Assembly: GCA_021604525.1 (NCBI GenBank)
Contig: BQJD01000021.1
Coordinates: 1 to 61,854 of the forward strand
From: a marine bacterium B5-7
GTDB taxonomy: Bacteria > Pseudomonadota > Gammaproteobacteria > Arenicellales > CAJQKF01
Direction of reading: 5' to 3'
Length of the DNA stretch: 61,854 nt
The notes under the pieces are model-generated. The model had not been told where the DNA came from. It ran no database searches and worked only from the letters and a program-made list of their open reading frames with translations. This document shows positions 1 through 61,854 of the stretch, in pieces. A program made the position numbers and the translations under genes. The first letter of the stretch is position 1; each line of letters opens with the position of its first letter.

Positions 1-157
1 TTTACCGGAAGGCACGGAGATGGTGATGCCAGGAGACAACATCAGTATCACGGTGAAGTTAATTGCGCCGATAGCGATGGAAGATGGCTTACGGTTTGCG
101 ATACGCGAAGGTGGCCGCACGGTGGGTGCGGGCGTGGTCTCTAAAATCATCGAATAA
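1..157 (+). CDS. tuf: Elongation factor Tu, C-terminal 51 residues (5' end outside window)
   Basis: The reading frame starts at base 2 and ends at TAA 155-157. The visible residues are the last beta-barrel domain of EF-Tu, the GTPase that delivers aminoacyl-tRNA to the ribosome. The segment [18 protein letters not shown] is nearly identical to the end of proteobacterial EF-Tu. Its place directly before rpsJ matches the gammaproteobacterial str operon (rpsL-rpsG-fusA-tuf) leading into S10. Only 53 bases separate it from rpsJ and no terminator is seen there, so read-through transcription is likely. Truncated by the window edge, not by mutation. Confidence 0.95.
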
Positions 158-210
158 TACGCTTACGTCTCAGGCATACCAGTCAGCGATCAATCGGAGT
201 AGATCTACAA

Positions 211-528
211 GTGAAGGTTAACAGTCAGAAAATCCGGATACGCCTTAAGGCGTTCGATCATAAGATGATCGATCGTTCGGCGGCTGAGATTGTCGATACA
301 GCGCGTCGTACAGGTGCGATCGTGCGTGGTCCGATTCCGTTGCCGGTGAAAACCGAGCGTTACAATCTGCTCCGCTCGCCTCACAAGCACAAGACAGCTC
401 GAGATCAGTTCGAGATTCGTACACACAAACGAATCATGGACATTTGTGAGCCTACCGATAAAACGGTCGATGCATTGATGAAATTGGATCTTGCAGCAGG
501 CGTTGACGTAGAAATCAAGCTAAGTTGA
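211..528 (+). CDS. rpsJ: 30S ribosomal protein S10
   Basis: Encodes 105 residues, close to the usual 103. The core [14 protein letters not shown] and the [20 protein letters not shown] stretch identify S10, a 30S head protein that also serves in NusB/NusG antitermination complexes. The start is GTG at 211, preceded by GGAG at 196-199. The usual E. coli S10 leader of about 170 bases, through which L4 represses the operon, cannot fit in the 53-base gap after tuf, so regulation probably differs. Confidence 0.97.
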
Positions 529-591
529 TAGTCTGATGTGCGCTACGAAGATTGTAAGCAAGATGAATACAACTACTGATAGGTCGAAATC

Positions 592-1242
592 ATGAGTTTG
601 GGAATGGTCGGTAGAAAGGTCGGAATGACGCGAGTCTTTTCCGATGAGGGTGAATCGACCCCGGTAACGGTTCTCGATGTCGCACCGAATCGAATCACGC
701 AAGTTAAGCGTGAAATATCTGATGGCTATACTGCTATTCAGGTTACAACCGGTGAGCGACGTCCTAATAGGGTGACGCGTCCATTGAAAGGTCACTTCGC
801 CAAGGCAAAAGTTGAGCCTGGACGCGGTCTATGGGAATTTTGCATTGACGGATCTGAAATCGAGCCGTTCGAAGTGGGTGGAGAGATCACGCTAACGATT
901 TTTGAAGGCGTTAAATCTGTTGACGTTCGTGGCGTGGTCAAGGGGCGCGGATTTTCCGGTGTAATGCGTCGCCATGGCTTCGCTGGTGGCCGTGCTACAC
1001 ACGGTAATTCCAAAGCGCATCGTAAACCTGGATCGATTGGTCAGAATCAGGATCCAGGACGCGTATTTCCGGGTAAGAAAATGGCTGGGCAAATGGGTAA
1101 TAAGCCACAAACTCAGCAAAATCTTGAAATTGTTAGAGTCGATCAGGAAAGGAATCTGCTTTTGGTAAAGGGCGCTGTGCCGGGCTCGAAAGGACAAGAC
1201 ATCATCGTAACGCCGTCGATCAAGCGGACTGCCAAGTCTTAA
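592..1242 (+). CDS. rplC: 50S ribosomal protein L3
   Basis: 216 residues, the normal length is about 209. Begins with [14 protein letters not shown] and contains the extended-loop motif [20 protein letters not shown] near residues 148-167, which reaches the peptidyl transferase region; a glutamine here is methylated by PrmB in E. coli. L3 is one of the two assembly-initiating proteins of the 50S subunit. ATG start, second gene of the S10 operon, followed 14 bases later by rplD. Confidence 0.97.
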
Positions 1243-1256
1243 GGGAGCATCGAACA

Positions 1257-1877
1257 ATGGATCTTAGTATCAGTAATCTCGATGGCGCCTCCGGTGAGAC
1301 GCTTAACCTTGACGAGGCTGTATTTTCGGCCGAGTTTAAGGAATCACTGATCCATCAGGTAGTCACTGCCTTTATGGCTGGAGCACGTTCAGGCACCAGC
1401 GCACAGAAGAACCGTGCTGCTGTACGAGGTGGATCAAAAAAACCGTGGCGTCAGAAGGGCACTGGTCGTGCTCGCGCAGGTACGATTCGCAGCCCGATTT
1501 TTCGTGGTGGCGGTAATATTTTTCCATCGGCTACGAGAAGCTACGAACAGAAAGTCAATCGTAAGATGTACCGCGGTGCGATGCGCTCGATCGTATCGGA
1601 ACTTATTCGACAGGACCGACTTCGTGTAGTCGACTCTGTTGATCTTGATGCGCCAAAAACCCGTCTGCTGGAAAAGAAGCTGGTATCGAGCGGTCTTGCG
1701 GATGTCTTGTTTGTTGTTAGCGATGAATTGCAAAATCTCGAGTTGGCTGCCAGAAACCTTATCAAGGTCGATGTCGTACAGGCGTCAAAACTTAACCCGC
1801 TCAACATTCTCCAACATGAAAACGTTGTTGTTGTTGGTGCTGAGACGATGAAAAAAATCGAAGGGGCTTTGCGATGA
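1257..1877 (+). CDS. rplD: 50S ribosomal protein L4
   Basis: 206 residues (E. coli 201). The conserved extended loop with QKNRAAVRGGSKKPWRQKGTGRARAG (near residues 50-75) lines the peptide exit tunnel; this loop is where macrolide-resistance changes arise in other bacteria. In E. coli L4 also represses its own operon, but the needed leader RNA is not visible here. ATG start with GGGAGC upstream (1242-1247). Its last bases overlap rplW by 4 (ATGA), suggesting translational coupling. Confidence 0.97.
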   Translation: MDLSISNLDGASGETLNLDEAVFSAEFKESLIHQVVTAFMAGARSGTSAQKNRAAVRGGSKKPWRQKGTGRARAGTIRSPIFRGGGNIFPSATRSYEQKVNRKMYRGAMRSIVSELIRQDRLRVVDSVDLDAPKTRLLEKKLVSSGLADVLFVVSDELQNLELAARNLIKVDVVQASKLNPLNILQHENVVVVGAETMKKIEGALR

Positions 1878-2173
1878 ACCAGGAAAGGTTAATGCAGGTC
1901 ATACTGAGTCCGCATATTTCTGAAAAGACTGCGATTATCGCGGACAAAAGCAGACAAATTACTTTCAAGGTAGACAACCTTGCAACCAAGGCTGAAGTAA
2001 AGGCCGCCGTTGAACAGTTATTCGACGTCAAGGTGGAAGATGTGCAGGTTGTCAATGTGCGCGGCAAGGTGAAACGTTTCGGACGTACACCCGGTGCTCG
2101 CAAGAACTGGAAGAAGGCCTACGTAAAGCTTAAGGAAGGACACGATATCGATTTCCTGGGTGGCGGTGTTTAA
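1874..2173 (+). CDS. rplW: 50S ribosomal protein L23
   Basis: 99 residues, standard length. L23 sits at the tunnel exit and is the docking site for trigger factor and SRP. Recognised from HISEKTAIIADKSRQITFKVD and GKVKRFGRTPGARKNWKKAYV. Starts within the rplD stop (ATGA overlap 1874-1877) and is followed 32 bases later by rplB. Confidence 0.96.
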   Translation: MNQERLMQVILSPHISEKTAIIADKSRQITFKVDNLATKAEVKAAVEQLFDVKVEDVQVVNVRGKVKRFGRTPGARKNWKKAYVKLKEGHDIDFLGGGV

Positions 2174-2205
2174 GGTCGTTCTTGAATCGAACAGGTTGAT
2201 AAGAT

Positions 2206-3030
2206 ATGGCACTAATTAAATCCAAACCAACTTCGCCTGCCCGTCGTGGCATGGTTAAGGTTGTTGATTCAAGGTTACATAAGGGTGCACCCTGCGCTTC
2301 TCTTATTGAACCGAAACATGCGATAAGCGGCCGTAATAACAAGGGCCGGATAACTGTTCGTCATCGTGGCGGCGGTCACAAGAGACATTATCGCCTGGTT
2401 GATTTCAAGCGAACCAAGGATGGTATTCCTGCGCGTGTAGAGCGTTTTGAATATGATCCGAATCGTAGCGCGAATCTGGCATTACTACTGTACGCTGATG
2501 GCGAGCGACGTTACATCCTTGCACCCAAGCGAATCGAAATGGGCGATACGGTCATGTCTGGAGATGATTCTCCTATCTCGACAGGTAATTGTCTGCCACT
2601 GAAGCGAATTCCATTGGGCACCGTGGTTCATTGTGTTGAACTAAAACCAGGCAAGGGTGCCCAGATTGCACGCTCGGCAGGTGTATCAGTCCAGTTCCTC
2701 GGTAAGGAAGGCAATACCGGATTACTTCGCCTGCGTTCAGGGGAGATGCGTCGAGTACCGCTGACTTGCAGGGCAACCATTGGTGAGGTTGGTAATCAGG
2801 AGCATGGACTGCGTAAATTAGGTAAAGCCGGTGCTAAACGATGGCGCGGAATTCGACCCACGGTTCGTGGTGTCGCGATGAATCCGGTTGACCATCCACA
2901 TGGCGGCGGTGAAGGTCGTACATCTGGTGGCCGACATCCTGTTTCACCTTGGGGCGTTCCAACCAAGGGTTTTAGAACACGCGCCAACAAGCGTACCGAT
3001 TCAATGATCCTCCGCAGAAGGAAGAAGTAA
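2206..3030 (+). CDS. rplB: 50S ribosomal protein L2
   Basis: 274 residues (E. coli 273). One of the most conserved 50S proteins, needed for subunit association and peptidyl transfer. The diagnostic C-terminal motif [14 protein letters not shown], with the essential histidine, is present, as is the N-terminal [14 protein letters not shown] start. Only 2 bases separate its stop from rpsS. Confidence 0.98.
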
Positions 3031-3032
3031 TA

Positions 3033-3308
3033 ATGCCTCGTTCCGTCAAAAAGGGACCGTTTGTCGATCACCATTTGTGGTCAAAGGTCGAAAAGTCGAA
3101 AGCAGAAAGTTCTCGTCGCCCAATTAAAACCTGGTCGCGACGTTCGATGATCATGCCGGAATTCGTTGGTCTGACGATTGCCGTTCACAATGGCAAGATC
3201 CACGTCCCGATTCTGGTATCGGAGAATATGGTAGGCCATAAGCTTGGAGAGTTTGCCCCTACGCGAACTTTCAGAGGCCATGTCGCCGATAAGAAATCGA
3301 AGCGTTGA
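3033..3308 (+). CDS. rpsS: 30S ribosomal protein S19
   Basis: 91 residues, standard. [20 protein letters not shown] and [29 protein letters not shown] are classic S19. S19 forms a heterodimer with S13 in the 30S head near the A-site tRNA. ATG start 2 bases after the rplB stop; the Shine-Dalgarno lies in the lysine-rich end of rplB (AGAAGGAAGAAG). Confidence 0.97.
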
Positions 3309-3319
3309 GGACGAGAGTA

Positions 3320-3652
3320 ATGCAAGTTTCAGCTAAAGCTCGATACGTCAGACTGTCTGCACAGAAGTGTCGACTGGTAGCTGACCAGATTCGTCAAATG
3401 TCAGTGTCACGTGCAATCGAAGTGCTGCAGTTCAGCCCGAAAAAGGCGGCGATTCATGTCAGGAAAGTTCTTGAATCAGCTATTGCCAATGCCGAGCACA
3501 ATGAGGGCGCTGATATAGACGATTTGAAGGTCGCTGCAATCATGGTTGACGAAGGTCCTACCATGAAACGCTGGAGAGCAAGAGCTAAAGGTAGAGCTGC
3601 CAGTATTCATAAGCAGAATTGCCATATCACCATCACCCTTAGCGACGATTAA
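3320..3652 (+). CDS. rplV: 50S ribosomal protein L22
   Basis: 110 residues from ATG 3320, exactly the E. coli length. A longer frame opens at TTG 3305 inside rpsS, but ATG 3320 has GAGG at 3307-3310 and gives the normal N-terminus ([21 protein letters not shown]). The beta-hairpin sequence [14 protein letters not shown] lines the nascent-peptide tunnel. L22 binds all domains of 23S rRNA. Confidence 0.97.
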
Positions 3653-3670
3653 CGCACAGAGAATTAGTTC

Positions 3671-4342
3671 ATGGGGCAAAAAGTACATCCTAATGGTTTC
3701 CGTCTTGGCGTAATCAGAGATTGGGACACGAAGTGGTACGCAAAGGGGCGTGAATACGCTCGTAAGCTGGTCAGTGATCAGAAAGTGCGTGAACACATAC
3801 AAACCAAACTACGCAATGCGGCCATTAGCAAGATTCAGCTCGACCGTTTTGGTGACAATCTTAATGTCAAGATATTCACCGCTCGACCCGGTATCGTTAT
3901 CGGTAAGAAAGGTGAGGATATTGAAAAGCTTCGGCGAGTACTATCTCGTATGAATGGTGCACCGGTACAAATATCGGTCGAGGAAATCCGCAAGCCAGAA
4001 CTTGATGCGACACTTGTGGCGGAGAATATCTGCCAGCAATTGGAAAAACGCATTATGTTCCGACGCGCGATGAAGCGTGCAGTGCAAAATTCCATGCGTC
4101 TCGGCGCACAGGGTGTCAAGGTAATGGTTGGCGGTCGTCTTAATGGTGCAGAAATTGCCCGTACAGAATGGTATCGCGAGGGTCGAGTCCCGCTGCATAC
4201 ACTTCGTGCCGATGTTGATTACGGGTTTGCCGAGGCCCATACGACCTACGGTGTAATCGGAGTCAAGGTGTGGATCTTCAAAGGCGAAATATTTGAAGAA
4301 GAAGCGCCGGTGGAAGTGCCTGCTGAAAGCGCCACCGCATAA
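3671..4342 (+). CDS. rpsC: 30S ribosomal protein S3
   Basis: 223 residues (E. coli 233). Starts [24 protein letters not shown]; a type II KH domain with the GKKG loop ([15 protein letters not shown]) lies near residues 76-90. S3 lines the mRNA entry tunnel and has helicase activity together with S4 and S5. The short acidic C-terminal tail varies between species. ATG start 18 bases after rplV. Confidence 0.97.
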
Positions 4343-4377
4343 TCAATCTACGGATAAGTAGTTAACGGACAAGTTCC

Positions 4378-4782
4378 ATGTTACAGCCAAAACGTACCAA
4401 GTACAGGAAGCAGCAGAAAGGGCGCAATCGCGGCCTGGCAAACCGTGGCAATAAAGTCAGCTTCGGTGAGTTCGGTTTGAAATGTGTCGGAAGAGGTCGA
4501 TTGACTTCAAGACAGATTGAAGCCAGTCGGCGAGCGATTAATCGCCACATTAAAAGAGGCGGTCGCGTCTGGATCCGGGTTTTTCCTGATAAGCCGGTTT
4601 CCAAAAAGCCTCTTGAAGTGCGAATGGGGAAAGGCAAGGGTAATCCCGAATATTGGGTTGCTCTCGTTCAACCCGGCCGCATGCTTTTCGAAATCGAGGG
4701 TGTTGATGAGGGCCTCGCTCGTGAAGCCTTTCGTCTTGCCGGCGCAAAGTTGCCGGTAGCAACTTCATTCGTTTCACGCTGA
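4378..4782 (+). CDS. rplP: 50S ribosomal protein L16
   Basis: 134 residues (E. coli 136). [19 protein letters not shown] at the N-terminus and [24 protein letters not shown] are typical. L16 organises the A site and is assembled late; the arginine in the VRMGKGKG region is hydroxylated by YcfD in E. coli. ATG start 35 bases after rpsC. Confidence 0.97.
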
Positions 4783-4792
4783 GGATCGGGTC

Positions 4793-4987
4793 ATGGCAGA
4801 TAAAGATATCAAGGCGCTTGGGATGGAAGATCTTAATAAAGAGCTCATTGACCTGCGCCGCGAGCAGTTCAACTTGAGAATGCAACGTGGATCCGGACAG
4901 CTTTCCAGTCCGGCACGTTTTAAAGTGGTGCGACGTCAAATTGCACGCATCAAGACACGTTTGACCGAACTTGCGAGTACGCAATAA
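4793..4987 (+). CDS. rpmC: 50S ribosomal protein L29
   Basis: 64 residues forming two helices (E. coli 63). [24 protein letters not shown] is the signature. L29 lies beside L23 at the tunnel exit and contributes to trigger factor docking. ATG start with GAGGATCGG upstream; its stop shares one base with the rpsQ start. Confidence 0.95.
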
Positions 4988-5262
4988 TGACAGAGGCAGT
5001 TAATAAAACTGAGACCGAGCGTTCCCGTCAAGTGTACGGAAAGGTTGTCAGTGCCAAGATGGACAAGACTATTACGGTGCTTGTGGAGCGTCAGATGCAG
5101 CATCCGCTCTACAAAAAGTACATCAGGCGATCCACCAAGATGCATGCGCATGATGAGGACAACACCTGTCAGGAAGGCGATACCGTGACTATTGAGGAAT
5201 GTCGACCAATGTCACGTACAAAAACCTGGCGTCTCGTTGAAATCGTTTCACGTGGCGAGTAA
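4987..5262 (+). CDS. rpsQ: 30S ribosomal protein S17
   Basis: 91 residues (E. coli 84). The OB-fold core [20 protein letters not shown] and [37 protein letters not shown] identify S17, a primary binder of 16S rRNA 5' domain. Overlaps rpmC by one base (TAATG), so translation is probably coupled. Confidence 0.96.
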
Positions 5263-5274
5263 GAGGATAGATCG

Positions 5275-5643
5275 ATGATTCAGATGCAAAGTAACCTTGA
5301 AGTGGCTGACAACAGCGGAGCTCGCCGTGTTCAGTGCATCAAGGTGCTTGGAGGCTCAAAACGACGCTATGCCGGTATTGGCGACGTGATAAAGATTTCA
5401 GTGAAAGAAGCAATGCCTAACGGCAAGGTTAAAAAAGGCGATGTGTACAACGCGGTGGTAGTTCGTACCCGTAAAGGTGTGCGACGACCGGACGGATCGT
5501 TAATTCGATTCGACAAGAATGCCGCGGTACTCCTTAACGCCCAGTTACAGCCTGTCGGGACCCGTATCTTTGGTCCAGTTACGCGTGAACTTCGTTCTGA
5601 GCGTTTCATGCGAATTATTTCCCTGGCACCAGAAGTTTTGTAG
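5275..5643 (+). CDS. rplN: 50S ribosomal protein L14
   Basis: 122 residues (E. coli 123). Motifs [28 protein letters not shown] and the C-terminal ARELR-like [24 protein letters not shown] are standard. L14 forms intersubunit bridges and is the binding site of the silencing factor RsfS. First gene of the classical spc operon, but with only 12 bases after rpsQ no separate promoter can be seen. Confidence 0.97.
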
Positions 5644-5657
5644 GCGGAGTCAAGGAT

Positions 5658-5975
5658 ATGAACAAGATTAAAAAAGGTGATGAAGTCGTCGTTCAAACCG
5701 GACGTGACAAAGGTAAACGTGGAACGGTTCTCAGAATATTCGACAACGGTCGAGCTTTAGTGAACGACGTGAATATTGTCAAGAAGCATGTTAAGCCGAA
5801 TCCGAACAAGGGTGAAACAGGCGGCATCATTGAAAAAGAAGCGCCGATCGAATTGTCAAATCTTGCTGTATTTAATCCTAATACCAAGAAGGGCGATCGG
5901 ATCGGTTTCAAATATCTTGAAGACGGAACCAAGGTTCGCGTTTTCAAGAGCGACGGCGAAGTCGTCGACGTTTAG
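5658..5975 (+). CDS. rplX: 50S ribosomal protein L24
   Basis: 105 residues (E. coli 104). KOW motif near the N-terminus ([23 protein letters not shown]), followed by [28 protein letters not shown]24 is an initiator protein of 50S assembly at the 5' end of 23S rRNA. ATG start with GCGGAGTCAAGG upstream. Confidence 0.96.
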
Positions 5976-5988
5976 CGGCAGGTCATTT

Positions 5989-6528
5989 ATGTCCAGATTG
6001 TATGAACAGTACAAGAATACAGTGATACCGGAGCTTACAGCCAGGCACCAGTATCAAAACGCAATGCAAGTTCCGAAGATCGTGAAGATCACTTTGAACA
6101 TGGGACTCGGCGAAGCCTTGAAGAACAAAAATGTTCTACAGGCGGCGGTTGATGAGATGACCATGATTACCGGTCAGAAAGCAATCGTGACATATGCTCG
6201 GAAGTCCGAAGCTGCATTCAAGATACGCGAAGGATGGCCGATTGGTGCGAAAGTGACTTTGCGGCGAACCCGTATGTATGATTTTCTCGATCGTTTGATT
6301 AGTGTCGCGATACCGCGGATTCGTGATTTCCGCGGTCTGTCAGCGAAATCATTTGATGGTCGAGGGAACTATTCTTTTGGTATACGCGAACAGATAGTCT
6401 TCCCGGAAATCGACTACGACAAAGTCGATGCTGTGCGGGGTATGGATATCGCAATTACTACAAGCGCGCCGACTGATGAAGAAGCCGAGACTCTGCTTCG
6501 ATCATTCGGTTTTCCGCTTAAGAACTAG
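5989..6528 (+). CDS. rplE: 50S ribosomal protein L5
   Basis: 179 residues from ATG 5989, the exact E. coli length; the frame is open further upstream inside rplX, but only this start gives the family N-terminus ([15 protein letters not shown]). [16 protein letters not shown] and [26 protein letters not shown] are diagnostic. L5 binds 5S rRNA and contacts P-site tRNA. Confidence 0.97.
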
Positions 6529-6541
6529 ACTGGAAGGTCAA

Positions 6542-6847
6542 ATGGCAAAGAAATCAATGATCGCGCGCGATATCAAACGCCGCAAACTCGCCGCCAAGTT
6601 TTCGAAACGTCGTGTCGAGTTAAAGAAAACTATTGCTGATGAGTCAGTAGATTACGACACGCGCTGGCAGGCAATGATTGAGCTTCAACAATTGCCACGT
6701 GATTCCAGCGCTAGCCGCCAACGTAATCGTTGCGCAATCAGCGGTAGACCACGTGGTTATTTTCGTCGCTTCGGCATGTCCAGAAGTAAATTAAGAGACT
6801 TGATCCTGCGGGGCGAAGCGCCCGGTGTTGTCAAGGCCAGTTGGTAG
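6542..6847 (+). CDS. rpsN: 30S ribosomal protein S14 (zinc-independent form)
   Basis: 101 residues from ATG 6542, as in E. coli; an upstream-extended frame inside rplE is not used. AGGT precedes the start at 6535-6539 region. This is the long, zinc-free type of S14: the CxxC pairs of the short form are absent. [30 protein letters not shown] is the conserved core. Located in the 30S head. Confidence 0.96.
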
Positions 6848-6862
6848 TCGGAGTATTTATAT

Positions 6863-7261
6863 ATGAGCTTGTCTGACCCTATCGCTGACATGTTGACGCG
6901 AATTCGAAACGGATTATCCGCGGATAAACGCCAGGTAACAATGCCGGCTTCCAATAATAAAGTTGCATTGCTGAAGATACTGGAAGAGCAAGGCTACATT
7001 ACAGGCTTTGCTGCCGGGGTGGATGATCATAATCTGCCAACGATTACGGTTGATCTCAAGTACCATAACGGTCGACCTGTTATTGAAGAAATTGTACGTA
7101 TCAGCAAACCAGGTCGGCGTGTTTATAAGCACGCGAAAGACCTGCCTTTGGTTGCGGGTGGTTTGGGAGTTGCGATCGTTTCAACATCTCACGGCATGAT
7201 GACTGAGAAGCAGGCGCGTTCCAAAGGTGCCGGCGGCGAAATAATCTGCACAGTATTCTGA
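6863..7261 (+). CDS. rpsH: 30S ribosomal protein S8
   Basis: 132 residues (E. coli 130). N-terminal LSDPIADMLTRIRNGLSADKRQVTMPAS and C-terminal STSHGMMTEKQARSKGAGGEIICTVF define S8. In E. coli S8 represses spc-operon translation by binding near the L5 start; the possible target around 5975-5995 here was not folded. Confidence 0.97.
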   Translation: MSLSDPIADMLTRIRNGLSADKRQVTMPASNNKVALLKILEEQGYITGFAAGVDDHNLPTITVDLKYHNGRPVIEEIVRISKPGRRVYKHAKDLPLVAGGLGVAIVSTSHGMMTEKQARSKGAGGEIICTVF

Positions 7262-7281
7262 GCTGACGACAGGATTAAATT

Positions 7282-7815
7282 ATGTCACGCGTTGCAAAAA
7301 ATCCTATCAACATACCAAGTGGAGTCGAGTTTCGACAAGACGCAGGTGTGTTGAAAGTCAAAGGACCGAAAGGTGAACTTTCAATATCCGCTAACCCACT
7401 TGTTGAGTTAACCATGGAGGATAACGTTATCTCGGTAGCAGCCATAAATCAGGAAAAGAAAAGTCGTGCAATGTCCGGTACGATGCGAGCCCTGGTAAAT
7501 AACATGGTCTCAGGTGTCACACAGGGATTTGAGAAGAAACTTTCGATCGTTGGTGTTGGTTACAGGGCTCAAGCTCAAGGCACAAAGCTCAATCTTTCTC
7601 TCGGGTTTTCACACCCGATAGTTTATGAACTCCCAGAGGGGATTACCGTTGAGACGCCGTCACAAACCGAGATTGTGATCAAAGGTGTGGACAAGCAAAG
7701 GGTTGGCCAGGTTGCTGCAGAAATTCGCGCATATCGTCCTCCTGAGCCATATAAGGGCAAGGGCGTGAGATATTCTGACGAGTATGTCGTACGCAAACAG
7801 GCGAAGAAGAAATAA
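7282..7815 (+). CDS. rplF: 50S ribosomal protein L6
   Basis: 177 residues, same as E. coli. [16 protein letters not shown] at the N-terminus and the C-terminal signature [25 protein letters not shown]6 lies near the sarcin-ricin loop. Followed by a 50-base gap before rplR, slightly longer than its neighbours but without a clear hairpin. Confidence 0.97.
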
Positions 7816-7865
7816 TCGCAGTTAGTATTGATCAGATACTGACAGTAGTTAGCAGGGTTTAAACA

Positions 7866-8222
7866 ATGGCTACCAAAAAAGAGAGTCGAATACGAAGGTC
7901 GCGTAAAACACGTGCGCAGATCCTCAAGGATCGAAAGGTGCGCCTTTGTATGTTCCGTACACCGAAACATACCTACGCACAAATAATTGATGCGGAAGCA
8001 CTCAATGTGCTTGCCTCGGCTTCAACCGTTGAGCCAGAGATGCGCGAGTCGCTGAAAAATGGTGGTAACGTAAAAGCAGCAATCGCCATTGGTAAACGCA
8101 TTGGTGAAAAGGCAGTGAGCGCGGGTATTAAAACGGTTGCGTTCGACCGGTCGGGCTTCAAGTATCACGGCAGAACCAAGGCGTTCGCCGATGCGGCTCG
8201 AGAGGCTGGACTCGATTTCTGA
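7866..8222 (+). CDS. rplR: 50S ribosomal protein L18
   Basis: 118 residues (E. coli 117). Basic N-terminus, then [29 protein letters not shown] and the C-terminal [27 protein letters not shown]18 binds 5S rRNA together with L5 and L25. ATG start after an A-rich GGGTTTAAACA stretch. Confidence 0.96.
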
Positions 8223-8250
8223 ATGAATTCGCAGAATTAAGGTGAAATAG

Positions 8251-8757
8251 ATGGCAACGGCACCAAATAGGTCGAGAGGCGATACTGATGAGATGCGTGA
8301 GCAGCTTATCAACGTACGCAGAGTAGCAAAAGTTGTGAAAGGCGGGCGCATATTCGGCTTCTCCGCATTGACAGTTGTAGGTGACGGAAAAGGTCGCGTA
8401 GGTATGGGTCGTGGCAAGGCGCGCGAAGTGCCGGTTGCTGTGCAAAAAGCAATGGAAGATGCTCGCCGTAACATGTTTAAGGTGGATATGAAGCAAGGAA
8501 CCTTGTTCTATCCCATCATTGGGCGGCATGGCTCAGCTCGAGTGGTTATGCGGCCAGCATCCGAGGGTACCGGCGTCATCGCCGGTGGCACAATGCGCGC
8601 AGTATTCGAAGCGGCCGGGATCAGGAATGTCCTCGCCAAGGTGATTGGTTCGACTAACCCGGTGAACGTAACCCGGGCGACAATCAATGGTTTACGCGCC
8701 ATGCGAAGTCCGTCCCATGTGGCGGCAAAGCGTGGGAAGTCGGTAGATGAACTTTAG
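8251..8757 (+). CDS. rpsE: 30S ribosomal protein S5
   Basis: 168 residues (E. coli 167). [26 protein letters not shown] and [23 protein letters not shown] are S5 signatures. S5 takes part in decoding accuracy and mRNA unwinding. ATG start with AAGGTG upstream at 8239-8244. Confidence 0.97.
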
Positions 8758-8771
8758 CCCGGTACGGACTG

Positions 8772-8957
8772 ATGTCTGAGAAAACACTCAAGGTAACGTT
8801 GGTTAAGAGCAAGTATGGTCGTGGAAAAAGGCATATTGCATGCGTTCACGGACTCGGACTTCGCAAGATGCACCACACCGTGGTCGTCGAAGATACGCCA
8901 GCGGTTCGAGGGATGATCAACAGGATTTCCTTCATGTTGCGGGTAGAGGAGAATTGA
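8772..8957 (+). CDS. rpmD: 50S ribosomal protein L30
   Basis: 61 residues (E. coli 59). [44 protein letters not shown] contains the single ferredoxin-like fold of L30, with the usual LGL and V-D-P-RGMI landmarks. 14 bases after rpsE, one base before rplO. Confidence 0.95.
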
Positions 8958-8958
8958 T

Positions 8959-9393
8959 GTGTATTTGAATTCACTCAATCCGGCAAAGGGTGCCACACGT
9001 GCGCGTAAGCGTGTCGGGCGGGGTCCGGGTTCCGGTATAGGCAAAACGGGTGGTCGCGGTGTCAAGGGACAAAAATCCCGATCCGGCGGCTATCATAAAG
9101 TCGGTTTTGAAGGCGGCCAGATGCCGTTGCAGCGCCGACTCCCGAAACGCGGGTTTCGTTCGTTAACCCGAAAGAGGGTCGCAGAAGTACGTCTTCATGA
9201 ACTTGGCAAACTGGCTGACAGTGATGTTGATCTGAACGTCCTGATCGCAGCAGGCGTTGTCGCACGCAATACGGTAAGGGCAAAAGTTATAGCGTCAGGG
9301 TCGTTAAGTCGTGCCGTAAACCTGAAAGGCGTTGCAGTCACACGCGGTGCCAGAGCTGCGATAGAAAAGGCCGGGGGTACGGTCGAAATCTGA
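8959..9393 (+). CDS. rplO: 50S ribosomal protein L15 (GTG start)
   Basis: 144 residues, as in E. coli. The start is GTG at 8959: the ATG at 8957 is in another frame and stops after three codons. AGAGGAG at 8945-8951 serves as ribosome-binding site. [39 protein letters not shown] is the diagnostic glycine-rich N-terminus. L15 is a late assembly protein. Its final base is shared with the secY start. Confidence 0.96.
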
Positions 9394-10730
9394 TGGCGCG
9401 TTCAACTCCAACAGCCGGGGGCTTCGGTCAGCTAGGTGAGCTTCGTTCACGAATCCTGTTCGTTTTGGGTGCGCTTGTCGTGTTTAGACTCGGCACGCAT
9501 ATCCCGATACCTGGCGTTGATCCTGCTGCGGTGGCAGCATTGTTTGCGCAAACTCGTGGCTCGATAATCGATGTTTTCAATATGTTTTCTGGCGGCGCGT
9601 TGTCGCGGTTATCGATCTTTGCGCTAGGTGTCATGCCTTATATATCGGCGTCAATTATTATTCAAATGATGAGTTCGGTAATCCCGCAACTCGAGCAATT
9701 GAAGAAAGAAGGAGAGGCGGGCCGAAGGAAGATAACCCAGTACACGCGATACGGAACTGTCGTATTGGCAACATTTCAGGCGCTCGGAATTTCCATTGCC
9801 ATCGAGAGTCAGAATGCCGGCGGTGGAGCGGTGGTTATGATTCCGGGACTTGGTTTCAAGGTGACTGCGGTCGTAACGCTGGTAACGGGTACGATGTTCC
9901 TGGTTTGGCTCGGTGAGCAGATGACGGAGCGCGGTATTGGTAATGGTATTTCTCTGGTCATTTTTGGAAGCATCGTAGCAGGTCTTCCTGGTGCGGTTGC
10001 CGGGACTCTGGAACTCGCGCGTACCGGCACATTTTCGCCTATTGGGGTAATTCTGTTATTTCTTGGCGCAATTGCCATTACCGCGTTCGTGGTATTCGTG
10101 GAGCGTGGTCAGAGACGTCTCACAGTAAATTACGCTAAACGGCAACAAGGCCGAAAAATGCTTGCTGGTCAGAGCTCACATTTACCGCTTAAGATCAATA
10201 TGGCTGGCGTCATACCGCCTATATTTGCGTCGAGCATTATTTTGTTTCCCGCAAGTCTTGGCAGCTGGTTCGGGCAGGCTGAAGGTATGGGTTGGCTGCG
10301 CGACATTTCCACCACCTTGTCACCAGGTCAGCCGATATATGCAATGACCTATGCGGTCATGATTATCTTTTTCTGTTTTTTCTACACCGCATTAGTATTT
10401 AACCCGAAAGAAATTGCAGATAACCTGAAAAAATCCGGCGCATTCATACCCGGTATTCGTCCGGGAGTACAAACCGCCCAGCATATTGATCGCGTGGTTT
10501 CGCGTTTAACATTTGCCGGCGCACTGTATCTGACGTTTGTGTGTCTTATTCCGGAGTTTCTCATTGTCAAGTGGAGCGTGCCCTTTTACTTCGGTGGTAC
10601 ATCGCTCTTGATCATAGTAGTTGTCATGATGGACATGATGTCCCAGGTTCAGTCCTACTTGATGTCGAGGCAGTATGAGAGCTTGATGAAAAAGTCATCT
10701 ATTACCGGCGGCTTGGGAATGCCTCGCTAG
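9393..10730 (+). CDS. secY: Preprotein translocase subunit SecY
   Basis: 445 residues with ten predicted membrane helices, the pore of the Sec translocon in the inner membrane. Landmarks: [14 protein letters not shown] after TM1, [30 protein letters not shown] (plug and TM2 region), [20 protein letters not shown] cytoplasmic loop, and [23 protein letters not shown]. Overlaps the rplO stop by one base (TGATG), so its synthesis is coupled to ribosomal protein synthesis, as is usual for spc operons. Confidence 0.98.
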
Positions 10731-10757
10731 CCGTTTGTTTAACCAGGATAGAAAGAA

Positions 10758-10871
10758 ATGAAAGTGCGTGCTTCAGTGAAGAAAATTTGCAGAAACTGCA
10801 AAATTATCCGTCGTAATGGCAGTGTTCGGGTGATTTGTACCGATCCTCGTCACAAGCAGCGACAAGGTTAG
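10758..10871 (+). CDS. rpmJ: 50S ribosomal protein L36 (zinc-binding form)
   Basis: 37 residues, [20 protein letters not shown] at the N-terminus. The zinc ligands Cys11, Cys14, Cys27 and His32 ([13 protein letters not shown]) are all present, so this is the zinc-containing C+ form. Located between secY and rpsM as in E. coli. GATAGAAAG lies upstream of the ATG. Confidence 0.96.
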
Positions 10872-10925
10872 TACGGCTGACCCTTAAACTGATTCAAATT
10901 AAGACTTAACCGAGTAGAAACTAAC

Positions 10926-11282
10926 GTGGCCAGAATTGCCGGGATCAACCTCCCGAATCACAAGCATATAGAGATCGCCCTGACCTCGATATTCGGGGTA
11001 GGTCTACATACATCACAACAAATCTGCGATGCCGCCGGAGTAGAACGCAATACCAAGGTATCTCAACTTTCTGAAGAGCAGGCCGACAAACTGCGTGGTG
11101 AAGTTGCCAAATTCCAGGTAGAGGGTGATCTGCGCCGTGAAGTATCCATGAATATCAAACGACTCATGGATCTTGGCTGTTACCGTGGACTACGACACAG
11201 GCGCGGACTTCCAGTGCGAGGCCAGCGAACCAAAACAAATGCTCGAACCCGTAAGGGTCCGCGTCGACCTATCAAGAGATAA
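10926..11282 (+). CDS. rpsM: 30S ribosomal protein S13 (GTG start)
   Basis: 118 residues, as in E. coli. GTG start; [25 protein letters not shown] and the C-terminal basic tail [21 protein letters not shown] are typical. S13 makes bridges to the 50S subunit and touches P-site tRNA. First gene of the alpha operon; the 54-base gap after rpmJ is too short for a full E. coli-type S4-binding pseudoknot leader (about 110 bases), although it could extend back into rpmJ. Confidence 0.97.
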
Positions 11283-11294
11283 TTTGGTGTAAGA

Positions 11295-11687
11295 ATGGCT
11301 AAGACAGTTAAAAAGCGAACGAAGGCGAAGGTCAAGAAGCACGTTGTCGAAGGTGTCGCTCATATACACGCCTCGTTCAATAATACGATCATTACTATCA
11401 GTGACCGTCACGGTAATGCATTGTGCTGGGCGACTGCCGGTGGCGCCGGTTTTAGGGGATCGCGTAAAAGCACTCCGTTTGCCGCACAGGTTGCGGCTGA
11501 AACCTGCGGACGCACCGCGATGGAATTCGGCATGAAACAACTTGACGTGAAAATCAAGGGTCCGGGGCCGGGTAGGGATTCGGCTGTTCGTGCGTTAAAT
11601 GGATTGGGTTTTGAAATCCAGAATATCGTCGACGTGACACCGATTCCGCACAACGGATGCCGTCCACCCAAGAAACGCAGGGTATAA
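11295..11687 (+). CDS. rpsK: 30S ribosomal protein S11
   Basis: 130 residues (E. coli 129). [46 protein letters not shown] and the C-terminal [18 protein letters not shown] are hallmarks. S11 forms the 30S platform near the E site. ATG start 12 bases after rpsM. Confidence 0.98.
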
Positions 11688-11699
11688 GCGAGTACAAAC

Positions 11700-12323
11700 A
11701 TGGCTAGATATATTGGACCCACTTGTAAATTGGCGCGTCGTGAGGGCACGGATCTTTTTCTTAAAAGTCCGGTTCGACCGCTTGATAGTAAATGTAAATT
11801 CCAGCGACCACCCGGATTCCACGCAGGCTCGCGCCGTCCTCGGGTAACGGTATACGGTACCCAGTTGCGCGAGAAGCAGAAGCTTCGTCGCATGTACGGC
11901 ATCCTGGAAAAACAGTTCAGCAACTACTATAAAGAGGCTGATCGTCGGAGCGGATCAACTGGTGAAATACTGTTGCAGTTACTGGAATCCCGTTTGGATA
12001 ATATTGTCTATCGAATGGGGTTTTCAGTAACCCGTGCCGAAGCCCGTCAGTTGGTGAGTCACAACGCAATTCTCGTGAACAGTTCGAAGGTAAATATCGC
12101 CTCCTATCAGGTAAAGGCGGGTGACACTATCGAGGTTCGTGAGAAGAGTAAAAAGCAGCTTCGTATCCTCTCCGCGCTTGAAATAAACGAGCAGCTCGGT
12201 ATTCCTCACTGGGTTGAAGTCGACGCCAAAGGGGTCAAGGGTGTCGTCAAATCATTGCCTGAGCGCGATGATCTGTCGGCTGACATAAACGAAGCATTGG
12301 TGGTTGCGCTCTACTCCAAGTAG
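11700..12323 (+). CDS. rpsD: 30S ribosomal protein S4
   Basis: 207 residues (E. coli 206). [35 protein letters not shown] and the S4 RNA-binding domain [26 protein letters not shown] (near residues 98-125) identify it. S4 initiates 30S assembly and in E. coli represses the alpha operon. Followed by an unusually long 137-base gap with two hairpins before rpoA. Confidence 0.97.
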
Positions 12324-12342
12324 ACCATTCGCCCACCGCGTC

Positions 12343-12402
12343 GGAGTCGTCGCAGGATCGCCTGTGACGACTCCTTATCGACGACAAGCAAGTTCGTCGT
12401 CG
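12343..12402 (+). promoter_or_regulatory. Two tandem hairpins between rpsD and rpoA
   Basis: First hairpin: 14-bp stem 12343-12356 with 12361-12374 (one G-T pair), loop ATCG. Second: 7-bp GC-rich stem 12379-12385 with 12396-12402, 10-base loop. Neither is followed by a run of T, so they are not standard terminators. They lie in the only long gap of the alpha operon, just upstream of rpoA, and could tune RNA processing, stability or the rpoA to ribosomal protein ratio. Function is inferred; the complementarity is seen directly. Confidence 0.55.
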
Positions 12403-12460
12403 TCGGTTGTTTTCAAAAGATCAACCGGAATTCACACGAGTTCGTGAGGTTATTTATATC

Positions 12461-13477
12461 ATGCCGGATACTATAGGCGAATTTCTCAAACCCAGTCTTA
12501 TCGACGTTCAAAACATTGATAAGACACGTGCCAAAATCACGCTTGAGCCACTTGAGCGTGGCTTCGGCTACACACTTGGGAACACTTTACGTCGGATTCT
12601 TCTTTCGTCGATGCCAGGTTGTGCGGTAACCGAGGTCCGTATTGCGGGTGTGATGCACGAATACTCTTCGATCGAAGGTGTTCAGGAGGATGTTATTGAA
12701 ATCCTTCTCAATCTCAAGAACCTGTCCCTGGCGATGCATAATCGGGATGAGGCAGTGCTTACTGTGGCCAAGAAGGGTCCAGGGCAAATGACTGCAGGCG
12801 ACATCCAGACAGATCATGATGTCGAAGTCGTTGATCCAGACTATGTCATTGCTAATCTTTCGAAAGATGGTCATCTTGAAATGGAGTTGACTGTCCGTCG
12901 CGGCCGGGGCTACGAGATTGCCGAGGCACGCGGTGGCGATGAGGAAACCAAAGGTGTTGGCGTATTGAAGCTGGATGCATCATATAGTCCGATTCATACG
13001 GTGTCATACAATGTTGAGAATGCGCGAGTTGAGCGCCGTACCGACATGGACAAATTGGTTCTGGAGATAGAAACCAATGGTTCTATCGACCCGGAAGCAG
13101 CAGTGCGTCGTGCAGCAACAATTCTTTACGATCAGATTTCGGTATTCGTCGATCTCAAAATCACAGAGCCCGGGACACCTGTTGAGGCTAAAGAACCGGT
13201 TGATCCGATTTTACTGCGTCCCGTTGATGATCTTGAACTGACTGTGCGTTCAGCCAATTGCCTGAAAGCCGAAAACATCTACTATATTGGTGACTTGATT
13301 CAGAGGACCGAGGTGGAGTTGTTAAAAACACCAAATCTCGGCAAAAAGTCGCTCACTGAAATAAAAGACGTACTCGCCAATCGTGGGTTGTCACTCGGCG
13401 TGAAACTGGACAATTGGCCTCCAGCATCCTTGCAAAGGGAAGCGAATGAAGGCGGTATTGGACGACTGGGAGGCTAG
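12461..13477 (+). CDS. rpoA: DNA-directed RNA polymerase alpha subunit
   Basis: 338 residues from ATG 12461 (E. coli 329); the frame is open from 12407 but the family N-terminus is [18 protein letters not shown]-terminal domain (about 1-235) with [32 protein letters not shown] drives dimerisation and assembly of core polymerase. The C-terminal domain contains [25 protein letters not shown], which includes the arginine and neighbours that contact UP elements and activators. GAGG lies at 12446-12449. Confidence 0.98.
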
Positions 13478-13482
13478 TCGAC

Positions 13483-13854
13483 ATGAGACACAAAAAAATT
13501 GGCCGCAAATTGGGCCGGAATTCCAGCCATCGAGAAGCGATGTATCGCAACATGGCGTCATCACTGTTTCACCATGAGCAGATTCGAACCACACTTCCGA
13601 AGGCGAAAGAGCTCCGACGTGTAGCTGAACCTCTGATTACTCTGGCCAAGGTTCCATCACTTGCTAATAAACGTCTTGCCATGGCGCGTCTGCAGGATCG
13701 TGATGCTGTGGCCAAGCTGTTCGATGAACTGGGTCCTCATTTTCAAGAGCGGCCGGGAGGTTACCTGCGTATCCTTAAATGTGGGTTTCGCACTGGTGAC
13801 AAGGCGCCTATGGCCTATGTCCAGTTGGTTGGCAGGACCGAACCAACTGAGTAG
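13483..13854 (+). CDS. rplQ: 50S ribosomal protein L17
   Basis: 123 residues (E. coli 127). [45 protein letters not shown] is canonical; L17 lies near the tunnel exit. Begins 5 bases after the rpoA stop and is the last gene of the ribosomal block, followed by a strong terminator. Confidence 0.97.
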
Positions 13855-13871
13855 TGCGATTATTGTTCAGT

Positions 13872-13901
13872 AAAAAGCCGGCTATTGATGCCGGCTTTTT
13901 T
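13872..13901 (+). terminator. Rho-independent terminator of the S10-spc-alpha block
   Basis: Perfect 11-bp stem AAAAAGCCGGC (13872-13882) with GCCGGCTTTTT (13890-13900), 7-base loop, T tract to 13901. It lies 18 bases after rplQ. The A/T-flanked stem could work in both directions. Confidence 0.9.
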
Positions 13902-13909
13902 CGTTGGTG

Positions 13910-14184
13910 TGTCCTGTCCTGAAACAGGTTGACACAACTGGGGCTAAAACATGTCAACAGCATCAGATGAGAAAACGAAGCGTACGCAACGGGATTACAA
14001 CATGGGCGTTAAATTGACGTCGCCGGAGCTTCAAGGCCGGAGAACCCCGCAACATACCCTCTTGCCGAACAGGTATCAGATTTACAGACAGCAATGGTAT
14101 AGCAGGAGGTGGAGCTCATCGATGCAATGCGACCAGTACGGTATTTTGGTATGTATCTCTTGTCACGAAAAGATTGTAAATTGA
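13910..14184 (+). pseudogene. Remnant of an IS3-family orfA (degraded)
   Basis: A short frame from ATG 13951 encodes TKRTQRDYNMGVKLT, which resembles the N-terminal helix-turn-helix of IS3-type OrfA proteins (typically KRTQRDY.L.FKL). The similarity then stops. Another frame at 14064-14140 reads LAEQVSDLQTAMV-stop-QEVELIDAM, like the OrfA leucine-zipper part, so a frameshift and a stop are likely. TGTCCTGTCCTGAAACAGGTTGACAC at 13910-13935 could be the left inverted terminal repeat. No orfB, right end or target duplication was found. Family assignment is by memory of the motif. Confidence 0.5.
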
Positions 14185-14345
14185 TTGATATTGTTTGGCT
14201 GATAATTCCAGATCATGTTGAATATGTTGATTAGCCCGCATTGTCTTGGCATGGTGTTGAGGAGAGGGCAGGATCAAACTGTGGCATTAGTTAATATTAA
14301 TCAAGCACTGATTAGGTGAATCATACTGTTTTCGGATACAAGCAA

Positions 14346-15035
14346 ATGCCAATAAATATTCGCACAATTTTACTCTCTCGTTGGATGAGGCTGTTGGTTA
14401 TATTGCTGCTGGTAGGGCTGGTTGCAATTTTTATCCGCCAATTTGATCTTGCCAACCCTGATTCTGTTAAGGCGATTATCGAGCGGGTCGGCATGTTGGC
14501 GCCGATACTTTTCATCATCTTGTTTGCCGTTGCAGCGGTGGCGTTCATCCCGGCAACAGTCATGGTGTTGGTCGGCGGGGCACTTTTCGGGCCTTGGTTT
14601 GGAACGCTTTACAATCTCTTTGGTGCAACACTCGGCGCGGTTCTGGCCTTTCTTATATCACGGTACCTGGCTCAGGGTTTCGCCTCGCGTCGTTCAGGTA
14701 AATATCTTGATCTGGTTTTGCGCGGCGTAAGGGAGGAGGGATGGCGGTTTGTGTTAGCCATTCGCTTGGTGGGTGTACCGTATTTTCTTCTAAATTATTT
14801 GCTGGGTCTCGCACCAATAGGTGTAGTGCCCTATCTGCTTGCCACCTTCTTTGGAATGTTACCCAGTATGGCTGTAGTAACGTATGCCGGGCATCTGGGG
14901 GTCGAGGTGATCAGTGGTACGGACGGTCTATTTGTCAAGTTGCTACTGCTTTTCGTATTGATAGGTGCGCTCGCGCTTATTCCGATTGGCGTGCGTATGT
15001 ATCGCCGTCGTAACGCATCAATATTACACTTATGA
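14346..15035 (+). CDS. TVP38/TMEM64 (DedA-like, SNARE-associated) membrane protein
   Basis: 229 residues from ATG 14346; a GTG at 14316 would add 10 residues but gives no better ribosome site. About five hydrophobic segments. The family core is visible: FIPATVMVLVGGALFGPWFGTLYNLFGATLGAVLAFLISRYLA, then ALIRLVGVPYFLLNYLLGLAPIGVVPYLLATFFGMLPS, the G-x-x-x-(V/F)-x-x-P loop type typical of VTT domains. Family members are thought to move or scramble lipids in the inner membrane, but no substrate can be assigned here. Monocistronic, between the IS remnant and the convergent Spy-like gene. Confidence 0.85.
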   Translation: MPINIRTILLSRWMRLLVILLLVGLVAIFIRQFDLANPDSVKAIIERVGMLAPILFIILFAVAAVAFIPATVMVLVGGALFGPWFGTLYNLFGATLGAVLAFLISRYLAQGFASRRSGKYLDLVLRGVREEGWRFVLAIRLVGVPYFLLNYLLGLAPIGVVPYLLATFFGMLPSMAVVTYAGHLGVEVISGTDGLFVKLLLLFVLIGALALIPIGVRMYRRRNASILHL

Positions 15036-15117
15036 CGTATCGCCCTGACTTTTCCAAGTGTATCGAGTGAAGAAATAACAGGTCGCTGGCATATCTGTAC
15101 CAACGACCTGGTGATGC

Positions 15118-15624
15118 TCACATTAAGTGACGCAAGCCTCTGCCTTGACGCGCCAGCAATTCATCTGCGACCTCCTTTTGCTCGTTGTTGAGTACAGCAT
15201 ACAGATCACTTATCGCAGACTGCATTTTCTGCAGGTTGGCAAGGCGAGCCTGCATCATGTCAGCGCGGACGGCGAGCTGTTCCGGTGCTGTCATGTCAGT
15301 ATCATGCTGACGTTGGGATTTCATCATGGGACGTTTCTGGGCGCGATGGGCCATTTGTTCGCGAAGGATGTTTTCAACGGTTTGCCACTGATCCTGCTGA
15401 GCGTCAGATATGCCGAGTTCAGCTTTCAAGAAGGCGATACGACCTTCTATATGTTGCGTACTTCCTTGTTGATTTGTATTCATTTGGCCGTTACAGCCGG
15501 ATATTGAGCGATGATCGTGATTCGACATGCCGTAATTGCCGGCCAGTGCGGTTCCGGTAAGCGGTATGATCAGCGAGGTAGCCAGTAGCGTTTTGCGGGT
15601 AATCGAGATGAATCGAGTTGACAT
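15118..15624 (-). CDS. Spy/CpxP-like periplasmic protein (LTXXQ family)
   Basis: 168 residues from ATG 15624, preceded by GGAG 9 bases upstream; a longer frame from 15795 overlaps the regulatory region and lacks a signal peptide at its start. Residues 1-30 form a signal peptide (ITRKTLLATSLIIPLTGTALAGN). The mature part is helical, His/Met/Gln-rich, with a C-terminal LNNEQKEVADELLARQGR resembling the LTxxQ motif of Spy and CpxP chaperone/stress-sensor proteins. Divergent from a two-component system with a shared 207-base intergenic region, so it is probably a target of that system. Could also bind metal through its His/Met stretches; not proven. Confidence 0.75.
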   Translation of the reverse strand: MSTRFISITRKTLLATSLIIPLTGTALAGNYGMSNHDHRSISGCNGQMNTNQQGSTQHIEGRIAFLKAELGISDAQQDQWQTVENILREQMAHRAQKRPMMKSQRQHDTDMTAPEQLAVRADMMQARLANLQKMQSAISDLYAVLNNEQKEVADELLARQGRGLRHLM

Positions 15625-15758
15625 TGGGCTTTCTCCGTAAGTTTGAAAATCAGCTATTAAAGTGGTCGTTGAGTAACGTCGTTGCTGCAATCGACGATCA
15701 TATTTAAGCAAGGCAATGTAACGCGGATTTGTCATGTATTGGTTGTTTTGCAACTGTC

Positions 15759-15793
15759 GGTAACCGAGCCCCGAGTTGTTACAGTGTGTTACC
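15759..15793 (+). promoter_or_regulatory. Candidate OmpR-family operator between spy-like gene and regulator
   Basis: Direct repeats GTTACA (15778-15783) and GTTACC (15788-15793) are spaced exactly 10 bases start to start, one DNA turn, as expected for tandem binding of an OmpR-type dimer. An inverted third half-site GGTAAC lies at 15759-15764. The site is 39 bases before the regulator start and 135 bases before the spy-like start. Repeats are seen; binding is inferred. Confidence 0.45.
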
Positions 15794-15831
15794 AACTTGA
15801 TTTCATAGGCTACGACCGCTGGTGTTAAATA

Positions 15832-16575
15832 ATGATTATGGATCCATCAAATACCATCATGATCGTCGACGACGATCCCGATATACGCTCGCTTATGGCC
15901 TCGTATCTTGAGAAAAATGGTTACCGTTCGGTAACCGTCGCCGATGGTCGACAGATGCATGCCGCTCTTGATCGGCATCATGTCGATCTGATTGTCCTTG
16001 ACCTTATGCTACCGGGAGAAAACGGGCTCGATCTGTGTCGTAATCTACGCGCCAATACCAGTATCCCTATCATTATGTTGACAGCCCGGTCGGAAGATAC
16101 CGATCGAATCGTTGGACTTGAAATGGGCGCAGACGACTATCTGCCAAAGCCATTCAATCCACGTGAATTGTTGGCCCGTATTCGCGCCGTACTGCGTCGT
16201 AGTCGCAGTCTTAATGTCGGTTCCACTCAAGGGACATTGAATGAAACATCTCCCGGCTTCGCCTTTGGCAATTGGCGACTTGATACTCGTACTCGCAGCC
16301 TGAAGGATTTTGACGAGGTTGAGACGCCGCTAAGTGCAGCCGAATATAATCTTTTGCTGGTGTTTTTGACTCATCCGGGCAGGGTGCTTGAAAGGGATCA
16401 GTTGCTGGATTTAACCCGTGGTCGGGATGCTACACCATTCGATCGCAGCATAGATATGCAGGTATCGCGTTTGCGTAAACGACTGGGTGCTGGTGACGCA
16501 ACGATTGAATACATCAAAACAGTGCGTTCCCAGGGCTATCTGTTCATTGCTGATGTCAGGCCGATTTGCAAATGA
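15832..16575 (+). CDS. OmpR-family two-component response regulator
   Basis: 247 residues. Receiver domain about 8-120: acidic pocket Asp13-Asp15, phosphoacceptor Asp57 in LIVLDLMLPGENGLDL, Thr in MLTARSE, Lys in LPKPFNP. C-terminal winged-helix DNA-binding domain about 145-240 with the usual end IEYIKTVRSQGYLFIAD. ATG 15832 is used, another ATG at 15838 is possible. The stop overlaps the kinase start (ATGA at 16572-16575), so the pair is co-transcribed. Probably controls the divergent Spy-like gene and perhaps itself, given the repeats upstream and a GGTTACCG inverted repeat at 15919-15936 inside its own coding sequence. Confidence 0.93.
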   Translation: MIMDPSNTIMIVDDDPDIRSLMASYLEKNGYRSVTVADGRQMHAALDRHHVDLIVLDLMLPGENGLDLCRNLRANTSIPIIMLTARSEDTDRIVGLEMGADDYLPKPFNPRELLARIRAVLRRSRSLNVGSTQGTLNETSPGFAFGNWRLDTRTRSLKDFDEVETPLSAAEYNLLLVFLTHPGRVLERDQLLDLTRGRDATPFDRSIDMQVSRLRKRLGAGDATIEYIKTVRSQGYLFIADVRPICK

Positions 16576-17975
16576 AGCTGTGGCCTTCATCCCTGCGCGC
16601 CCGCCTGATGTTAGTAATGGCTATCGGGCTGCTGTTTGCCCTGGTATCGAGCAACCTGGTTTACTGGCATGAGCGCGGTCAGTTCGCCAGACAGGTGCGT
16701 CTTGATTATCATTTACAGCGGGTTGCTGCTGCAGTCAGATTACTTGATGAGGCGGATGAACGCAGCCGTGAAGATATTCTGAAAGTAATTAAAACACGTA
16801 TGTTAATGGTGCGAATACTGCCCGATTTCCCACCGTCTAAATTCAATAAGGATACACAGGATACGATTGTTAACAATGCCATGGCACGCCGCGTATATGC
16901 CAACTTGCAGGCACAGCTTGGTAAACGACCCATGCTGTTTCAAGTTGTTAGCGATATTTCTGCAAATCGTTTCCCACAAAATCGACGTCATGATCACGAC
17001 AATATCCACCCCCGAGTGGGATTCCTGACAGTGGTTGGACTTGAAGATGGCGCGGCAGCGGAGTTTCGTTTTCGGATACCGAAGGAAGCGTCGAAGTGGC
17101 GGCTGGAGTTAATTGCATCTACTGCAGTGTTATTACTAGCAGCCATTTTACTGTCGGCATTGGCGGTACGTCTGGTCATGCGTCCGCTAAGAGACGTTGC
17201 TGATCAAGCGGGGCAGATTGGTATAGATCTCAACACACCACTAATGAGTGAATCCGGTCCCAGCGAAGTTCGCCAGTTGTCACGCGCAATGAATACCATG
17301 CAAACCCGGATCCGTGATTTATTTGAACAACGTTCACGTTTCCTCGCAGCCATCTCACATGATCTAAGAACACCAATCACCCGTTTGCGATTGCGAGTGG
17401 AAATGGTTGAGGACACCGAACTTAAGGAACGATTGCAACGTGACCTTGTCGAGATGGAAGCTATGGTTCAGGAAACGCTTGAGTACATGCGCGATGACGC
17501 CAGTCGTGAACCACTGCTCAGGATTGATATTACGGCGCTGCTTGAGGCTATCGTTGACGATCTCCTGGAGCAAGGCATGAAAGTACAGTTCGATCCCGGT
17601 GATCGTTTGGTTGTTTCGTCACGGCCCCGGGCATTGAAGCGTTGTATCGAAAATCTGTTATTCAATGCGCTGCGTTACGGTAAGCAGGTTGAGCTCAAAG
17701 TCGAATCTGATGTGGAATTTGTACACATACGTATTATCGACGATGGTCCTGGAATACCGGACGATGAGATCGAAAGGGTATTTGAACCATTTTATCGACT
17801 TGATCGCGCCCGAAGTAGAGCCGGATCGGGACTCGGCTTATCCATATCGCGAATGGTAATCGAATCTCTGGGTGGGTCGGTACGGCTTAACAACCGGGAA
17901 TCCGGTGGTCTTGAGGTAAATGTGAAGCTGCCGGTTTCTCCATCGATTGCGGCCCCGGACGAAAGGCCCCTATAA
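16572..17975 (+). CDS. EnvZ-like sensor histidine kinase
   Basis: 467 residues from ATG 16572, overlapping the regulator stop. TM1 about 11-31, periplasmic sensor about 32-177, TM2 about 178-200, HAMP about 200-255. Phosphoacceptor His263 in AAISHDLRTPITRLRLR; N box ENLLFNALRYG; G1 box DDGPGIPDDE; G2 box GSGLGLSISRMV. All catalytic parts are present, so it should be an active kinase for the adjoining regulator. The periplasmic part has a RRHDHDNIHP histidine-rich stretch (about 139-147) that might sense metal or pH, an inference only. The neighbouring Spy-like gene suggests envelope stress sensing. Confidence 0.93.
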   Translation: MKLWPSSLRARLMLVMAIGLLFALVSSNLVYWHERGQFARQVRLDYHLQRVAAAVRLLDEADERSREDILKVIKTRMLMVRILPDFPPSKFNKDTQDTIVNNAMARRVYANLQAQLGKRPMLFQVVSDISANRFPQNRRHDHDNIHPRVGFLTVVGLEDGAAAEFRFRIPKEASKWRLELIASTAVLLLAAILLSALAVRLVMRPLRDVADQAGQIGIDLNTPLMSESGPSEVRQLSRAMNTMQTRIRDLFEQRSRFLAAISHDLRTPITRLRLRVEMVEDTELKERLQRDLVEMEAMVQETLEYMRDDASREPLLRIDITALLEAIVDDLLEQGMKVQFDPGDRLVVSSRPRALKRCIENLLFNALRYGKQVELKVESDVEFVHIRIIDDGPGIPDDEIERVFEPFYRLDRARSRAGSGLGLSISRMVIESLGGSVRLNNRESGGLEVNVKLPVSPSIAAPDERPL

Positions 17976-18052
17976 TCAAAGAGTTTCACCGACTATTATT
18001 GTTAGATATCGTCGAATAAACCATCAATATGGCCTCGGAATGACCCCCTTAT

Positions 18053-20095
18053 ATGAATAGGGAACCCAATAAACTCGAACGCAGAATCAGTCTGTACGGC
18101 GATTGGCGGGTATCGCTGGCTGATACGATTGCCGAATACCGTGACTGGCTGACCCAGCAAAATCTCCTCGATGCGCAGGCCGCTCATCGAATTGGTCAGA
18201 TCCTTGATTCGATTCAGGACGATTCGCTGTACGTAGCCTTCGTGGCTGAATTCTCCCGGGGTAAGTCGGAGCTAATCAACGCGACGTTTTTTGCCGATCT
18301 CGGGCGACGAGTACTGCCTTCCACTGCCGGTCGCACGACGATGTGCCCGACCGAGTTACGTTACGATTCCTCCCAGCCATCGGGTATTCGATTGCTGCCC
18401 ACTGAAACCCGCGAGACCGAAAACAGCGTCGGATACTACAAGCTTAAACCGGAAGAGTGGACTTCCTCACCGCTGGATATAGGTGACCCCGATCAGGTTG
18501 CCAAAGCGTTGATGCGGGTCACTGATGTGCGTCGTGTGAGTCTGGAACGCGCCCGCGAACTTGGTTTCATGATCGCCAGTAACGTCGATGATGACGATGG
18601 TTTGAAAGTCGGCGATGACGGCCAGGTGGAGATTCCCAAGTGGCGTCATGCAGTTATCAATTATCCTCATCCGTTACTGGAGCAGGGGCTTGTTGTCCTG
18701 GACACACCGGGACTCAACGCACTTGGCGCCGAACCCGAACTTACTCTCGGCATGCTCAACTCTGCTCATGCCGTGGTGTTCGTACTGGCCGCCGATACCG
18801 GCGTTACCAAGTCCGACATGAGCGTCTGGCGTAATCATGTTTGTGGCAAGGACGATGACAACTGTAACAATAAACTGGTTGTATTAAACAAGGTCGATAT
18901 GCTGTGGGACGATATGCGTCACCGCAATGAGATCGAGGACCAGGTACGCTCGCAGCTCGACATCACAGCACGTACTCTTGATGTGCCGCCGACCAACCTG
19001 TTCGCGCTATCCGCGCAAAAGGCATTGTTGGGCCGTACCCGTGCCGATGGACATCTGGTGCAGTTAAGTGGCATTGATGCGTTTGAAGATGCTCTCGCCA
19101 ATATGCTGATACCCGCCAAGCAGGATATCGTTCGTGAACGTATTCGAAACGGCATAGCCGACATCATTGAAGTCAGTCAGTCGGTACTTGGTCGACGAGA
19201 GAATGACGCCGCTTCCCATATCAAGGAAATCGAAGCGCTGAGCGAACGAAATGTCAATGTCGTTCGTGAAATGTTGAACCGCCTGAAGGTCGAAAAAAAT
19301 CAGCTTGATCTCAATATGCGTCGATTTCAGACAAGTCGTTCGGTATTTGCCAAACACACAACGCAATTATACGATCATCTGAATGTGACTAAACTTGAGC
19401 GACTGATTGCTCACGCCAAGCGTGACATGTCGGTGAGTCTGACGACACTTGGCATGCGTTCTCACATGAACAGATTTTTAAAAGATGTCACTGCCGTTAT
19501 GGATGATGCGACATTGGAGATCAGTGAGATCTATAACCTGATGGAAACAGTCTATGAACGGTTTCAGTCTGAACATGGATTGGCCAATATCCATCCGCGC
19601 AAATTTTCGACGGTTCGATTCAGGCGTGAGATTCAGACCCTTACAGATCGTCATGACTATTTTATCCGCGGTATTTCCATGGTGGTAACCGAACAGAATG
19701 TGTTGGTGCGTCGCTACTATGTAACTGTCATGAGTAAGGTTCGTGAGGTATTCGAGCGTGCTAACCGTGATGTTGAAGACTGGATCCGGTCGGTGATGTC
19801 ACCGCTTGAAACAGAGATTCGTGAGCATCAGGGTCAGCTTCGCCGTCGACTGGAAAGCATGAAACGCATCAGCCATACCGGCGACTCATTAGAGGAGCGA
19901 ATGGAAGAAATGCGATACATGCGAGAAAGTGTCCATGAACAGCGTGAGCAACTCGATACACTGGTGAGACGAATCAATACCTGTCTGGATAACTCCGCCG
20001 ATCAGCCAATCCCGGTTCGACGATCAGTCGCACGCGAACGTGCCGGACGGCGAACGGGTACTGTAATATCAATTCCCAAGCCGCCGGCCCGGTAG
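18053..20095 (+). CDS. Dynamin-like GTPase
   Basis: 680 residues. GTPase domain: P-loop VAEFSRGKSE with Gly70-Lys71-Ser72, switch threonines in STAGRTTMCPTE (90-101), G3 DTPG at 217-220, G4 NKVD at 279-282. After about residue 370 the protein is almost all helix with long charged coiled-coil segments, as in bacterial dynamin-like proteins and their relatives that act at membranes. No transmembrane segment is seen. ATG start, 77 bases after the kinase gene, and only 33 bases before the next gene. Bacterial members are often paired or belong to stress or phage-defence functions; here a single copy stands between a two-component system and a gamma-glutamyltransferase homologue. Cellular role not assigned. 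Confidence 0.85.
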   Translation: MNREPNKLERRISLYGDWRVSLADTIAEYRDWLTQQNLLDAQAAHRIGQILDSIQDDSLYVAFVAEFSRGKSELINATFFADLGRRVLPSTAGRTTMCPTELRYDSSQPSGIRLLPTETRETENSVGYYKLKPEEWTSSPLDIGDPDQVAKALMRVTDVRRVSLERARELGFMIASNVDDDDGLKVGDDGQVEIPKWRHAVINYPHPLLEQGLVVLDTPGLNALGAEPELTLGMLNSAHAVVFVLAADTGVTKSDMSVWRNHVCGKDDDNCNNKLVVLNKVDMLWDDMRHRNEIEDQVRSQLDITARTLDVPPTNLFALSAQKALLGRTRADGHLVQLSGIDAFEDALANMLIPAKQDIVRERIRNGIADIIEVSQSVLGRRENDAASHIKEIEALSERNVNVVREMLNRLKVEKNQLDLNMRRFQTSRSVFAKHTTQLYDHLNVTKLERLIAHAKRDMSVSLTTLGMRSHMNRFLKDVTAVMDDATLEISEIYNLMETVYERFQSEHGLANIHPRKFSTVRFRREIQTLTDRHDYFIRGISMVVTEQNVLVRRYYVTVMSKVREVFERANRDVEDWIRSVMSPLETEIREHQGQLRRRLESMKRISHTGDSLEERMEEMRYMRESVHEQREQLDTLVRRINTCLDNSADQPIPVRRSVARERAGRRTGTVISIPKPPAR

Positions 20096-20128
20096 CCATT
20101 TTATTTGATCGATGAGTATCGGTAAGCC

Positions 20129-21673
20129 GTGAAACATTCGAAGGGGGCGGTTGCCTGCGGACACCAGGGAACTGCCGAGACAGCGGTTGAGGTACTGCGT
20201 GCCGGTGGTAATGCAGCCGATGCGTGTATTGCCGCTTTTTTTTCGGCCTGCCTGTTCGAACCGGTACTTGCATCCCTTGGGGGTGGTGGCTTTGCGATGT
20301 GCCGGATGAACAATCAGTCGCCTTCGTTACTCGACTTTTTCACCCAGACACCGCTTCTAAAGCGTCCACCGGAAGAACTCGACTTCGAACGTGTGACGGT
20401 TGATTTTGGCGGTGCCTATCAGGACTTTCATATTGGTTTGGGTGCAGCGGCAACGCCTGGCGCCGTGCGAGGGGTGTTTGAACTTCATCGCAGGTACGCT
20501 TCCATGCCAATGACCGAGCTCATCAAGCCTGCGCTGGATAAAGCGCGTGACGGTGTGACCATTTGTGACTTGCAGGGATTTATCCTAAAAGTCGTTGAAC
20601 CCATCTATATCAGCAGGCAAAGTGCTCGCGATCTGTTTGCAAGTCGTATTGAGCCCCAGCGCGTAATACGCCCCGGAGAAACCGTGCGCTTTGATGCGTT
20701 GTGTGCTTTTATCGAGGCATTGGCACATGAGGGCGAGGATTTATTTTATTGCGGTGAAGTCGCTAAAGTGATTGATGCTGAGTGTCGAAATCGTGGTGGA
20801 TCGCTTCGCCGCCAGGACATGCAGCAATATGAGGCACATTGGCGTGAGCCATTGACTACAAAATTTCGTGAGGGTCGGGTGTGGTTGAATCCACCACCTT
20901 GTGCAGGCGGTGTACTGATTCTGTTCGCACTGATGCTGTTGCGTTCGGAGCCGGCTTTAAACGATCCCGCTGATTACTACAAAACGCTGGCTGATGTGAT
21001 GCAATTGACCAATGAAATGCGTCTCGCTGAATGTCATGACGAACGTCCGTGGCCGGATATCGATAAATTATTAGGTGAGTCATTTGTCGACCCCTATCTA
21101 AAACAGCTTAACAGGCGTGCACTTGCCTTCAGGGGTACCACCCATATCAGTGTCGTTGATGCAAGCGGCAGCATGGTCGGTATGACGGTAACCAATGGCG
21201 AGGGTTGTGGCGAGATCACGCCACAAACAGGAATCATGTTTAACAATATGCTCGGCGAAGAGGATTTGAATCCGGCAGGCTTCCATCGTTGGCCAGTCAA
21301 CACACGGATGAGCTCCATGATGTCGCCGACATTGATCGAATATAACGGCAATACCCGTGTCATGTTGGGATCGGGTGGTTCCAATCGGATCCGAACCGCA
21401 TTGCTGCAGGTTATCGTACAGTTACTTGATCTCGATCAGAATCTTGTGGAAGCAACGTTAAGTCCACGAATGCACCTGGAAGGTGACACGCTTAATATTG
21501 AAGGTGGTGTCCCGAAGGCTTGCATTGACGCTCTCAAAGCGAAGTATCCGAATATCAATATGTTCGACGGCAGAAATCTGTTCTTTGGGGGTGTTCACAG
21601 TGTAATGATGCGCGGTGATACGTTTGATGGCGCTGGCGATCCACGTCGTGCCGGTGTTTTTCTCACTGCATAA
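20129..21673 (+). CDS. Gamma-glutamyltransferase family protein without signal peptide
   Basis: 514 residues, GTG start. N-terminal nucleophile hydrolase: AETAVEVLRAGGNAADACIAAFF and EPVLASLGGGGFAM are the family start, the autocleavage and nucleophile site is Thr337 in RGTTHISVVD, and SSMMSPTLIEYNG plus GSGGSNRI form the substrate pocket. Periplasmic family members are near 580 residues with a signal peptide; this one begins directly with the enzyme domain and so probably acts in the cytoplasm or on a non-glutathione gamma-glutamyl or amide substrate. Neighbours give no pathway. Preceded by the dynamin-like gene, followed 25 bases later by a CYTH gene. Confidence 0.85.
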   Translation: MKHSKGAVACGHQGTAETAVEVLRAGGNAADACIAAFFSACLFEPVLASLGGGGFAMCRMNNQSPSLLDFFTQTPLLKRPPEELDFERVTVDFGGAYQDFHIGLGAAATPGAVRGVFELHRRYASMPMTELIKPALDKARDGVTICDLQGFILKVVEPIYISRQSARDLFASRIEPQRVIRPGETVRFDALCAFIEALAHEGEDLFYCGEVAKVIDAECRNRGGSLRRQDMQQYEAHWREPLTTKFREGRVWLNPPPCAGGVLILFALMLLRSEPALNDPADYYKTLADVMQLTNEMRLAECHDERPWPDIDKLLGESFVDPYLKQLNRRALAFRGTTHISVVDASGSMVGMTVTNGEGCGEITPQTGIMFNNMLGEEDLNPAGFHRWPVNTRMSSMMSPTLIEYNGNTRVMLGSGGSNRIRTALLQVIVQLLDLDQNLVEATLSPRMHLEGDTLNIEGGVPKACIDALKAKYPNINMFDGRNLFFGGVHSVMMRGDTFDGAGDPRRAGVFLTA

Positions 21674-21698
21674 ATCGCCTTCTCACCAGAGTGATCAT

Positions 21699-22169
21699 AT
21701 GGCAGTTGAAATCGAAAGAAAGTTCCTGGTCGCGAGTAACAAGTGGCGCCAGCAAGTCACACGTAGCGAGCGGATGATGCAAGGCTATCTTGCCGAAAAT
21801 GAGCGATGCTCGGTCCGTGTCAGACTGGAAGGTGAGCGCGCCAGGCTCAATATCAAAAGCGCCGGAATCGACATTGAGCGACTTGAGTTTGAATACCCTG
21901 TGCCGGTATCCGATGCCGAGGAAATTCTCAACAAATTGTGTGGTAGTCGGCACGTACAAAAGATGCGTCACTATATTGACCTTGAAAACCACGTTTTCGA
22001 AGTCGACGAATTTGAGGGCGATAACGCGGGCCTCATCATTGCCGAAATCGAGCTGAAAAGTCGCGATGAATCCTTCAATCGACCGGATTGGTTAGGCCGG
22101 GAAGTATCTGGCGATCCGCGATATCTCAACAATAATCTGGCCCGGGAACCGTTTAATCTCTGGCGCTGA
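21699..22169 (+). CDS. CYTH domain protein (inorganic triphosphatase-like)
   Basis: 156 residues from ATG 21699; longer frames upstream overlap the previous gene. Starts with the CYTH signature EIERKFLV and follows with charged strands (VRVRLEGERARLNIKS, IERLEFEYPVP, FEVDEFEGDNAGLIIAEIEL) that make the phosphate-binding tunnel. Bacterial proteins of this size cleave tripolyphosphate or related triphosphates; some are class IV adenylate cyclases. The short length, close to NeuTTM-type enzymes, favours a tripolyphosphatase. Soluble. Confidence 0.85.
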   Translation: MAVEIERKFLVASNKWRQQVTRSERMMQGYLAENERCSVRVRLEGERARLNIKSAGIDIERLEFEYPVPVSDAEEILNKLCGSRHVQKMRHYIDLENHVFEVDEFEGDNAGLIIAEIELKSRDESFNRPDWLGREVSGDPRYLNNNLAREPFNLWR

Positions 22170-22270
22170 TGGAATCGGTGTAAATCCACCTTCCAGGTCA
22201 TTTCTCAATGACTTTTTCCGGCGCCCTCCAAAAAGGGTAAAATCGCCGTCTTTGATGACTGGTATTCTTA

Positions 22271-22795
22271 ATGTTCGAAGCGCAAAGCAAATATTCCAAG
22301 GACGATCTCCTCACGTGTGGTCGTGGAGAAATGTTCGGTCCTGGAAACGCCCAACTTCCGTTACCGCCGATGCTGATGTTTGATCGCATCACGCATATCT
22401 CATCCGAAGGCGGCCATTATGGTAAGGGCGAAGTTATTGCCGAGCTGGATATTCGCCCCGATCTTTGGTTTTTTGAATGCCATTTTCAAGGTGATCCGGT
22501 GATGCCGGGCTGTCTCGGCGTAGATGCGCTGTGGCAACTCATCGGATTTTATCTTGGTTGGCAGGGGGGGCCGGGTCATGGTCGCGCTCTTGGCGCTGGA
22601 GAAGTCAAATTCACCGGTCAGGTTACGCCCGATTGTGCACTTGTGCGTTATCGCATTTCAATTAAACGGCTTGTAACGAGACGACTTTACATGGGCATCG
22701 CCGATGGCCAGGTTGAAGTGGACGATCGTTTGATTTATGTCGGCAAGGATATGCGCGTTGGGCTGTTCCAAACAGCAGAATCTAAAGAGGTGTAA
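22271..22795 (+). CDS. fabA: 3-hydroxydecanoyl-ACP dehydratase/isomerase
   Basis: 174 residues. Hot-dog fold with catalytic His71 in [13 protein letters not shown] and Asp85 in CLGVDALWQ, at the same positions as in E. coli FabA. It dehydrates 3-hydroxydecanoyl-ACP and isomerises the product to the cis-3 isomer, the branch point of anaerobic unsaturated fatty acid synthesis. Followed 4 bases later by fabB, the classical gammaproteobacterial partner arrangement. ATG start; a 101-base gap lies upstream. Confidence 0.97.
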
Positions 22796-22799
22796 GCAG

Positions 22800-24017
22800 T
22801 TGAGACGAGTGGTGATAACCGGTATGGGAATCGTTTCCAGCATCGGAAACAACCGGCAGGAAGTAACTGAATCGCTGCGCAAGGGACGGTCAGGCATAGT
22901 CCATAGTGATGAATATGAATCGTTGAAATTACGTTCACATGTTCACGGCGCCTTGAATGTTGATACGGCTGAATTGATTGATCGCAAATTACTGCGATTT
23001 ATGGGTGATGCCGCGGCGTACAACTATCTGGCCATGCGCGAGGCGGTCGAAGACTCAGGTCTATCCGAAGAACAGATCTCAAATGAGCGAACCGGGCTGA
23101 TTGTGGGCACAGGTGGCGGTTCGCCTGCCAATATTGTCCAGGCAGCGGATCTTCTCAGGGAAAAGGGCGTCAAGCGTGTTGGGCCCTACATGGTGACTCG
23201 AACCATGTCGAGCACAACAGCCGCGTGTGTTGGCACCGCGTTCAAGATCAAAGGTGTCGGGTATTCCATCAGTTCGGCTTGTGCAACCAGCGCTCACTGT
23301 ATTGGTAACGGTGCCGAGCTTATCCAGATGGGTAAGCAGGACATTGTTTTCGCCGGTGGCGGAGAAGAGCTTCACTGGAGCATGACGGTACTATTTGACG
23401 CCATGGGTGCGCTTTCCTCCAAATACAACAATACGCCCGAATGTGCTTCTCGAACCTATGACGCCGATCGTGACGGTTTTGTCATCTCAGGTGGTGGCGG
23501 TGTTCTGGTGCTCGAAGAATATGAACATGCCCTCGCGCGTGGTGCAAAAATTTATGCCGAATTGACTGGCTACGGAGCAACCAGCGATGGTTACGATATG
23601 GTTCAGCCATCCGGTGAGGGTGCGGCACGTTGTATGCGACAGTCCATGAGTACACTGAAGGGGCCAGTGCAATATCTTAATAGCCACGGTACCAGTACGC
23701 CGATTGGCGATGTCCGCGAACTGGCGGCAATTGGTGAGGTTTTCGGCGATTCATTGCCGCGTATCAGCTCCACCAAGTCAATGTCAGGACATGCTCTCGG
23801 TGCAGCAGGGGTTAACGAGGCGGTGTATTCGCTGATCATGTTGAAAGAAGGATTTATTGCACCTTCGATCAACATTGATAATCTGGACGAAGCGGCCGAC
23901 GGATTTCCGATTGTCACTGAGACGGTCGAAATGCCGGAGCTGGATACGGTCATGTCCAACAGCTTTGGGTTTGGCGGTACAAACTCGACCCTGGTATTCA
24001 GTAAAGTTAACGACTAG
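22800..24017 (+). CDS. fabB: 3-oxoacyl-ACP synthase I (TTG start)
   Basis: 405 residues when started at TTG 22800, which has AGAGG at 22786-22790 and gives the family start [16 protein letters not shown]; an ATG at 22737 lies inside fabA and adds an unrelated N-terminus. Catalytic triad: Cys161 in [11 protein letters not shown], His296 in [11 protein letters not shown], His331 in [12 protein letters not shown]. Elongates cis-3-decenoyl-ACP. The TAG stop at 24015-24017 lies within the first bases of an inverted-repeat element, so the gene end borders an insertion. Confidence 0.96.
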
Positions 24018-24147
24018 AACCTGTCCCAAAATGGCTGCAACTTCCCAATATGGTGTTAAATGTTCGCTCAGTTGCTCATGTAAACTGCGCATGTTCTCTC
24101 CCATTTGCGTTGTCTTGACGGCCTTCGCTCAGGTTGAGACAGGATCT
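24016..24147. repeat. MITE-like inverted-repeat element, copy 1
   Basis: 132 bases with imperfect terminal inverted repeats: AGAACCTGTCCCAA at the left and the complement of TTGAGACAGGATCT at the right (12 of 14 match). The first about 55 bases are strongly similar to the reverse complement of 52730-52787. No coding capacity. Its left end includes the fabB stop codon. Confidence 0.7.
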
Positions 24148-24373
24148 GGTAGATATCTGGTCGATGCGTTGTAGATGTAATCAATCGTATTTGCCATCTT
24201 CCATCTCGCTATTTGCAAGAGTTGTAATTGGTGCATACCAAGTAGCCAGCATTCCTGTTAGGGACAAACCGGAAGTTCAGCCAGGCGTTGATATCACCAT
24301 CGTCGATATAGACTGCATGCTGTAACGAGTCATTAGTAAATTATCTACAGGCCAAGTCAAGGTTAACGAATAG
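24148..24373. other. Non-coding gap after the repeat
   Basis: About 226 bases up to the heme A synthase gene. No convincing gene, terminator or RNA. A frame ends with RDKPEVQPGVDITIVDIDCML-stop near 24260-24325, which could be a relic of a gene end but has no upstream domain. Confidence 0.4.
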
Positions 24374-25459
24374 ATGCTGTTCATGTCCGCCAGTACAGAT
24401 CCTGGAGCCCTGAAGAGCCAGCAGAATGTGCCAATGGCCGTGGTCATCTGGTTACTGGTTTGCTGTGCCCTGGTTTTTGCCATGGTCGTGATTGGCGGTG
24501 TGACCCGATTGACTGGTTCAGGGCTATCCATGGTTGAGTGGCAACCCCTGATGGGCATTATTCCACCACTCGGTGAAGCCGAATGGCATGCGGCGTTTGT
24601 CCAGTACCAGAGTTTTCCTGAGTTTCAGTACGTCAATTCTGATATGGATCTGGCCGGGTTTAAATTCATCTTCTATTTTGAATATGCTCACCGACTCCTT
24701 GGTCGGGTGATCGGTCTCGTCTTTCTCCTGCCAATGCTGTGGTTCTGGTGGCGTAATCGACTGAACCGAGCTGTTAAACCGCACCTGTTGTTTCTGTTTG
24801 TTCTCGGTGCATTACAGGGATTGCTTGGCTGGTACATGGTAAAAAGCGGCCTGGTTGATAATCCACGGGTCAGTCAGTACCGCCTTATGGCGCATCTGTG
24901 TATGGCAGTCGTAATTTATGGCTATATGTTATTTATTGCGCTTGAATTGATGCGGGCCGATCTGCCAGCATTCATGAGATCAACCCACACAGTGAGTGGA
25001 CTGCCAGGCGCAATGTTGCTGCTGGTTTTCGTGATGATCGCAAGTGGTGCGCTGGTAGCTGGTACCCATGCGGGTCATATCTATAGTACTTATCCGGATA
25101 TGCACGGTCAGTGGATTCCGGATGGAATCATGGCACTGACACCCTGGTGGCTGAATGTCCTTGAAAACCCGGTTACCATACAATTTGATCACCGCTGGCT
25201 CGGGATCATCGTATTGGTATCAGCGATCACTGTCCGGGTATTGATCACGCGTCGTGGATTCGGTCCGCTGAAATTCACTGCCTCAGCACTGGTTCTCATG
25301 GTAGCCTTGCAAGTCGTGCTTGGCATCGCTACTTTGTTGGCTCAGGTTCCGGTATTCCTCGGCGCATTGCACCAGGCAGGCGCATTGGCAGTATTTACCA
25401 TAGCGCTTGTGCTCTTTCAAAAGAGTCGACATACAGGAGTGCACAGGATTCGCGATTAA
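24374..25459 (+). CDS. Heme A synthase, Cox15 type
   Basis: 361 residues, eight membrane helices. Converts heme O to heme A for cytochrome oxidase. Heme-ligand histidines are seen in EYAHRLLGR, LMAHLCMA, FDHRWLG and GALHQAG, and the family start VIGGVTRLTGSGLSMVEWQPLMGIIPP with EFQYVNSDMDLAGFKFIFYFEYAHR is the long Cox15/type 2 form rather than the Bacillus CtaA form. ATG 24374 or 24383 could be the start. Oddly, no cytochrome oxidase, heme O synthase or SCO genes are adjacent. Confidence 0.93.
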   Translation: MLFMSASTDPGALKSQQNVPMAVVIWLLVCCALVFAMVVIGGVTRLTGSGLSMVEWQPLMGIIPPLGEAEWHAAFVQYQSFPEFQYVNSDMDLAGFKFIFYFEYAHRLLGRVIGLVFLLPMLWFWWRNRLNRAVKPHLLFLFVLGALQGLLGWYMVKSGLVDNPRVSQYRLMAHLCMAVVIYGYMLFIALELMRADLPAFMRSTHTVSGLPGAMLLLVFVMIASGALVAGTHAGHIYSTYPDMHGQWIPDGIMALTPWWLNVLENPVTIQFDHRWLGIIVLVSAITVRVLITRRGFGPLKFTASALVLMVALQVVLGIATLLAQVPVFLGALHQAGALAVFTIALVLFQKSRHTGVHRIRD

Positions 25460-25550
25460 CCTGTTCGTCGCCATGCGTAATATAAAAGACAGCTACTCTC
25501 GTCACGTTTTCGCTGACGATGTAATTACTAATAGTTAGATTATCAGCTTG

Positions 25551-26222
25551 ATGACTCATCGTACTTTCAACTCAGCCGTCGCCATTAAATTACAACGCCT
25601 GATTATTGCGTCAGCACATGGGATCAATATCCTTGCTGTATGGGCTTTGATGGTATTTATGGTGTCGCCACTATCCGCTACTGCCGATGACTGGGACTTC
25701 GACGATCTAATGGCGGCCCTGTCAGAACACTCAAGTTTCAGTGCCGATTTCAACGAAGAGCGTTCATCCTTTTTTCTCTCACGACCATTGAAACTCAGCG
25801 GCCACATTATTTTCGATTCCAACGACCGTATGGAAAAAATCGTCACCGAGCCGTTCTCCGAACGCATCATCATAGATGAAGAAGCGGTGGTGATTCATCG
25901 GACAAATGAAGACGGCAAGAACGAAGCTACTCATACCACTCGCTATTCTTTGGCGAAGTATCCTTTTCTCAGCAAGGCAATCAAAGCGGTGAGTAATGTA
26001 TTCTCCGGACAGCGCGAATTGCTGGAAGAGTTATATCACTGGCAGCTTAGTGGGGAACGGGAAGCCTGGGAACTGGTTCTCGAACCACGTGACGAAGATC
26101 TTGCCGAATTCATCACATCCATCTCGGTTCGCGGTACCGATGGTGTGATTACCTATATTCATTCCCTCGAAGCGGATGGCGACGAATCCAGTATGCAGCT
26201 TGTCAATCGCACGGAAAACTAG
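25551..26222 (+). CDS. LolA-like periplasmic lipoprotein/lipid carrier
   Basis: 223 residues from ATG 25551 (a TTG at 25548 precedes it). Long N-terminus ending in a signal-like hydrophobic segment (INILAVWALMVFMVSPLSATADD, about residues 25-47). The mature part has the LolA-type half-barrel pattern: FSADFNEERSSFFLSRPLKLSGHIIFDSNDRMEKIVTEPF. Distinct from the housekeeping LolA next to ftsK. Its stop lies one base before the likely start of the MMPL exporter, so they act together; such LolA-like/MMPL pairs occur in lipid or pigment export clusters. Confidence 0.8.
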   Translation: MTHRTFNSAVAIKLQRLIIASAHGINILAVWALMVFMVSPLSATADDWDFDDLMAALSEHSSFSADFNEERSSFFLSRPLKLSGHIIFDSNDRMEKIVTEPFSERIIIDEEAVVIHRTNEDGKNEATHTTRYSLAKYPFLSKAIKAVSNVFSGQRELLEELYHWQLSGEREAWELVLEPRDEDLAEFITSISVRGTDGVITYIHSLEADGDESSMQLVNRTEN

Positions 26223-26223
26223 C

Positions 26224-28575
26224 TTGCCGAAAACTTCAAAATCCCTTGGAATCGCTGTTGGCCTGCTGATAATCGCCTCTATCGGTGTAATTGTTCAGCG
26301 CTTCAATATATCAACCGATCTGGGTGTATTCCTGCCCAGCGGTCACTCGGTCATGGAACGTGTTCTTTTGAGCCAGCTTGATAACGGCTCCACCACGAAT
26401 CTGGTATTTGCCGGTATTGAAGGCGCGCCAGAGAAGGATCTCGCCGCGTTGAGTCAGCAACTTTCGGAACGATTGGCGGCGTTGCCCCAGGTTGTGCAGG
26501 TCTTGAATGGTCAACGTGCGTTGGGTAAAGATGATCAAGCCTGGGTGATGAACAATCGCTATCATCTGACCCCTGAAAATCTTGAAGAAAAATTTTCGCA
26601 GGCTGGACTTAATCAGGCGCTCGAGGATCGGTTGCGTGGCCTGGCATCGCCACTTGGTGCGCTGGAGAAAAAATTTCTGGCGCGTGATCCAACCGGTGAG
26701 ATACTGAGTCTTCTGGATACCTGGCAGGGCGACCTGTCGGGTGGCGAGGCAGGCCCTGTCAAGTTGCATGATGTCTGGTTTTCAAAAGACCATTCGCGAG
26801 CCTTGATGATGATCGAGCTCGAATCGAGGGGACTTAATCTTGCTGCGCAGGAGGATGCCGTTCGAACCATCTATGCGACTTTTGATGACTTGGCCTCGCC
26901 TGACATGCATCTGGTGCTGTCCGGTCCCACCGTCTTTTCAGTGGAAACCCGGGATATCATCACGCGAGATGCTCGTAATCTGTCGATTGTTGCGACCACC
27001 CTGGTCGTCCTGTTTCTGTTGGCTGCGTTGCATTCGTTACGTCTTTTGTTGTTGGTATTGGTGCCGCTGGTTTGCGGGGTTGTAGCAGCAACCGCCGCAG
27101 TACTCTTGATGTTTGGGAATATACACGGCATTACACTCGCATTTGGAATCACATTGACGGGTGTCGCTGTGGATTACCCTATTCACTTTTTCTCTCATTT
27201 GAAAGGTGGTCGGGCACAGGCCGAAGCCAGTATACGCAACATCTGGCCAACACTCGTATTGGGCGTGGTGTCGACCATAATCGCATACGCGGCTCTCATT
27301 TTGTCGGAATTTCGTGGCTTGCAACAACTGGGTCTGTTTACTGTGACAGGGTTGTTGGCGGCGGCGGCTGTTACCCGCTGGATACTGCCGTTTCTGATTC
27401 CTGAGGAGCTACCCCCAGGTCGAGGTATGTCCCGGGTTCATCGACTATTGGCACGCGCAGGCAGGCTATTATCCGGTACCGGGCCCTGGACGCTCGCGCT
27501 TATTCCCATCTCACTGATACTGGTGTTTATAAGCAATACACCCATTCGCGATCTGGATATCGACTCGTTGAGCCCGATCGGCCAGGAACGCCGTAGCGAG
27601 GATCGCACGCTACGTGGTGATCTCGGTTTTTGGTACGGAGGCAAGCTCGCGGTAGTCGTAGCCGACTCCAGCGAGCACGCGCTGATTCGAAGCGAAGCAT
27701 TAATGCCGGATCTGGATCGATTGATCGAAGCTGGAGTAATCAAACGCTACGATATGGCGGCCCGCTTTATCCCCAGCCAACAGCACCAGAAGCGTCAGAT
27801 TGAAGCGATTCCCAATGACATCGAACTAAGACATCGCCTCAATATCGCTCTTGAAGGATCACCGTTCAAAAAAGGAGTATTCGAACCTTTTTTGAAGGAC
27901 GCAAGCGAAGCACGGCAACGTCCGCTGCTGACGATCGAAAATCTGTCTGATTCGCAAATGGGTGAACGCCTCAAGGCGCTGTTGTTTCAGGAGAATGGTC
28001 TATGGATCGCGCCGGTTTTGTTGCACGGTGTCAGCGATGAAAAGACGCTATATTCGCTCGACCACAAATATCCGGATTCCGAGGTCATCTACCTCAATAT
28101 AAAAGGACGCGCGAGTGAGGTTCTGGCAAGTGCACTTGATAGGGTATTACCGTTACTCGGGCTTGGCGTGTTGGCAATCTATTTGCTACTGGTAGTATCT
28201 TATCGAAGCCTCGTTCGGCCGTTGCGGGTCCTCTTCCCCACATTGTCAGCGGTAGCGGTAACCCTGGCTATTTTGAACTTGTCGGGTATATCGCTAACAT
28301 TAATGCATATTGTGTCGATGTTATTGATAATCGGTCTCGGTCTTGACTACGCGCTGTTTTACAATCGTTTGAGTGACGATGATAAAGAATGGAACACGAC
28401 TTTCAAGGCACTTTGGGTCTCGTGCCTGACAACTGTAATGGTGTTCGGGATTTTGTTCTTCTCAAAAACGCCACCGCTAACGGCTATTGGCCTTACAGTG
28501 GCTATTGGCGCTTTCCTGTGCCTGGTGTTTGGCGCCTGCTGGACACCTCGTCGGCCTGTACAATCCGGCTCGTAA
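26224..28575 (+). CDS. MMPL/RND-family lipid exporter
   Basis: 783 residues if translation starts at TTG 26224, one base after the LolA-like stop; an ATG at 26176 overlaps the previous gene and is the alternative. Two repeats, each of one membrane helix, a large periplasmic domain, then five helices: helices near residues 10-28, a cluster around 255-390, another near 430, and a cluster around 640-780. GVAVDYPIHFFSH and IIGLGLDYALFYNR are the paired motifs containing the proton-relay aspartates (GxxxDY). This is a proton-driven transporter of hydrophobic molecules. Close linkage to fabA-fabB upstream suggests an acyl-lipid cargo. Ends 25 bases before the convergent ispG. Confidence 0.87.
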   Translation: MPKTSKSLGIAVGLLIIASIGVIVQRFNISTDLGVFLPSGHSVMERVLLSQLDNGSTTNLVFAGIEGAPEKDLAALSQQLSERLAALPQVVQVLNGQRALGKDDQAWVMNNRYHLTPENLEEKFSQAGLNQALEDRLRGLASPLGALEKKFLARDPTGEILSLLDTWQGDLSGGEAGPVKLHDVWFSKDHSRALMMIELESRGLNLAAQEDAVRTIYATFDDLASPDMHLVLSGPTVFSVETRDIITRDARNLSIVATTLVVLFLLAALHSLRLLLLVLVPLVCGVVAATAAVLLMFGNIHGITLAFGITLTGVAVDYPIHFFSHLKGGRAQAEASIRNIWPTLVLGVVSTIIAYAALILSEFRGLQQLGLFTVTGLLAAAAVTRWILPFLIPEELPPGRGMSRVHRLLARAGRLLSGTGPWTLALIPISLILVFISNTPIRDLDIDSLSPIGQERRSEDRTLRGDLGFWYGGKLAVVVADSSEHALIRSEALMPDLDRLIEAGVIKRYDMAARFIPSQQHQKRQIEAIPNDIELRHRLNIALEGSPFKKGVFEPFLKDASEARQRPLLTIENLSDSQMGERLKALLFQENGLWIAPVLLHGVSDEKTLYSLDHKYPDSEVIYLNIKGRASEVLASALDRVLPLLGLGVLAIYLLLVVSYRSLVRPLRVLFPTLSAVAVTLAILNLSGISLTLMHIVSMLLIIGLGLDYALFYNRLSDDDKEWNTTFKALWVSCLTTVMVFGILFFSKTPPLTAIGLTVAIGAFLCLVFGACWTPRRPVQSGS

Positions 28576-28600
28576 TCTCGTCCACAATCGCTGCCGAGAA

Positions 28601-29842
28601 TCAATCGGTCTCGATGTCTTTATGAGCAACGCCTTTGCCGTAGTGGTTGTCGACATATCGGTTAACCAGAATCTTGAATTCCTCGGCGATGAAATCGCCT
28701 TTTAAGGTGACGGTTTTTTCACCATCCTCGTAAACCGGCGCTACCGGTCGTTCACCCGAACCAGGCAAGCTGATTCCGATGTTCGCCTGTTTGCTTTCAC
28801 CCGGTCCATTGACGACACATCCCATGACCGCGACCGACATCTCCTCAACGCCTGGATAACGCTTGCTCCAGGTCGGCATTTGTTGGCGCAGATAGCCCTG
28901 AATATCAGCGGCCAGCTTCTGGAAATAATCACTGGTTGTACGTCCGCAACCGGGGCAGGCAATCACTTGTGGAGTAAACGAACGAATTGCCATTGCCTGC
29001 AATATTTCCTGGGCAACACGAACCTCCTCGCAGCGGTCACCGCCGGGCTCCGGTGTCAGGGATATGCGAATGGTATCGCCTATTCCCTGTTGCAACAGCA
29101 CCGCCAGGGCCGCCGTAGAAGACACGATGCCCTTGCTGCCCATGCCGGCTTCAGTAAGACCGAGATGTAGCGGATAATTACAGCGTGCGGCCAGTTCCTG
29201 GTAAACCCGGATGAGATCCTGAACCGCACTGACTTTGCAGGACAGGATAATGTGGTCGTGCCCGAGTCCCAGTTGTTCAGCCCGCCTGGCGCTATCCAGT
29301 GCAGATGTGATCAGCGCTTCACGTGTCACCACGTCCAGTGCCTTTGGACTGGGGTCACGCTGGTTCGAATCCAGCATGCGCGCGAGCAGGTCCTGATCCA
29401 GTGATCCCCAGTTGACACCGATTCGTACCGGTTTGTCATGGATGCAGGCAATCTCGATCATGCGTGCAAACTGGCTGTCGCGTTTTGAGCCCTTGCCGAC
29501 GTTCCCTGGGTTTATACGGTATTTTGCAAGGGCTGAGGCGCAATCCGGGTATTTTTCAAGCAACTTATGGCCATTGAAATGAAAATCGCCCACCAGCGGT
29601 ACCTTGCATCCGGCACGCACCAGTTGGTTGACGATGTCGGCAACAGCCGCAGCGGCGGTCTCCGTATTGACGGTGATTCGAACCAGTTCGGAGCCGCTTC
29701 GCGCCAGCGCCATGATCTGAGATACCGTCGCCTTTATATCAGCAGTGTCGGTATTGGTCATGGATTGCACCACGACGGGTGAATTACCGCCGACACGGAC
29801 GGCGCCGACTGCAACGCAGGTTGTTGAATGTCTTTGAATCAC
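28601..29842 (-). CDS. ispG: 4-hydroxy-3-methylbut-2-enyl diphosphate synthase
   Basis: 413 residues. Sixth enzyme-level step of the MEP isoprenoid pathway, reducing ME-cPP to HMBPP with a 4Fe-4S cluster. Cluster ligands Cys296 and Cys299 (CPGCGR), Cys342 ([10 protein letters not shown]) and Glu349 are present. TIM-barrel N-terminus with [16 protein letters not shown] and [10 protein letters not shown]. Monocistronic and convergent with the MMPL gene. Full length, no oddities. Confidence 0.97.
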
Positions 29843-29985
29843 GGCAAGGGGTATTTAATGGGGGGTGCGCGGTGATTCTAACCGAATGCCGATTGCCGCT
29901 ACAATCAGGGTGTTAATCCATCATCAACAAACAATAAACCGATTTTCATTTCTGCTTCATAAATCAACAACACACCGTCAAGCTC

Positions 29986-30999
29986 ATGCAAATATCTTCT
30001 TTTATCAGTGCACTGCCCAAGGCCGAACTTCATTTGCATATCGAGGGCACTTTCGAGCCCGAGCTGATGCTGTATATTGCCGACCGAAACGGGATCGACC
30101 TGCAGTTTGACTCGGTTGATTCACTACGTGCGGCGTACAATTTCTCAAATCTTCAGGATTTCCTCGATATTTACTACCAGGGCATGAATGTTCTCCTGAC
30201 AGAAGAGGACTTTTACGATTTGACCTTGGCCTATATTGAACGTGTTGGGGCACAGGCAGTACGTCACGTGGAGATTTTTTTCGATCCCCAGGCACATACC
30301 GCTCGCGGGATCGTATTCAAGACAGTCATTGATGGTATCTGGCGCGCACTAGAAACGGCACGCGAGAAATTCGATATCAGTTCGAACCTGATCCTGTGTT
30401 TTCTGCGTCATCTTGATGAGGCAGATGCTATTGCAACTTTGCACGAGGCGTTGCCATATCGGGATCGAATAACTGCGGTAGGTCTGGATTCGAGCGAGTC
30501 AGGGCACCCACCGTCCAAGTTTGAGCGAGTATTCGCCTTGGCTCGTGAAGCAGGCTTTTACTGTGTCGCTCATGCCGGTGAGGAAGGGCCGCCCGATTAT
30601 GTCGTTGAGGCTCTTGACCTGTTAAAAGTGTCGCGAATTGATCATGGTAATCGTGCACTTGAAGACCATGCTCTGACTCGCCGACTCGCAAAGGAAAAAA
30701 TTCCAATGACAGTGTGTCCTTTGTCCAATCATAAGCTTTGTGTGGTCAAGGATCTCGACGATCATCCACTGCCGACGATGCTCGAGGCCGGCCTGATGGT
30801 CACGCTGAACTCGGACGACCCGGCATTTTTCGGTGGGTATATCAATGAAAACTTTCAGGTGATGAAAGATCATTTCGATCTGTCCAACGAAGTGCTCGGC
30901 AGTATTGCCCGCAATTCATTTCTGGCGTCATTTATGAGCGGTGAAAGACGTAGTCTGTTGCTCGATGAACTTGATGCGTATATGGCAGGCTCGACTTAA
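29986..30999 (+). CDS. Adenine deaminase (adenosine deaminase-like family)
   Basis: 337 residues. Amidohydrolase zinc ligands His16 and His18 in AELHLHIEG, His in VAHAGEEG with catalytic Glu, IDHGNRA, and Asp pair in LNSDDPAFFGGY. The DPAFFGGY form and the HPPSKFERVF segment match the bacterial/fungal adenine deaminase subgroup (such as Pseudomonas PA0148), not true adenosine deaminase, which have a different C-terminal pocket. It would convert adenine to hypoxanthine for purine salvage. ATG start; single gene. Confidence 0.88.
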   Translation: MQISSFISALPKAELHLHIEGTFEPELMLYIADRNGIDLQFDSVDSLRAAYNFSNLQDFLDIYYQGMNVLLTEEDFYDLTLAYIERVGAQAVRHVEIFFDPQAHTARGIVFKTVIDGIWRALETAREKFDISSNLILCFLRHLDEADAIATLHEALPYRDRITAVGLDSSESGHPPSKFERVFALAREAGFYCVAHAGEEGPPDYVVEALDLLKVSRIDHGNRALEDHALTRRLAKEKIPMTVCPLSNHKLCVVKDLDDHPLPTMLEAGLMVTLNSDDPAFFGGYINENFQVMKDHFDLSNEVLGSIARNSFLASFMSGERRSLLLDELDAYMAGST

Positions 31000-31537
31000 C
31001 AGCCTGTTGTTTGCAGGATCGAATCCAGAAATATTGCCAATTCTCGCCGCTTATCGGTCGCAAACACACTTTTATCGAGATTTTATTGTTGTAAGGGTTG
31101 GCGATTTCCCTCGTGTCATGCGAGAATTTAATTACAGTTGAATTTTGAACCCGGTTTCGTACATGTTTTGGTATCCCGGGTTCTGTTGCGTGAAGACGGT
31201 AGCGCTTCAGGAATCGGAGAAAAATGACGAATTACAGACCGCCGAATGCATCGGTGGCGCGCTGCGAATTCCCTGAAGTGGTCTCGCTCCTTGATATTCC
31301 CTCAATCCAGTGCCTTCGGTGGGTCTGCTGACCCGTTCTTTCGCGGGCTTGTGCTGATTTGGCATTCGATCAAACCATGATTTTTCTTAAGTACGCCAGC
31401 GAATACATTGGCGCTGGTTATATCAGCCGCAGGCGTTTTAGATTCTCAACATCCACAGTCACACAGATTATGACTCCTGATGTTGTGCGATGTGTCTTGC
31501 TGATATCCATAGTTTTATTACCCAAAGGCCATCGTTC
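31000..31537. other. Long non-coding gap between adenine deaminase and LysE genes
   Basis: 538 bases without a recognised gene. Seen: a perfect 8-bp hairpin GAACCCGG (31147-31154) with CCGGGTTC (31176-31183) but no T tract, and a 35-codon frame at 31224-31331. No tRNA, no clear terminator or known riboswitch was recognised. Confidence 0.5.
31224..31331 (+). CDS. Possible small protein of 35 residues, unrecognised
   Basis: ATG 31224 is preceded by GGAG at 31216-31219. The product starts MTNYRPPNASVARCEFPEVV and ends in SIQCLRWVC, with three cysteines and no membrane segment. No family recognised. It lies in a long gap, so chance occurrence is quite possible. Confidence 0.2.
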   Translation: MTNYRPPNASVARCEFPEVVSLLDIPSIQCLRWVC

Positions 31538-32155
31538 ATGAACTCGGCATTGTGGGTTACTTACGTGACAGCAATATTGCTGATGATGAGTACACCCGGT
31601 CCTAGCCAGTTATTGATGCTGTCAAATTCACTCAGCAATGGCTTCAGGCGTAGTCTCGCCACTGCTGCCGGAGATCTTTCTGCAAACGTACTGCAAATGC
31701 TGGCGGCAGGTCTTGGAATCGGCGCTATCGTGATTGCTTCGGAAACTGCATTTACCGTAATCAAATGGGCTGGCGCGATCTATTTGATTTACATGGGCAT
31801 CATGCGTATTCGACGTGCTGGCGGTTCGGCGTTATCACCAAATAAACCTGCATCCATTGGAAATTTATGGATGCAGGGATTTGTCACCTCTGCAGCGAAT
31901 CCACGCGCAGTTGTATTTTTCGCTGCATTGTTCCCACAGTTTATCGACCCGGCGTACGATTTTGCACGCCAGTTTGCCATTTTGTCAGTTACTTATCTCG
32001 TTATCGACGGTACTTTTCTTACCTGTTACGGGAGCGGTGCGTCGCTAATTGCCCGACATCTGACGTTAACATCCCGCAAGTGGCTTGATCGGTTCGCTGG
32101 CACGTTCCTGGTCGCTGCCGGTGGGCTGCTTCTGACCCGGTCAATACCGCGCTGA
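31538..32155 (+). CDS. LysE/RhtB-family amino acid exporter
   Basis: 205 residues from ATG 31538; an in-frame ATG at 31490 adds a polar tail that the family lacks. Six hydrophobic segments and the family signature STPGPSQLLMLSNSLSNGFRRSLATAAGD near residues 18-46, followed by WAGAIYLIYMGIMRIRR. RhtB-type proteins export homoserine, threonine, leucine or related amino acids. No regulator is adjacent, so the substrate is open. Confidence 0.9.
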   Translation: MNSALWVTYVTAILLMMSTPGPSQLLMLSNSLSNGFRRSLATAAGDLSANVLQMLAAGLGIGAIVIASETAFTVIKWAGAIYLIYMGIMRIRRAGGSALSPNKPASIGNLWMQGFVTSAANPRAVVFFAALFPQFIDPAYDFARQFAILSVTYLVIDGTFLTCYGSGASLIARHLTLTSRKWLDRFAGTFLVAAGGLLLTRSIPR

Positions 32156-32397
32156 AGTTATTTCGTGATGAAACCTGTGTGTAAAAACTCACTTGTCTTT
32201 GTGTATTCTCAATTTCATGCCCCTATTCATCGCCACGTGAAAATCGATGAATATTCAGTACAGCAATTACAGCCTGGCGTAACGAACGCACGGCTCCGAT
32301 CATCGCCTGCGGGCGACGAAACTCTACCCGCCGATTTGTGCGCTTGGTTTGCAGGTAGTGATTATTTTCTTCAACGCACATCTTGTGAGATATGTAG

Positions 32398-32679
32398 ATG
32401 AATATTTATGTAGGAAACCTGTCCTACTCAGTGACAGAAGACGAACTTCAAAATTTATTCGCCGAGTTCGGCGTAGTCACTTCAGCAAACTTGATCATGG
32501 ATCGCGAAACCGGTCGTTCCAAAGGCTTTGGTTTCGTTGAAATGGAGAACAAGGAGGAAGCAGAAACTGCAATCAAGGCTATTGACGGTAAGGAAGTGGG
32601 TGGACGAAGTCTCAAGGTAAATGAGGCCCGACCACGTCCGGAGAGATCATCCAAGCCCCCGCGCCGCGGTAGCTGGTAG
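32398..32679 (+). CDS. RRM-type RNA-binding protein
   Basis: 93 residues. One RNA recognition motif: RNP2 IYVGNLSY at the N-terminus and RNP1 KGFGFVEM near residues 41-48, then a basic PRPERSSKPPRRGSW tail. Such small RRM proteins in bacteria are often cold- or stress-induced RNA chaperones. The 242-base leader upstream has room for a long 5' UTR; a hairpin with weak T tract follows the gene. Confidence 0.93.
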   Translation: MNIYVGNLSYSVTEDELQNLFAEFGVVTSANLIMDRETGRSKGFGFVEMENKEEAETAIKAIDGKEVGGRSLKVNEARPRPERSSKPPRRGSW

Positions 32680-32695
32680 GGTTCACAATCCCTGA

Positions 32696-32730
32696 GATGC
32701 CGGGAGATCCGTATTTGGACTCCCGGCGTC
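32696..32730 (+). terminator. Probable terminator after the RRM gene
   Basis: 11-bp stem GATGCCGGGAG (32696-32706) with CTCCCGGCGTC (32720-32730), one G-T pair, 13-base loop. The following T tract is short (TTT at 32735-32737), so efficiency may be modest. Confidence 0.6.
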
Positions 32731-32822
32731 TGCCTTTAAAAATATCCCCGGATTCATCTCCGCGTAGAATATTTTAGTTACCCCCTTTAATGAAGCGGGT
32801 TGACAGTTGATTGATTACATCG

Positions 32823-33776
32823 TTACCTAGTGAGTCGTTGACGCGCGGTATCGATGTGTTTGCATAAGTCGTCCATACCGTCAACGAGACGTGTGGTATG
32901 ACGCTGTAGCAGATCCGGGTTCAACTGAAAAAGGTTGTTGTGGGCTGTTGCGCTTAGAAATGGATATCGGCTCCATGCCTTAAGAGATGCAGGCACGGAT
33001 GCGGACGATTCACTATCCTTGCTGCCTGCTAGAATCACATCCGGATTTCGGTCGAGAACTGCTTCGATACCGATTCTGGGAGCAAGCTGGTCAAGATCGG
33101 CAAAGATGTTTACGGCACCGCAGCCTTCAATCAGTTTCGAGATAAGGTGATCGCCGTTCAAGGTGATCAGTGGATCGTTCCATACCTGGTAGAACACCTT
33201 TACCGATGTTCTGGCGGAGTAACGGTCAGTAATCTGTTTCATTTGTTCGGTGAAACGACTGGCCACCTCTTGCGCCATTGAATCTCGTCCCGTCAAGCGA
33301 CCAAGGTTTCGGAGTTCCCTGGCGACATCCTCGATTGTTCGTGGCTCGCTTAGAAATACCGGCAGCCCGAGACGTTCCAGGGACTCGATTGCATCACCGG
33401 GATTTCCGCTCAACCACCCGACGATAATATCCGGTTGCAATTCCAGTATGCGTTCGATATCAAATTGCTTGTAGGTACCGATCACTTCGATATTATTGGC
33501 CGCAGCTGGATAATCACTATAGGCAGTGACGCCAACGATTGTACTGTCGGCACCGATGGCGAAAAGGTTCTCTACAATGTGCGGGGCCAGGCTAATAATA
33601 CGTGTGGCGGGTTGATTAAGTACAATAACCTTGCCTCGGGCATCTTCAATACGAATCTCATCTGCGCCATAGGCCATCAGGCTGATAAAAAGAGAAATTG
33701 CGGCGAGAATGATGGTGAACAGCTGACTGATCCGTGCCAAATTTCGTTGAAGACGTGCCGACATAGCCGTCAGCAT
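32823..33776 (-). CDS. BtuF-like periplasmic binding protein (cobalamin/heme/siderophore class)
   Basis: 317 residues from ATG 33776; the frame is open back to 34046 but that part lies opposite the divergent EamA gene. An ATG at 33764 is the alternative start. Signal-like hydrophobic helix (LFTIILAAISLFISLMAYGADE, about residues 16-37). The mature part has the class III binding protein pattern: ATRIISLAPHIVENLFAIGADSTIVGVTAYSDYP, LELQPDIIVGWLSGN, ARELRNLGRLTGR. Members bind vitamin B12, heme or Fe-siderophores. No ABC permease or ATPase lies nearby, so it must serve a transporter encoded elsewhere, if any. Confidence 0.85.
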   Translation of the reverse strand: MLTAMSARLQRNLARISQLFTIILAAISLFISLMAYGADEIRIEDARGKVIVLNQPATRIISLAPHIVENLFAIGADSTIVGVTAYSDYPAAANNIEVIGTYKQFDIERILELQPDIIVGWLSGNPGDAIESLERLGLPVFLSEPRTIEDVARELRNLGRLTGRDSMAQEVASRFTEQMKQITDRYSARTSVKVFYQVWNDPLITLNGDHLISKLIEGCGAVNIFADLDQLAPRIGIEAVLDRNPDVILAGSKDSESSASVPASLKAWSRYPFLSATAHNNLFQLNPDLLQRHTTRLVDGMDDLCKHIDTARQRLTR

Positions 33777-33852
33777 ACCAATCACAAGACTAATGAAATC
33801 AAAAATTAATGAGCCTGCATCGACCCATTGAGGTCGCTGGTTACGATCCCTA

Positions 33853-34767
33853 ATGAAAAGAAACACTCTGTGGCCATATTTTGTCTTGCTGTTAACCGGG
33901 ATCATTTGGGGTCTTGGATTCTCACTGGTGCGATTGGCTACAGAAAACGGTGCGCATCCGTTCGGGTTGGCATTATGGCAAGTCAGCGTCGGTGCAGCGA
34001 TACTGGTAATCGCTTGCCTGGTGTCCGGTCGTATCCGATTATTCAATCGCAGTCATATTCGCCATTACTTTGTTGTGGCGATGACCGGCAGCGCGGTGCC
34101 GGGCGTATTGTATTTTGCAGCGGGCCAACATGTGCCGGCGGGGATCCTCGCCATGACGGTTGCTTTGGTACCCATGCTGACCTATCTGACGGCTTCGCTG
34201 TTGCGACTCGATGCCTGGGTTCTCCGCCGAACGTTCGGTATCCTGTTTGGTTTTGCGGCCGTGTATTTGATCATTGTGCCTCGTGCAGGCTTGCCCGATC
34301 CGGCAATGATTCCATGGGTGCTGGTCGCATTGGTCAGCGCGCTAAGTTACACCATTGAAAACCTGTATGTCGATAGTCGCGTGCCGGGAAATGCAGACAT
34401 GCTGATCTTGTTAACGGGTGCATCAGTTATAGCAACGTTGATTTTATTGCCACTTAATCTGGTAGCTGGAACACTGTTGCCGTTGGCGATGCCCTGGACT
34501 ATAACTGAATATGCGATATTTTCGTTGGCGCTCAGCAACGTGGTTGCCTATCTGATGTTTCTTAAACTTATCAAGAGCGCCGGTGCAGTATTTGCGAGTC
34601 AAGTGGGTTACCTGGTGACTTTGGCAGGCGTCTTCTGGGGAATAGGGTTATTTGCAGAACGCCATTCAATTTACGTATGGATTGCGCTTGTGCTAATGCT
34701 GTTGGGTATCATGCTGGTCACACCACGCATGGATGAATTGAATGTGTCATCCCGGGAAACACTTTAA
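33853..34767 (+). CDS. EamA/DMT-family transporter
   Basis: 304 residues, ten predicted helices in two EamA repeats (about 10-145 and 160-295). IIWGLGFSLVRLATENGAHPFGLALWQ is the first repeat start; YVDSRVPGNADMLILLTGASVI begins the second half. Drug/metabolite transporters usually export amino acids or metabolites. Stop codon shares one base with the MFS gene start (TAATG), implying an operon. Substrate not assignable. Confidence 0.87.
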   Translation: MKRNTLWPYFVLLLTGIIWGLGFSLVRLATENGAHPFGLALWQVSVGAAILVIACLVSGRIRLFNRSHIRHYFVVAMTGSAVPGVLYFAAGQHVPAGILAMTVALVPMLTYLTASLLRLDAWVLRRTFGILFGFAAVYLIIVPRAGLPDPAMIPWVLVALVSALSYTIENLYVDSRVPGNADMLILLTGASVIATLILLPLNLVAGTLLPLAMPWTITEYAIFSLALSNVVAYLMFLKLIKSAGAVFASQVGYLVTLAGVFWGIGLFAERHSIYVWIALVLMLLGIMLVTPRMDELNVSSRETL

Positions 34768-36020
34768 TGTCTGTTGATAACAATACATCACGGTCAGTCA
34801 ATGCAACATCAGGCAGCATGATGCACTGGACGCTCGGCCTCAGAATCCTGGTGCCATTCGGCCTTGGGTATTTTTTGTCATATCTGTTCCGGGTCGTCAA
34901 TGCGGTTATTGCAAGCGACATGAGTTCGGATCTCGACTTGCATGCAGATACGTTGGGACTCTTGACCAGTATTTACTTCCTCACATTTGCCGCTTTTCAA
35001 CTACCACTTGGTGTGTTGCTTGATCGCTACGGCTCAAGAAGGGTAGAAGCAATATTGCTGGTTATCGCTGCCAGTGGCGCAATGATTTTTGCCAGTGCCG
35101 ATAGTGCCACCGGCCTCATGGTTGGACGTGCATTGATCGGGTTAGGTGTGTCGTCATGTCTGATGGCCGCATTCACGGCTTATCGTCACTGGTTCGAGCC
35201 GACCCGACTACCTTTTGTGAACGGGTTGCAAATGACATTTGGCGGCATGGGTGCATTGGCAGGAACACGACCGGTTGCAATGCTGCTCGAGATTGGCAGT
35301 TGGCGAGATCTGTTTTTTGGGTTATCCGGTCTGACAATTCTGGTCGCATTTCTCATCTGGTTCGTAGTACCGCGCAGGCATGATGCACCAACGGTTACGA
35401 CTACATCGAAAAGTGGCTTCGGTAACATTTTTAAAAGCGTGGAGTTCTGGAAAATTGCACCGCTGGCGGTTGCCTCCCAAGCTGCTTTTTTATCGCTTCA
35501 AGGGTTGTGGATCGGCACCTGGTTACGTGATGTAGCAGAACTCGATCTTATTCATGCCTCCAATATAATGGCGCTTACGACTATGGCTATGGTTGCAGGA
35601 TTTCTGACTATTGGATGGTTTTCTTCGCGCATGTCGAAACGGGGAGTCGATATATCATTGACCGCAGTGACTGGCATGGGTTTGTTCCTGGTACCACAAG
35701 CGATAATACTCGCTGGTGGCTTGTCAGTACCGGCTATAGCCTGGGGATTTTTCGGTTTTTTTGGCACATCGAGCATCATTGCCTACGCAAGCCTGGCGCG
35801 GCATTTTCCGATACAGTTATCAGGCAGGGTGAATACATCGCTTAACTTTTTAGTATTTGTCTCAGCATTTGCCCTGCAATGGGGTTTTGGTGTCGTGATC
35901 AACCAGTTCCCGGCTAGCCATGGCTATCAGCCGATCGGCTATCAAGTGGCAATTTCCATCCTGTTCGCTCTTCAAGTGTCAGGACTTATCGGATATTTCC
36001 TGATCGGCCGACGGCGGTGA
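34767..36020 (+). CDS. Major facilitator superfamily transporter
   Basis: 417 residues with twelve predicted helices. The loop 2-3 motif GVLLDRYGSRRVEA is the MFS signature G-x-x-x-D-R-x-G-x-R. RALIGLGVSSCLMAAFTAYRHWF lies in helices 4-5. The general type resembles nitrate/sugar-phosphate-like MFS carriers, but no substrate motif is clear. Overlaps the EamA stop by one base and is followed 7 bases later by the glycosyltransferase gene. Confidence 0.88.
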   Translation: MSVDNNTSRSVNATSGSMMHWTLGLRILVPFGLGYFLSYLFRVVNAVIASDMSSDLDLHADTLGLLTSIYFLTFAAFQLPLGVLLDRYGSRRVEAILLVIAASGAMIFASADSATGLMVGRALIGLGVSSCLMAAFTAYRHWFEPTRLPFVNGLQMTFGGMGALAGTRPVAMLLEIGSWRDLFFGLSGLTILVAFLIWFVVPRRHDAPTVTTTSKSGFGNIFKSVEFWKIAPLAVASQAAFLSLQGLWIGTWLRDVAELDLIHASNIMALTTMAMVAGFLTIGWFSSRMSKRGVDISLTAVTGMGLFLVPQAIILAGGLSVPAIAWGFFGFFGTSSIIAYASLARHFPIQLSGRVNTSLNFLVFVSAFALQWGFGVVINQFPASHGYQPIGYQVAISILFALQVSGLIGYFLIGRRR

Positions 36021-36027
36021 GTCGATC

Positions 36028-36987
36028 GTGATTCCAAAGAAAATATGGCAAACAGGCCGAAGTCATAAGTTGCCATCCCGGGCGGTGCCGCTGGTCAAGA
36101 GTTGGCAGCGAATGAATCCGATGTGGCGATGGCAATTTTTTGATGATGAGGAGATCGATGCCTATCTGAAGATTCATTTCGATTCCGACTTGTTGCGTGT
36201 ATTCAGGGCATTTCCACTTGGAGTTATGCGTGCGGATACCTGGCGTTACGCCGTCCTGTTTATAGAAGGTGGGTTGTATACGGATCTTGATACCGAGTGT
36301 TGTATTGCACTTGATGACTGGCTGCCATGTGATGCGCAACTTGTCGTAGGTGTTGAAGTGGATGACGCACATTTCTGTCAATGGACAGTTGCTGCAGCGC
36401 CGCGACAGATAATTCTAAAAACCACGCTGGAACTGATAGTTACGCGTGCCTGGAACGGTGTGGATACCTCAAACCCGCATTTCGTTCACTACCATACCGG
36501 CCCATCGATATGGACGGATGCCTTTCGTCAACACTTCGAAGCGCCAAGCGTCAGCTTGCCTGAACTCACGCGAATAGCAGCACAATCAACTGATGGCATT
36601 GTGGTTCTCAAACCAGGTGCGCTTCGGGATCAGTATGTTCGGCACGAGTTCGGTTCACAGTGCTGGCGTGATGAAACCGACTATTTTTCATGGGTGGCTG
36701 AGGCTGATAACTACCTGCCGGTTAACAGGACGCGCCCACAAGGTCGCGACGGCTGGCAGATGGGTATTGATGATGATGGTTACTATCTGTACCACCGAGA
36801 CACGTTATGCCGGTTGAATTGCAACGACATCACGGCATGGTTGTATGATTACTTCGATGGAACGAGGTCGGTTGGTAATGCCATAGCTGAGCTCAAGTCG
36901 CAGGTGCCTGACGCTCCAGATGATGTGGACAGCCAGGTCAGGAGCATCCTTCGGAAGTTGGCTCGTCTTGGTGTGATTATCATTTAA
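36028..36987 (+). CDS. GT32-type glycosyltransferase with C-terminal PqqD-like domain
   Basis: 319 residues, GTG start. Residues 1-200 match OCH1/capsule-type GT32 sugar transferases: MIPKKIWQTG, VMRADTWRYAVLFIEGGLYTDLDTE with metal-binding Asp86-x-Asp88. Residues about 241-319 (GYYLYHRDTLCRLNCNDITAWLYDYFDGTRSV ... LRKLARLGVII) look like a PqqD-type winged helix, the peptide-binding domain of many RiPP enzymes. Seven bases after the MFS gene, so likely in one operon with EamA and MFS exporters. The fusion suggests sugar transfer to a peptide, but no precursor peptide was found. The PqqD call is by pattern only. Confidence 0.78.
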   Translation: MIPKKIWQTGRSHKLPSRAVPLVKSWQRMNPMWRWQFFDDEEIDAYLKIHFDSDLLRVFRAFPLGVMRADTWRYAVLFIEGGLYTDLDTECCIALDDWLPCDAQLVVGVEVDDAHFCQWTVAAAPRQIILKTTLELIVTRAWNGVDTSNPHFVHYHTGPSIWTDAFRQHFEAPSVSLPELTRIAAQSTDGIVVLKPGALRDQYVRHEFGSQCWRDETDYFSWVAEADNYLPVNRTRPQGRDGWQMGIDDDGYYLYHRDTLCRLNCNDITAWLYDYFDGTRSVGNAIAELKSQVPDAPDDVDSQVRSILRKLARLGVIII

Positions 36988-37042
36988 ATTCGAACTTGAT
37001 GCCCTGTGCATCACTGCCGCAAATAAAATTCAGTGGTGATGA

Positions 37043-37861
37043 TCAGCCCCGTCTGGCCATCTGATCGTCAAGTATTTTCTGCCGCTCCTGCCGCTGGAAA
37101 ATCAGGGTCGCAATCACAATGCAGAACGTGACCAGCAGAACGATTATTGTACCCAGCGCGTTGATCTCCGGACTGACACCAAGTCGTACCTTGGAAAAAA
37201 CGACCATTGGCAGTGTGGTGGCGCCAGGTCCTGCTACGAAACTGGCGATCACCAGGTCGTCAAGAGACAAAGTGAAGGCTAACAGCCACCCGGACACCAG
37301 TGCGGGTGCCAGTAATGGAACGACAATAAGAATAAATGTTTTAACGGGTCGCGCGCCCAGGTCCATGGCGGCTTCCTCCAATGACATGTCCAGAGCCGAG
37401 ATTCGGGCACGAACGATAACCGCTACGAACGCCAGCGAGAACGTGATGTGGGCGATAGTAATGGTTGCCATGCCACGTGCCATACCAATACCGACAAACA
37501 ACAGCAGGGTGGCGAGGCCAGTGATTACATCGGGCATTACCAGTGGTGCGGTGGCCATGCCGGTAAACAATGTACGGCCGCGGAATCGACCGAAACGATT
37601 CAATGCAAAGGCGACCAGCGTGCCGAGAATGGTGGCAATCGTTGCATTGATGGCGCCTATTTTAAGACTGATCCAGGCAGCTTCAAGTATCTGTTCATTG
37701 TGAAACAGCGCGCCGTACCAGTGGGTAGAGAATCCCGACCACACCGAGACCAGTTTGCCCGAATTGAAAGAGAAAATGATAAGGATGACAATCGGCGCAT
37801 AAAGGAACACGAAGCCGAACAGTAACATGCAGATGTTGAACCACGATATTCCCTTGTTCAC
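37043..37861 (-). CDS. potI: Polyamine ABC transporter permease PotI (GTG start)
   Basis: 272 residues from GTG 37861, which overlaps the potH stop by 4 bases; the frame continues further upstream inside potH. Six helices. The EAA loop SLEEAAMDLGARPVKTFILIVVPLLAPALVSG is the contact to the ATPase. VFLYAPIVILIIFSFN at the N-terminus is typical of PotI/PotC. Last gene of potFGHI, importing putrescine or spermidine through the inner membrane. Convergent with the glycosyltransferase gene. Confidence 0.93.
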   Translation of the reverse strand: MNKGISWFNICMLLFGFVFLYAPIVILIIFSFNSGKLVSVWSGFSTHWYGALFHNEQILEAAWISLKIGAINATIATILGTLVAFALNRFGRFRGRTLFTGMATAPLVMPDVITGLATLLLFVGIGMARGMATITIAHITFSLAFVAVIVRARISALDMSLEEAAMDLGARPVKTFILIVVPLLAPALVSGWLLAFTLSLDDLVIASFVAGPGATTLPMVVFSKVRLGVSPEINALGTIIVLLVTFCIVIATLIFQRQERQKILDDQMARRG

Positions 37862-38760
37862 GGGTTTGACTCCGAATCCTTGTTCTGGAAGTGCTGGAAT
37901 ATGACGATCGGTATGACCAATAATACCAACATGGCAATAGCCACCGACGAGGCGACTGGCCAATCGCGATTTTGGAAAAACTCATTCCAGAGAACTTTAC
38001 CGATCATCAACGTATCGGGCCCACCGAGCAACTCCGGTATCACGAATTCACCCACGACTGGAATAAAAACCAACATCGAACCGGCAATGATTCCGGGGAT
38101 AGACAAGGGAAGGGTCACACGGGTAAATGCCTGCCATGGCCGACAACCAAGATCTGCCGCCGACTCCAGCAAGCTGTCGTCCATGCGAGCGAGGTTTGCA
38201 TACAACGGTAATATCATGAAGGGCAGGTAAGAATAGACTATTCCGATATAGACAGAAAAATTGTTATGCAGCAACTGCAGCGGTTCATCAATAATACCAA
38301 GCCCCAGTAACACGTTATTGAGTATGCCGTTATTTTTCAGGATACCGATCCAGGCGTATACGCGAATCAGAAACGATGTCCAGAAAGGCAGAATCACCAG
38401 CATCAGCAGCGCGTTTCTCCATGCCCCAGGCGCACGGGCAATACCGTAGGCCATGGGATAGCCAATGAGCAAGCAGAGGATAGTGGATACCATTGCGATC
38501 TTGATGGAGTTTAGATACGCATTGATGTAGAGGTCGTCAGTCAGCAGAAACTGGTAGTTATCAAGACTGCCTGTGAAGTTCGGCAACAAGCCGCCAGCCC
38601 ATTCGAATACCGCGCTGTAAGGTGGTTGGGCGATCAGAGGTTCGGCAAAGCTGAGTTTCAGTACGATGGCAAACGGTGCAAGGAAAAAAATCAGAAGCCA
38701 CACATAGGGCGCGGCCACGGCCAGGGTTCTTCCGGTAATTCTAAATGGCATGCTTTTCAT
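37858..38760 (-). CDS. potH: Polyamine ABC transporter permease PotH
   Basis: 300 residues, six helices, ATG start. APYVWLLIFFLAPFAIVLKLSFAE is the PotH/PotB start, and LLESAADLGCRPWQAFTRVTLPLSIPGIIAG is the EAA loop. Starts 9 bases after potG and overlaps potI by 4 bases. Partner of PotI in the membrane channel. Confidence 0.94.
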   Translation of the reverse strand: MKSMPFRITGRTLAVAAPYVWLLIFFLAPFAIVLKLSFAEPLIAQPPYSAVFEWAGGLLPNFTGSLDNYQFLLTDDLYINAYLNSIKIAMVSTILCLLIGYPMAYGIARAPGAWRNALLMLVILPFWTSFLIRVYAWIGILKNNGILNNVLLGLGIIDEPLQLLHNNFSVYIGIVYSYLPFMILPLYANLARMDDSLLESAADLGCRPWQAFTRVTLPLSIPGIIAGSMLVFIPVVGEFVIPELLGGPDTLMIGKVLWNEFFQNRDWPVASSVAIAMLVLLVIPIVIFQHFQNKDSESNP

Positions 38761-38769
38761 ATGCTTCGC

Positions 38770-39894
38770 CTAATCGATCAGGACTACGCATGCATCCGTA
38801 TCCCAACTCAGCCATACGCTATCGTCCCAGTCAATTGTGCGTTTCGCGGTACGTACCTGGTTTGGGGATGACACCTTGACCATGCGACCGTCGGCGAGTT
38901 TTACCTGATATACCGACAGGCTGCCCTGGTATGCAATTTCATCTACCTTGCCCTGGCACTGGTTGGTGAGTTCATTCGGCTTGTCGATACTGACCGATAT
39001 TTTTTCTGGCCGAATTGCTACTGCGACATTCTGTCCAATGGTCACATTATCACGATTATTCGCTACAAGATGCAGGTCTGCTTGAGGCAGACGAATTTCG
39101 ATTCCTTGGTTGATCGATGCAACTTCGCCTTCAAACAGGTTGACCGAGCCAAGGAAGTCGGCGACATAGCGACTCGATGGATACTCATATACTTCGTTGG
39201 GTGAACCAATCTGTTGAATGACTCCCTGATTCATTACGGCAATGCGAGTGGAAAGCACCATCGCCTCTTCCTGATCATGGGTGACCACAATGAAGGTGAT
39301 GCCGGTTTCGTCTTGTATATTCATCAACTCAAACTGTGTCTGTTCGCGCAGTTTTTTATCAAGAGCTGCCAAAGGTTCATCGAGCAATAGCAGTTTTGGA
39401 TGCTTGGCAAGACTGCGTGCCAGGGCGACTCGTTGACGTTGGCCGCCGGAGAGTTGGTGCGGTTTGCGTTTGCCGAATTGGCCGAGTTGAACCAACTCAA
39501 GCATTTCCTCGACACGTTTATTGATCTCGGCTACCGGCATTCGATCCTGTTTCAGACCGAAGGCGATATTGTCTTCGACGCTCATGTGCGGGAAGAGGGC
39601 ATAGGACTGGAACATCATGTTCACCGGACGTTCGTACGGAGGGACATTCGTCATGTCCTGACCGTCGATCAGTATGCGTCCTTCAGTGGGTTTTTCAAGG
39701 CCCGCCAACATACGAAGCAGAGTCGACTTCCCACAACCGGATGCCCCCAGCAAGGCAAAAAATTCTTTGCGTTCTATATCAAGTGAAACATTATCTACTG
39801 CAACGAATTCGCCAAAACGCTTGGTTACATTTTCAATGCGAACGTAAGGTGAACCGTCGCTGCTGGATCCTGTCACCGACTCGACTGCGTTCAT
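38770..39894 (-). CDS. potG: Polyamine ABC transporter ATPase PotG
   Basis: 374 residues from ATG 39894; an ATG at 39924 would add ten residues. Walker A LLGASGCGKSTLLRMLAGLE, Q-loop MFQSYALFPHM, signature LSGGQRQRVALARSLA, Walker B LLLLDEPLAALD, H-loop VTHDQEEA. C-terminal TOBE-like regulatory domain from about residue 290 (VAIRPEKISVS ... YQGSLSVYQVKLADG). Energises polyamine uptake. A 250-base gap with a possible inverted-repeat element separates it from potF, so its level may be set apart from that of the binding protein. Confidence 0.95.
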   Translation of the reverse strand: MNAVESVTGSSSDGSPYVRIENVTKRFGEFVAVDNVSLDIERKEFFALLGASGCGKSTLLRMLAGLEKPTEGRILIDGQDMTNVPPYERPVNMMFQSYALFPHMSVEDNIAFGLKQDRMPVAEINKRVEEMLELVQLGQFGKRKPHQLSGGQRQRVALARSLAKHPKLLLLDEPLAALDKKLREQTQFELMNIQDETGITFIVVTHDQEEAMVLSTRIAVMNQGVIQQIGSPNEVYEYPSSRYVADFLGSVNLFEGEVASINQGIEIRLPQADLHLVANNRDNVTIGQNVAVAIRPEKISVSIDKPNELTNQCQGKVDEIAYQGSLSVYQVKLADGRMVKVSSPNQVRTAKRTIDWDDSVWLSWDTDACVVLID

Positions 39895-40145
39895 GTTGTT
39901 TTTCCCGATTAAGCGCGATATCAAGTGCCTAAGCAGTCAAGACAGGCCGCATCGACGGTCTGCCCTGACTGCATTTAGACAGTCCATTTTTTAACGGGAA
40001 CGTATCTCCTGATTGCCGTGTTTGCCGATACCGTGAAACACGCCTCAAAATGCTCATGTACCCGAGCACATTGCGTCTTTTCGGCAGACTTCGTTTCATG
40101 TCTTCTACACTCGCAAATCAAGAGACAGGTTCTAATTGATTTGTC
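39895..40145 (-). other. potF-potG intergenic region with partial repeat and hairpin
   Basis: 251 bases between potF and potG. An imperfect inverted repeat CAGTCAAGACAGGC (about 39934-39947) with GTCTGCCCTGACTG (about 39958-39971) could form a hairpin in the transcript. The end nearest potF holds GAGACAGGTTCT (to 40133), the terminal repeat of the MITE-like family. No gene seen. Confidence 0.45.
40050..40133. repeat. Probable diverged copy of the MITE-like element
   Basis: Ends in AGAGACAGGTTCT (40121-40133), the same terminus as copies at 24016 and 52787. Inside it, GCTCATGTA, TTGCGT and CTTCG blocks occur in the same order as in the longer copy at 24016-24147, but overall similarity is weak and the left boundary is uncertain. 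Confidence 0.4.
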
Positions 40146-41243
40146 TTACTGACCAGTCTTGACCTTGGTCCAGGCGCGTGTCACCAGACGGGTATATCGC
40201 GGCGGCTCGGTGAGATCCGGGAACAGTTTGCTTTTGACTTCTTCTGGCGGATAGATTGCCGGATCGGAAGTGATCTCCTCGTCGACCAGCTCAGTTGCCG
40301 CAGCGTTGGCGTTGGCATACCAGACGTAATTGGAAACACCTGCGGCAACCTCCGGCTTCATCATGTAGTTCAGGAATGCATGAGCGTTATCCGGATGCGG
40401 TGCATCGGCTGGAATCGTCATCATGTCAAACCAGATCAAGGCACCTTCAGAAGGAATTACGTACTCAATTTCAACACCCTGTTCGGCTTCGTCAGCCCGA
40501 TCGCGTGCGATGAACATGTCGCCGGACCAGCCCATGGCGAGACATATATCGCCATTGGCGAGATCGTTGATTTGTTGCGATGAATGAAAGTACTTGATGT
40601 ACGGTCGAACCTTGGTCAGCATCTCGGTTGCGTCTTCAAGAGCGTCCTTGTCGTGGCCATTGGGATCCTTGCCAAGATAATTCAAAGCGGCATCAAAGAC
40701 CTCGGTAGGCGCATCCAGTAACGTTACGCCGCAATCCGCGAAGTTCTTGACCACCTCTGGATTAAATAACATATCCCAACTTCCGGTAGGCGCATCGGGC
40801 ATGCGTTCCTTGATCTTGTTAATGTTATAGGCAAAACCCGTGGTACCCCACATATACGGCATGCCGTACTTGTTGCCGGGATCCTGCTGGTCGAGTCGGG
40901 CAAGAATATCCTTATCAAGATTCTTCCAGTTGGGGAGTTTGCTCTTGTCGAGTGGGGCAAACACGCCGGCTTGAATCTGCCTGGCCATGAACGATGAGGT
41001 TGGTACGACGATATCGTATCCGGTGTTGCCGGCAAGCAGTTTCGCTTCAAGTACTTCGTTGGAATCGAATACATCGTAACGAACCTTGATTCCAGTCTCG
41101 GCTTCGAAATTTTCTATAGTGTCTTCGGCGATGTAATCCGACCAGTTATAAATGTTGACGATTTTTTCCTCATCGGCCAGTGCAGTGGTGCTCAACATCA
41201 CACCGGCAGATAGGACAATCAAACTGCGAGAAAGTAATTGCAT
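40146..41243 (-). CDS. potF: Polyamine-binding periplasmic protein PotF
   Basis: 365 residues. Signal peptide 1-23 (LIVLSAGVMLSTTALADEE). NIYNWSDYIAEDTIENFEAETGIKVRYDVFDSNEVLEAKLLAG is the diagnostic N-terminal lobe of PotF/PotD; later YGMPYMWGTTGFAYN and MGWSGDMF form the ligand cage. Overall closest in pattern to the putrescine-type PotF. First gene of the minus-strand cluster potF-potG-potH-potI, same order as E. coli. Confidence 0.95.
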   Translation of the reverse strand: MQLLSRSLIVLSAGVMLSTTALADEEKIVNIYNWSDYIAEDTIENFEAETGIKVRYDVFDSNEVLEAKLLAGNTGYDIVVPTSSFMARQIQAGVFAPLDKSKLPNWKNLDKDILARLDQQDPGNKYGMPYMWGTTGFAYNINKIKERMPDAPTGSWDMLFNPEVVKNFADCGVTLLDAPTEVFDAALNYLGKDPNGHDKDALEDATEMLTKVRPYIKYFHSSQQINDLANGDICLAMGWSGDMFIARDRADEAEQGVEIEYVIPSEGALIWFDMMTIPADAPHPDNAHAFLNYMMKPEVAAGVSNYVWYANANAAATELVDEEITSDPAIYPPEEVKSKLFPDLTEPPRYTRLVTRAWTKVKTGQ

Positions 41244-41618
41244 AGCTTCTTCTCCATTTCAGACGTATCGACGTCTTGTTATATAACTTGCGCCTTAACC
41301 TCGGACGACTGCAATTGGCGCGTATCCCCACGCGTATGGCGCAACCCCAAATGATTCTCGCACCGAAACTTCACACGTACAAGCGGATGTTTTCCAACGT
41401 TAAATACGCTTAGCCGGTCTACCGTTAAAATTCTGACGATTCGATAATATACAGACCCGGCAGGATCGGGAAGATTTAGGCGACCTGATGCCCAAACCAA
41501 AGAACTTGCGGCAATATTGAGGTATTCGGAGAAGGCAACGGCGAACAGCGTACGGCCGTGGGGTATTCGCATAAAACAGTGTTAAATGGCCAATTCAGAA
41601 GGTAATGACAGGAAAATA
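41244..41618. other. Gap upstream of potF
   Basis: 375 bases. Should hold the pot promoter; on the minus strand a TATTAT box occurs near 41450 but no clear -35 was found. A minus-strand frame of 97 codons (41279-41572) is open but its product has no recognisable fold and no good ribosome site, so it is not called as a gene. Confidence 0.4.
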
Positions 41619-41897
41619 CTAAGCGGCTTGCGGGCCTGGTGCGTAAATATACTTGGTAACTTCGTTGCCGTAGTCGTGTGCCTGTCCCGGGTCCCTGACA
41701 ACCCACTTGCTGCCATCCCAGGTCGCCTTGATCCTGATTTCACGTCCTCTTGCGTAAGGGTCCGGTACCAGGAATTCGCGGGTGGCATAGGTTCGATCGC
41801 TGTCCCGGATGGTGAATGATCCGTCTGTATCGGCAATGGCGAGTGCATAGGTTGGTGTGCCGCTACGGGTGCGGGCTTCATAGCGATCCGGGTTCAT
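41619..41897 (-). CDS. Small hypothetical protein, 92 residues
   Basis: Polar soluble product beginning MNPDRYEARTRSGTPTYALA and containing TREFLVPDPYARGREIRIKATWDGSKWVVRD, which looks like short beta strands with a conserved-looking W-x-G-x-x-W turn. No signal peptide or membrane helix; no family recognised. It lies downstream of the cyclase gene on the same strand with an 89-base gap. Composition resembles real coding sequence more than the surrounding frames. Confidence 0.5.
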   Translation of the reverse strand: MNPDRYEARTRSGTPTYALAIADTDGSFTIRDSDRTYATREFLVPDPYARGREIRIKATWDGSKWVVRDPGQAHDYGNEVTKYIYAPGPQAA

Positions 41898-41986
41898 GGA
41901 TGTAGTTTCGGTTGCTGTGAGTATCTGCTAGGTTAACCGATATCGTATGGAGAAGTAATGGTCTCCATTAGGCCACTGCGAGAGTG

Positions 41987-43969
41987 TTATTTGCGGCCGG
42001 TCTCGGTATCCGGTACCTGCGGATTGGATTCCTTCCTGGTATCCGGGAGTCCTGCCTTCTTTAATGCAACGCGTAATTTATCGCGGTAGCTGGATTCGAT
42101 TCCTTGCTCACGAGTGAGCCAGTTACTTATTCGAAAGTCCGGTTCGATTGATATAACCTGCTTACCCTCGACAATCGCAGCATCGTGGTCGTCGGCGGCT
42201 CCGAGCGCTGCGGTCAGATATATGTGTGCATCGGCGAGCCCTGGATTTAGTTCGATGGCGCGTCGAAGATGCGCTTGTGCGTCGATCACACTGCCATCAA
42301 AAAATAGTGCGCGGCCAAGATTCATCTCGTAGGAATATGGCGCAAACGGATTGATTCGAATAGCCTTTTCAAGTAGTTCGACGCCTTCCTTCGCATTTCC
42401 GGATAAGGTTGTTGCCGTACCTAGCAGCGCATAGGCATCGGCCAGGCCGGGATTCGTAGATAACGCCTTGCGGGCGGAGGTGATAGCCTCAGCGATCTTC
42501 ATCTGTTGCAGGGCAATGTAACCGGCAGCGAGATTACCTTGTGCAAGTAAGGGATCAAGAGCAAGGGCCTTATCGACAGTTTGTCTGGCCTGAGCAAGCG
42601 TCGGTTCCGGCGTATCGGTCCATCGATAACGCACATCGTTAAGATAGCTCAAGGCTAATGCAGCGTGTGCATCGGCGAAATCGGGATCGCGATCCAATGC
42701 TCGAAGGAAGAGTTCACGCCCACGGGCGTTGTCCGCAGCATTGTTTGCATTGAGATAAGACAGGCCTCTTAAGTAGTTATCCAGGGCGCTTGCATCGGTA
42801 GTCGGAGTTCGGTGCTGACGTGTTTCGTTCTCGGATTTTCCTTCTGATACAGGGCCGACAAGCGTTATTACCACCTGATCTACGATTTCGCCGAATTGAG
42901 CGAACACATCATTCAATGGTTCTTTAAACCGGGTTGACCAAAGTGATTTTCCCTCGATGACATCGGTCAATTGAAGCGTGATTTCAAGAAACTCGTAATC
43001 CCTTGAGACAGTTCCTTCGAGTACATTACCAACACCGAGTTCTTCGGCGATGCGTCTGTGTTTTACAGAGCTGGCGGTATAACGTGATGATGAATCCGGA
43101 TCGATCACAAAAAGATTGCTTGAGCGAGTCAGATCTCTGGCAAGGTTTGCAGCTAACTCCTCGCCCAGGTAATCCTGATCGGCATCATTGCCAAGATTCT
43201 TGAGTGGCAACACGGCAAGCGATGGTCTATCGGGTAGCGGATGCGACATTTGAGACACCGAAGCCGGTGTAAAGGTTGAATGCCAGGGTTGCCACCAGAT
43301 AATTGCGAGAACGACAGCGATGACAGCGGCAATCGCCACGCCCGCTACACCGGGACGCGATCGCAGGGATGAAGTAAATCGCCAGCGGCCAAACCTGAAG
43401 AATCTACCAGGAGAATCGGGCTTGGGTACGTTTTCGCCGGCCTGAATGCTGATCTGGTAAGCACTAATCGGTCGTTCAAAGCCCTTGACTTCTTTTTCTC
43501 CGAGGTAGCTGTATTCAAGTGGCAATCTTTCCGGGAGTGATTCCCGGGCAGCACCTTGCATAACAACGCAATCTGGTTCGGCGAGTTGCTCGAATCGTTG
43601 CGCCAGTACGACGCCTGCTCCAGTAACCGTACGGTCAGCGACAATCACCTCGCCCATGGCGATTCCAATACGAATCCGTGGCCACGGCGTATTGTTTTCG
43701 GATGTCTCGCGCTCGCTGACATTATTTTGTTGAAATACCAATGCTGCGCAGATAGCGTCAGATGCTTTTTCAAACTCGGCCAACAGGGCATCGCCCCGGA
43801 TTTCGAGGGTCACGCCGCCATAGCTTGATATAGCTCGGGATAACAGGTTAAAAGCAGATTGAATCCGTTCATGCGCCAGGTGCTCGTCCTGATGCACCAT
43901 AGCGGTTGAACCCGCGACATCTGCATGCAGGATAAAAGCGAATTTGGACGCGGGTCGGCCAAAAGCCAT
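41987..43969 (-). CDS. Class III nucleotide cyclase with TolB-like and TPR domains
   Basis: 660 residues from ATG 43969, which has AGGAAG 9 bases upstream; the frame is open to 44026. Cyclase domain about 8-175 with metal Asp17 (HADVAGST) and Asp60 (IRGDALLAEF). Positions that usually choose adenine are Glu56 and Thr114 instead of Lys and Asp, and the usual Asn of the NxxxR motif is Val121 while Arg125 is kept. TM helix about 206-226. Then a TolB/FlgO-like domain (SLAVLPLKNLGNDADQDYLGEELAANLARDL) and several TPR repeats to the end, likely periplasmic. Such proteins are widespread one-gene sensors of unknown input. Activity and product are uncertain. Confidence 0.85.
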   Translation of the reverse strand: MAFGRPASKFAFILHADVAGSTAMVHQDEHLAHERIQSAFNLLSRAISSYGGVTLEIRGDALLAEFEKASDAICAALVFQQNNVSERETSENNTPWPRIRIGIAMGEVIVADRTVTGAGVVLAQRFEQLAEPDCVVMQGAARESLPERLPLEYSYLGEKEVKGFERPISAYQISIQAGENVPKPDSPGRFFRFGRWRFTSSLRSRPGVAGVAIAAVIAVVLAIIWWQPWHSTFTPASVSQMSHPLPDRPSLAVLPLKNLGNDADQDYLGEELAANLARDLTRSSNLFVIDPDSSSRYTASSVKHRRIAEELGVGNVLEGTVSRDYEFLEITLQLTDVIEGKSLWSTRFKEPLNDVFAQFGEIVDQVVITLVGPVSEGKSENETRQHRTPTTDASALDNYLRGLSYLNANNAADNARGRELFLRALDRDPDFADAHAALALSYLNDVRYRWTDTPEPTLAQARQTVDKALALDPLLAQGNLAAGYIALQQMKIAEAITSARKALSTNPGLADAYALLGTATTLSGNAKEGVELLEKAIRINPFAPYSYEMNLGRALFFDGSVIDAQAHLRRAIELNPGLADAHIYLTAALGAADDHDAAIVEGKQVISIEPDFRISNWLTREQGIESSYRDKLRVALKKAGLPDTRKESNPQVPDTETGRK

Positions 43970-44178
43970 GATGTAGCGCTTCCTTAGTGTAAAAACACGC
44001 AATGGTACAACCGATGGACCGCACAAGCCTAGCCGGTCTTTTCCTTGTCAACGGCGAGGATGTATTGTTCAGATAGGAAGATGTAAAAAATTACTGGCAA
44101 ACGCTACATAATGGATCCTGCTGACATTTTGGTTAAACTGATTGGGTGTTGGAGAACGAATTAAAACACCAGTATATT

Positions 44179-45612
44179 TTATTCCTGGTGCCGACTAACG
44201 GGATGCCATGCAAGACTACGTTGTATGGCCTGGTCGAAGCGCTCAAAGACTCCGCTCATATTGGCGTTAGGCTCAAAAACCAACATTGATTGAACGTCCG
44301 TCGACAAATTTAATTCGGCACCGGCTAGTTGTGCCGTTCCGATTGCTGTCAGTTCCTGGCCTTTCTGGACGATCACACGTCTTTTGAGGATATTGGCAAG
44401 GAACTGGCAGAAATAGGGATTGATTGAAACTCCGCCATCAATTGATATCTCATCAGCAATAGGAATGAATTGCCCCATCGCTCGAATCACCTCGCTGGCC
44501 CTTAAAGCGACGCCTTCGAGAACAGCCTGAACCATATCGCGCGGTGAAGTGTCGAGCGATAATCCGATCCACAAGCCGCCCGCACGTCGATCCCAATGAG
44601 GGCAGGCCAAGCCCGATAACGCTGGCACAAAAACAAGATCACGTTCAATGGCACTAGTATTCCCGAACTGATTGATCGACTCGAAATGGTCGAAAAGCCC
44701 AAGGCTCCGCGCCCAATCGATTGCGGAGCCTGCACAATAAACACCGCCATCAAGAGCATATACCGGCGCATGGCCGGTGTGCTGCCAGGCTATCGTCGGC
44801 AGCAGGCCTTTCTCCGGTGATCTGAAAGAAGTATTGCCGGTTACAACCAGTGCGAACGCACCGGTACCGAAAGTGATTTTGGCGTCACCCATATCTCGGC
44901 AACCGTGTCCGTATAATGAAGCCTGTTGGTCAACAATGCTTGCAGTAACCGGGATAGATTTTTTACCCGATTTTATAAAGCCAAGTTCACCGGTAGAGGG
45001 TACGATTTCGGGCAGGGATTCAATTGGGACGTTAAATAAGCGACACAGATCATCATCCCATTGTCCTGTCTCCATATTGAGAAGAGAGGTTCTCGACGCA
45101 GTAGTGATGTCGGTTACGAAGCGATCCGACAAACGATCAAGAAAAAAAGCATCTGTGGTGCCGAGCCGTAACCTGCCTCGTCGCTGGAGGTCTTTGGCCT
45201 CTGCAACATGCTCAAGAATCCAGGCTAGCTTTGTGGCTGAGAAATAAGAATCGAGCGGCAGACCGGCCTTGTCCATGACAAGCTGACTTGCACCATCTTG
45301 TTTCAACCGTTCTACATCGCTCGCCGTACGATTGTCCTGCCAAACGATTACCGGACTGACGGGCTGCCTGGTGTCGGCATTCCAGGCCAGGCAGCTTTCT
45401 CCCTGGTTATCGATACCAATGGCTTGAACGCCGGGATTTGTATCAATACACGCCGTAATGCTTCGAATCAATTCTTCAGGGTCGTGTTCCACCCAACCGC
45501 TGGCAGGATAAAACTGTTGATGCTTCACTGAATGTGTGACCCGTGACATGCCATCATCAACCCGAAGCGCGCGGGTGCTGCTCGTTCCCTGATCTATAGC
45601 CAGAACTGACAT
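44179..45612 (-). CDS. FGGY-family carbohydrate kinase, glycerol kinase-like
   Basis: 477 residues from ATG 45612, with GAGG upstream; the frame is open to 45660 inside the previous gene. ATPase fold start VLAIDQGTSSTRAL, WVEHDPEELI, VIVWQDNRTASD, DSYFSATKLAWILEHV, TDITTASRTSLLNMETGQWDD, SIVDQQASLYG and FGTGAFAL all align with GlpK. Of the glycerol-binding residues, Glu72, the Trp of VIVWQ, the Tyr of SYFS, the Asp of VDQQ and the Phe of GAFAL are kept, but the Arg that precedes the Glu in GlpK is Gly71. It may therefore phosphorylate glycerol weakly or a related polyol. Third gene of the catabolic operon, 13 bases after the oxidoreductase. Confidence 0.87.
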   Translation of the reverse strand: MSVLAIDQGTSSTRALRVDDGMSRVTHSVKHQQFYPASGWVEHDPEELIRSITACIDTNPGVQAIGIDNQGESCLAWNADTRQPVSPVIVWQDNRTASDVERLKQDGASQLVMDKAGLPLDSYFSATKLAWILEHVAEAKDLQRRGRLRLGTTDAFFLDRLSDRFVTDITTASRTSLLNMETGQWDDDLCRLFNVPIESLPEIVPSTGELGFIKSGKKSIPVTASIVDQQASLYGHGCRDMGDAKITFGTGAFALVVTGNTSFRSPEKGLLPTIAWQHTGHAPVYALDGGVYCAGSAIDWARSLGLFDHFESINQFGNTSAIERDLVFVPALSGLACPHWDRRAGGLWIGLSLDTSPRDMVQAVLEGVALRASEVIRAMGQFIPIADEISIDGGVSINPYFCQFLANILKRRVIVQKGQELTAIGTAQLAGAELNLSTDVQSMLVFEPNANMSGVFERFDQAIQRSLAWHPVSRHQE

Positions 45613-45625
45613 GGTGACGTCTGCC

Positions 45626-46900
45626 TCATGATGGATTGAAGTCGATACGGATTGTGTCATCGACCATATCGCGTGTCGATGATGGCAGATTAACCAGTAT
45701 GCGCCTCTCCGGAAGTGTATTAATACGTTTCATGAGGATAGTGCGCTCACCAGATACTATTGAAAGCACCCCTTTTGCCGTACTTGAAACACGCAGTTGT
45801 AGTTGATGGTGCTGGACAGGATGTGTGTCTGAGTGCATTGAACCTTCATTAATAGATAATCGCTGTGGCAACACATATTTAATGATGGGATGGTTAGCAA
45901 TAACTCTGATGTACTCTCCGCTGTCTGGCAGTTGACCCTCAAGACTTCGATGTACGGTGCTGGCTACTCGTCGACCTTCTTGCCAACACCACCCGGCTGT
46001 TTCAACTGCCCTCAATAAGTTGCCGGCTGCAAGGTAGGCGGGGTCTGAACAACGCCCGAAGTTATCTATTACAGGGCCCTGAGAATCTGGGTCAACGTCG
46101 AGATGAGATAGGCGTGCAAGTGTCGACTCCGGAACGAATCGACCACTGAAAATAATACCGTCGCAAGACTCTGTACTAACCGTGCCGTTACGATCAATAA
46201 CCTCGACGCCCTCCACCCGTACCCGACCGAGTATTCGTTGTATGGATGAGTTGAGTCTAAGTTGTGTGCCACTGGCCAAGGGCAGTAGTCGCGACAGATT
46301 CCATGCGGTTGGTCTGTCATTAGCCTCGATCATCGACACCGGTTTGATGCCGGCATGCCTGCAGGTTAATAACGCGGAGAAGGAGACCAGCTCGCTACCG
46401 ACAATCACCGGCATTCGAAACGGGCGCTTGTCGTACAGGTAAACCATGGACTGCAATGCACCTGTTGTCACTATTCCCAACGGCCGCTGGCCAGAAACCA
46501 GTCTTGCAGACCGGGGCGTTTCGCGAACGCCAGTACACAGAATTACACGCTCTGCCAATAATTCTGCCGAGCCATGTGGAGAGGACAGGTGCAATAAACC
46601 GTTCCGGCCGAGTGATACAACGGTCGTATCAAGATGCAAGGCGACATTGTTGGCAAGTGCTTGAGCCACTAACTTTTTTGCATAAGTCGGGCCTTTGTAT
46701 ATCCGGTTGAATTCGCGCATGCCGAATGGAGGATGACCGCAATGCCTCGGGATGCCTCCCGCAGCAGATTCGCGCTCAATAACATGAACATCGTTTACAC
46801 CCAGCCGTTTCAGTTCGATCGCAGCACTGAGTCCGGATGGCCCCGCGCCGACGATGGCGACAGCACAGCTATCCGGAATGTGATTCAAGGGTCGAATCAT
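45626..46900 (-). CDS. FAD/NAD(P)-dependent oxidoreductase, partner of the G3P-dehydrogenase-like enzyme
   Basis: 424 residues. Rossmann FAD motif VAIVGAGPSGLSAAIELKRLG (14-34), second motif VILCTGVRETPRSARLVSG and an NAD-type region with VIVGSELVSFSALLTCRHAGIKPVSMIE. CGHPPFGMREFNRIYKGPTYAKKL is typical of the enzyme found next to GlpA-type dehydrogenases in several phyla. The last 80 residues have a beta-sandwich look. Overlaps the upstream dehydrogenase gene by 4 bases (ATGA), so the two probably form one complex that passes electrons from the substrate to an acceptor. Confidence 0.82.
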   Translation of the reverse strand: MIRPLNHIPDSCAVAIVGAGPSGLSAAIELKRLGVNDVHVIERESAAGGIPRHCGHPPFGMREFNRIYKGPTYAKKLVAQALANNVALHLDTTVVSLGRNGLLHLSSPHGSAELLAERVILCTGVRETPRSARLVSGQRPLGIVTTGALQSMVYLYDKRPFRMPVIVGSELVSFSALLTCRHAGIKPVSMIEANDRPTAWNLSRLLPLASGTQLRLNSSIQRILGRVRVEGVEVIDRNGTVSTESCDGIIFSGRFVPESTLARLSHLDVDPDSQGPVIDNFGRCSDPAYLAAGNLLRAVETAGWCWQEGRRVASTVHRSLEGQLPDSGEYIRVIANHPIIKYVLPQRLSINEGSMHSDTHPVQHHQLQLRVSSTAKGVLSIVSGERTILMKRINTLPERRILVNLPSSTRDMVDDTIRIDFNPS

Positions 46901-48306
46901 GTGTCGGAACTAACACACAGGGGGCGATCAAATTGACCTGCAGTCAGTTCACACAAACGTGCAGTACAATAAAAACCCTGGCATCGCCCCATGGTGACGC
47001 GGGTTCTACGCTTCAGTCCATCCAGGCTGCGCACGGCGAGTGGACCCGTCATGGCAGCAGCAATTTCCCGTTGCGTGACCAGCTCGCAGTGACAAACTAT
47101 TCCACCATTATCGTCACACTGCCAATCACGCTTGTCGTACTCACTGATTGAATTGATTTGTGGCCAGTTGATGCGATCCGGTGGATCAAGTGGATCAAGT
47201 GGCTCACCCAGTTTCGAGTAATGATCAAACACGAGATTGGCAATTCCAAGGGCAGCGCTCAAACCTGTTGAGCGAATTCCGCCGACACTGATGTAATGTA
47301 AATCTGTTTTACTATTGATGTGGTAGTCCTTACTGTCTGTTGCTGGTCTGATACCTGCATAGGTTGCGGTAACCGAATGCCCTGACAATGCCGGTACGAT
47401 TTGTTCACCGCGTTTGGTAAGTTGATTAAGTATCGATTTATCGACTGAAACATCTACCCGACTTTGCTGTTCTTCAGCGGTTGGGCCAACCAGCAGATTA
47501 CCGAAAATTGTGCGACAGACGACAACACCCTTGGTACGTTCGCCAGGCACGGGCAAGAGAATCGAGCGGATGAGCTTGGCGGCTGATTTGTCATACACCA
47601 CGAACTGTCCTTTACGTGGTCGAATATTGAATAGTGGTTCATCGATCAGTCGATTGTTTAGCTCATCGCCAAATAATCCCGCACAATTGATCACGCATTT
47701 TCCTGTAACGCGGCCACAGCTACTATCAATGACCCAGTGAATACCATCGAATTCCCCACCCGTCACTTCACAATTACGTTCAGCACGAGCACCATTTGAC
47801 AACGCTTGCAGCAAGTAGGCGAACGGTGTATTCCATGGATCAATGATGCTCTCGCCTGGCACCTGTACAGCCGCAATGGCGCCGGTGCAGATATCAGGTT
47901 CCATTTGTGAGACTTCACGTGCAGATACGATGCGCGTATTGGTTACGCCATTTGCATGAGACTTGTCGATGATCGATTCGAGCTTGTCGTGTTCATCTTC
48001 ATTCCAGGCAATCACAAGGGCGCCACAGTCGATCAACGGCAGGTTAAGTTGCTGCCGAATCTTTAGAAACTCGTGATAGCCATCGGCGATACAACGTTGC
48101 TCTATGGAACCAGGTGGTGCGTCAAATCCGGTATGCAATAACGCGCTATTGGCTTTGCTGGCGCCGTCGAGTATGTCGAGGCCTTTTTCGAGAATGATGA
48201 CGCGCGCGCCTTCGAGAGTGAGTTTTCGGGCTACGGCACAACCGACAACACCAGCACCAACAACGATAACGTCATATATATCAGCTACTAACGGACGTAC
48301 AGCCAT
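46897..48306 (-). CDS. GlpA-like FAD dehydrogenase with BFD [2Fe-2S] domain
   Basis: 469 residues. FAD motif DVIVVGAGVVGCAVARKLTLEGARVIILEKG at 12-42; DAO-type catalytic domain to about 370, with SKANSALLHTGFDAPPGS, which matches anaerobic glycerol-3-phosphate dehydrogenase GlpA relatives. C-terminal BFD-like Fe-S domain with Cys405-x-Cys407 and Cys442-x4-Cys447 (IVCHCE, GRCQGFYC). Predicted to oxidise glycerol 3-phosphate, or the phosphate made by the adjacent kinase, to the keto form. No membrane anchor gene (GlpC) is present; the FAD oxidoreductase next to it may take that role. First gene of the minus-strand operon, divergent from deoR. Confidence 0.87.
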   Translation of the reverse strand: MAVRPLVADIYDVIVVGAGVVGCAVARKLTLEGARVIILEKGLDILDGASKANSALLHTGFDAPPGSIEQRCIADGYHEFLKIRQQLNLPLIDCGALVIAWNEDEHDKLESIIDKSHANGVTNTRIVSAREVSQMEPDICTGAIAAVQVPGESIIDPWNTPFAYLLQALSNGARAERNCEVTGGEFDGIHWVIDSSCGRVTGKCVINCAGLFGDELNNRLIDEPLFNIRPRKGQFVVYDKSAAKLIRSILLPVPGERTKGVVVCRTIFGNLLVGPTAEEQQSRVDVSVDKSILNQLTKRGEQIVPALSGHSVTATYAGIRPATDSKDYHINSKTDLHYISVGGIRSTGLSAALGIANLVFDHYSKLGEPLDPLDPPDRINWPQINSISEYDKRDWQCDDNGGIVCHCELVTQREIAAAMTGPLAVRSLDGLKRRTRVTMGRCQGFYCTARLCELTAGQFDRPLCVSSDT

Positions 48307-48388
48307 TACATTGATCCGCGCTTAACTTCCATGAATTGAAGATTGCCCATGCCATTTTTCAGTTTATGGGTCGATGACCATATAGTCA

Positions 48389-48416
48389 ATTAATTAAAGA
48401 AGTGGTATTAATTAAT
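48389..48416. promoter_or_regulatory. AT-rich repeated palindromes in the deoR/dehydrogenase divergent region
   Basis: ATTAATTAA at 48389-48397 and ATTAATTAAT at 48407-48416, start to start 18 bases, within the 149-base divergent region. Each is palindromic. Candidate operator for the DeoR regulator or promoter elements for both directions; seen as repeats, function inferred. Confidence 0.4.
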
Positions 48417-48455
48417 CCACAAATTCTAGAAAAATGAGAGAGAAGTACTAATATT

Positions 48456-49250
48456 ATGACCGAATGGTCAATCGTGTGCTACGATCACGACATGCGCCCA
48501 GGAGAAAGACAATCCACTATTGCCGATATTGTTCGCGACGAGGGCAGGGTAACCGTCGAGGCTCTGACACGACACTTCGGTGCATCCGCCGAGACGATAC
48601 GCAGGGATCTTGCAACGCTATCGCGCGAAGGTATTATTCGCAAGGTTCATGGCGGGGCAGTGTTTCCAGGTTCTCGTGGTGAAGATCCATTCCAGAAACG
48701 GATGGGTCATAACATCGCTGCAAAGCGTCACATTGCTAAAAAGGCAATCACGTTGGTGTCAGCGGGTGATACGTTATTTATTGATACCGGCACGACCACA
48801 CTGATGTTCGCGCGAGAACTGGGTAGTATCGATAACCTGACGATCATTACGAATTCAATCGAAATTGCCAGGGTGGTTTCGACAGGAAATTCAAGCGCCA
48901 GTCTGTTTCTGGTGGGTGGTGCATATAACGCTGACAATAGACAGACCTTCGGAATGATGGCAATGTCACAGATTGAAATGTTTCGGGGAACGTTGGCGGT
49001 TCTGGCAATTGGTACGGTTGACGCTGCTGCTGGTGCGATGGACTACAATATTGAGGAAGCACAGGTTGCAAGAGCAATGATAAAACAATCGCAGTCTGCT
49101 GTGATTCTTTCCGATTCTTCAAAGTTTAACAGGATAGCGCCATTTGCCGTCGGTCCACTGAGCTGTTTCAATACACTGGTATGCGAAACAGAGCCGAAGG
49201 GTTCACTGCAGCGCGCGCTCGAGCAGAGCAGTGTAGAAATTGTGTTTTAA
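48456..49250 (+). CDS. DeoR-family transcriptional regulator (GlpR-like)
   Basis: 264 residues from ATG 48456; ATG 48492 (MRPGERQSTIADIV) is an equally possible start and closer to the family N-terminus. Winged-helix domain about 14-70: RQSTIADIVRDEGRVTVEALTRHFGASAETIRRDLATLSREG, the DeoR signature, then IRKVHGGAV. C-terminal DeoRC sensor with FIDTGTTTLMFARELG, typical of binding phosphorylated sugars or polyols such as glycerol 3-phosphate. Divergent from the dehydrogenase-kinase operon and upstream of the TRAP genes, so it likely represses both until the phosphorylated substrate accumulates. Confidence 0.92.
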   Translation: MTEWSIVCYDHDMRPGERQSTIADIVRDEGRVTVEALTRHFGASAETIRRDLATLSREGIIRKVHGGAVFPGSRGEDPFQKRMGHNIAAKRHIAKKAITLVSAGDTLFIDTGTTTLMFARELGSIDNLTIITNSIEIARVVSTGNSSASLFLVGGAYNADNRQTFGMMAMSQIEMFRGTLAVLAIGTVDAAAGAMDYNIEEAQVARAMIKQSQSAVILSDSSKFNRIAPFAVGPLSCFNTLVCETEPKGSLQRALEQSSVEIVF

Positions 49251-49263
49251 GTGGGGAGTATTA

Positions 49264-49320
49264 ATGCGTGACAATAAATTTGAATGGCAGCTTGCAATGA
49301 TGCTCAACAATAATAAATAG
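49264..49320 (+). CDS. Possible 18-residue small ORF before the TRAP genes
   Basis: ATG 49264 follows GGGGAG (49253-49258) at 5 bases; the frame codes for MRDNKFEWQLAMMLNNNK and stops at TAG 49320. It starts 13 bases after the deoR stop and ends 20 bases before dctQ. The strong ribosome site hints at translation, maybe to couple deoR with dctQ. No family known. Confidence 0.35.
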   Translation: MRDNKFEWQLAMMLNNNK

Positions 49321-49340
49321 CGCCAGGGAGTCGTTTCAAA

Positions 49341-49853
49341 GTGCCAAAATTTATTGTCAATTACGTTAGTGCAGTTGACTACGTATCCACCAAGGTTGGT
49401 CGCCTGGCGATGTATGCCATCTTTCTGATGATTGGTACATTGCTGCTTTCTGCTGTGACGCGAAACATCATTCACTTTCCCCTGTCATGGTGTGTCGAGC
49501 TCGCCCAATTCATCATGACCGGTTATTACATTGTTGGCGGTGCGTATTCCATGCAGTTGGACAGTCACGTGCGCATGGATCTTCTCTATGATCGCTGGTC
49601 GCCACGAACGCGGGCACGAGTCGATGCGGTTACCAGTTTCTTTCTTGTTTTTTATCTGGTGTGTCTTTTATTCGGTTCGATATCAAGCACCATGTATGCC
49701 ATTGAATATGGTGAAAGAAAATTCTCAATGTGGAATCCGTCGATGATCCCGATCAAGGTCATCATGGTCTTTGGTATCTTCATGATGCTTCTGCAATCGA
49801 TCTCCACCTTCTTTAAAGATTGGGCCAAGGCGAAGGGGATCAAATTGTCATGA
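49341..49853 (+). CDS. TRAP transporter small membrane subunit (DctQ type)
   Basis: 170 residues, GTG start with GGGAG at 49326-49330. Four helices; LSWCVELAQFIMTGYYIVGGAYSMQLDSHVRMDLLYDRW carries the family motif (E-x-x-x-x and H-V-R-x-D). Small subunit of a sodium-driven tripartite importer in the inner membrane. Ends in ATGA overlap with the large subunit gene. Confidence 0.92.
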   Translation: MPKFIVNYVSAVDYVSTKVGRLAMYAIFLMIGTLLLSAVTRNIIHFPLSWCVELAQFIMTGYYIVGGAYSMQLDSHVRMDLLYDRWSPRTRARVDAVTSFFLVFYLVCLLFGSISSTMYAIEYGERKFSMWNPSMIPIKVIMVFGIFMMLLQSISTFFKDWAKAKGIKLS

Positions 49854-51172
49854 GTTACGAGATGATTGCGATATTGATGTTTTCATCAATGTTGCTGATG
49901 ATGCTGACCGGGCAGCGGGTATTTGCGGCGATAGGTTTCGTGTCGGTAGCCGCTGCATTGCTGTTGTATGGCGAAGGTGCTATCGAGATGCCGTTCAATG
50001 CGGCATTCAAGCTTTTTAACTGGTATCCGCTGCTCACGTTACCTCTGTTTATATACATGGGATACATCTTGTCCGAGTCGGGTATCGCCGACGATCTGTA
50101 TCGCATGTTTCATGTGTGGTTCGGTGGTTTAAAAGGCGGCCTTGCGGTTGGCACCATCGGCTTGATGGTCGTGATTTCGGCAATGAACGGCCTGAGCGTT
50201 GCGGGTATGGCCATCGGTGCGACTATCGCACTGCCCGAGATGTTGCGACGCGGTTATGACAAGATAATGATTACCGGTGTTGTGCAGGCCGGCAGCTCAC
50301 TGGGGATTCTGGTACCCCCCAGCGTGGTGCTGGTTCTATACGGCATGATTGCTCGTCAACCGGTGGGAAAATTATGGCTCGCGGGCGCAATCCCCGGTCT
50401 TATGATGGCGGCCCTGTTCATTATCTATATCATTATCCGCTGCAAGATCCAGCCGCATCTCGGTCCGACGGTCAACGAAGAAGAACGCAACTTGCCAACT
50501 GTGGAGAAACTTAAACTCCTGCGTGCAGGTATTACGCCATTCCTCATCTTCTTCTTCATGACTGGCTTGTTCGTCATGGGTATCACCAGCCTGGTTGAGA
50601 GCTCGGCTGTTGGAGCGACAGCCGCGACAATCGCCGCCTGGGCAAAGCGCCGCTTGAACTGGAAGGTGATGGAAGAAACCATGCGCAAGACGCTTGGAAT
50701 ATCCTGCATGTTCATGTGGATCATCCTGGCCGCGCTTTCATTTGGTGCCGTGTTCGATGGGATAGGCGCTGTGCGTGCAATAGAGTCGCTGTTCATCACT
50801 AAATGGAACCTCACTCCCTGGGAGGTTCTCATCATGATGCAGTTGTCTTATCTTGTAATGGGTATGTTTCTTGATGACACAGCCATGCTGGTAATTGTTG
50901 CGCCGCTTTATGTGCCGCTGGTCATCGTGCTGGGTTTCGATCCGGTCTGGTATGGTGTTCTGTATACCATTACTTGCCAGATTGCTTATATGACACCGCC
51001 GTTTGGCTATAACCTGTTTCTGATGCGCGCCATGGCGCCACCGGAGATAACCCTAATGGATATTTATCGATCTATCATTCCCTTTGTTCTGGTCATGACT
51101 TTAGCATTGGTCCTCGTCATGGTATTTCCACAAATTGCTCTCTGGCTACCGGAACAGATTTACAACCGTTAG
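49850..51172 (+). CDS. TRAP transporter large permease (DctM type)
   Basis: 440 residues from ATG 49850; overlaps the DctQ stop by 4 bases, while the frame itself is open to 49820. Twelve or so helices; LTLPLFIYMGYILSESGIADDLYRMFHVWFGGLKGGLAVGTI and GSSLGILVPPSVVLVLYGMI are the DctM signatures (substrate and sodium sites). Catalyses sodium-coupled uptake with the binding protein below. Confidence 0.94.
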   Translation: MSYEMIAILMFSSMLLMMLTGQRVFAAIGFVSVAAALLLYGEGAIEMPFNAAFKLFNWYPLLTLPLFIYMGYILSESGIADDLYRMFHVWFGGLKGGLAVGTIGLMVVISAMNGLSVAGMAIGATIALPEMLRRGYDKIMITGVVQAGSSLGILVPPSVVLVLYGMIARQPVGKLWLAGAIPGLMMAALFIIYIIIRCKIQPHLGPTVNEEERNLPTVEKLKLLRAGITPFLIFFFMTGLFVMGITSLVESSAVGATAATIAAWAKRRLNWKVMEETMRKTLGISCMFMWIILAALSFGAVFDGIGAVRAIESLFITKWNLTPWEVLIMMQLSYLVMGMFLDDTAMLVIVAPLYVPLVIVLGFDPVWYGVLYTITCQIAYMTPPFGYNLFLMRAMAPPEITLMDIYRSIIPFVLVMTLALVLVMVFPQIALWLPEQIYNR

Positions 51173-51240
51173 AAGTGATGAAGTGGAAACGCCATGAATG
51201 ATCAAAGAACAAGTTCCCCAAACGACTAAGGAGACCCTTG

Positions 51241-52362
51241 ATGACCGACAAAACTGATACAAAAGTAACTATTAACGACAAGGTTGTCGCCACTGATGAA
51301 ACGAAACCGCAGAACACGGGAAGACGCGATTTTGTCAAGAAAGTAGGAGCTGCCACTACTGGCGCGATTGCCGCCGGTTCTGCACCGTATGTTTATGCTG
51401 CAAGCAATCCGATCAAATGGCGTTTGCAAACCTACTCCGGTGCACCACTGGGCGCACATGTAATCCTTCCGCAGATCGAGGCATTCAACAAGGCGGCCCA
51501 TGGAGAGATGGAGATTGAATTGTATTACGCAGATCAGTTGGTGCCGACTGGCGAGCTGTTTCGTGCGATGCAGAATGGAACGATCGATGCCGTACAAAGC
51601 GATGACGCAACCATGGCATCACCGGTTGACATCAGTGTATTCGGTGGATACTTCCCGTTCTCTACTCGCTACAGTCTGGATATGCCAGTGTTGTTCAAGT
51701 ATTACGGCTTGAATGATATTTGGGCTGAAGCCTACGGCGAAGTCAAAGGTGTCGAGTGGATCAGTGCGGGTGCTTGGGATCCATTGCATATTTTCACCAA
51801 AGAACCTATTCGCTCCATTGCGGATATGAATGGCAAACGAGTATTCGGTGTGCCTACTGCCGGCAAGTTTCTGTCTCGTTATGGCTTGATTCCGGTTACA
51901 TTGCCTTGGGATGACATCGAAGTTGCAATCCAGACCGGTGAACTTGATGGTGTTGCATGGTGTGGTTTCACCGAAGCCTATGAGGTTGGCTGGGCAGACG
52001 TCTGTAACTATGCCCTGTTGAATAACGTCACCGGCGCCTGGTGTGGCTCATATTTTGCCAATACGAATAGTTGGGAGAAAGTTCCACCGCACTTGCAGGA
52101 ATTATTCAAAATGTCCTGCGACAGTTCGCACTACTACCGACAGGTCTGGTATTGGGGTGGCGAAGCGGATCTCCGTGTCCATGGCGATAAGATGGAGTTG
52201 ACTGAGATTCCACAGCACGAATGGAATCAGGTCGTAAAGGATTCAGAAGAATTCTGGGATGAACTCGCTTCTATCAGTCCGCGCACCCAAAAGGTTGTGG
52301 ATGCATACAAGAAGTATTCCGCCGTAATGGAGAAAGCTGGCGTACCCTATCGTTACAGCTAA
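51241..52362 (+). CDS. TRAP transporter substrate-binding protein with Tat signal (DctP family)
   Basis: 373 residues from ATG 51241, with AGGAG at 51229-51233; a TTG at 51238 is in frame. Twin-arginine signal near residues 26-55 (NTGRRDFVKKVGAATTGAIAAGSAPYVYAA), with an unusually long 25-residue polar stretch before it. The mature part has the DctP fold: GEMEIELYYADQLVPTGELFRAMQNGTIDAVQ, FGVPTAGKFLSRYGLIPVTLPWDDIEVAIQTGELDGV. The subgroup resembles binding proteins of non-dicarboxylate substrates. Gene context points to glycerol or a related polyol or polyol acid. Confidence 0.92.
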   Translation: MTDKTDTKVTINDKVVATDETKPQNTGRRDFVKKVGAATTGAIAAGSAPYVYAASNPIKWRLQTYSGAPLGAHVILPQIEAFNKAAHGEMEIELYYADQLVPTGELFRAMQNGTIDAVQSDDATMASPVDISVFGGYFPFSTRYSLDMPVLFKYYGLNDIWAEAYGEVKGVEWISAGAWDPLHIFTKEPIRSIADMNGKRVFGVPTAGKFLSRYGLIPVTLPWDDIEVAIQTGELDGVAWCGFTEAYEVGWADVCNYALLNNVTGAWCGSYFANTNSWEKVPPHLQELFKMSCDSSHYYRQVWYWGGEADLRVHGDKMELTEIPQHEWNQVVKDSEEFWDELASISPRTQKVVDAYKKYSAVMEKAGVPYRYS

Positions 52363-52370
52363 ATCGAAAC

Positions 52371-52404
52371 AAGGCGAGTCATCTTACCGGGTGACTCGCC
52401 TTTT
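52371..52404 (+). terminator. Terminator 1 after the TRAP operon
   Basis: Stem AAGGCGAGTCA (52371-52381) with TGACTCGCCTT (52392-52402), 10-base loop, then TT. Nine bases after the binding protein stop. Confidence 0.85.
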
Positions 52405-52410
52405 GAATTC

Positions 52411-52443
52411 AAAGCCTCGATTAATCATATCGAGGCTTTTTTT
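52411..52443 (+). terminator. Terminator 2, tandem with terminator 1
   Basis: Stem AAAGCCTCGAT (52411-52421) with ATCGAGGCTTT (52429-52439), 7-base loop, T tract to 52443. Stronger T tract than the first. Confidence 0.88.
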
Positions 52444-52840
52444 ATTCGTACCTGACAAGATGTGTGCAACCTTAAGATACAAGCCGAACATCAGCTACAA
52501 ATGGGGATTCACAATCGAGGAGAATGATATTAGTCGGTTGCTTACCTGTCATGCCCTTGTTTATCGTGTTCAGGACTGACTCGTGAATGTCATTCACTGC
52601 GAAATATTAACGTCTTGCTACTACCGACCATCTGTTCAATGCAACCATCCGGTTGTACACCTGCACCTGTTATCGAGTACCCCACTGAACAGCGTGTGCC
52701 TGAAGTAAACTTTACCAGAACCCGTCTCAAACTGAGCGAGCAGTTAACACCGTTTTGGTGGGTTGTAGCCATTTCGAGACAGGTTCTAAAAATAATGTGT
52801 TTTAGCACAGGAATTCGACTTCCATGTCGGAGAGGTGACA
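52444..52840. other. Gap between TRAP terminators and the hydrolase island
   Basis: 397 bases with no gene seen. Contains the 71-base inverted-repeat element at 52717-52787. A promoter for the downstream island must lie here; none is clear. Confidence 0.5.
52717..52787. repeat. MITE-like inverted-repeat element, copy 2
   Basis: 71 bases. Termini AGAACCCGTCTCAAA and the complement of TTTCGAGACAGGTTCT match in 13 of 15 bases. Its reverse complement aligns with the first half of 24016-24147, including TGGCT-CAAC, GGTGTTAA and TCGCTCAGTT blocks; it looks like an internally shortened form of copy 1. Confidence 0.7.
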
Positions 52841-54544
52841 GTGACCGCAAGGCAAATGCGAACACGGTATCTGACGATTGTCGCCCAGGATCCGGGTCTG
52901 AAATTAAACGGAAAGATCCTGACCGAGCGAGTCGCTGTACCTGCGGAATGTCTTGACCGTGGGCCTCTGGGGAATCGTGTGCATGTGGTCGATTACGATG
53001 CATCAACACAAACTCTTTATTCACCGGCTGACCTTGAAGCATCGGGTGCGTATGAGGATGCCTATTTAAAGCCCTCATCGATAACCATTCTGGGTGATCC
53101 TGGATTCCATGCTCAGAACGTCTATGCGATTGCAATGCGTACCCTGGCACGATTCGAGAGCGCCCTTGGCAGGCGTGTTGGCTGGGGTTTCGACAGTCAC
53201 CAGCTAAAGATTGCGCCTCATGCCTTCGCTGACCCGAATGCTTTTTACTCGCGAGCAGATCAGGGTCTCATGTTCGGATATTTTCCAGGACATAGTGGCA
53301 TGGTGTTCTCTTGTCTCTCCCATGACGTTGTTGCGCATGAGACGACTCACGCATTACTCGACGGCCTTCGCGTTGGTTATATGGATCCGTCCTCAGCGGA
53401 TCAGGCGGCTTTTCATGAAGCTTTCGCTGATCTGGTCGCCTTGCTCTCAGTATTTTCTCTTAAATCGGTAGTCAAACGAGTTCTATCGCGAGATTCCGGG
53501 AGCAACCTGGTTCCTGCATCAGCTATCAGCAAGGCTGCATTAAAACAATCTGTCTTGCTTGGGCTGGCTGAGGAGATGGGGGATGAGTTGGGTGCGTATC
53601 GTAGTAGTCAGGATGCATTGAGGCGTTCAGTAGAACTGAATCCGTCACGCGGGTTGCTTAATCAGTCTGAATTCAGTGAAGCGCACCGTCGCGGCGAGGT
53701 TCTCGTAGCAGCGGTTATGAATGCCTTCATATCGGTTCTCAGTCATCGCATCAGTCAACTCGGTACGGTTACTGGAAACATGCTCGATCTTAATCGCGTT
53801 GCAGAGGAAGCTGCCGATGTTGCCGATTACCTGTTAACCATGGTGATTCGTGCAATCGACTATACCCCGCCGATGCACATCAATTTTAATGACTACCTGA
53901 GCGCTTTGCTAACCGCTGATTATGAAATTCGACCCGATGATTCCCGTTTTCATTTTCGAAATATAATTCGAGAAACATTTACAGCCTATGGAATAGATCC
54001 AATACCGACGAAGTCGGCGGAGCCCGGAATTTGGGATCATCTGGAGAGCGATGTGACGTATCGTGGTGTCCACTTTTCATCGATGCAACATGACCCCGAG
54101 GAAGTTTTCAGATTTATTTGGGAAAACCGGCAATCCCTGAATCTGTTTGAACAGGCCGGTACACGGATTACCTCCGTTCGACCTTGCTCACGACTCTCTC
54201 CAGAGGGGTTTCAGCTCAAGGAAACAGTTGCTGAATGCGTGCAAACATTAAGCATATCGGTTGGTGAGTTAAAGCGTTTCAAAATCGATGTCGACTTTCC
54301 TTTAAGTGCGCATGATGAAGTAACTCTTCAAGGTGGAAGCACCTTGATATTCGACGATTATGGAAAGCTGAAGTATGCCATTGGTACCCGCTTGCATAAT
54401 TGGGAAAAACAGTCAGAACGGCTCAGGTTAATGGTGGACGCCGGTTGCTTTGATCGCGAGACAACTGCCTTGGGACGCATCTCAGCATTGCATACCGAGA
54501 GGTTTATGGATACACACAGCCACCGAAGAGAAGGATGGAAATGA
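52841..54544 (+). CDS. Thermolysin-like (gluzincin) metallopeptidase without signal peptide
   Basis: 567 residues from GTG 52841, with GGAGAGG just upstream at 52829-52835; GTG 52835 and ATG 52856 are alternatives. Zinc site HETTH at residues 166-170 with catalytic Glu167 and third ligand Glu193 in HEAFADLV, the gluzincin pattern of peptidase family M4. The substrate region before it (FGYFPGHSGMVFSCLSHDVV) is unlike secreted thermolysins, and no signal peptide or propeptide is visible, so the enzyme probably stays in the cell. The last 130 residues have no recognised domain. Ends in an ATGA overlap with the MBL gene, implying coupled synthesis. Confidence 0.82.
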   Translation: MTARQMRTRYLTIVAQDPGLKLNGKILTERVAVPAECLDRGPLGNRVHVVDYDASTQTLYSPADLEASGAYEDAYLKPSSITILGDPGFHAQNVYAIAMRTLARFESALGRRVGWGFDSHQLKIAPHAFADPNAFYSRADQGLMFGYFPGHSGMVFSCLSHDVVAHETTHALLDGLRVGYMDPSSADQAAFHEAFADLVALLSVFSLKSVVKRVLSRDSGSNLVPASAISKAALKQSVLLGLAEEMGDELGAYRSSQDALRRSVELNPSRGLLNQSEFSEAHRRGEVLVAAVMNAFISVLSHRISQLGTVTGNMLDLNRVAEEAADVADYLLTMVIRAIDYTPPMHINFNDYLSALLTADYEIRPDDSRFHFRNIIRETFTAYGIDPIPTKSAEPGIWDHLESDVTYRGVHFSSMQHDPEEVFRFIWENRQSLNLFEQAGTRITSVRPCSRLSPEGFQLKETVAECVQTLSISVGELKRFKIDVDFPLSAHDEVTLQGGSTLIFDDYGKLKYAIGTRLHNWEKQSERLRLMVDAGCFDRETTALGRISALHTERFMDTHSHRREGWK

Positions 54545-55830
54545 TGAGTTCGCCACAGCCAACGCGGGTCAATATCAGAACGTATCAAGTAGGCTTTGGC
54601 GACTGTTTTGTCTTGTCGTTTTTCTATGACGATCGTCCGCGCATGCGTACTCGACGAATTCTGATCGACTTTGGTACGACGGGTCTCGCTAAAAGCGGGC
54701 CACGTTCGCTGCGTATTGTTGCTGAAAGTATTGCGCAACATTGCGAGGGAAGACTGGATGCGATCATTGTCACTCATCGACACATGGATCATATCTCCGG
54801 ATTTCGCGGCCGATCCGGCGAAATTATCGCATCACTGAAACCAAAGCTTGTTCTGCAACCGTGGACGGAAGATCCCCGTGCTGCTGTCGATGCATCCCGA
54901 CCGACACGAAGGTTAAAAAGACGCCAGTCATTCACCACCATGCTGGACGATATGCACGACGTTGCTGCTGCGAGTCTTAAGGAACTCGGTACTCAAAGTA
55001 AACGATTTTCAAAGGATGTTCGCCAGCAGCTTGGTTTCCTCGGTCAAGACAATATAAAGAATCGTGCTGCTGTGGAATGGTTGATGAAATTGCCATGTAA
55101 ACATCGTTACCTCGCTTACGGGTATGGCTCGGGGCTGGAAAGACTGGTGCCAGGGTTGAATGTACATGTGCTTGGTCCACCCACGGTAGACCAGACTGAT
55201 GAAATACTCACGCAAAGATCACGTGATGCGGATGAATTCTGGCACTTCCAGGCTATGGCATCGAAACGTGTTGTCAGACATTCAATACGGTTGTTTCCAA
55301 AAGCATCGGTGCGACGGAACATGCCGCCTGAAGCCCGTTGGTTTATTCCGAGACTCGATTCAATTCGTGGTGAGCAGTTACTGCAAATTGTCCGAAATCT
55401 TGACAACGCAATGAATAACACAAGCCTGATCATGTTGTTCGAAACAGGAAATCAGAAGTTGTTGTTTCCAGGTGATGCACAACTCGAAAACTGGTCTTAT
55501 GCCTTGAAGGAGGCACCTGAGAGCAATCGAAATCTTAAGTTACTTGGTGATGTGACGGTTTATAAAGTGGGTCATCACGGTAGCCTGAACGCAACGCCAA
55601 AAACATTATGGGGGAAGTTCCAACGACGCAACCAGGAAACAACAGAAGATCGCCTGGTGACTCTGCTATCAACCGCGAGTGGTAAGCACGGTAATACAGA
55701 TCGAGGTACTGAAGTGCCTCGAAACAAGCTGGTAATTGCGCTCAAGAAGGATAGTGAGTTCCATAGTACCGAGGACATCAGCCATGGTCAGTCTTATGAA
55801 GATATCGAGGTAGAGGTCGACCATGCATGA
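54541..55830 (+). CDS. Metallo-beta-lactamase-fold hydrolase (ComEC/Rec2-like class)
   Basis: 429 residues from ATG 54541, overlapping the peptidase stop; AGAAGG at 54529-54534 is the ribosome site. Opens with TYQVGFGDCFVLSF, then IIVTHRHMDHISG with the metal motif His79-x-His81-x-Asp83-His84, later FPGDAQ and YKVGHHGSLNA, as in the hydrolase domain of ComEC and its stand-alone relatives in conflict systems. A 150-residue insert between strands is variable. No signal peptide or membrane helix. Substrate could be nucleic acid or nucleotide; not decided by the sequence. Confidence 0.82.
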   Translation: MMSSPQPTRVNIRTYQVGFGDCFVLSFFYDDRPRMRTRRILIDFGTTGLAKSGPRSLRIVAESIAQHCEGRLDAIIVTHRHMDHISGFRGRSGEIIASLKPKLVLQPWTEDPRAAVDASRPTRRLKRRQSFTTMLDDMHDVAAASLKELGTQSKRFSKDVRQQLGFLGQDNIKNRAAVEWLMKLPCKHRYLAYGYGSGLERLVPGLNVHVLGPPTVDQTDEILTQRSRDADEFWHFQAMASKRVVRHSIRLFPKASVRRNMPPEARWFIPRLDSIRGEQLLQIVRNLDNAMNNTSLIMLFETGNQKLLFPGDAQLENWSYALKEAPESNRNLKLLGDVTVYKVGHHGSLNATPKTLWGKFQRRNQETTEDRLVTLLSTASGKHGNTDRGTEVPRNKLVIALKKDSEFHSTEDISHGQSYEDIEVEVDHA

Positions 55831-55850
55831 CTGAAGCAGGAGGTGATTTC

Positions 55851-57002
55851 ATGAGTGCAGACGAACAATTCAGTGTAAATCTACCGGTAGCACTATTGCC
55901 AGGTGAAACGGCTGACGATGAGGTGGAAGATGGAATCGCACTGTGCCTTTCCGGTGGCGGATATCGCGCGATGCTGTTTCATCTTGGCGCACTGTGGCGT
56001 TTGTATGAACTGAACCTGATTCAATCATTGCAAAGGATATCCAGCGTATCCGGTGGTTCAATTACTTCGGCGTTGCTCGGGCTACGCTGGGGTGAATTGA
56101 GTTTTGAGCCCGATAACATTCGGGATGATTTTATACCGCTTGTTGTCGATCCTGTGCGTCGTCTGGCAGGTAAAACAATCGATGCGAATTCCGTTATTTT
56201 CGGTGCCCTGTTGCCCGGATCCATTGCTGATCGTGTTGCCGATGCATACGCGGAGCATTTATACGGTGATGCAACTTTGCAAGATCTGCCAGATGATAGC
56301 AATGTACGCTTCATTATCAATGCAACCAATATGCAATCGGGTTGTTTGTGGCGATTTTCAAAGCCGTATATCCGGGATTGGCGAGTGGGTGAGATTCGTA
56401 ATCCGGAGATTCCGCTAGCAGTAGCAGTGGCTGCATCCTCCGCCTTTCCACCAGTCCTGTCACCACTTGAACTTGAAGTAGATCCTGACGCGTTTACACC
56501 TGACACCGGAGCCGATTTACAACGTGAACCATTTACTTCCAACGTGGTGCTGTCCGATGGCGGTGTCTACGACAACCTGGGATTGGAGACATGTTTCAAG
56601 CGCTACAAGACCATTTTAGTCTCAGATGGCGGGGGCAAGCTGGGGCCGGAAGAAGAGCCTAAAACCGATTGGGCCAGACATTCCTACCGGGTTCTGAATG
56701 TGATCGACAATCAGGTCCGAAGTTTAAGAAAACGCCAGCTTATTGCTGCCTATAAAGAAAATGTCAGATATGGAACATATTGGGGTATTCGCAGCAATAT
56801 TGAGCATTATTTTGCTCCGGATAAGCTGTCCTCGCCGTTCGATTGGTCGCTATCTCTTGCGCAAACCCCAACCCGACTAAAACGCATGCCCCAGGCGTTA
56901 CAAGAAGATCTGATTAATTGGGGTTATGCGGTGTGTGATGCCGCCATCAGAAGTTTTGTACTCAATGATGCAGCGGCCCCGGCGCATATGCCCTATGAAT
57001 AA
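55851..57002 (+). CDS. Patatin-like phospholipase
   Basis: 383 residues from ATG 55851, preceded by a perfect AGGAGGTGAT at 55838-55847; an ATG at 55827 overlaps the MBL stop and is less likely. Oxyanion loop GGGYR at 35-39, nucleophile Ser67 in SSVSGGSITS (SxSGGS form), catalytic Asp236 in LSDGGVYDNLG. The dyad is intact, so it should hydrolyse acyl lipids. No signal peptide, so it acts from the cytoplasmic side or is released on lysis. Patatins occur in many antiphage and self-killing systems. Third gene of the island. Confidence 0.87.
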   Translation: MSADEQFSVNLPVALLPGETADDEVEDGIALCLSGGGYRAMLFHLGALWRLYELNLIQSLQRISSVSGGSITSALLGLRWGELSFEPDNIRDDFIPLVVDPVRRLAGKTIDANSVIFGALLPGSIADRVADAYAEHLYGDATLQDLPDDSNVRFIINATNMQSGCLWRFSKPYIRDWRVGEIRNPEIPLAVAVAASSAFPPVLSPLELEVDPDAFTPDTGADLQREPFTSNVVLSDGGVYDNLGLETCFKRYKTILVSDGGGKLGPEEEPKTDWARHSYRVLNVIDNQVRSLRKRQLIAAYKENVRYGTYWGIRSNIEHYFAPDKLSSPFDWSLSLAQTPTRLKRMPQALQEDLINWGYAVCDAAIRSFVLNDAAAPAHMPYE

Positions 57003-57122
57003 TCTTCTTGCAGAAATCGGTTCTGGTACTGATGCACGACAGTCTGCATGGACTCTCCATGCGGCCGTCAAATTCTGCAATGTTGTAAGCCTCACCTGAA
57101 TATTAACAAAGGAGAATGTCTC

Positions 57123-58259
57123 ATGAGTAAGGTCAGTAAAAAATCGTCAAGCACCTCAAAGAAGAAAAAGAAATCCAGCCGTAGTCAGTATACGAAAAAG
57201 AAAACTGCCAGCAATTCAGGAATACCCAACTTCTGTGTGTTACCGGAGGTTCCGGAGCGTACATTCGAAGCGGATGTATCACCTTTTCGCGCGAGCCTTA
57301 TACGTTTCATGGCGAAAAAGTGGGTAAACGGTACCAAGCTTCGTTATTACTTTTTTCGCAACGGTACGATGGGAGGTGCGCAGAACCAGATTAACATGGT
57401 CAAACAGGGGTTCGATGTATGGATGCAACTCGGTATTGGAATATCCTTCGAGGAAGTGGATGACATCGGTGAGGCAGAAATTCGGGTTGGTTTTCTGCAA
57501 GGGGACGGCGCATGGTCTTACGTTGGTCGGGATGTTGTCGACATTCCCGGACAGCAGGAGCGAACCATGAACTTCGGTTGGGATTTAACTGCCGATCCTC
57601 GTGGCGTAGACACGCCAGTTCATGAGATTGGTCATACTCTGGGCTTCCCGCATGAGCACCAGAACCCATTTGCCGGAATTGTTTGGGATGAGGCCGCTGT
57701 TTACAACTACTTCGGTAGCCCGCCGAACAACTGGTCACAACAGCAGACGTTCTACAATGTTTTAAGGAAACTGAATGCCGGTGAAGTTGAAGGAACCGAT
57801 TGGGATCCTGATTCGGTTATGCATTATGCGTTCCCGCCTAACCTTATTGTCGAGCCCGAAGAATATCGTAACGGGCTTAGGCCGGCACTTGGGTTATCCG
57901 CAAGGGATATTGAGCAGGTCAAGTTGTTTTATCCGGAAATCAACGATGCGCTATACCCGGAACTCAAGCCATTACAATCAGTCACGTTACAGCTTCAACC
58001 GGCCGAGCAGCGAGACTACCTGATCAAACCACCGGAAACCCGTGATTACACCATCCAGACATTTGGACAGTCGGATACGGTAATGGTGTTGTTCGAAGAT
58101 CAGGATGGTGATCATCGTTATGTTGACGGAGACGATGACAGCGGCATGAACTTTAACTCGCAAATCACGGAGCGACTTTATAAGGGAAGGCGCTATATCC
58201 TTCGAATTCGGCTGTATTCCAGCTACTCAACTGGCGAAACCGCCGTAATGCTTTGGTAG
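57123..58259 (+). CDS. Metzincin-type zinc metallopeptidase (astacin-like) with polybasic N-terminus
   Basis: 378 residues from ATG 57123 with AAGGAG at 57109-57114; the frame extends to 57048 but without a ribosome site. Residues 2-30 are Lys/Ser/Thr-rich (KKSSSTSKKKKKSSRSQY), with no signal peptide. Zinc motif HEIGHTLGFPH at 167-177 (HExxHxxGxxH) and Met-turn SVMHY at 231-235 place it in the metzincins, close to astacins. A C-terminal beta-sandwich (about 290-378) resembles pre-peptidase C-terminal domains of secreted proteases. Gap of 120 bases after the patatin gene. Confidence 0.87.
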   Translation: MSKVSKKSSSTSKKKKKSSRSQYTKKKTASNSGIPNFCVLPEVPERTFEADVSPFRASLIRFMAKKWVNGTKLRYYFFRNGTMGGAQNQINMVKQGFDVWMQLGIGISFEEVDDIGEAEIRVGFLQGDGAWSYVGRDVVDIPGQQERTMNFGWDLTADPRGVDTPVHEIGHTLGFPHEHQNPFAGIVWDEAAVYNYFGSPPNNWSQQQTFYNVLRKLNAGEVEGTDWDPDSVMHYAFPPNLIVEPEEYRNGLRPALGLSARDIEQVKLFYPEINDALYPELKPLQSVTLQLQPAEQRDYLIKPPETRDYTIQTFGQSDTVMVLFEDQDGDHRYVDGDDDSGMNFNSQITERLYKGRRYILRIRLYSSYSTGETAVMLW

Positions 58260-58314
58260 TGGTTGAATATCTGATGTTTATTTTACATGTGCCACCTTGA
58301 AAGGAGGTTTCGCC

Positions 58315-59148
58315 ATGACCGATATCTGGAAAATTATAGAGCGATTTTTCGATAAGATGCCGCAATGGGTGCAAGTCTCAACATTTCTGGTGTTGTTGTT
58401 TCTTTGCGTCTACTTGTATCTCGTACCCACATTCGCCAATGGTCAATTGGTTGCGATTACAGAATCCGGTGGTCGCGTACCTTATCGTGGTGCAGATATG
58501 GCTATGCATGTGGGTGGCCGAAATCTCAAGTTCAAGACCAACGAAATCGGCTATTGGTCTATCCCGGTTGTCTCTCGATTTCCCGGCAAGATACGCATCA
58601 ACATATATCATGAGGATCAAAGAGCATGGTACCCGATCGTTCTTGGCTGGATGGATTTGTGGAGCAGCGACTTCGAAATCAGGATCAGTAATCAGGAGCC
58701 ATATTTCGATGTTGAACTGGTCGATAACACACAAGAGACCGGGTTGATTAATCAAGCCCACAGTGCCGAGTTGATTATCCCTGAAGATATTTTATCTCGT
58801 ACCCAGGATAGCCGACTGGAGGCGAATATCAGAACCCAGGTGTATGGGGTCATGGCAGAAAATATGAAAACCGATTTGAACCGCATTAACGATCAGACCC
58901 CATTTTCTGCTGCTGGCGGAGCGAGTTATATTAATCGAATACAAATTATTGGTGAACTTGAACAACAGTTCGACCTGGTTATTCCAGACGAGCACTGGCG
59001 TTCCATAGACACGGTGGGTAGTCTTGTGGATTATGTTTATAAAAGAAAGCTACTTGAAAGAGATAATCCCAACTTGCAACAAACGGATAAAAGTTGGCCA
59101 CAGATTCAGCAAAGCATGCCTTCAGGTAGTCGCGCAACGTTCCAGTAA
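58315..59148 (+). CDS. Membrane-anchored protein with acyl-carrier-like C-terminal domain lacking the serine
   Basis: 277 residues from ATG 58315, with AAGGAGG at 58299-58305. One membrane helix about 20-38 (VSTFLVLLFLCVYLYLVPT), then a beta-rich region about 45-135 resembling a carboxypeptidase-regulatory-like or Ig fold. Residues about 165-246 follow the acyl carrier protein pattern, with IIGELEQQFDLVIPDEHWRSIDTVGSLVDYV matching helices 2-4, but the DSL motif reads SYIN (204-207): Tyr replaces the phosphopantetheine serine. It therefore cannot carry an acyl chain and may be a protein-binding module. Last gene of the island, 55 bases after the metzincin. No known family as a whole. Confidence 0.72.
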   Translation: MTDIWKIIERFFDKMPQWVQVSTFLVLLFLCVYLYLVPTFANGQLVAITESGGRVPYRGADMAMHVGGRNLKFKTNEIGYWSIPVVSRFPGKIRINIYHEDQRAWYPIVLGWMDLWSSDFEIRISNQEPYFDVELVDNTQETGLINQAHSAELIIPEDILSRTQDSRLEANIRTQVYGVMAENMKTDLNRINDQTPFSAAGGASYINRIQIIGELEQQFDLVIPDEHWRSIDTVGSLVDYVYKRKLLERDNPNLQQTDKSWPQIQQSMPSGSRATFQ

Positions 59149-59319
59149 TTTTTAATCGCTCTTTGACCAGCTACTATTTCTCATTGGCAGATACTGGTTA
59201 CAATATTGTCGAAGGCAGATTCATCCTTCATCTGTATTATGGAATTTGATATTGCTGAACTTAAGCGGTATTCCTGTTTCCTGTAATATATTCTGGAAAT
59301 GTTTAAAAGGTATTATTCA

Positions 59320-59964
59320 ATGAGAAAGTTCCTGCTTGCATTGGCGTTTTTGATGTATGCGCCGTCCGTGCTGGCGCATCATCCCTTGGGTGGCATGCCG
59401 CTTGTAACCTTTTCTCATGGTTTCCTGTCTGGAATCGGGCATCCCGTACTTGGTTTTGATCATTTGTTTTTTGTGGTTCTGGTGGGTGTCGCAGCAGTAT
59501 TCACTCAAAGAAAGTACCTGGCATCGGCAGCGTACATTGTCGCAATGCTTGCTGGTTGTCTTGTGGTTTCAGCGGGTTATAAGGTACCCGCCACAGAACT
59601 TATTGTGAGTCTTTCCTTACTGGTGTTGGGTGTGATTGTATTGCGAGGATACGGATTGCCCTTTGTACGGGCGATGGCAATTTTCGCGGGATTCGGTTTC
59701 TTCCATGGCGCGGCTTTCGCTGGCTTCCTTGCTGATCAGGAAGCAGGGGTCAGTTTCACCGTATTGATTGGCTATTTGATGGGGCTCGGCATCACTCAAT
59801 ATGGTATTGCGATTATGTCGGCTGGATTATCTGCGCATTTTTGCAAATCTGACATGCCAATGGATTTGAGACCACGGTTTGCGGGTGCCATGGTTGCCGG
59901 AGTTGGTTTATTTCTTTTGCTTGAACAACTCGAAGAGCCGTTAATCAGGACAATAGCCGGGTAA
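59320..59964 (+). CDS. HupE/UreJ-family metal permease
   Basis: 214 residues from ATG 59320 (AAAAGG upstream); ATG 59299 would add seven residues. Signal-like first segment with cleavage after VLA, mature protein starting HHPLGG. Family motif HPVLGFDHLFFVV (HPxxGxDH) in the first helix, FGFFHGAAFAGFL in a later one; both histidines are predicted nickel/cobalt ligands. Ni or Co uptake into the cytoplasm is the role of relatives. Convergent with a cobalt-type nitrile hydratase, whose metal it may supply. Confidence 0.9.
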   Translation: MRKFLLALAFLMYAPSVLAHHPLGGMPLVTFSHGFLSGIGHPVLGFDHLFFVVLVGVAAVFTQRKYLASAAYIVAMLAGCLVVSAGYKVPATELIVSLSLLVLGVIVLRGYGLPFVRAMAIFAGFGFFHGAAFAGFLADQEAGVSFTVLIGYLMGLGITQYGIAIMSAGLSAHFCKSDMPMDLRPRFAGAMVAGVGLFLLLEQLEEPLIRTIAG

Positions 59965-60000
59965 ATAAAACAGGGTGAGCTTGTAGTTACCTGACAGATG

Positions 60001-60348
60001 TTATTTCAAATGAACCGGGTGGCCATGGGGTGTCGACAGATAGGCGTTCTCCCAATCCATACGTCGCTCAGTCATGTCTGCTGATTTGATCACGCTATGT
60101 GCAGCTACAAGTCTCTCTAATGCAATCAGTGCGCACTGATAGTAGGTATATTGCGTGTCCGGCTCATTGCGATCATTGGCTTCTTTTATTGCTAGTCCGA
60201 GTGCGTCAGACCAGCAATTTGCGGTAAATAGTCCACGTTGTACCAGCGTGTCCGCCATTGCCAGTATTTCGGCTTGCCAGGGTTCTTCAAAGGCAGCCAT
60301 GCCGTCAGTTGATGCCAGTGGTTTAAGCGAAGCCGGTTGGTCATTCAT
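60001..60348 (-). CDS. Nitrile hydratase accessory protein (P14K/activator class)
   Basis: 115 residues from ATG 60348, overlapping the beta-subunit stop by 8 bases; GGGAG is 8 bases upstream. AAFEEPWQAEILAMADTLVQRGLFTANCWSDALG resembles the N-terminal half of nitrile hydratase beta subunits, the hallmark of the P14K activators that insert cobalt by alpha-subunit exchange. Last gene of the minus-strand nthA-nthB-activator operon. Confidence 0.8.
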   Translation of the reverse strand: MNDQPASLKPLASTDGMAAFEEPWQAEILAMADTLVQRGLFTANCWSDALGLAIKEANDRNEPDTQYTYYQCALIALERLVAAHSVIKSADMTERRMDWENAYLSTPHGHPVHLK

Positions 60349-61018
60349 TGGCATCACTCCCTGACAGATAGCTTTCCCACAGATCGAGATAAACTCTATC
60401 GCATCTCCCTTTGGCCTCCGGCCAGAGTTCCGCTGCTTCAAAAACAATCGAATACAAGTGCTGGTGTGTCTCGATACCTTGTGCGGATAAATCAGGAAAA
60501 ATATGCGCGCCGTGATGACATTGGACTACTCCGCGCTTACCACGGACGTACTGTGGTAAGCGGGTGTGATGATCATGACCGATGCTGGATGTGAATACGG
60601 TATCGCCTATGGAAAATTGTGGTTCCGATTCAACCTTGCCATCAAATCGAAAGGCGTTTTTACGATCCTGCGCAAGGACAGCGTCCTTGTCCATCACTGG
60701 CGGTGCTTCCTCTGCCATGTAGTGACCGGCTTCAGCTTTACCTGAAATAACCTCGTCCATGGCAAATATGCCGGCGTTTAGATAAGCAGCAAGATCGGTT
60801 TGTGCCCATGAATCGAAGTACGGCCGATTCAGGTAGTCCTCCGGCTTGATCAACTCCCGTACATGCCGCCACCAGTCAATGGTACAACCTGGTACACGAG
60901 CGCAGCGTGATATACCCCATTCACGACCTTCCCATGCATGATGAAACACAACATCCGATTCATCTACATCGATGGCGCCATAGCCGAGTTTGCCGCCAAG
61001 ATCATGTACACCGTCCAT
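60341..61018 (-). CDS. nthB: Nitrile hydratase beta subunit
   Basis: 225 residues. Canonical start MDGVHDLGGKLGYGAI; N-terminal helical half and C-terminal beta-barrel with FSIGDTVFTSSIG, HTRLPQYVRGKRGVV and LYSIVFEAAELWPEA. Both halves are on one chain, as in nitrile hydratase and unlike thiocyanate hydrolase, where they are separate subunits. It completes the active site on the alpha subunit metal and converts nitriles to amides. ATG shares one base with the alpha stop. Confidence 0.95.
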   Translation of the reverse strand: MDGVHDLGGKLGYGAIDVDESDVVFHHAWEGREWGISRCARVPGCTIDWWRHVRELIKPEDYLNRPYFDSWAQTDLAAYLNAGIFAMDEVISGKAEAGHYMAEEAPPVMDKDAVLAQDRKNAFRFDGKVESEPQFSIGDTVFTSSIGHDHHTRLPQYVRGKRGVVQCHHGAHIFPDLSAQGIETHQHLYSIVFEAAELWPEAKGRCDRVYLDLWESYLSGSDANE

Positions 61019-61668
61019 TAGCGCAACCCTTGGGTATCAGGCTTAAGGTCACGATCCGTTCCAATCATTGAATTGCGTGTGACGAGTTTTGCCAGGGACG
61101 CTTCGTCCATGTCATCGGTATCATCCGGACGCTGTGGTATCACCAGGTAGCGCAATTCTGCCGTGCTATCCCATACGCGGATCTCGACTTCATCATCAAT
61201 TTCAATGCCGAATTCCTTCAGCACGCCTCTTGGGTCGCGAACTGCACGAGAGCGGTATGCCGCCGCCTTATACCAGGCAGGGGCTATGCCCAGCAGTGAG
61301 AATGGGTAGCAGGAACACAGGGTACACACAACCAGGTTATGAATTTTGTCAGTATTCTCAACCACTTTTAAATGTGCCGTCGCCGTACCAAGATAGCCAA
61401 GCTCATCAATTGCTGAGGGCGCGTCTTCCATGAGACGACGTTTGTAATCTGGATCGGTCCATGCTTTGGCGACAACGTGAGCACCCCGTTTTGGACCGAT
61501 TTCGTCGGTATAGGCTTCGACCCAGGCGTCGATGGTGCGTGAGTCCACAAGACCCTTTTCAACCAGTAGCGTTTCCAGCGCTTTTACCCTTAAGGCGGAT
61601 TCGGACGGTAAGTGACTATGAAGATGCTCGTGAATTTTCACTACTTTGCTGGAGTCATGTTCAGACAT
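61018..61668 (-). CDS. nthA: Nitrile hydratase alpha subunit, cobalt type
   Basis: 216 residues. Metal-binding motif VCTLCSC at 114-120 with Cys115, Cys118 and Cys120; the Thr between the first cysteines marks cobalt rather than iron enzymes (iron type has Ser). In the mature enzyme two of the cysteines are oxidised. Surrounding landmarks CYPFSLLGIAPAWYK and YRSRAVRDPRGVLKEFG are standard. First gene of the minus-strand operon, 88 bases downstream of the next gene end. Confidence 0.95.
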   Translation of the reverse strand: MSEHDSSKVVKIHEHLHSHLPSESALRVKALETLLVEKGLVDSRTIDAWVEAYTDEIGPKRGAHVVAKAWTDPDYKRRLMEDAPSAIDELGYLGTATAHLKVVENTDKIHNLVVCTLCSCYPFSLLGIAPAWYKAAAYRSRAVRDPRGVLKEFGIEIDDEVEIRVWDSTAELRYLVIPQRPDDTDDMDEASLAKLVTRNSMIGTDRDLKPDTQGLR

Positions 61669-61756
61669 GGCATTGAATCCCCGCTCTGGTTCCAGATAAC
61701 AAATGTAAAGTTTACCGGAGTTGTGTTACCAAATCAGTAGGGTGAACGAGCCTTCG

Positions 61757-61854
61757 TCAATTGGTCGGGTAGCCGTATACCTCAATGTCGTACAGTCTCA
61801 AAGCACCGATATCCGTGCCGCGAGTGGCAAAGAGTCTAACTTTGTTGGTGACTA
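61757..61854 (-). CDS. 3' end of a gene cut by the window edge, possible F5/8-type C-terminal domain
   Basis: The minus-strand frame from the right edge reads TNKVRLFATRGTDIGALRLYDIEVYGYPTN and stops at 61757-61759. The end LRLYDIEVYG resembles the final strand of discoidin (F5/8 type C) carbohydrate- or lipid-binding domains. Only 32 residues are visible, so the call is tentative. The 88 bases to nthA contain no clear terminator. Confidence 0.5.
   Translation of the reverse strand, partial: VTNKVRLFATRGTDIGALRLYDIEVYGYPTN

Follow-up and report, generated by a model that had tools for sequence, protein, structure and literature searches.

Organization of the Locus

The window, that is, the whole stretch of 61,854 nucleotides that was analyzed, comes from a marine gammaproteobacterium and carries five consecutive genes on its + strand, here called A to E. 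Gene A (52841..54544) opens with a GTG start and encodes 567 residues of a thermolysin-like (gluzincin) metalloprotease, the candidate activating protease; counted from the start at 52841, its HETTH zinc motif (residues 166-170) lies at 53336..53350. Gene B (54535..55830, with an alternative start at 54541) encodes a metallo-beta-lactamase (MBL) hydrolase of the ComEC type, a predicted gated pro-nuclease. It is followed by gene C (55851..57002, in a frame that opens at 55827), which encodes a patatin-like phospholipase of 383 residues, and by gene D (57123..58259), an astacin-type metzincin of 378 residues. Gene E (58315..59148) combines an N-terminal transmembrane stretch, a middle domain that by eye is of beta type, and a degenerate acyl-carrier-like domain.

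In an earlier note these genes were described, from the sequence, as a tightly coupled one-strand island, and the coordinates agree with it. With a B start at 54541, A and B overlap in ATGA; C begins 20 bases past B with an AGGAGG site ahead of it, and the ribosome sites of D and E read AAAGGAG and GAAAGGAGG. The domain types recognized there also hold in Pfam for B (Lactamase_B, 24.0 bits, cut-off 22.7), C (patatin, 59.6 bits, cut-off 27.7), D (astacin, 34.7 bits, cut-off 22.5), and E (PP-binding, 24.3 bits, cut-off 20.8). As for A, its assignment as a zinc protease is not reached by Peptidase_M4 (14.7 bits, gathering cut-off 22.4) but agrees with its predicted model, which fits M36/M4 proteases best. 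The absence of export signals from A to D is matched by the absence of any strongly hydrophobic stretch on simple hydropathy.

Upstream of A, after a solute-binding gene, lie two terminator-like hairpins on the + strand (52389-52401 and 52411-52439), as had been proposed; the hairpin scan of the region gave 6 hairpins vs 6.6 in shuffles. The insertion-like element placed at the same border found no support, as a repeat search gave nothing of the kind and the window contains no tRNA. The permease after E was correctly seen and is a HupE/UreJ gene. Base composition does not mark the island as foreign, since its G+C content is 48.4% and that of the window 49.9%. No clean empty site was found in relatives. 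The solute-binding gene is kept in the same-genus genome G289 (86% identical) and in G280 (75%), followed in each by different genes, and in G289 and G294 relatives of nitrile hydratase and weak relatives of HupE sit on other contigs.

The Metalloprotease and the MBL Hydrolase

The AF2 model of A has a pLDDT of 90.1, and the best Foldseek matches of this predicted structure are M36/M4 proteases (E 2.4e-5). H166, E167, H170, and E193 are invariant in 70/70 rows of the alignment, so that the model places an HExxH motif and a downstream Glu in a thermolysin-type fold. Neither a trypsin nor a caspase domain was found in A with Pfam. No PADLOC family matches A at E up to 1, and this library would therefore miss the protease. 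Among relatives, an S8 protease is fused to A in three of the ten longest A frames scanned, one carries a fused TPR-sensor domain, and one has an LmuB-like ATPase gene 24 bases upstream of A. When the profiles of A and B were compared, they proved unrelated.

B is matched in PADLOC by LmuA (5.8e-19), RTasMBL (1.2e-9), and Avs1a (2.1e-8), and its scores against the NCBIfam models of Avs1a (42 of 420 bits) and 6A-MBL (29 of 220) are far under the cut-offs. The top Foldseek match of its predicted model is the ComEC domain 9ic4 (E 1.2e-10), and the metal site formed by T80, H81, H83, D85, H86, D314, and H347 is invariant in 65/65 rows. In the model, B thus fits the ComEC DNase-type MBL domain with a complete metal site. 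Compared with the ComEC domain it holds about 133 extra residues (profile 102 to 290, chain 91 to 146), and inside this expansion pLDDT falls below 50 at residues 126-131 and 229-235, which predicts two disordered insertions. Both are candidate gating or cleavage loops. Loop 1, delimited by pLDDT (residues 121-135, 54895..54939, + strand), varies in length and letters and shows no clear conserved cleavage residue. Loop 2, delimited by pLDDT and column counts (residues 223-240, 55201..55254, + strand), holds a partly conserved R-S-x-D-x-x-E-[FY]-W; in most rows position 224 is hydrophobic and E-[FY]-W is kept. The window and the genome-contig loci supplied the 65 rows of B and 70 of A behind the alignments and predictions.

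Conservation of the Pair

A is directly followed by B in 88/88 high-scoring loci from 13 named phyla. The distances of the two proteins are correlated (mirror correlation, r = 0.90, 85 loci), a value reached by 0/2000 permutations; three of the 88 loci, with short domains, were omitted from this correlation and from the tree. At the sequence level, A and B are thus adjacent in every locus of the set, have correlated distances, and keep their zinc-site residues. The 80 genome-contig loci among the 88 are the best 80 of at least 552 relatives and are biased to near kin, because they are the best-scoring. The loci L001-L006 and L009-L011 (own genome or weak matches), L007 (apparently the contig of L050), L030 (the record of L013), and L008 (a short locus at the same place as L146, which is without B) were left out of the set. 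Gene calling followed a simple longest-ORF approach, by which some high-GC loci are miscalled.

The spread of A is patchy. It exceeds 200 bits in 3/274 genomes of the class, own genome included, and was not found in two other genomes of the genus (93% and 76% complete) or in one of the same family. Of five strong A loci in the genome samples, three have B; the other two, G028 (215 bits) and G303 (280 bits), stand outside the 88, and no B was found within the 12-13 kb surrounding A. In plasmids, A is matched in 158 records and B in only 31. An origin as phage or prophage cargo was also considered and dropped: 2/50,697 phage records match A, and a pattern scan of IMG/VR viral contigs gave 27 matches, none of them a relative of it.

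Within a conflict system, B might instead hydrolyze a nucleotide signal or small ligand, with A killing through direct cleavage of proteins of host or phage and C acting as a membrane effector. MBL folds are capable of acting on signals in conflicts with phages, and the profile of B weakly matches Apyc1 (7u2s, E 0.005); the two loci with A and without B also suit this view. Against it, the ComEC domain ranks first among the structural matches of B, the defense matches of B are MBLs of the LmuA, Avs1a, and DRT types, and the strict adjacency of A and B suits a relation of protease and substrate. We consider a signal hydrolase unlikely, and retain the reading of B as a candidate pro-nuclease.

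Phospholipase Partners

C contains DGG, and VSGGS is seen in its alignment with a same-order patatin; the latter, 64% identical to C, adjoins A-B in its own genome. A homologue of C lies near A-B in 12/88 loci, window included, and within 100 bases in 11/88; an A-B-C set is present, for example, in Quisquiliibacterium (L047). A DUF2235/Tle1-like phospholipase cluster, one member of which is confirmed by Pfam, is found near the pair in 11 other loci, and the remaining 65/88 have neither type of gene. Because Pfam finds only 5 patatins in the 4.41 Mb genome, we estimate that chance would bring one beside a given pair in well under 1% of loci, and the 11/88 loci within 100 bases indicate, from gene positions, an association above chance. 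In PADLOC, C reaches a phospholipase effector at E 0.0016 only.

Further patatins of the C type occur in plasmids, where an MBL gene is near in 5/6 contexts. Two of these (L186 and L187) include A, one (L182) has an S8 protease, and one (L184) faces a divergent set of caspase, hypothetical, and MBL genes; in L183 no protease was seen near the MBL gene, and in L185 no MBL gene lies nearby. In locus L140 a patatin accompanies a 1091-residue protein and an MBL of the LmuA/Avs1a type.

A third common partner of A-B was sought among same-strand ORFs of at least 130 residues within 420 bases, 15 near-duplicate loci being omitted, and none emerged, as no Pfam family among those listed occurs in more than 2/84 neighbor ORFs. 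A conserved set of all five families was considered and abandoned, since only A-B is constant, D occurring in 4/88 loci and E having no match in the other 87. The proposal of a defense-type set of coupled hydrolases fared better, with A-B conserved and C recurrent, and a neighborhood unconserved in relatives, named in the earlier note as evidence against it, is not what is seen, because A and B adjoin in 88/88 loci and C recurs. The conserved unit, as judged from these loci, is A-B, with C one of several exchangeable partners. That five unrelated housekeeping genes meet here by chance is hardly credible: no characterized orthologue of any of A to E was found in such a setting, which is what this notion has in its favor, but the adjacency in 88/88 loci and the recurrent patatin refute it for A, B, and C.

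Genes D and E

D scores 109 bits against myroilysin (5gwd) and 406 bits against the AbsR1 beta-glucuronidase model NF050131, below its equivalog cut-off of 650. According to PMC9848320, myroilysin is controlled by a cysteine switch; for AbsR1 (SCO6992), PMC9705864 reports beta-glucuronidase activity and no protease activity. D shares the HExxHxxGxxHE site of these metzincins and, with myroilysin, an N-terminal Cys, but differs in showing no export stretch and in staying under the AbsR1 cut-off. Its single Cys (residue 38) precedes the catalytic domain, and an N-terminal Cys is present in 4/4 family members; Cys 38 could serve as a cysteine switch, and D may be a zymogen of this kind.

E has one strongly hydrophobic stretch, from residue 19 on simple hydropathy. 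In the two alignments listed a Tyr is aligned with the phosphopantetheine Ser, a Ser standing one position earlier, and the serine of the DSL motif was not found in E. With its attachment Ser replaced by Tyr, E is unlikely to be a functional acyl carrier. E has no match in plasmids either, and 100 same-order genomes gave partial matches only, to the carrier-domain end. Its membership in the system is uncertain.

It is quite possible, though somewhat short of probable, that the system consists of A, B, and C, and that D and E are separate neighbors sharing the strand by chance. The gap of 120 bases after C, the lack of a match to E in the other 87 loci, and the rarity of D all speak for such a limit. 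On the other hand, no terminator-like site was found by the hairpin scan on the + strand from C to the end of E, the order A-B-C-D recurs in a distant relative from Myxococcota (L091), and placing the loci with D, four in number, on the tree of A takes 4 changes, suggesting more than one origin of the link with D.

Defense Neighborhood and Known Systems

At E 1e-15, PADLOC matched 71 families for 120 flank proteins (of 145 eligible, from 75 loci) vs 20 for 120 control proteins (of 132, from one class only), the counts being of families and not of proteins. The flank matches listed include LmuA, LmuB, CBASS cyclase, E1-E2, SAVED-HNH, and Avs3b. In two relatives on Rhizobiaceae plasmids, L016 and L187, patatin-A-B stands 130 and 114 bases before HamA-HamB.

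In the 65 loci with neither lipase the neighbors of A-B are nonetheless mixed, and in some relatives they include tyrosinase, multicopper oxidase, and transporter genes. Together with AbsR1, the relative of D with beta-glucuronidase and no protease activity in PMC9705864, they would suit lytic or lipid-remodeling enzymes serving metabolism, predation, or stress rather than immunity. We regard this as improbable, in view of the lack of a hydrophobic export stretch in A to D, the patchy spread, and the CBASS, Lamassu, Avs, and Hachiman neighbors.

PMC12799240 (Tuck et al. 2025) describes MBL pro-nucleases with two gating insertions that are opened by trypsin-like or caspase proteases, and reports such protease-activated pro-nucleases in Hachiman, AVAST, and canu. 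By analogy, the layout of A and B resembles them. The pro-nucleases of HamMAB Hachiman, Avs1a, Lamassu, and DRT share with B a ComEC-kind MBL and two insertions, predicted to be disordered in B, and an adjacent, co-evolving protease and a defense-system neighborhood are further likenesses. In those systems an N-terminal trypsin domain sits on a core defense protein, whereas here a separate upstream gene encodes a thermolysin-like metalloprotease, with M36/M4 folds in the model and not a trypsin-like or caspase one; a phospholipase gene is sometimes added, and no known sensor gene is present among the five. Canu (CanABC, PMC12799240) likewise encodes its protease ahead of a nuclease of the gated type, but the five genes lack a caspase domain (Pfam); the caspase, hypothetical, and MBL set of L184 stands divergently beside the patatin there. 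In CBASS, patatin phospholipases such as CapV are suicide effectors, as C may be; among the five genes there is no cyclase match, and the patatin goes with protease and MBL. Likenesses to Lamassu are the match of B to the LmuA model (5.8e-19) and the LmuB-like gene near A in one relative, but no SMC/ATPase match exists among the five, nor does any of them match HamA or HamB (Pfam, PADLOC).

The earlier note could put no name to the combination; a partial answer lies in the likeness of B to the gated pro-nucleases that PMC12799240 describes. A set of M4-like protease, MBL, and patatin was not found described in the searched literature, outside of which lie most subscription papers and all preprints; among the papers covered are PMC12799240, PMC12419801, PMC7159879, PMC8195603, PMC9848320, and PMC9705864.

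Proposed Mechanism and Significance

On balance, we hold it slightly probable that A and B are the protease and pro-nuclease of an abortive, immune-type system, with C as a second effector. In the resting cell, B would be held inactive by its two candidate gating loops. A would sense invasion, or be switched on by a partner, as the TPR-sensor fusion and the LmuB-like ATPase gene of relatives suggest. It would then cut the loops, B would degrade DNA, and C would attack membrane phospholipids, with death or arrest of the infected cell ahead of phage release. D, where present, could be a further pro-protease, held by its N-terminal cysteine and released by proteolysis, and E a membrane tether or a passenger.

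More tentatively, these genes may represent a widely spread immune cascade, undescribed in the searched literature, in which a cytosolic thermolysin-like metalloprotease simultaneously frees more than one locked effector: the gated MBL nuclease, the phospholipase and, where a genome has one, the cysteine-switch metzincin. Such a system would be the bacterial counterpart of a caspase cascade, with metalloprotease, S8, or caspase and patatin, Tle1-like, or perhaps DUF7379 partners exchanged freely around one nuclease type. If this is true, a further protease class is added to the proteolytically activated bacterial nucleases, proteolytic activation is tied to the destruction of membrane lipids, and a testable function is gained for a protein family that has, among the scanned species genomes, at least 552 relatives. 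The exchange of protease classes beside one nuclease type also lets the co-evolution of cleavage site and protease be asked.

The Conserved Metalloprotease/MBL Pair

The genes A (52841-54544), coding for a thermolysin-like metalloprotease, and B (54535/54541-55830), coding for a ComEC-type metallo-beta-lactamase (MBL) hydrolase, are a conserved pair with swappable phospholipases. Loci were collected from the plasmid matches of A, eight of which were opened, and from a scan of genome contigs with A, which gave at least 592 pattern matches and at least 552 relatives, of which the best 80 were taken. The resulting 88 loci, the window included, were thus selected by A, with B playing no part, and B directly follows A in all 88. 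The distance matrices of the two proteins are correlated (r = 0.90, 85 loci; permutation maximum 0.15, n = 2000), and the zinc residues are invariant in all 70 aligned sequences of A and all 65 of B. The tree of A spans 13 named phyla, one of them archaeal, plus 10 rows without a phylum assignment, and it requires 23 phylum changes, the minimum possible being 12.

In the genomes G028 and G303, A-type proteins with HExxH motifs have no B within the stretch fetched, and B is likewise absent beside three shorter A-like proteins (420-499 aa; loci L147-L149), two of which (L148 and L149) belong to genomes of the same order. In G303, which also belongs to this order, two genes lie upstream of the B-less homologue, one for a SAM-guanylate cyclase-AAA-TPR protein and one for a protein of 360 aa (L144, 1492-7462). 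The short peptidase of the own genome (L147, contig C47, 3543-8173; 423 aa) lies directly downstream of YcaO and TfuA genes, a position that would suit the peptidase of a peptide-modification cluster.

Gene Layout and Predicted Structures

The five genes of the island (52841-59148) are all on the plus strand. A (567 aa) matches the thermolysin model only marginally (14.7 bits against a cut-off of 22.4), and B (431 aa) has a metallo-beta-lactamase fold; provided that B starts at 54541, the two are coupled by an ATGA overlap. The patatin gene C (55851-57002) begins 20 bases after B and is followed by D (57123-58259), an astacin-type metzincin, and E (58315-59148), with one transmembrane stretch and an acyl-carrier-like end. 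Strong ribosome sites precede C, D, and E, two hairpins lie upstream of A, and a HupE/UreJ gene lies downstream of E. At 60341-61668, on the minus strand, lie a nitrile hydratase alpha chain gene (PF02979, 283 bits) and, downstream of it, a gene that by eye resembles the beta chain.

The model of A (pLDDT 90.1) best matches M36 and M4 proteases (4k90, E 2.4e-5; thermolysin 5fxn, 3.5e-5; vibriolysin 3nqy, 1.2e-4), and a sequence search of solved structures with A found no relative up to E 0.1. In Foldseek, the best match of the B model (pLDDT 87.4) is 9ic4, a ComEC domain, with E 1.2e-10 and a TM (by target) of 0.69. The alignment of the B profile to this chain is interrupted by about 133 extra residues, the profile running from 102 to 290 where the chain runs from 91 to 146. 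This expansion contains both confidence dips of the model, at 126-131 and 229-235. According to Tuck et al. 2025 (PMC12799240), HamM carries two disordered insertions and becomes a DNase after cleavage behind I118 and I218, AVAST shares this device, and a caspase complex makes CanC a nuclease in canu. A-B with its phospholipases most probably belongs to this published kind of nuclease-protease immune module, differing in the class of its protease and in having a membrane effector added; the mechanism of the module is one that we infer.

Exchangeable Partners

C-type patatins are present in 12 of the 88 loci; in 11 the distance to A-B, on either side, is no more than 100 bases. A second cluster, of DUF2235/Tle1-like phospholipases (the L013 member being PF09994), is found in 11 loci and the D family in 4, and three of the ten longest A frames include a fused S8 protease. 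On the tree of A, the patatin requires 10 changes, DUF2235 6, and D 4, which indicates that these associations were gained or lost repeatedly. Neither patatin nor DUF2235 is nearby in 65 of the 88 pairs; therefore, A-B must act alone or with other partners. The order A-B-C-D of the window recurs in a myxococcotal locus (L091), and in a genome of the same order (L143) A, here carrying an N-terminal TPR-sensor domain, and B stand downstream of a patatin that shares 64% identity with C. Other neighbors include an LmuB-like ATPase 24 bases upstream of A (L018), a DUF7379 protein downstream of D (L039), and a caspase gene 1.3 kb upstream (L012). Tyrosinase genes adjoin A-B pairs at L015 (7308-8561) and L069 (13032-14564). 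The Rhizobium phaseoli plasmid pRphaN671d (L014 and L186) carries within about 25 kb a CBASS cyclase and two A-B modules, of which one is accompanied by DUF2235 and the other by a patatin.

C itself matches 46 plasmid records, of which six contexts were opened. The patatin accompanies A and B in L186 and L187, and an S8 peptidase and an MBL in L182. On Sinorhizobium americanum plasmid B (L184, 2384-7176), it is divergent from a canu-like caspase-hypothetical-MBL set, whose MBL is under the Pfam cut-off (20.9 against 22.7). An insertion sequence separates patatin and MBL in L183, and no MBL was found beside the patatin in the opened locus L185. L140 (5330-11185) has three genes in series, for a patatin, a protein of 1091 aa, and an MBL of the LmuA/Avs1a type; the 1091-aa protein has no Pfam match and, by eye only, a CHAT/caspase-like end. 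Taken together, these contexts, a small sample, indicate that the C-type patatin is in most cases accompanied by an MBL of this type, whatever the class of the protease.

All four D-family proteins have one Cys N-terminal to the catalytic domain, at alignment positions out of register, and the sequences give at most a hint that D may be under zymogen control. Proteolysis by D is uncertain, since AbsR1, a relative of D, is reported to bind zinc but to show no protease activity (PMC9705864). The carrier domain of E has Tyr at the position expected for the carrier serine, and E is unique to the window among the loci examined; it may stand outside the system.

Spread and Defense Setting

Of 274 genomes of the class, 3 give a match to A above 200 bits and 5 a match at E 0.001; for 60 relatives the figures are 3 and 7, the own genome being included in both sets. 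A was not found in two further members of the genus, of which one is 76% complete, or in one member of the family. The genome G289 retains the gene preceding the island (86%), followed by different genes. Among 72,556 plasmid records, A matches 158, of which 23 cover at least 80% of its length, and B matches 31.

At 1e-15, PADLOC gave 71 families for 120 flank proteins against 20 for 120 control proteins, a rough contrast because the control proteins were drawn from a single class and families, not proteins, were counted. The flank families include, among the 25 listed, LmuA, LmuB, CBASS cyclase, E1-E2, SAVED-HNH, Avs3b, and others; the control families are read as mostly ones with common housekeeping relatives (RtcR, ShosA). 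Near the plasmid relatives, a CBASS cyclase is annotated at L014 and L016, ThiF at L019, and MPN/PAD-1 at L018. L016 also has DarT and HamA-HamB as neighbors, and L187 has HamA and a helicase.

A joint Hachiman-metalloprotease locus is possible at L016 and L187. HamA retains the D...GExK motif in both and starts 130 and 114 bases, respectively, downstream of B, so that a complete Hachiman may lie next door rather than form one joint system. The arrangement of patatin-A-B immediately upstream of HamA and a helicase is found on plasmids of R. leguminosarum 248 (L016) and A. tumefaciens H25/79 (L187).
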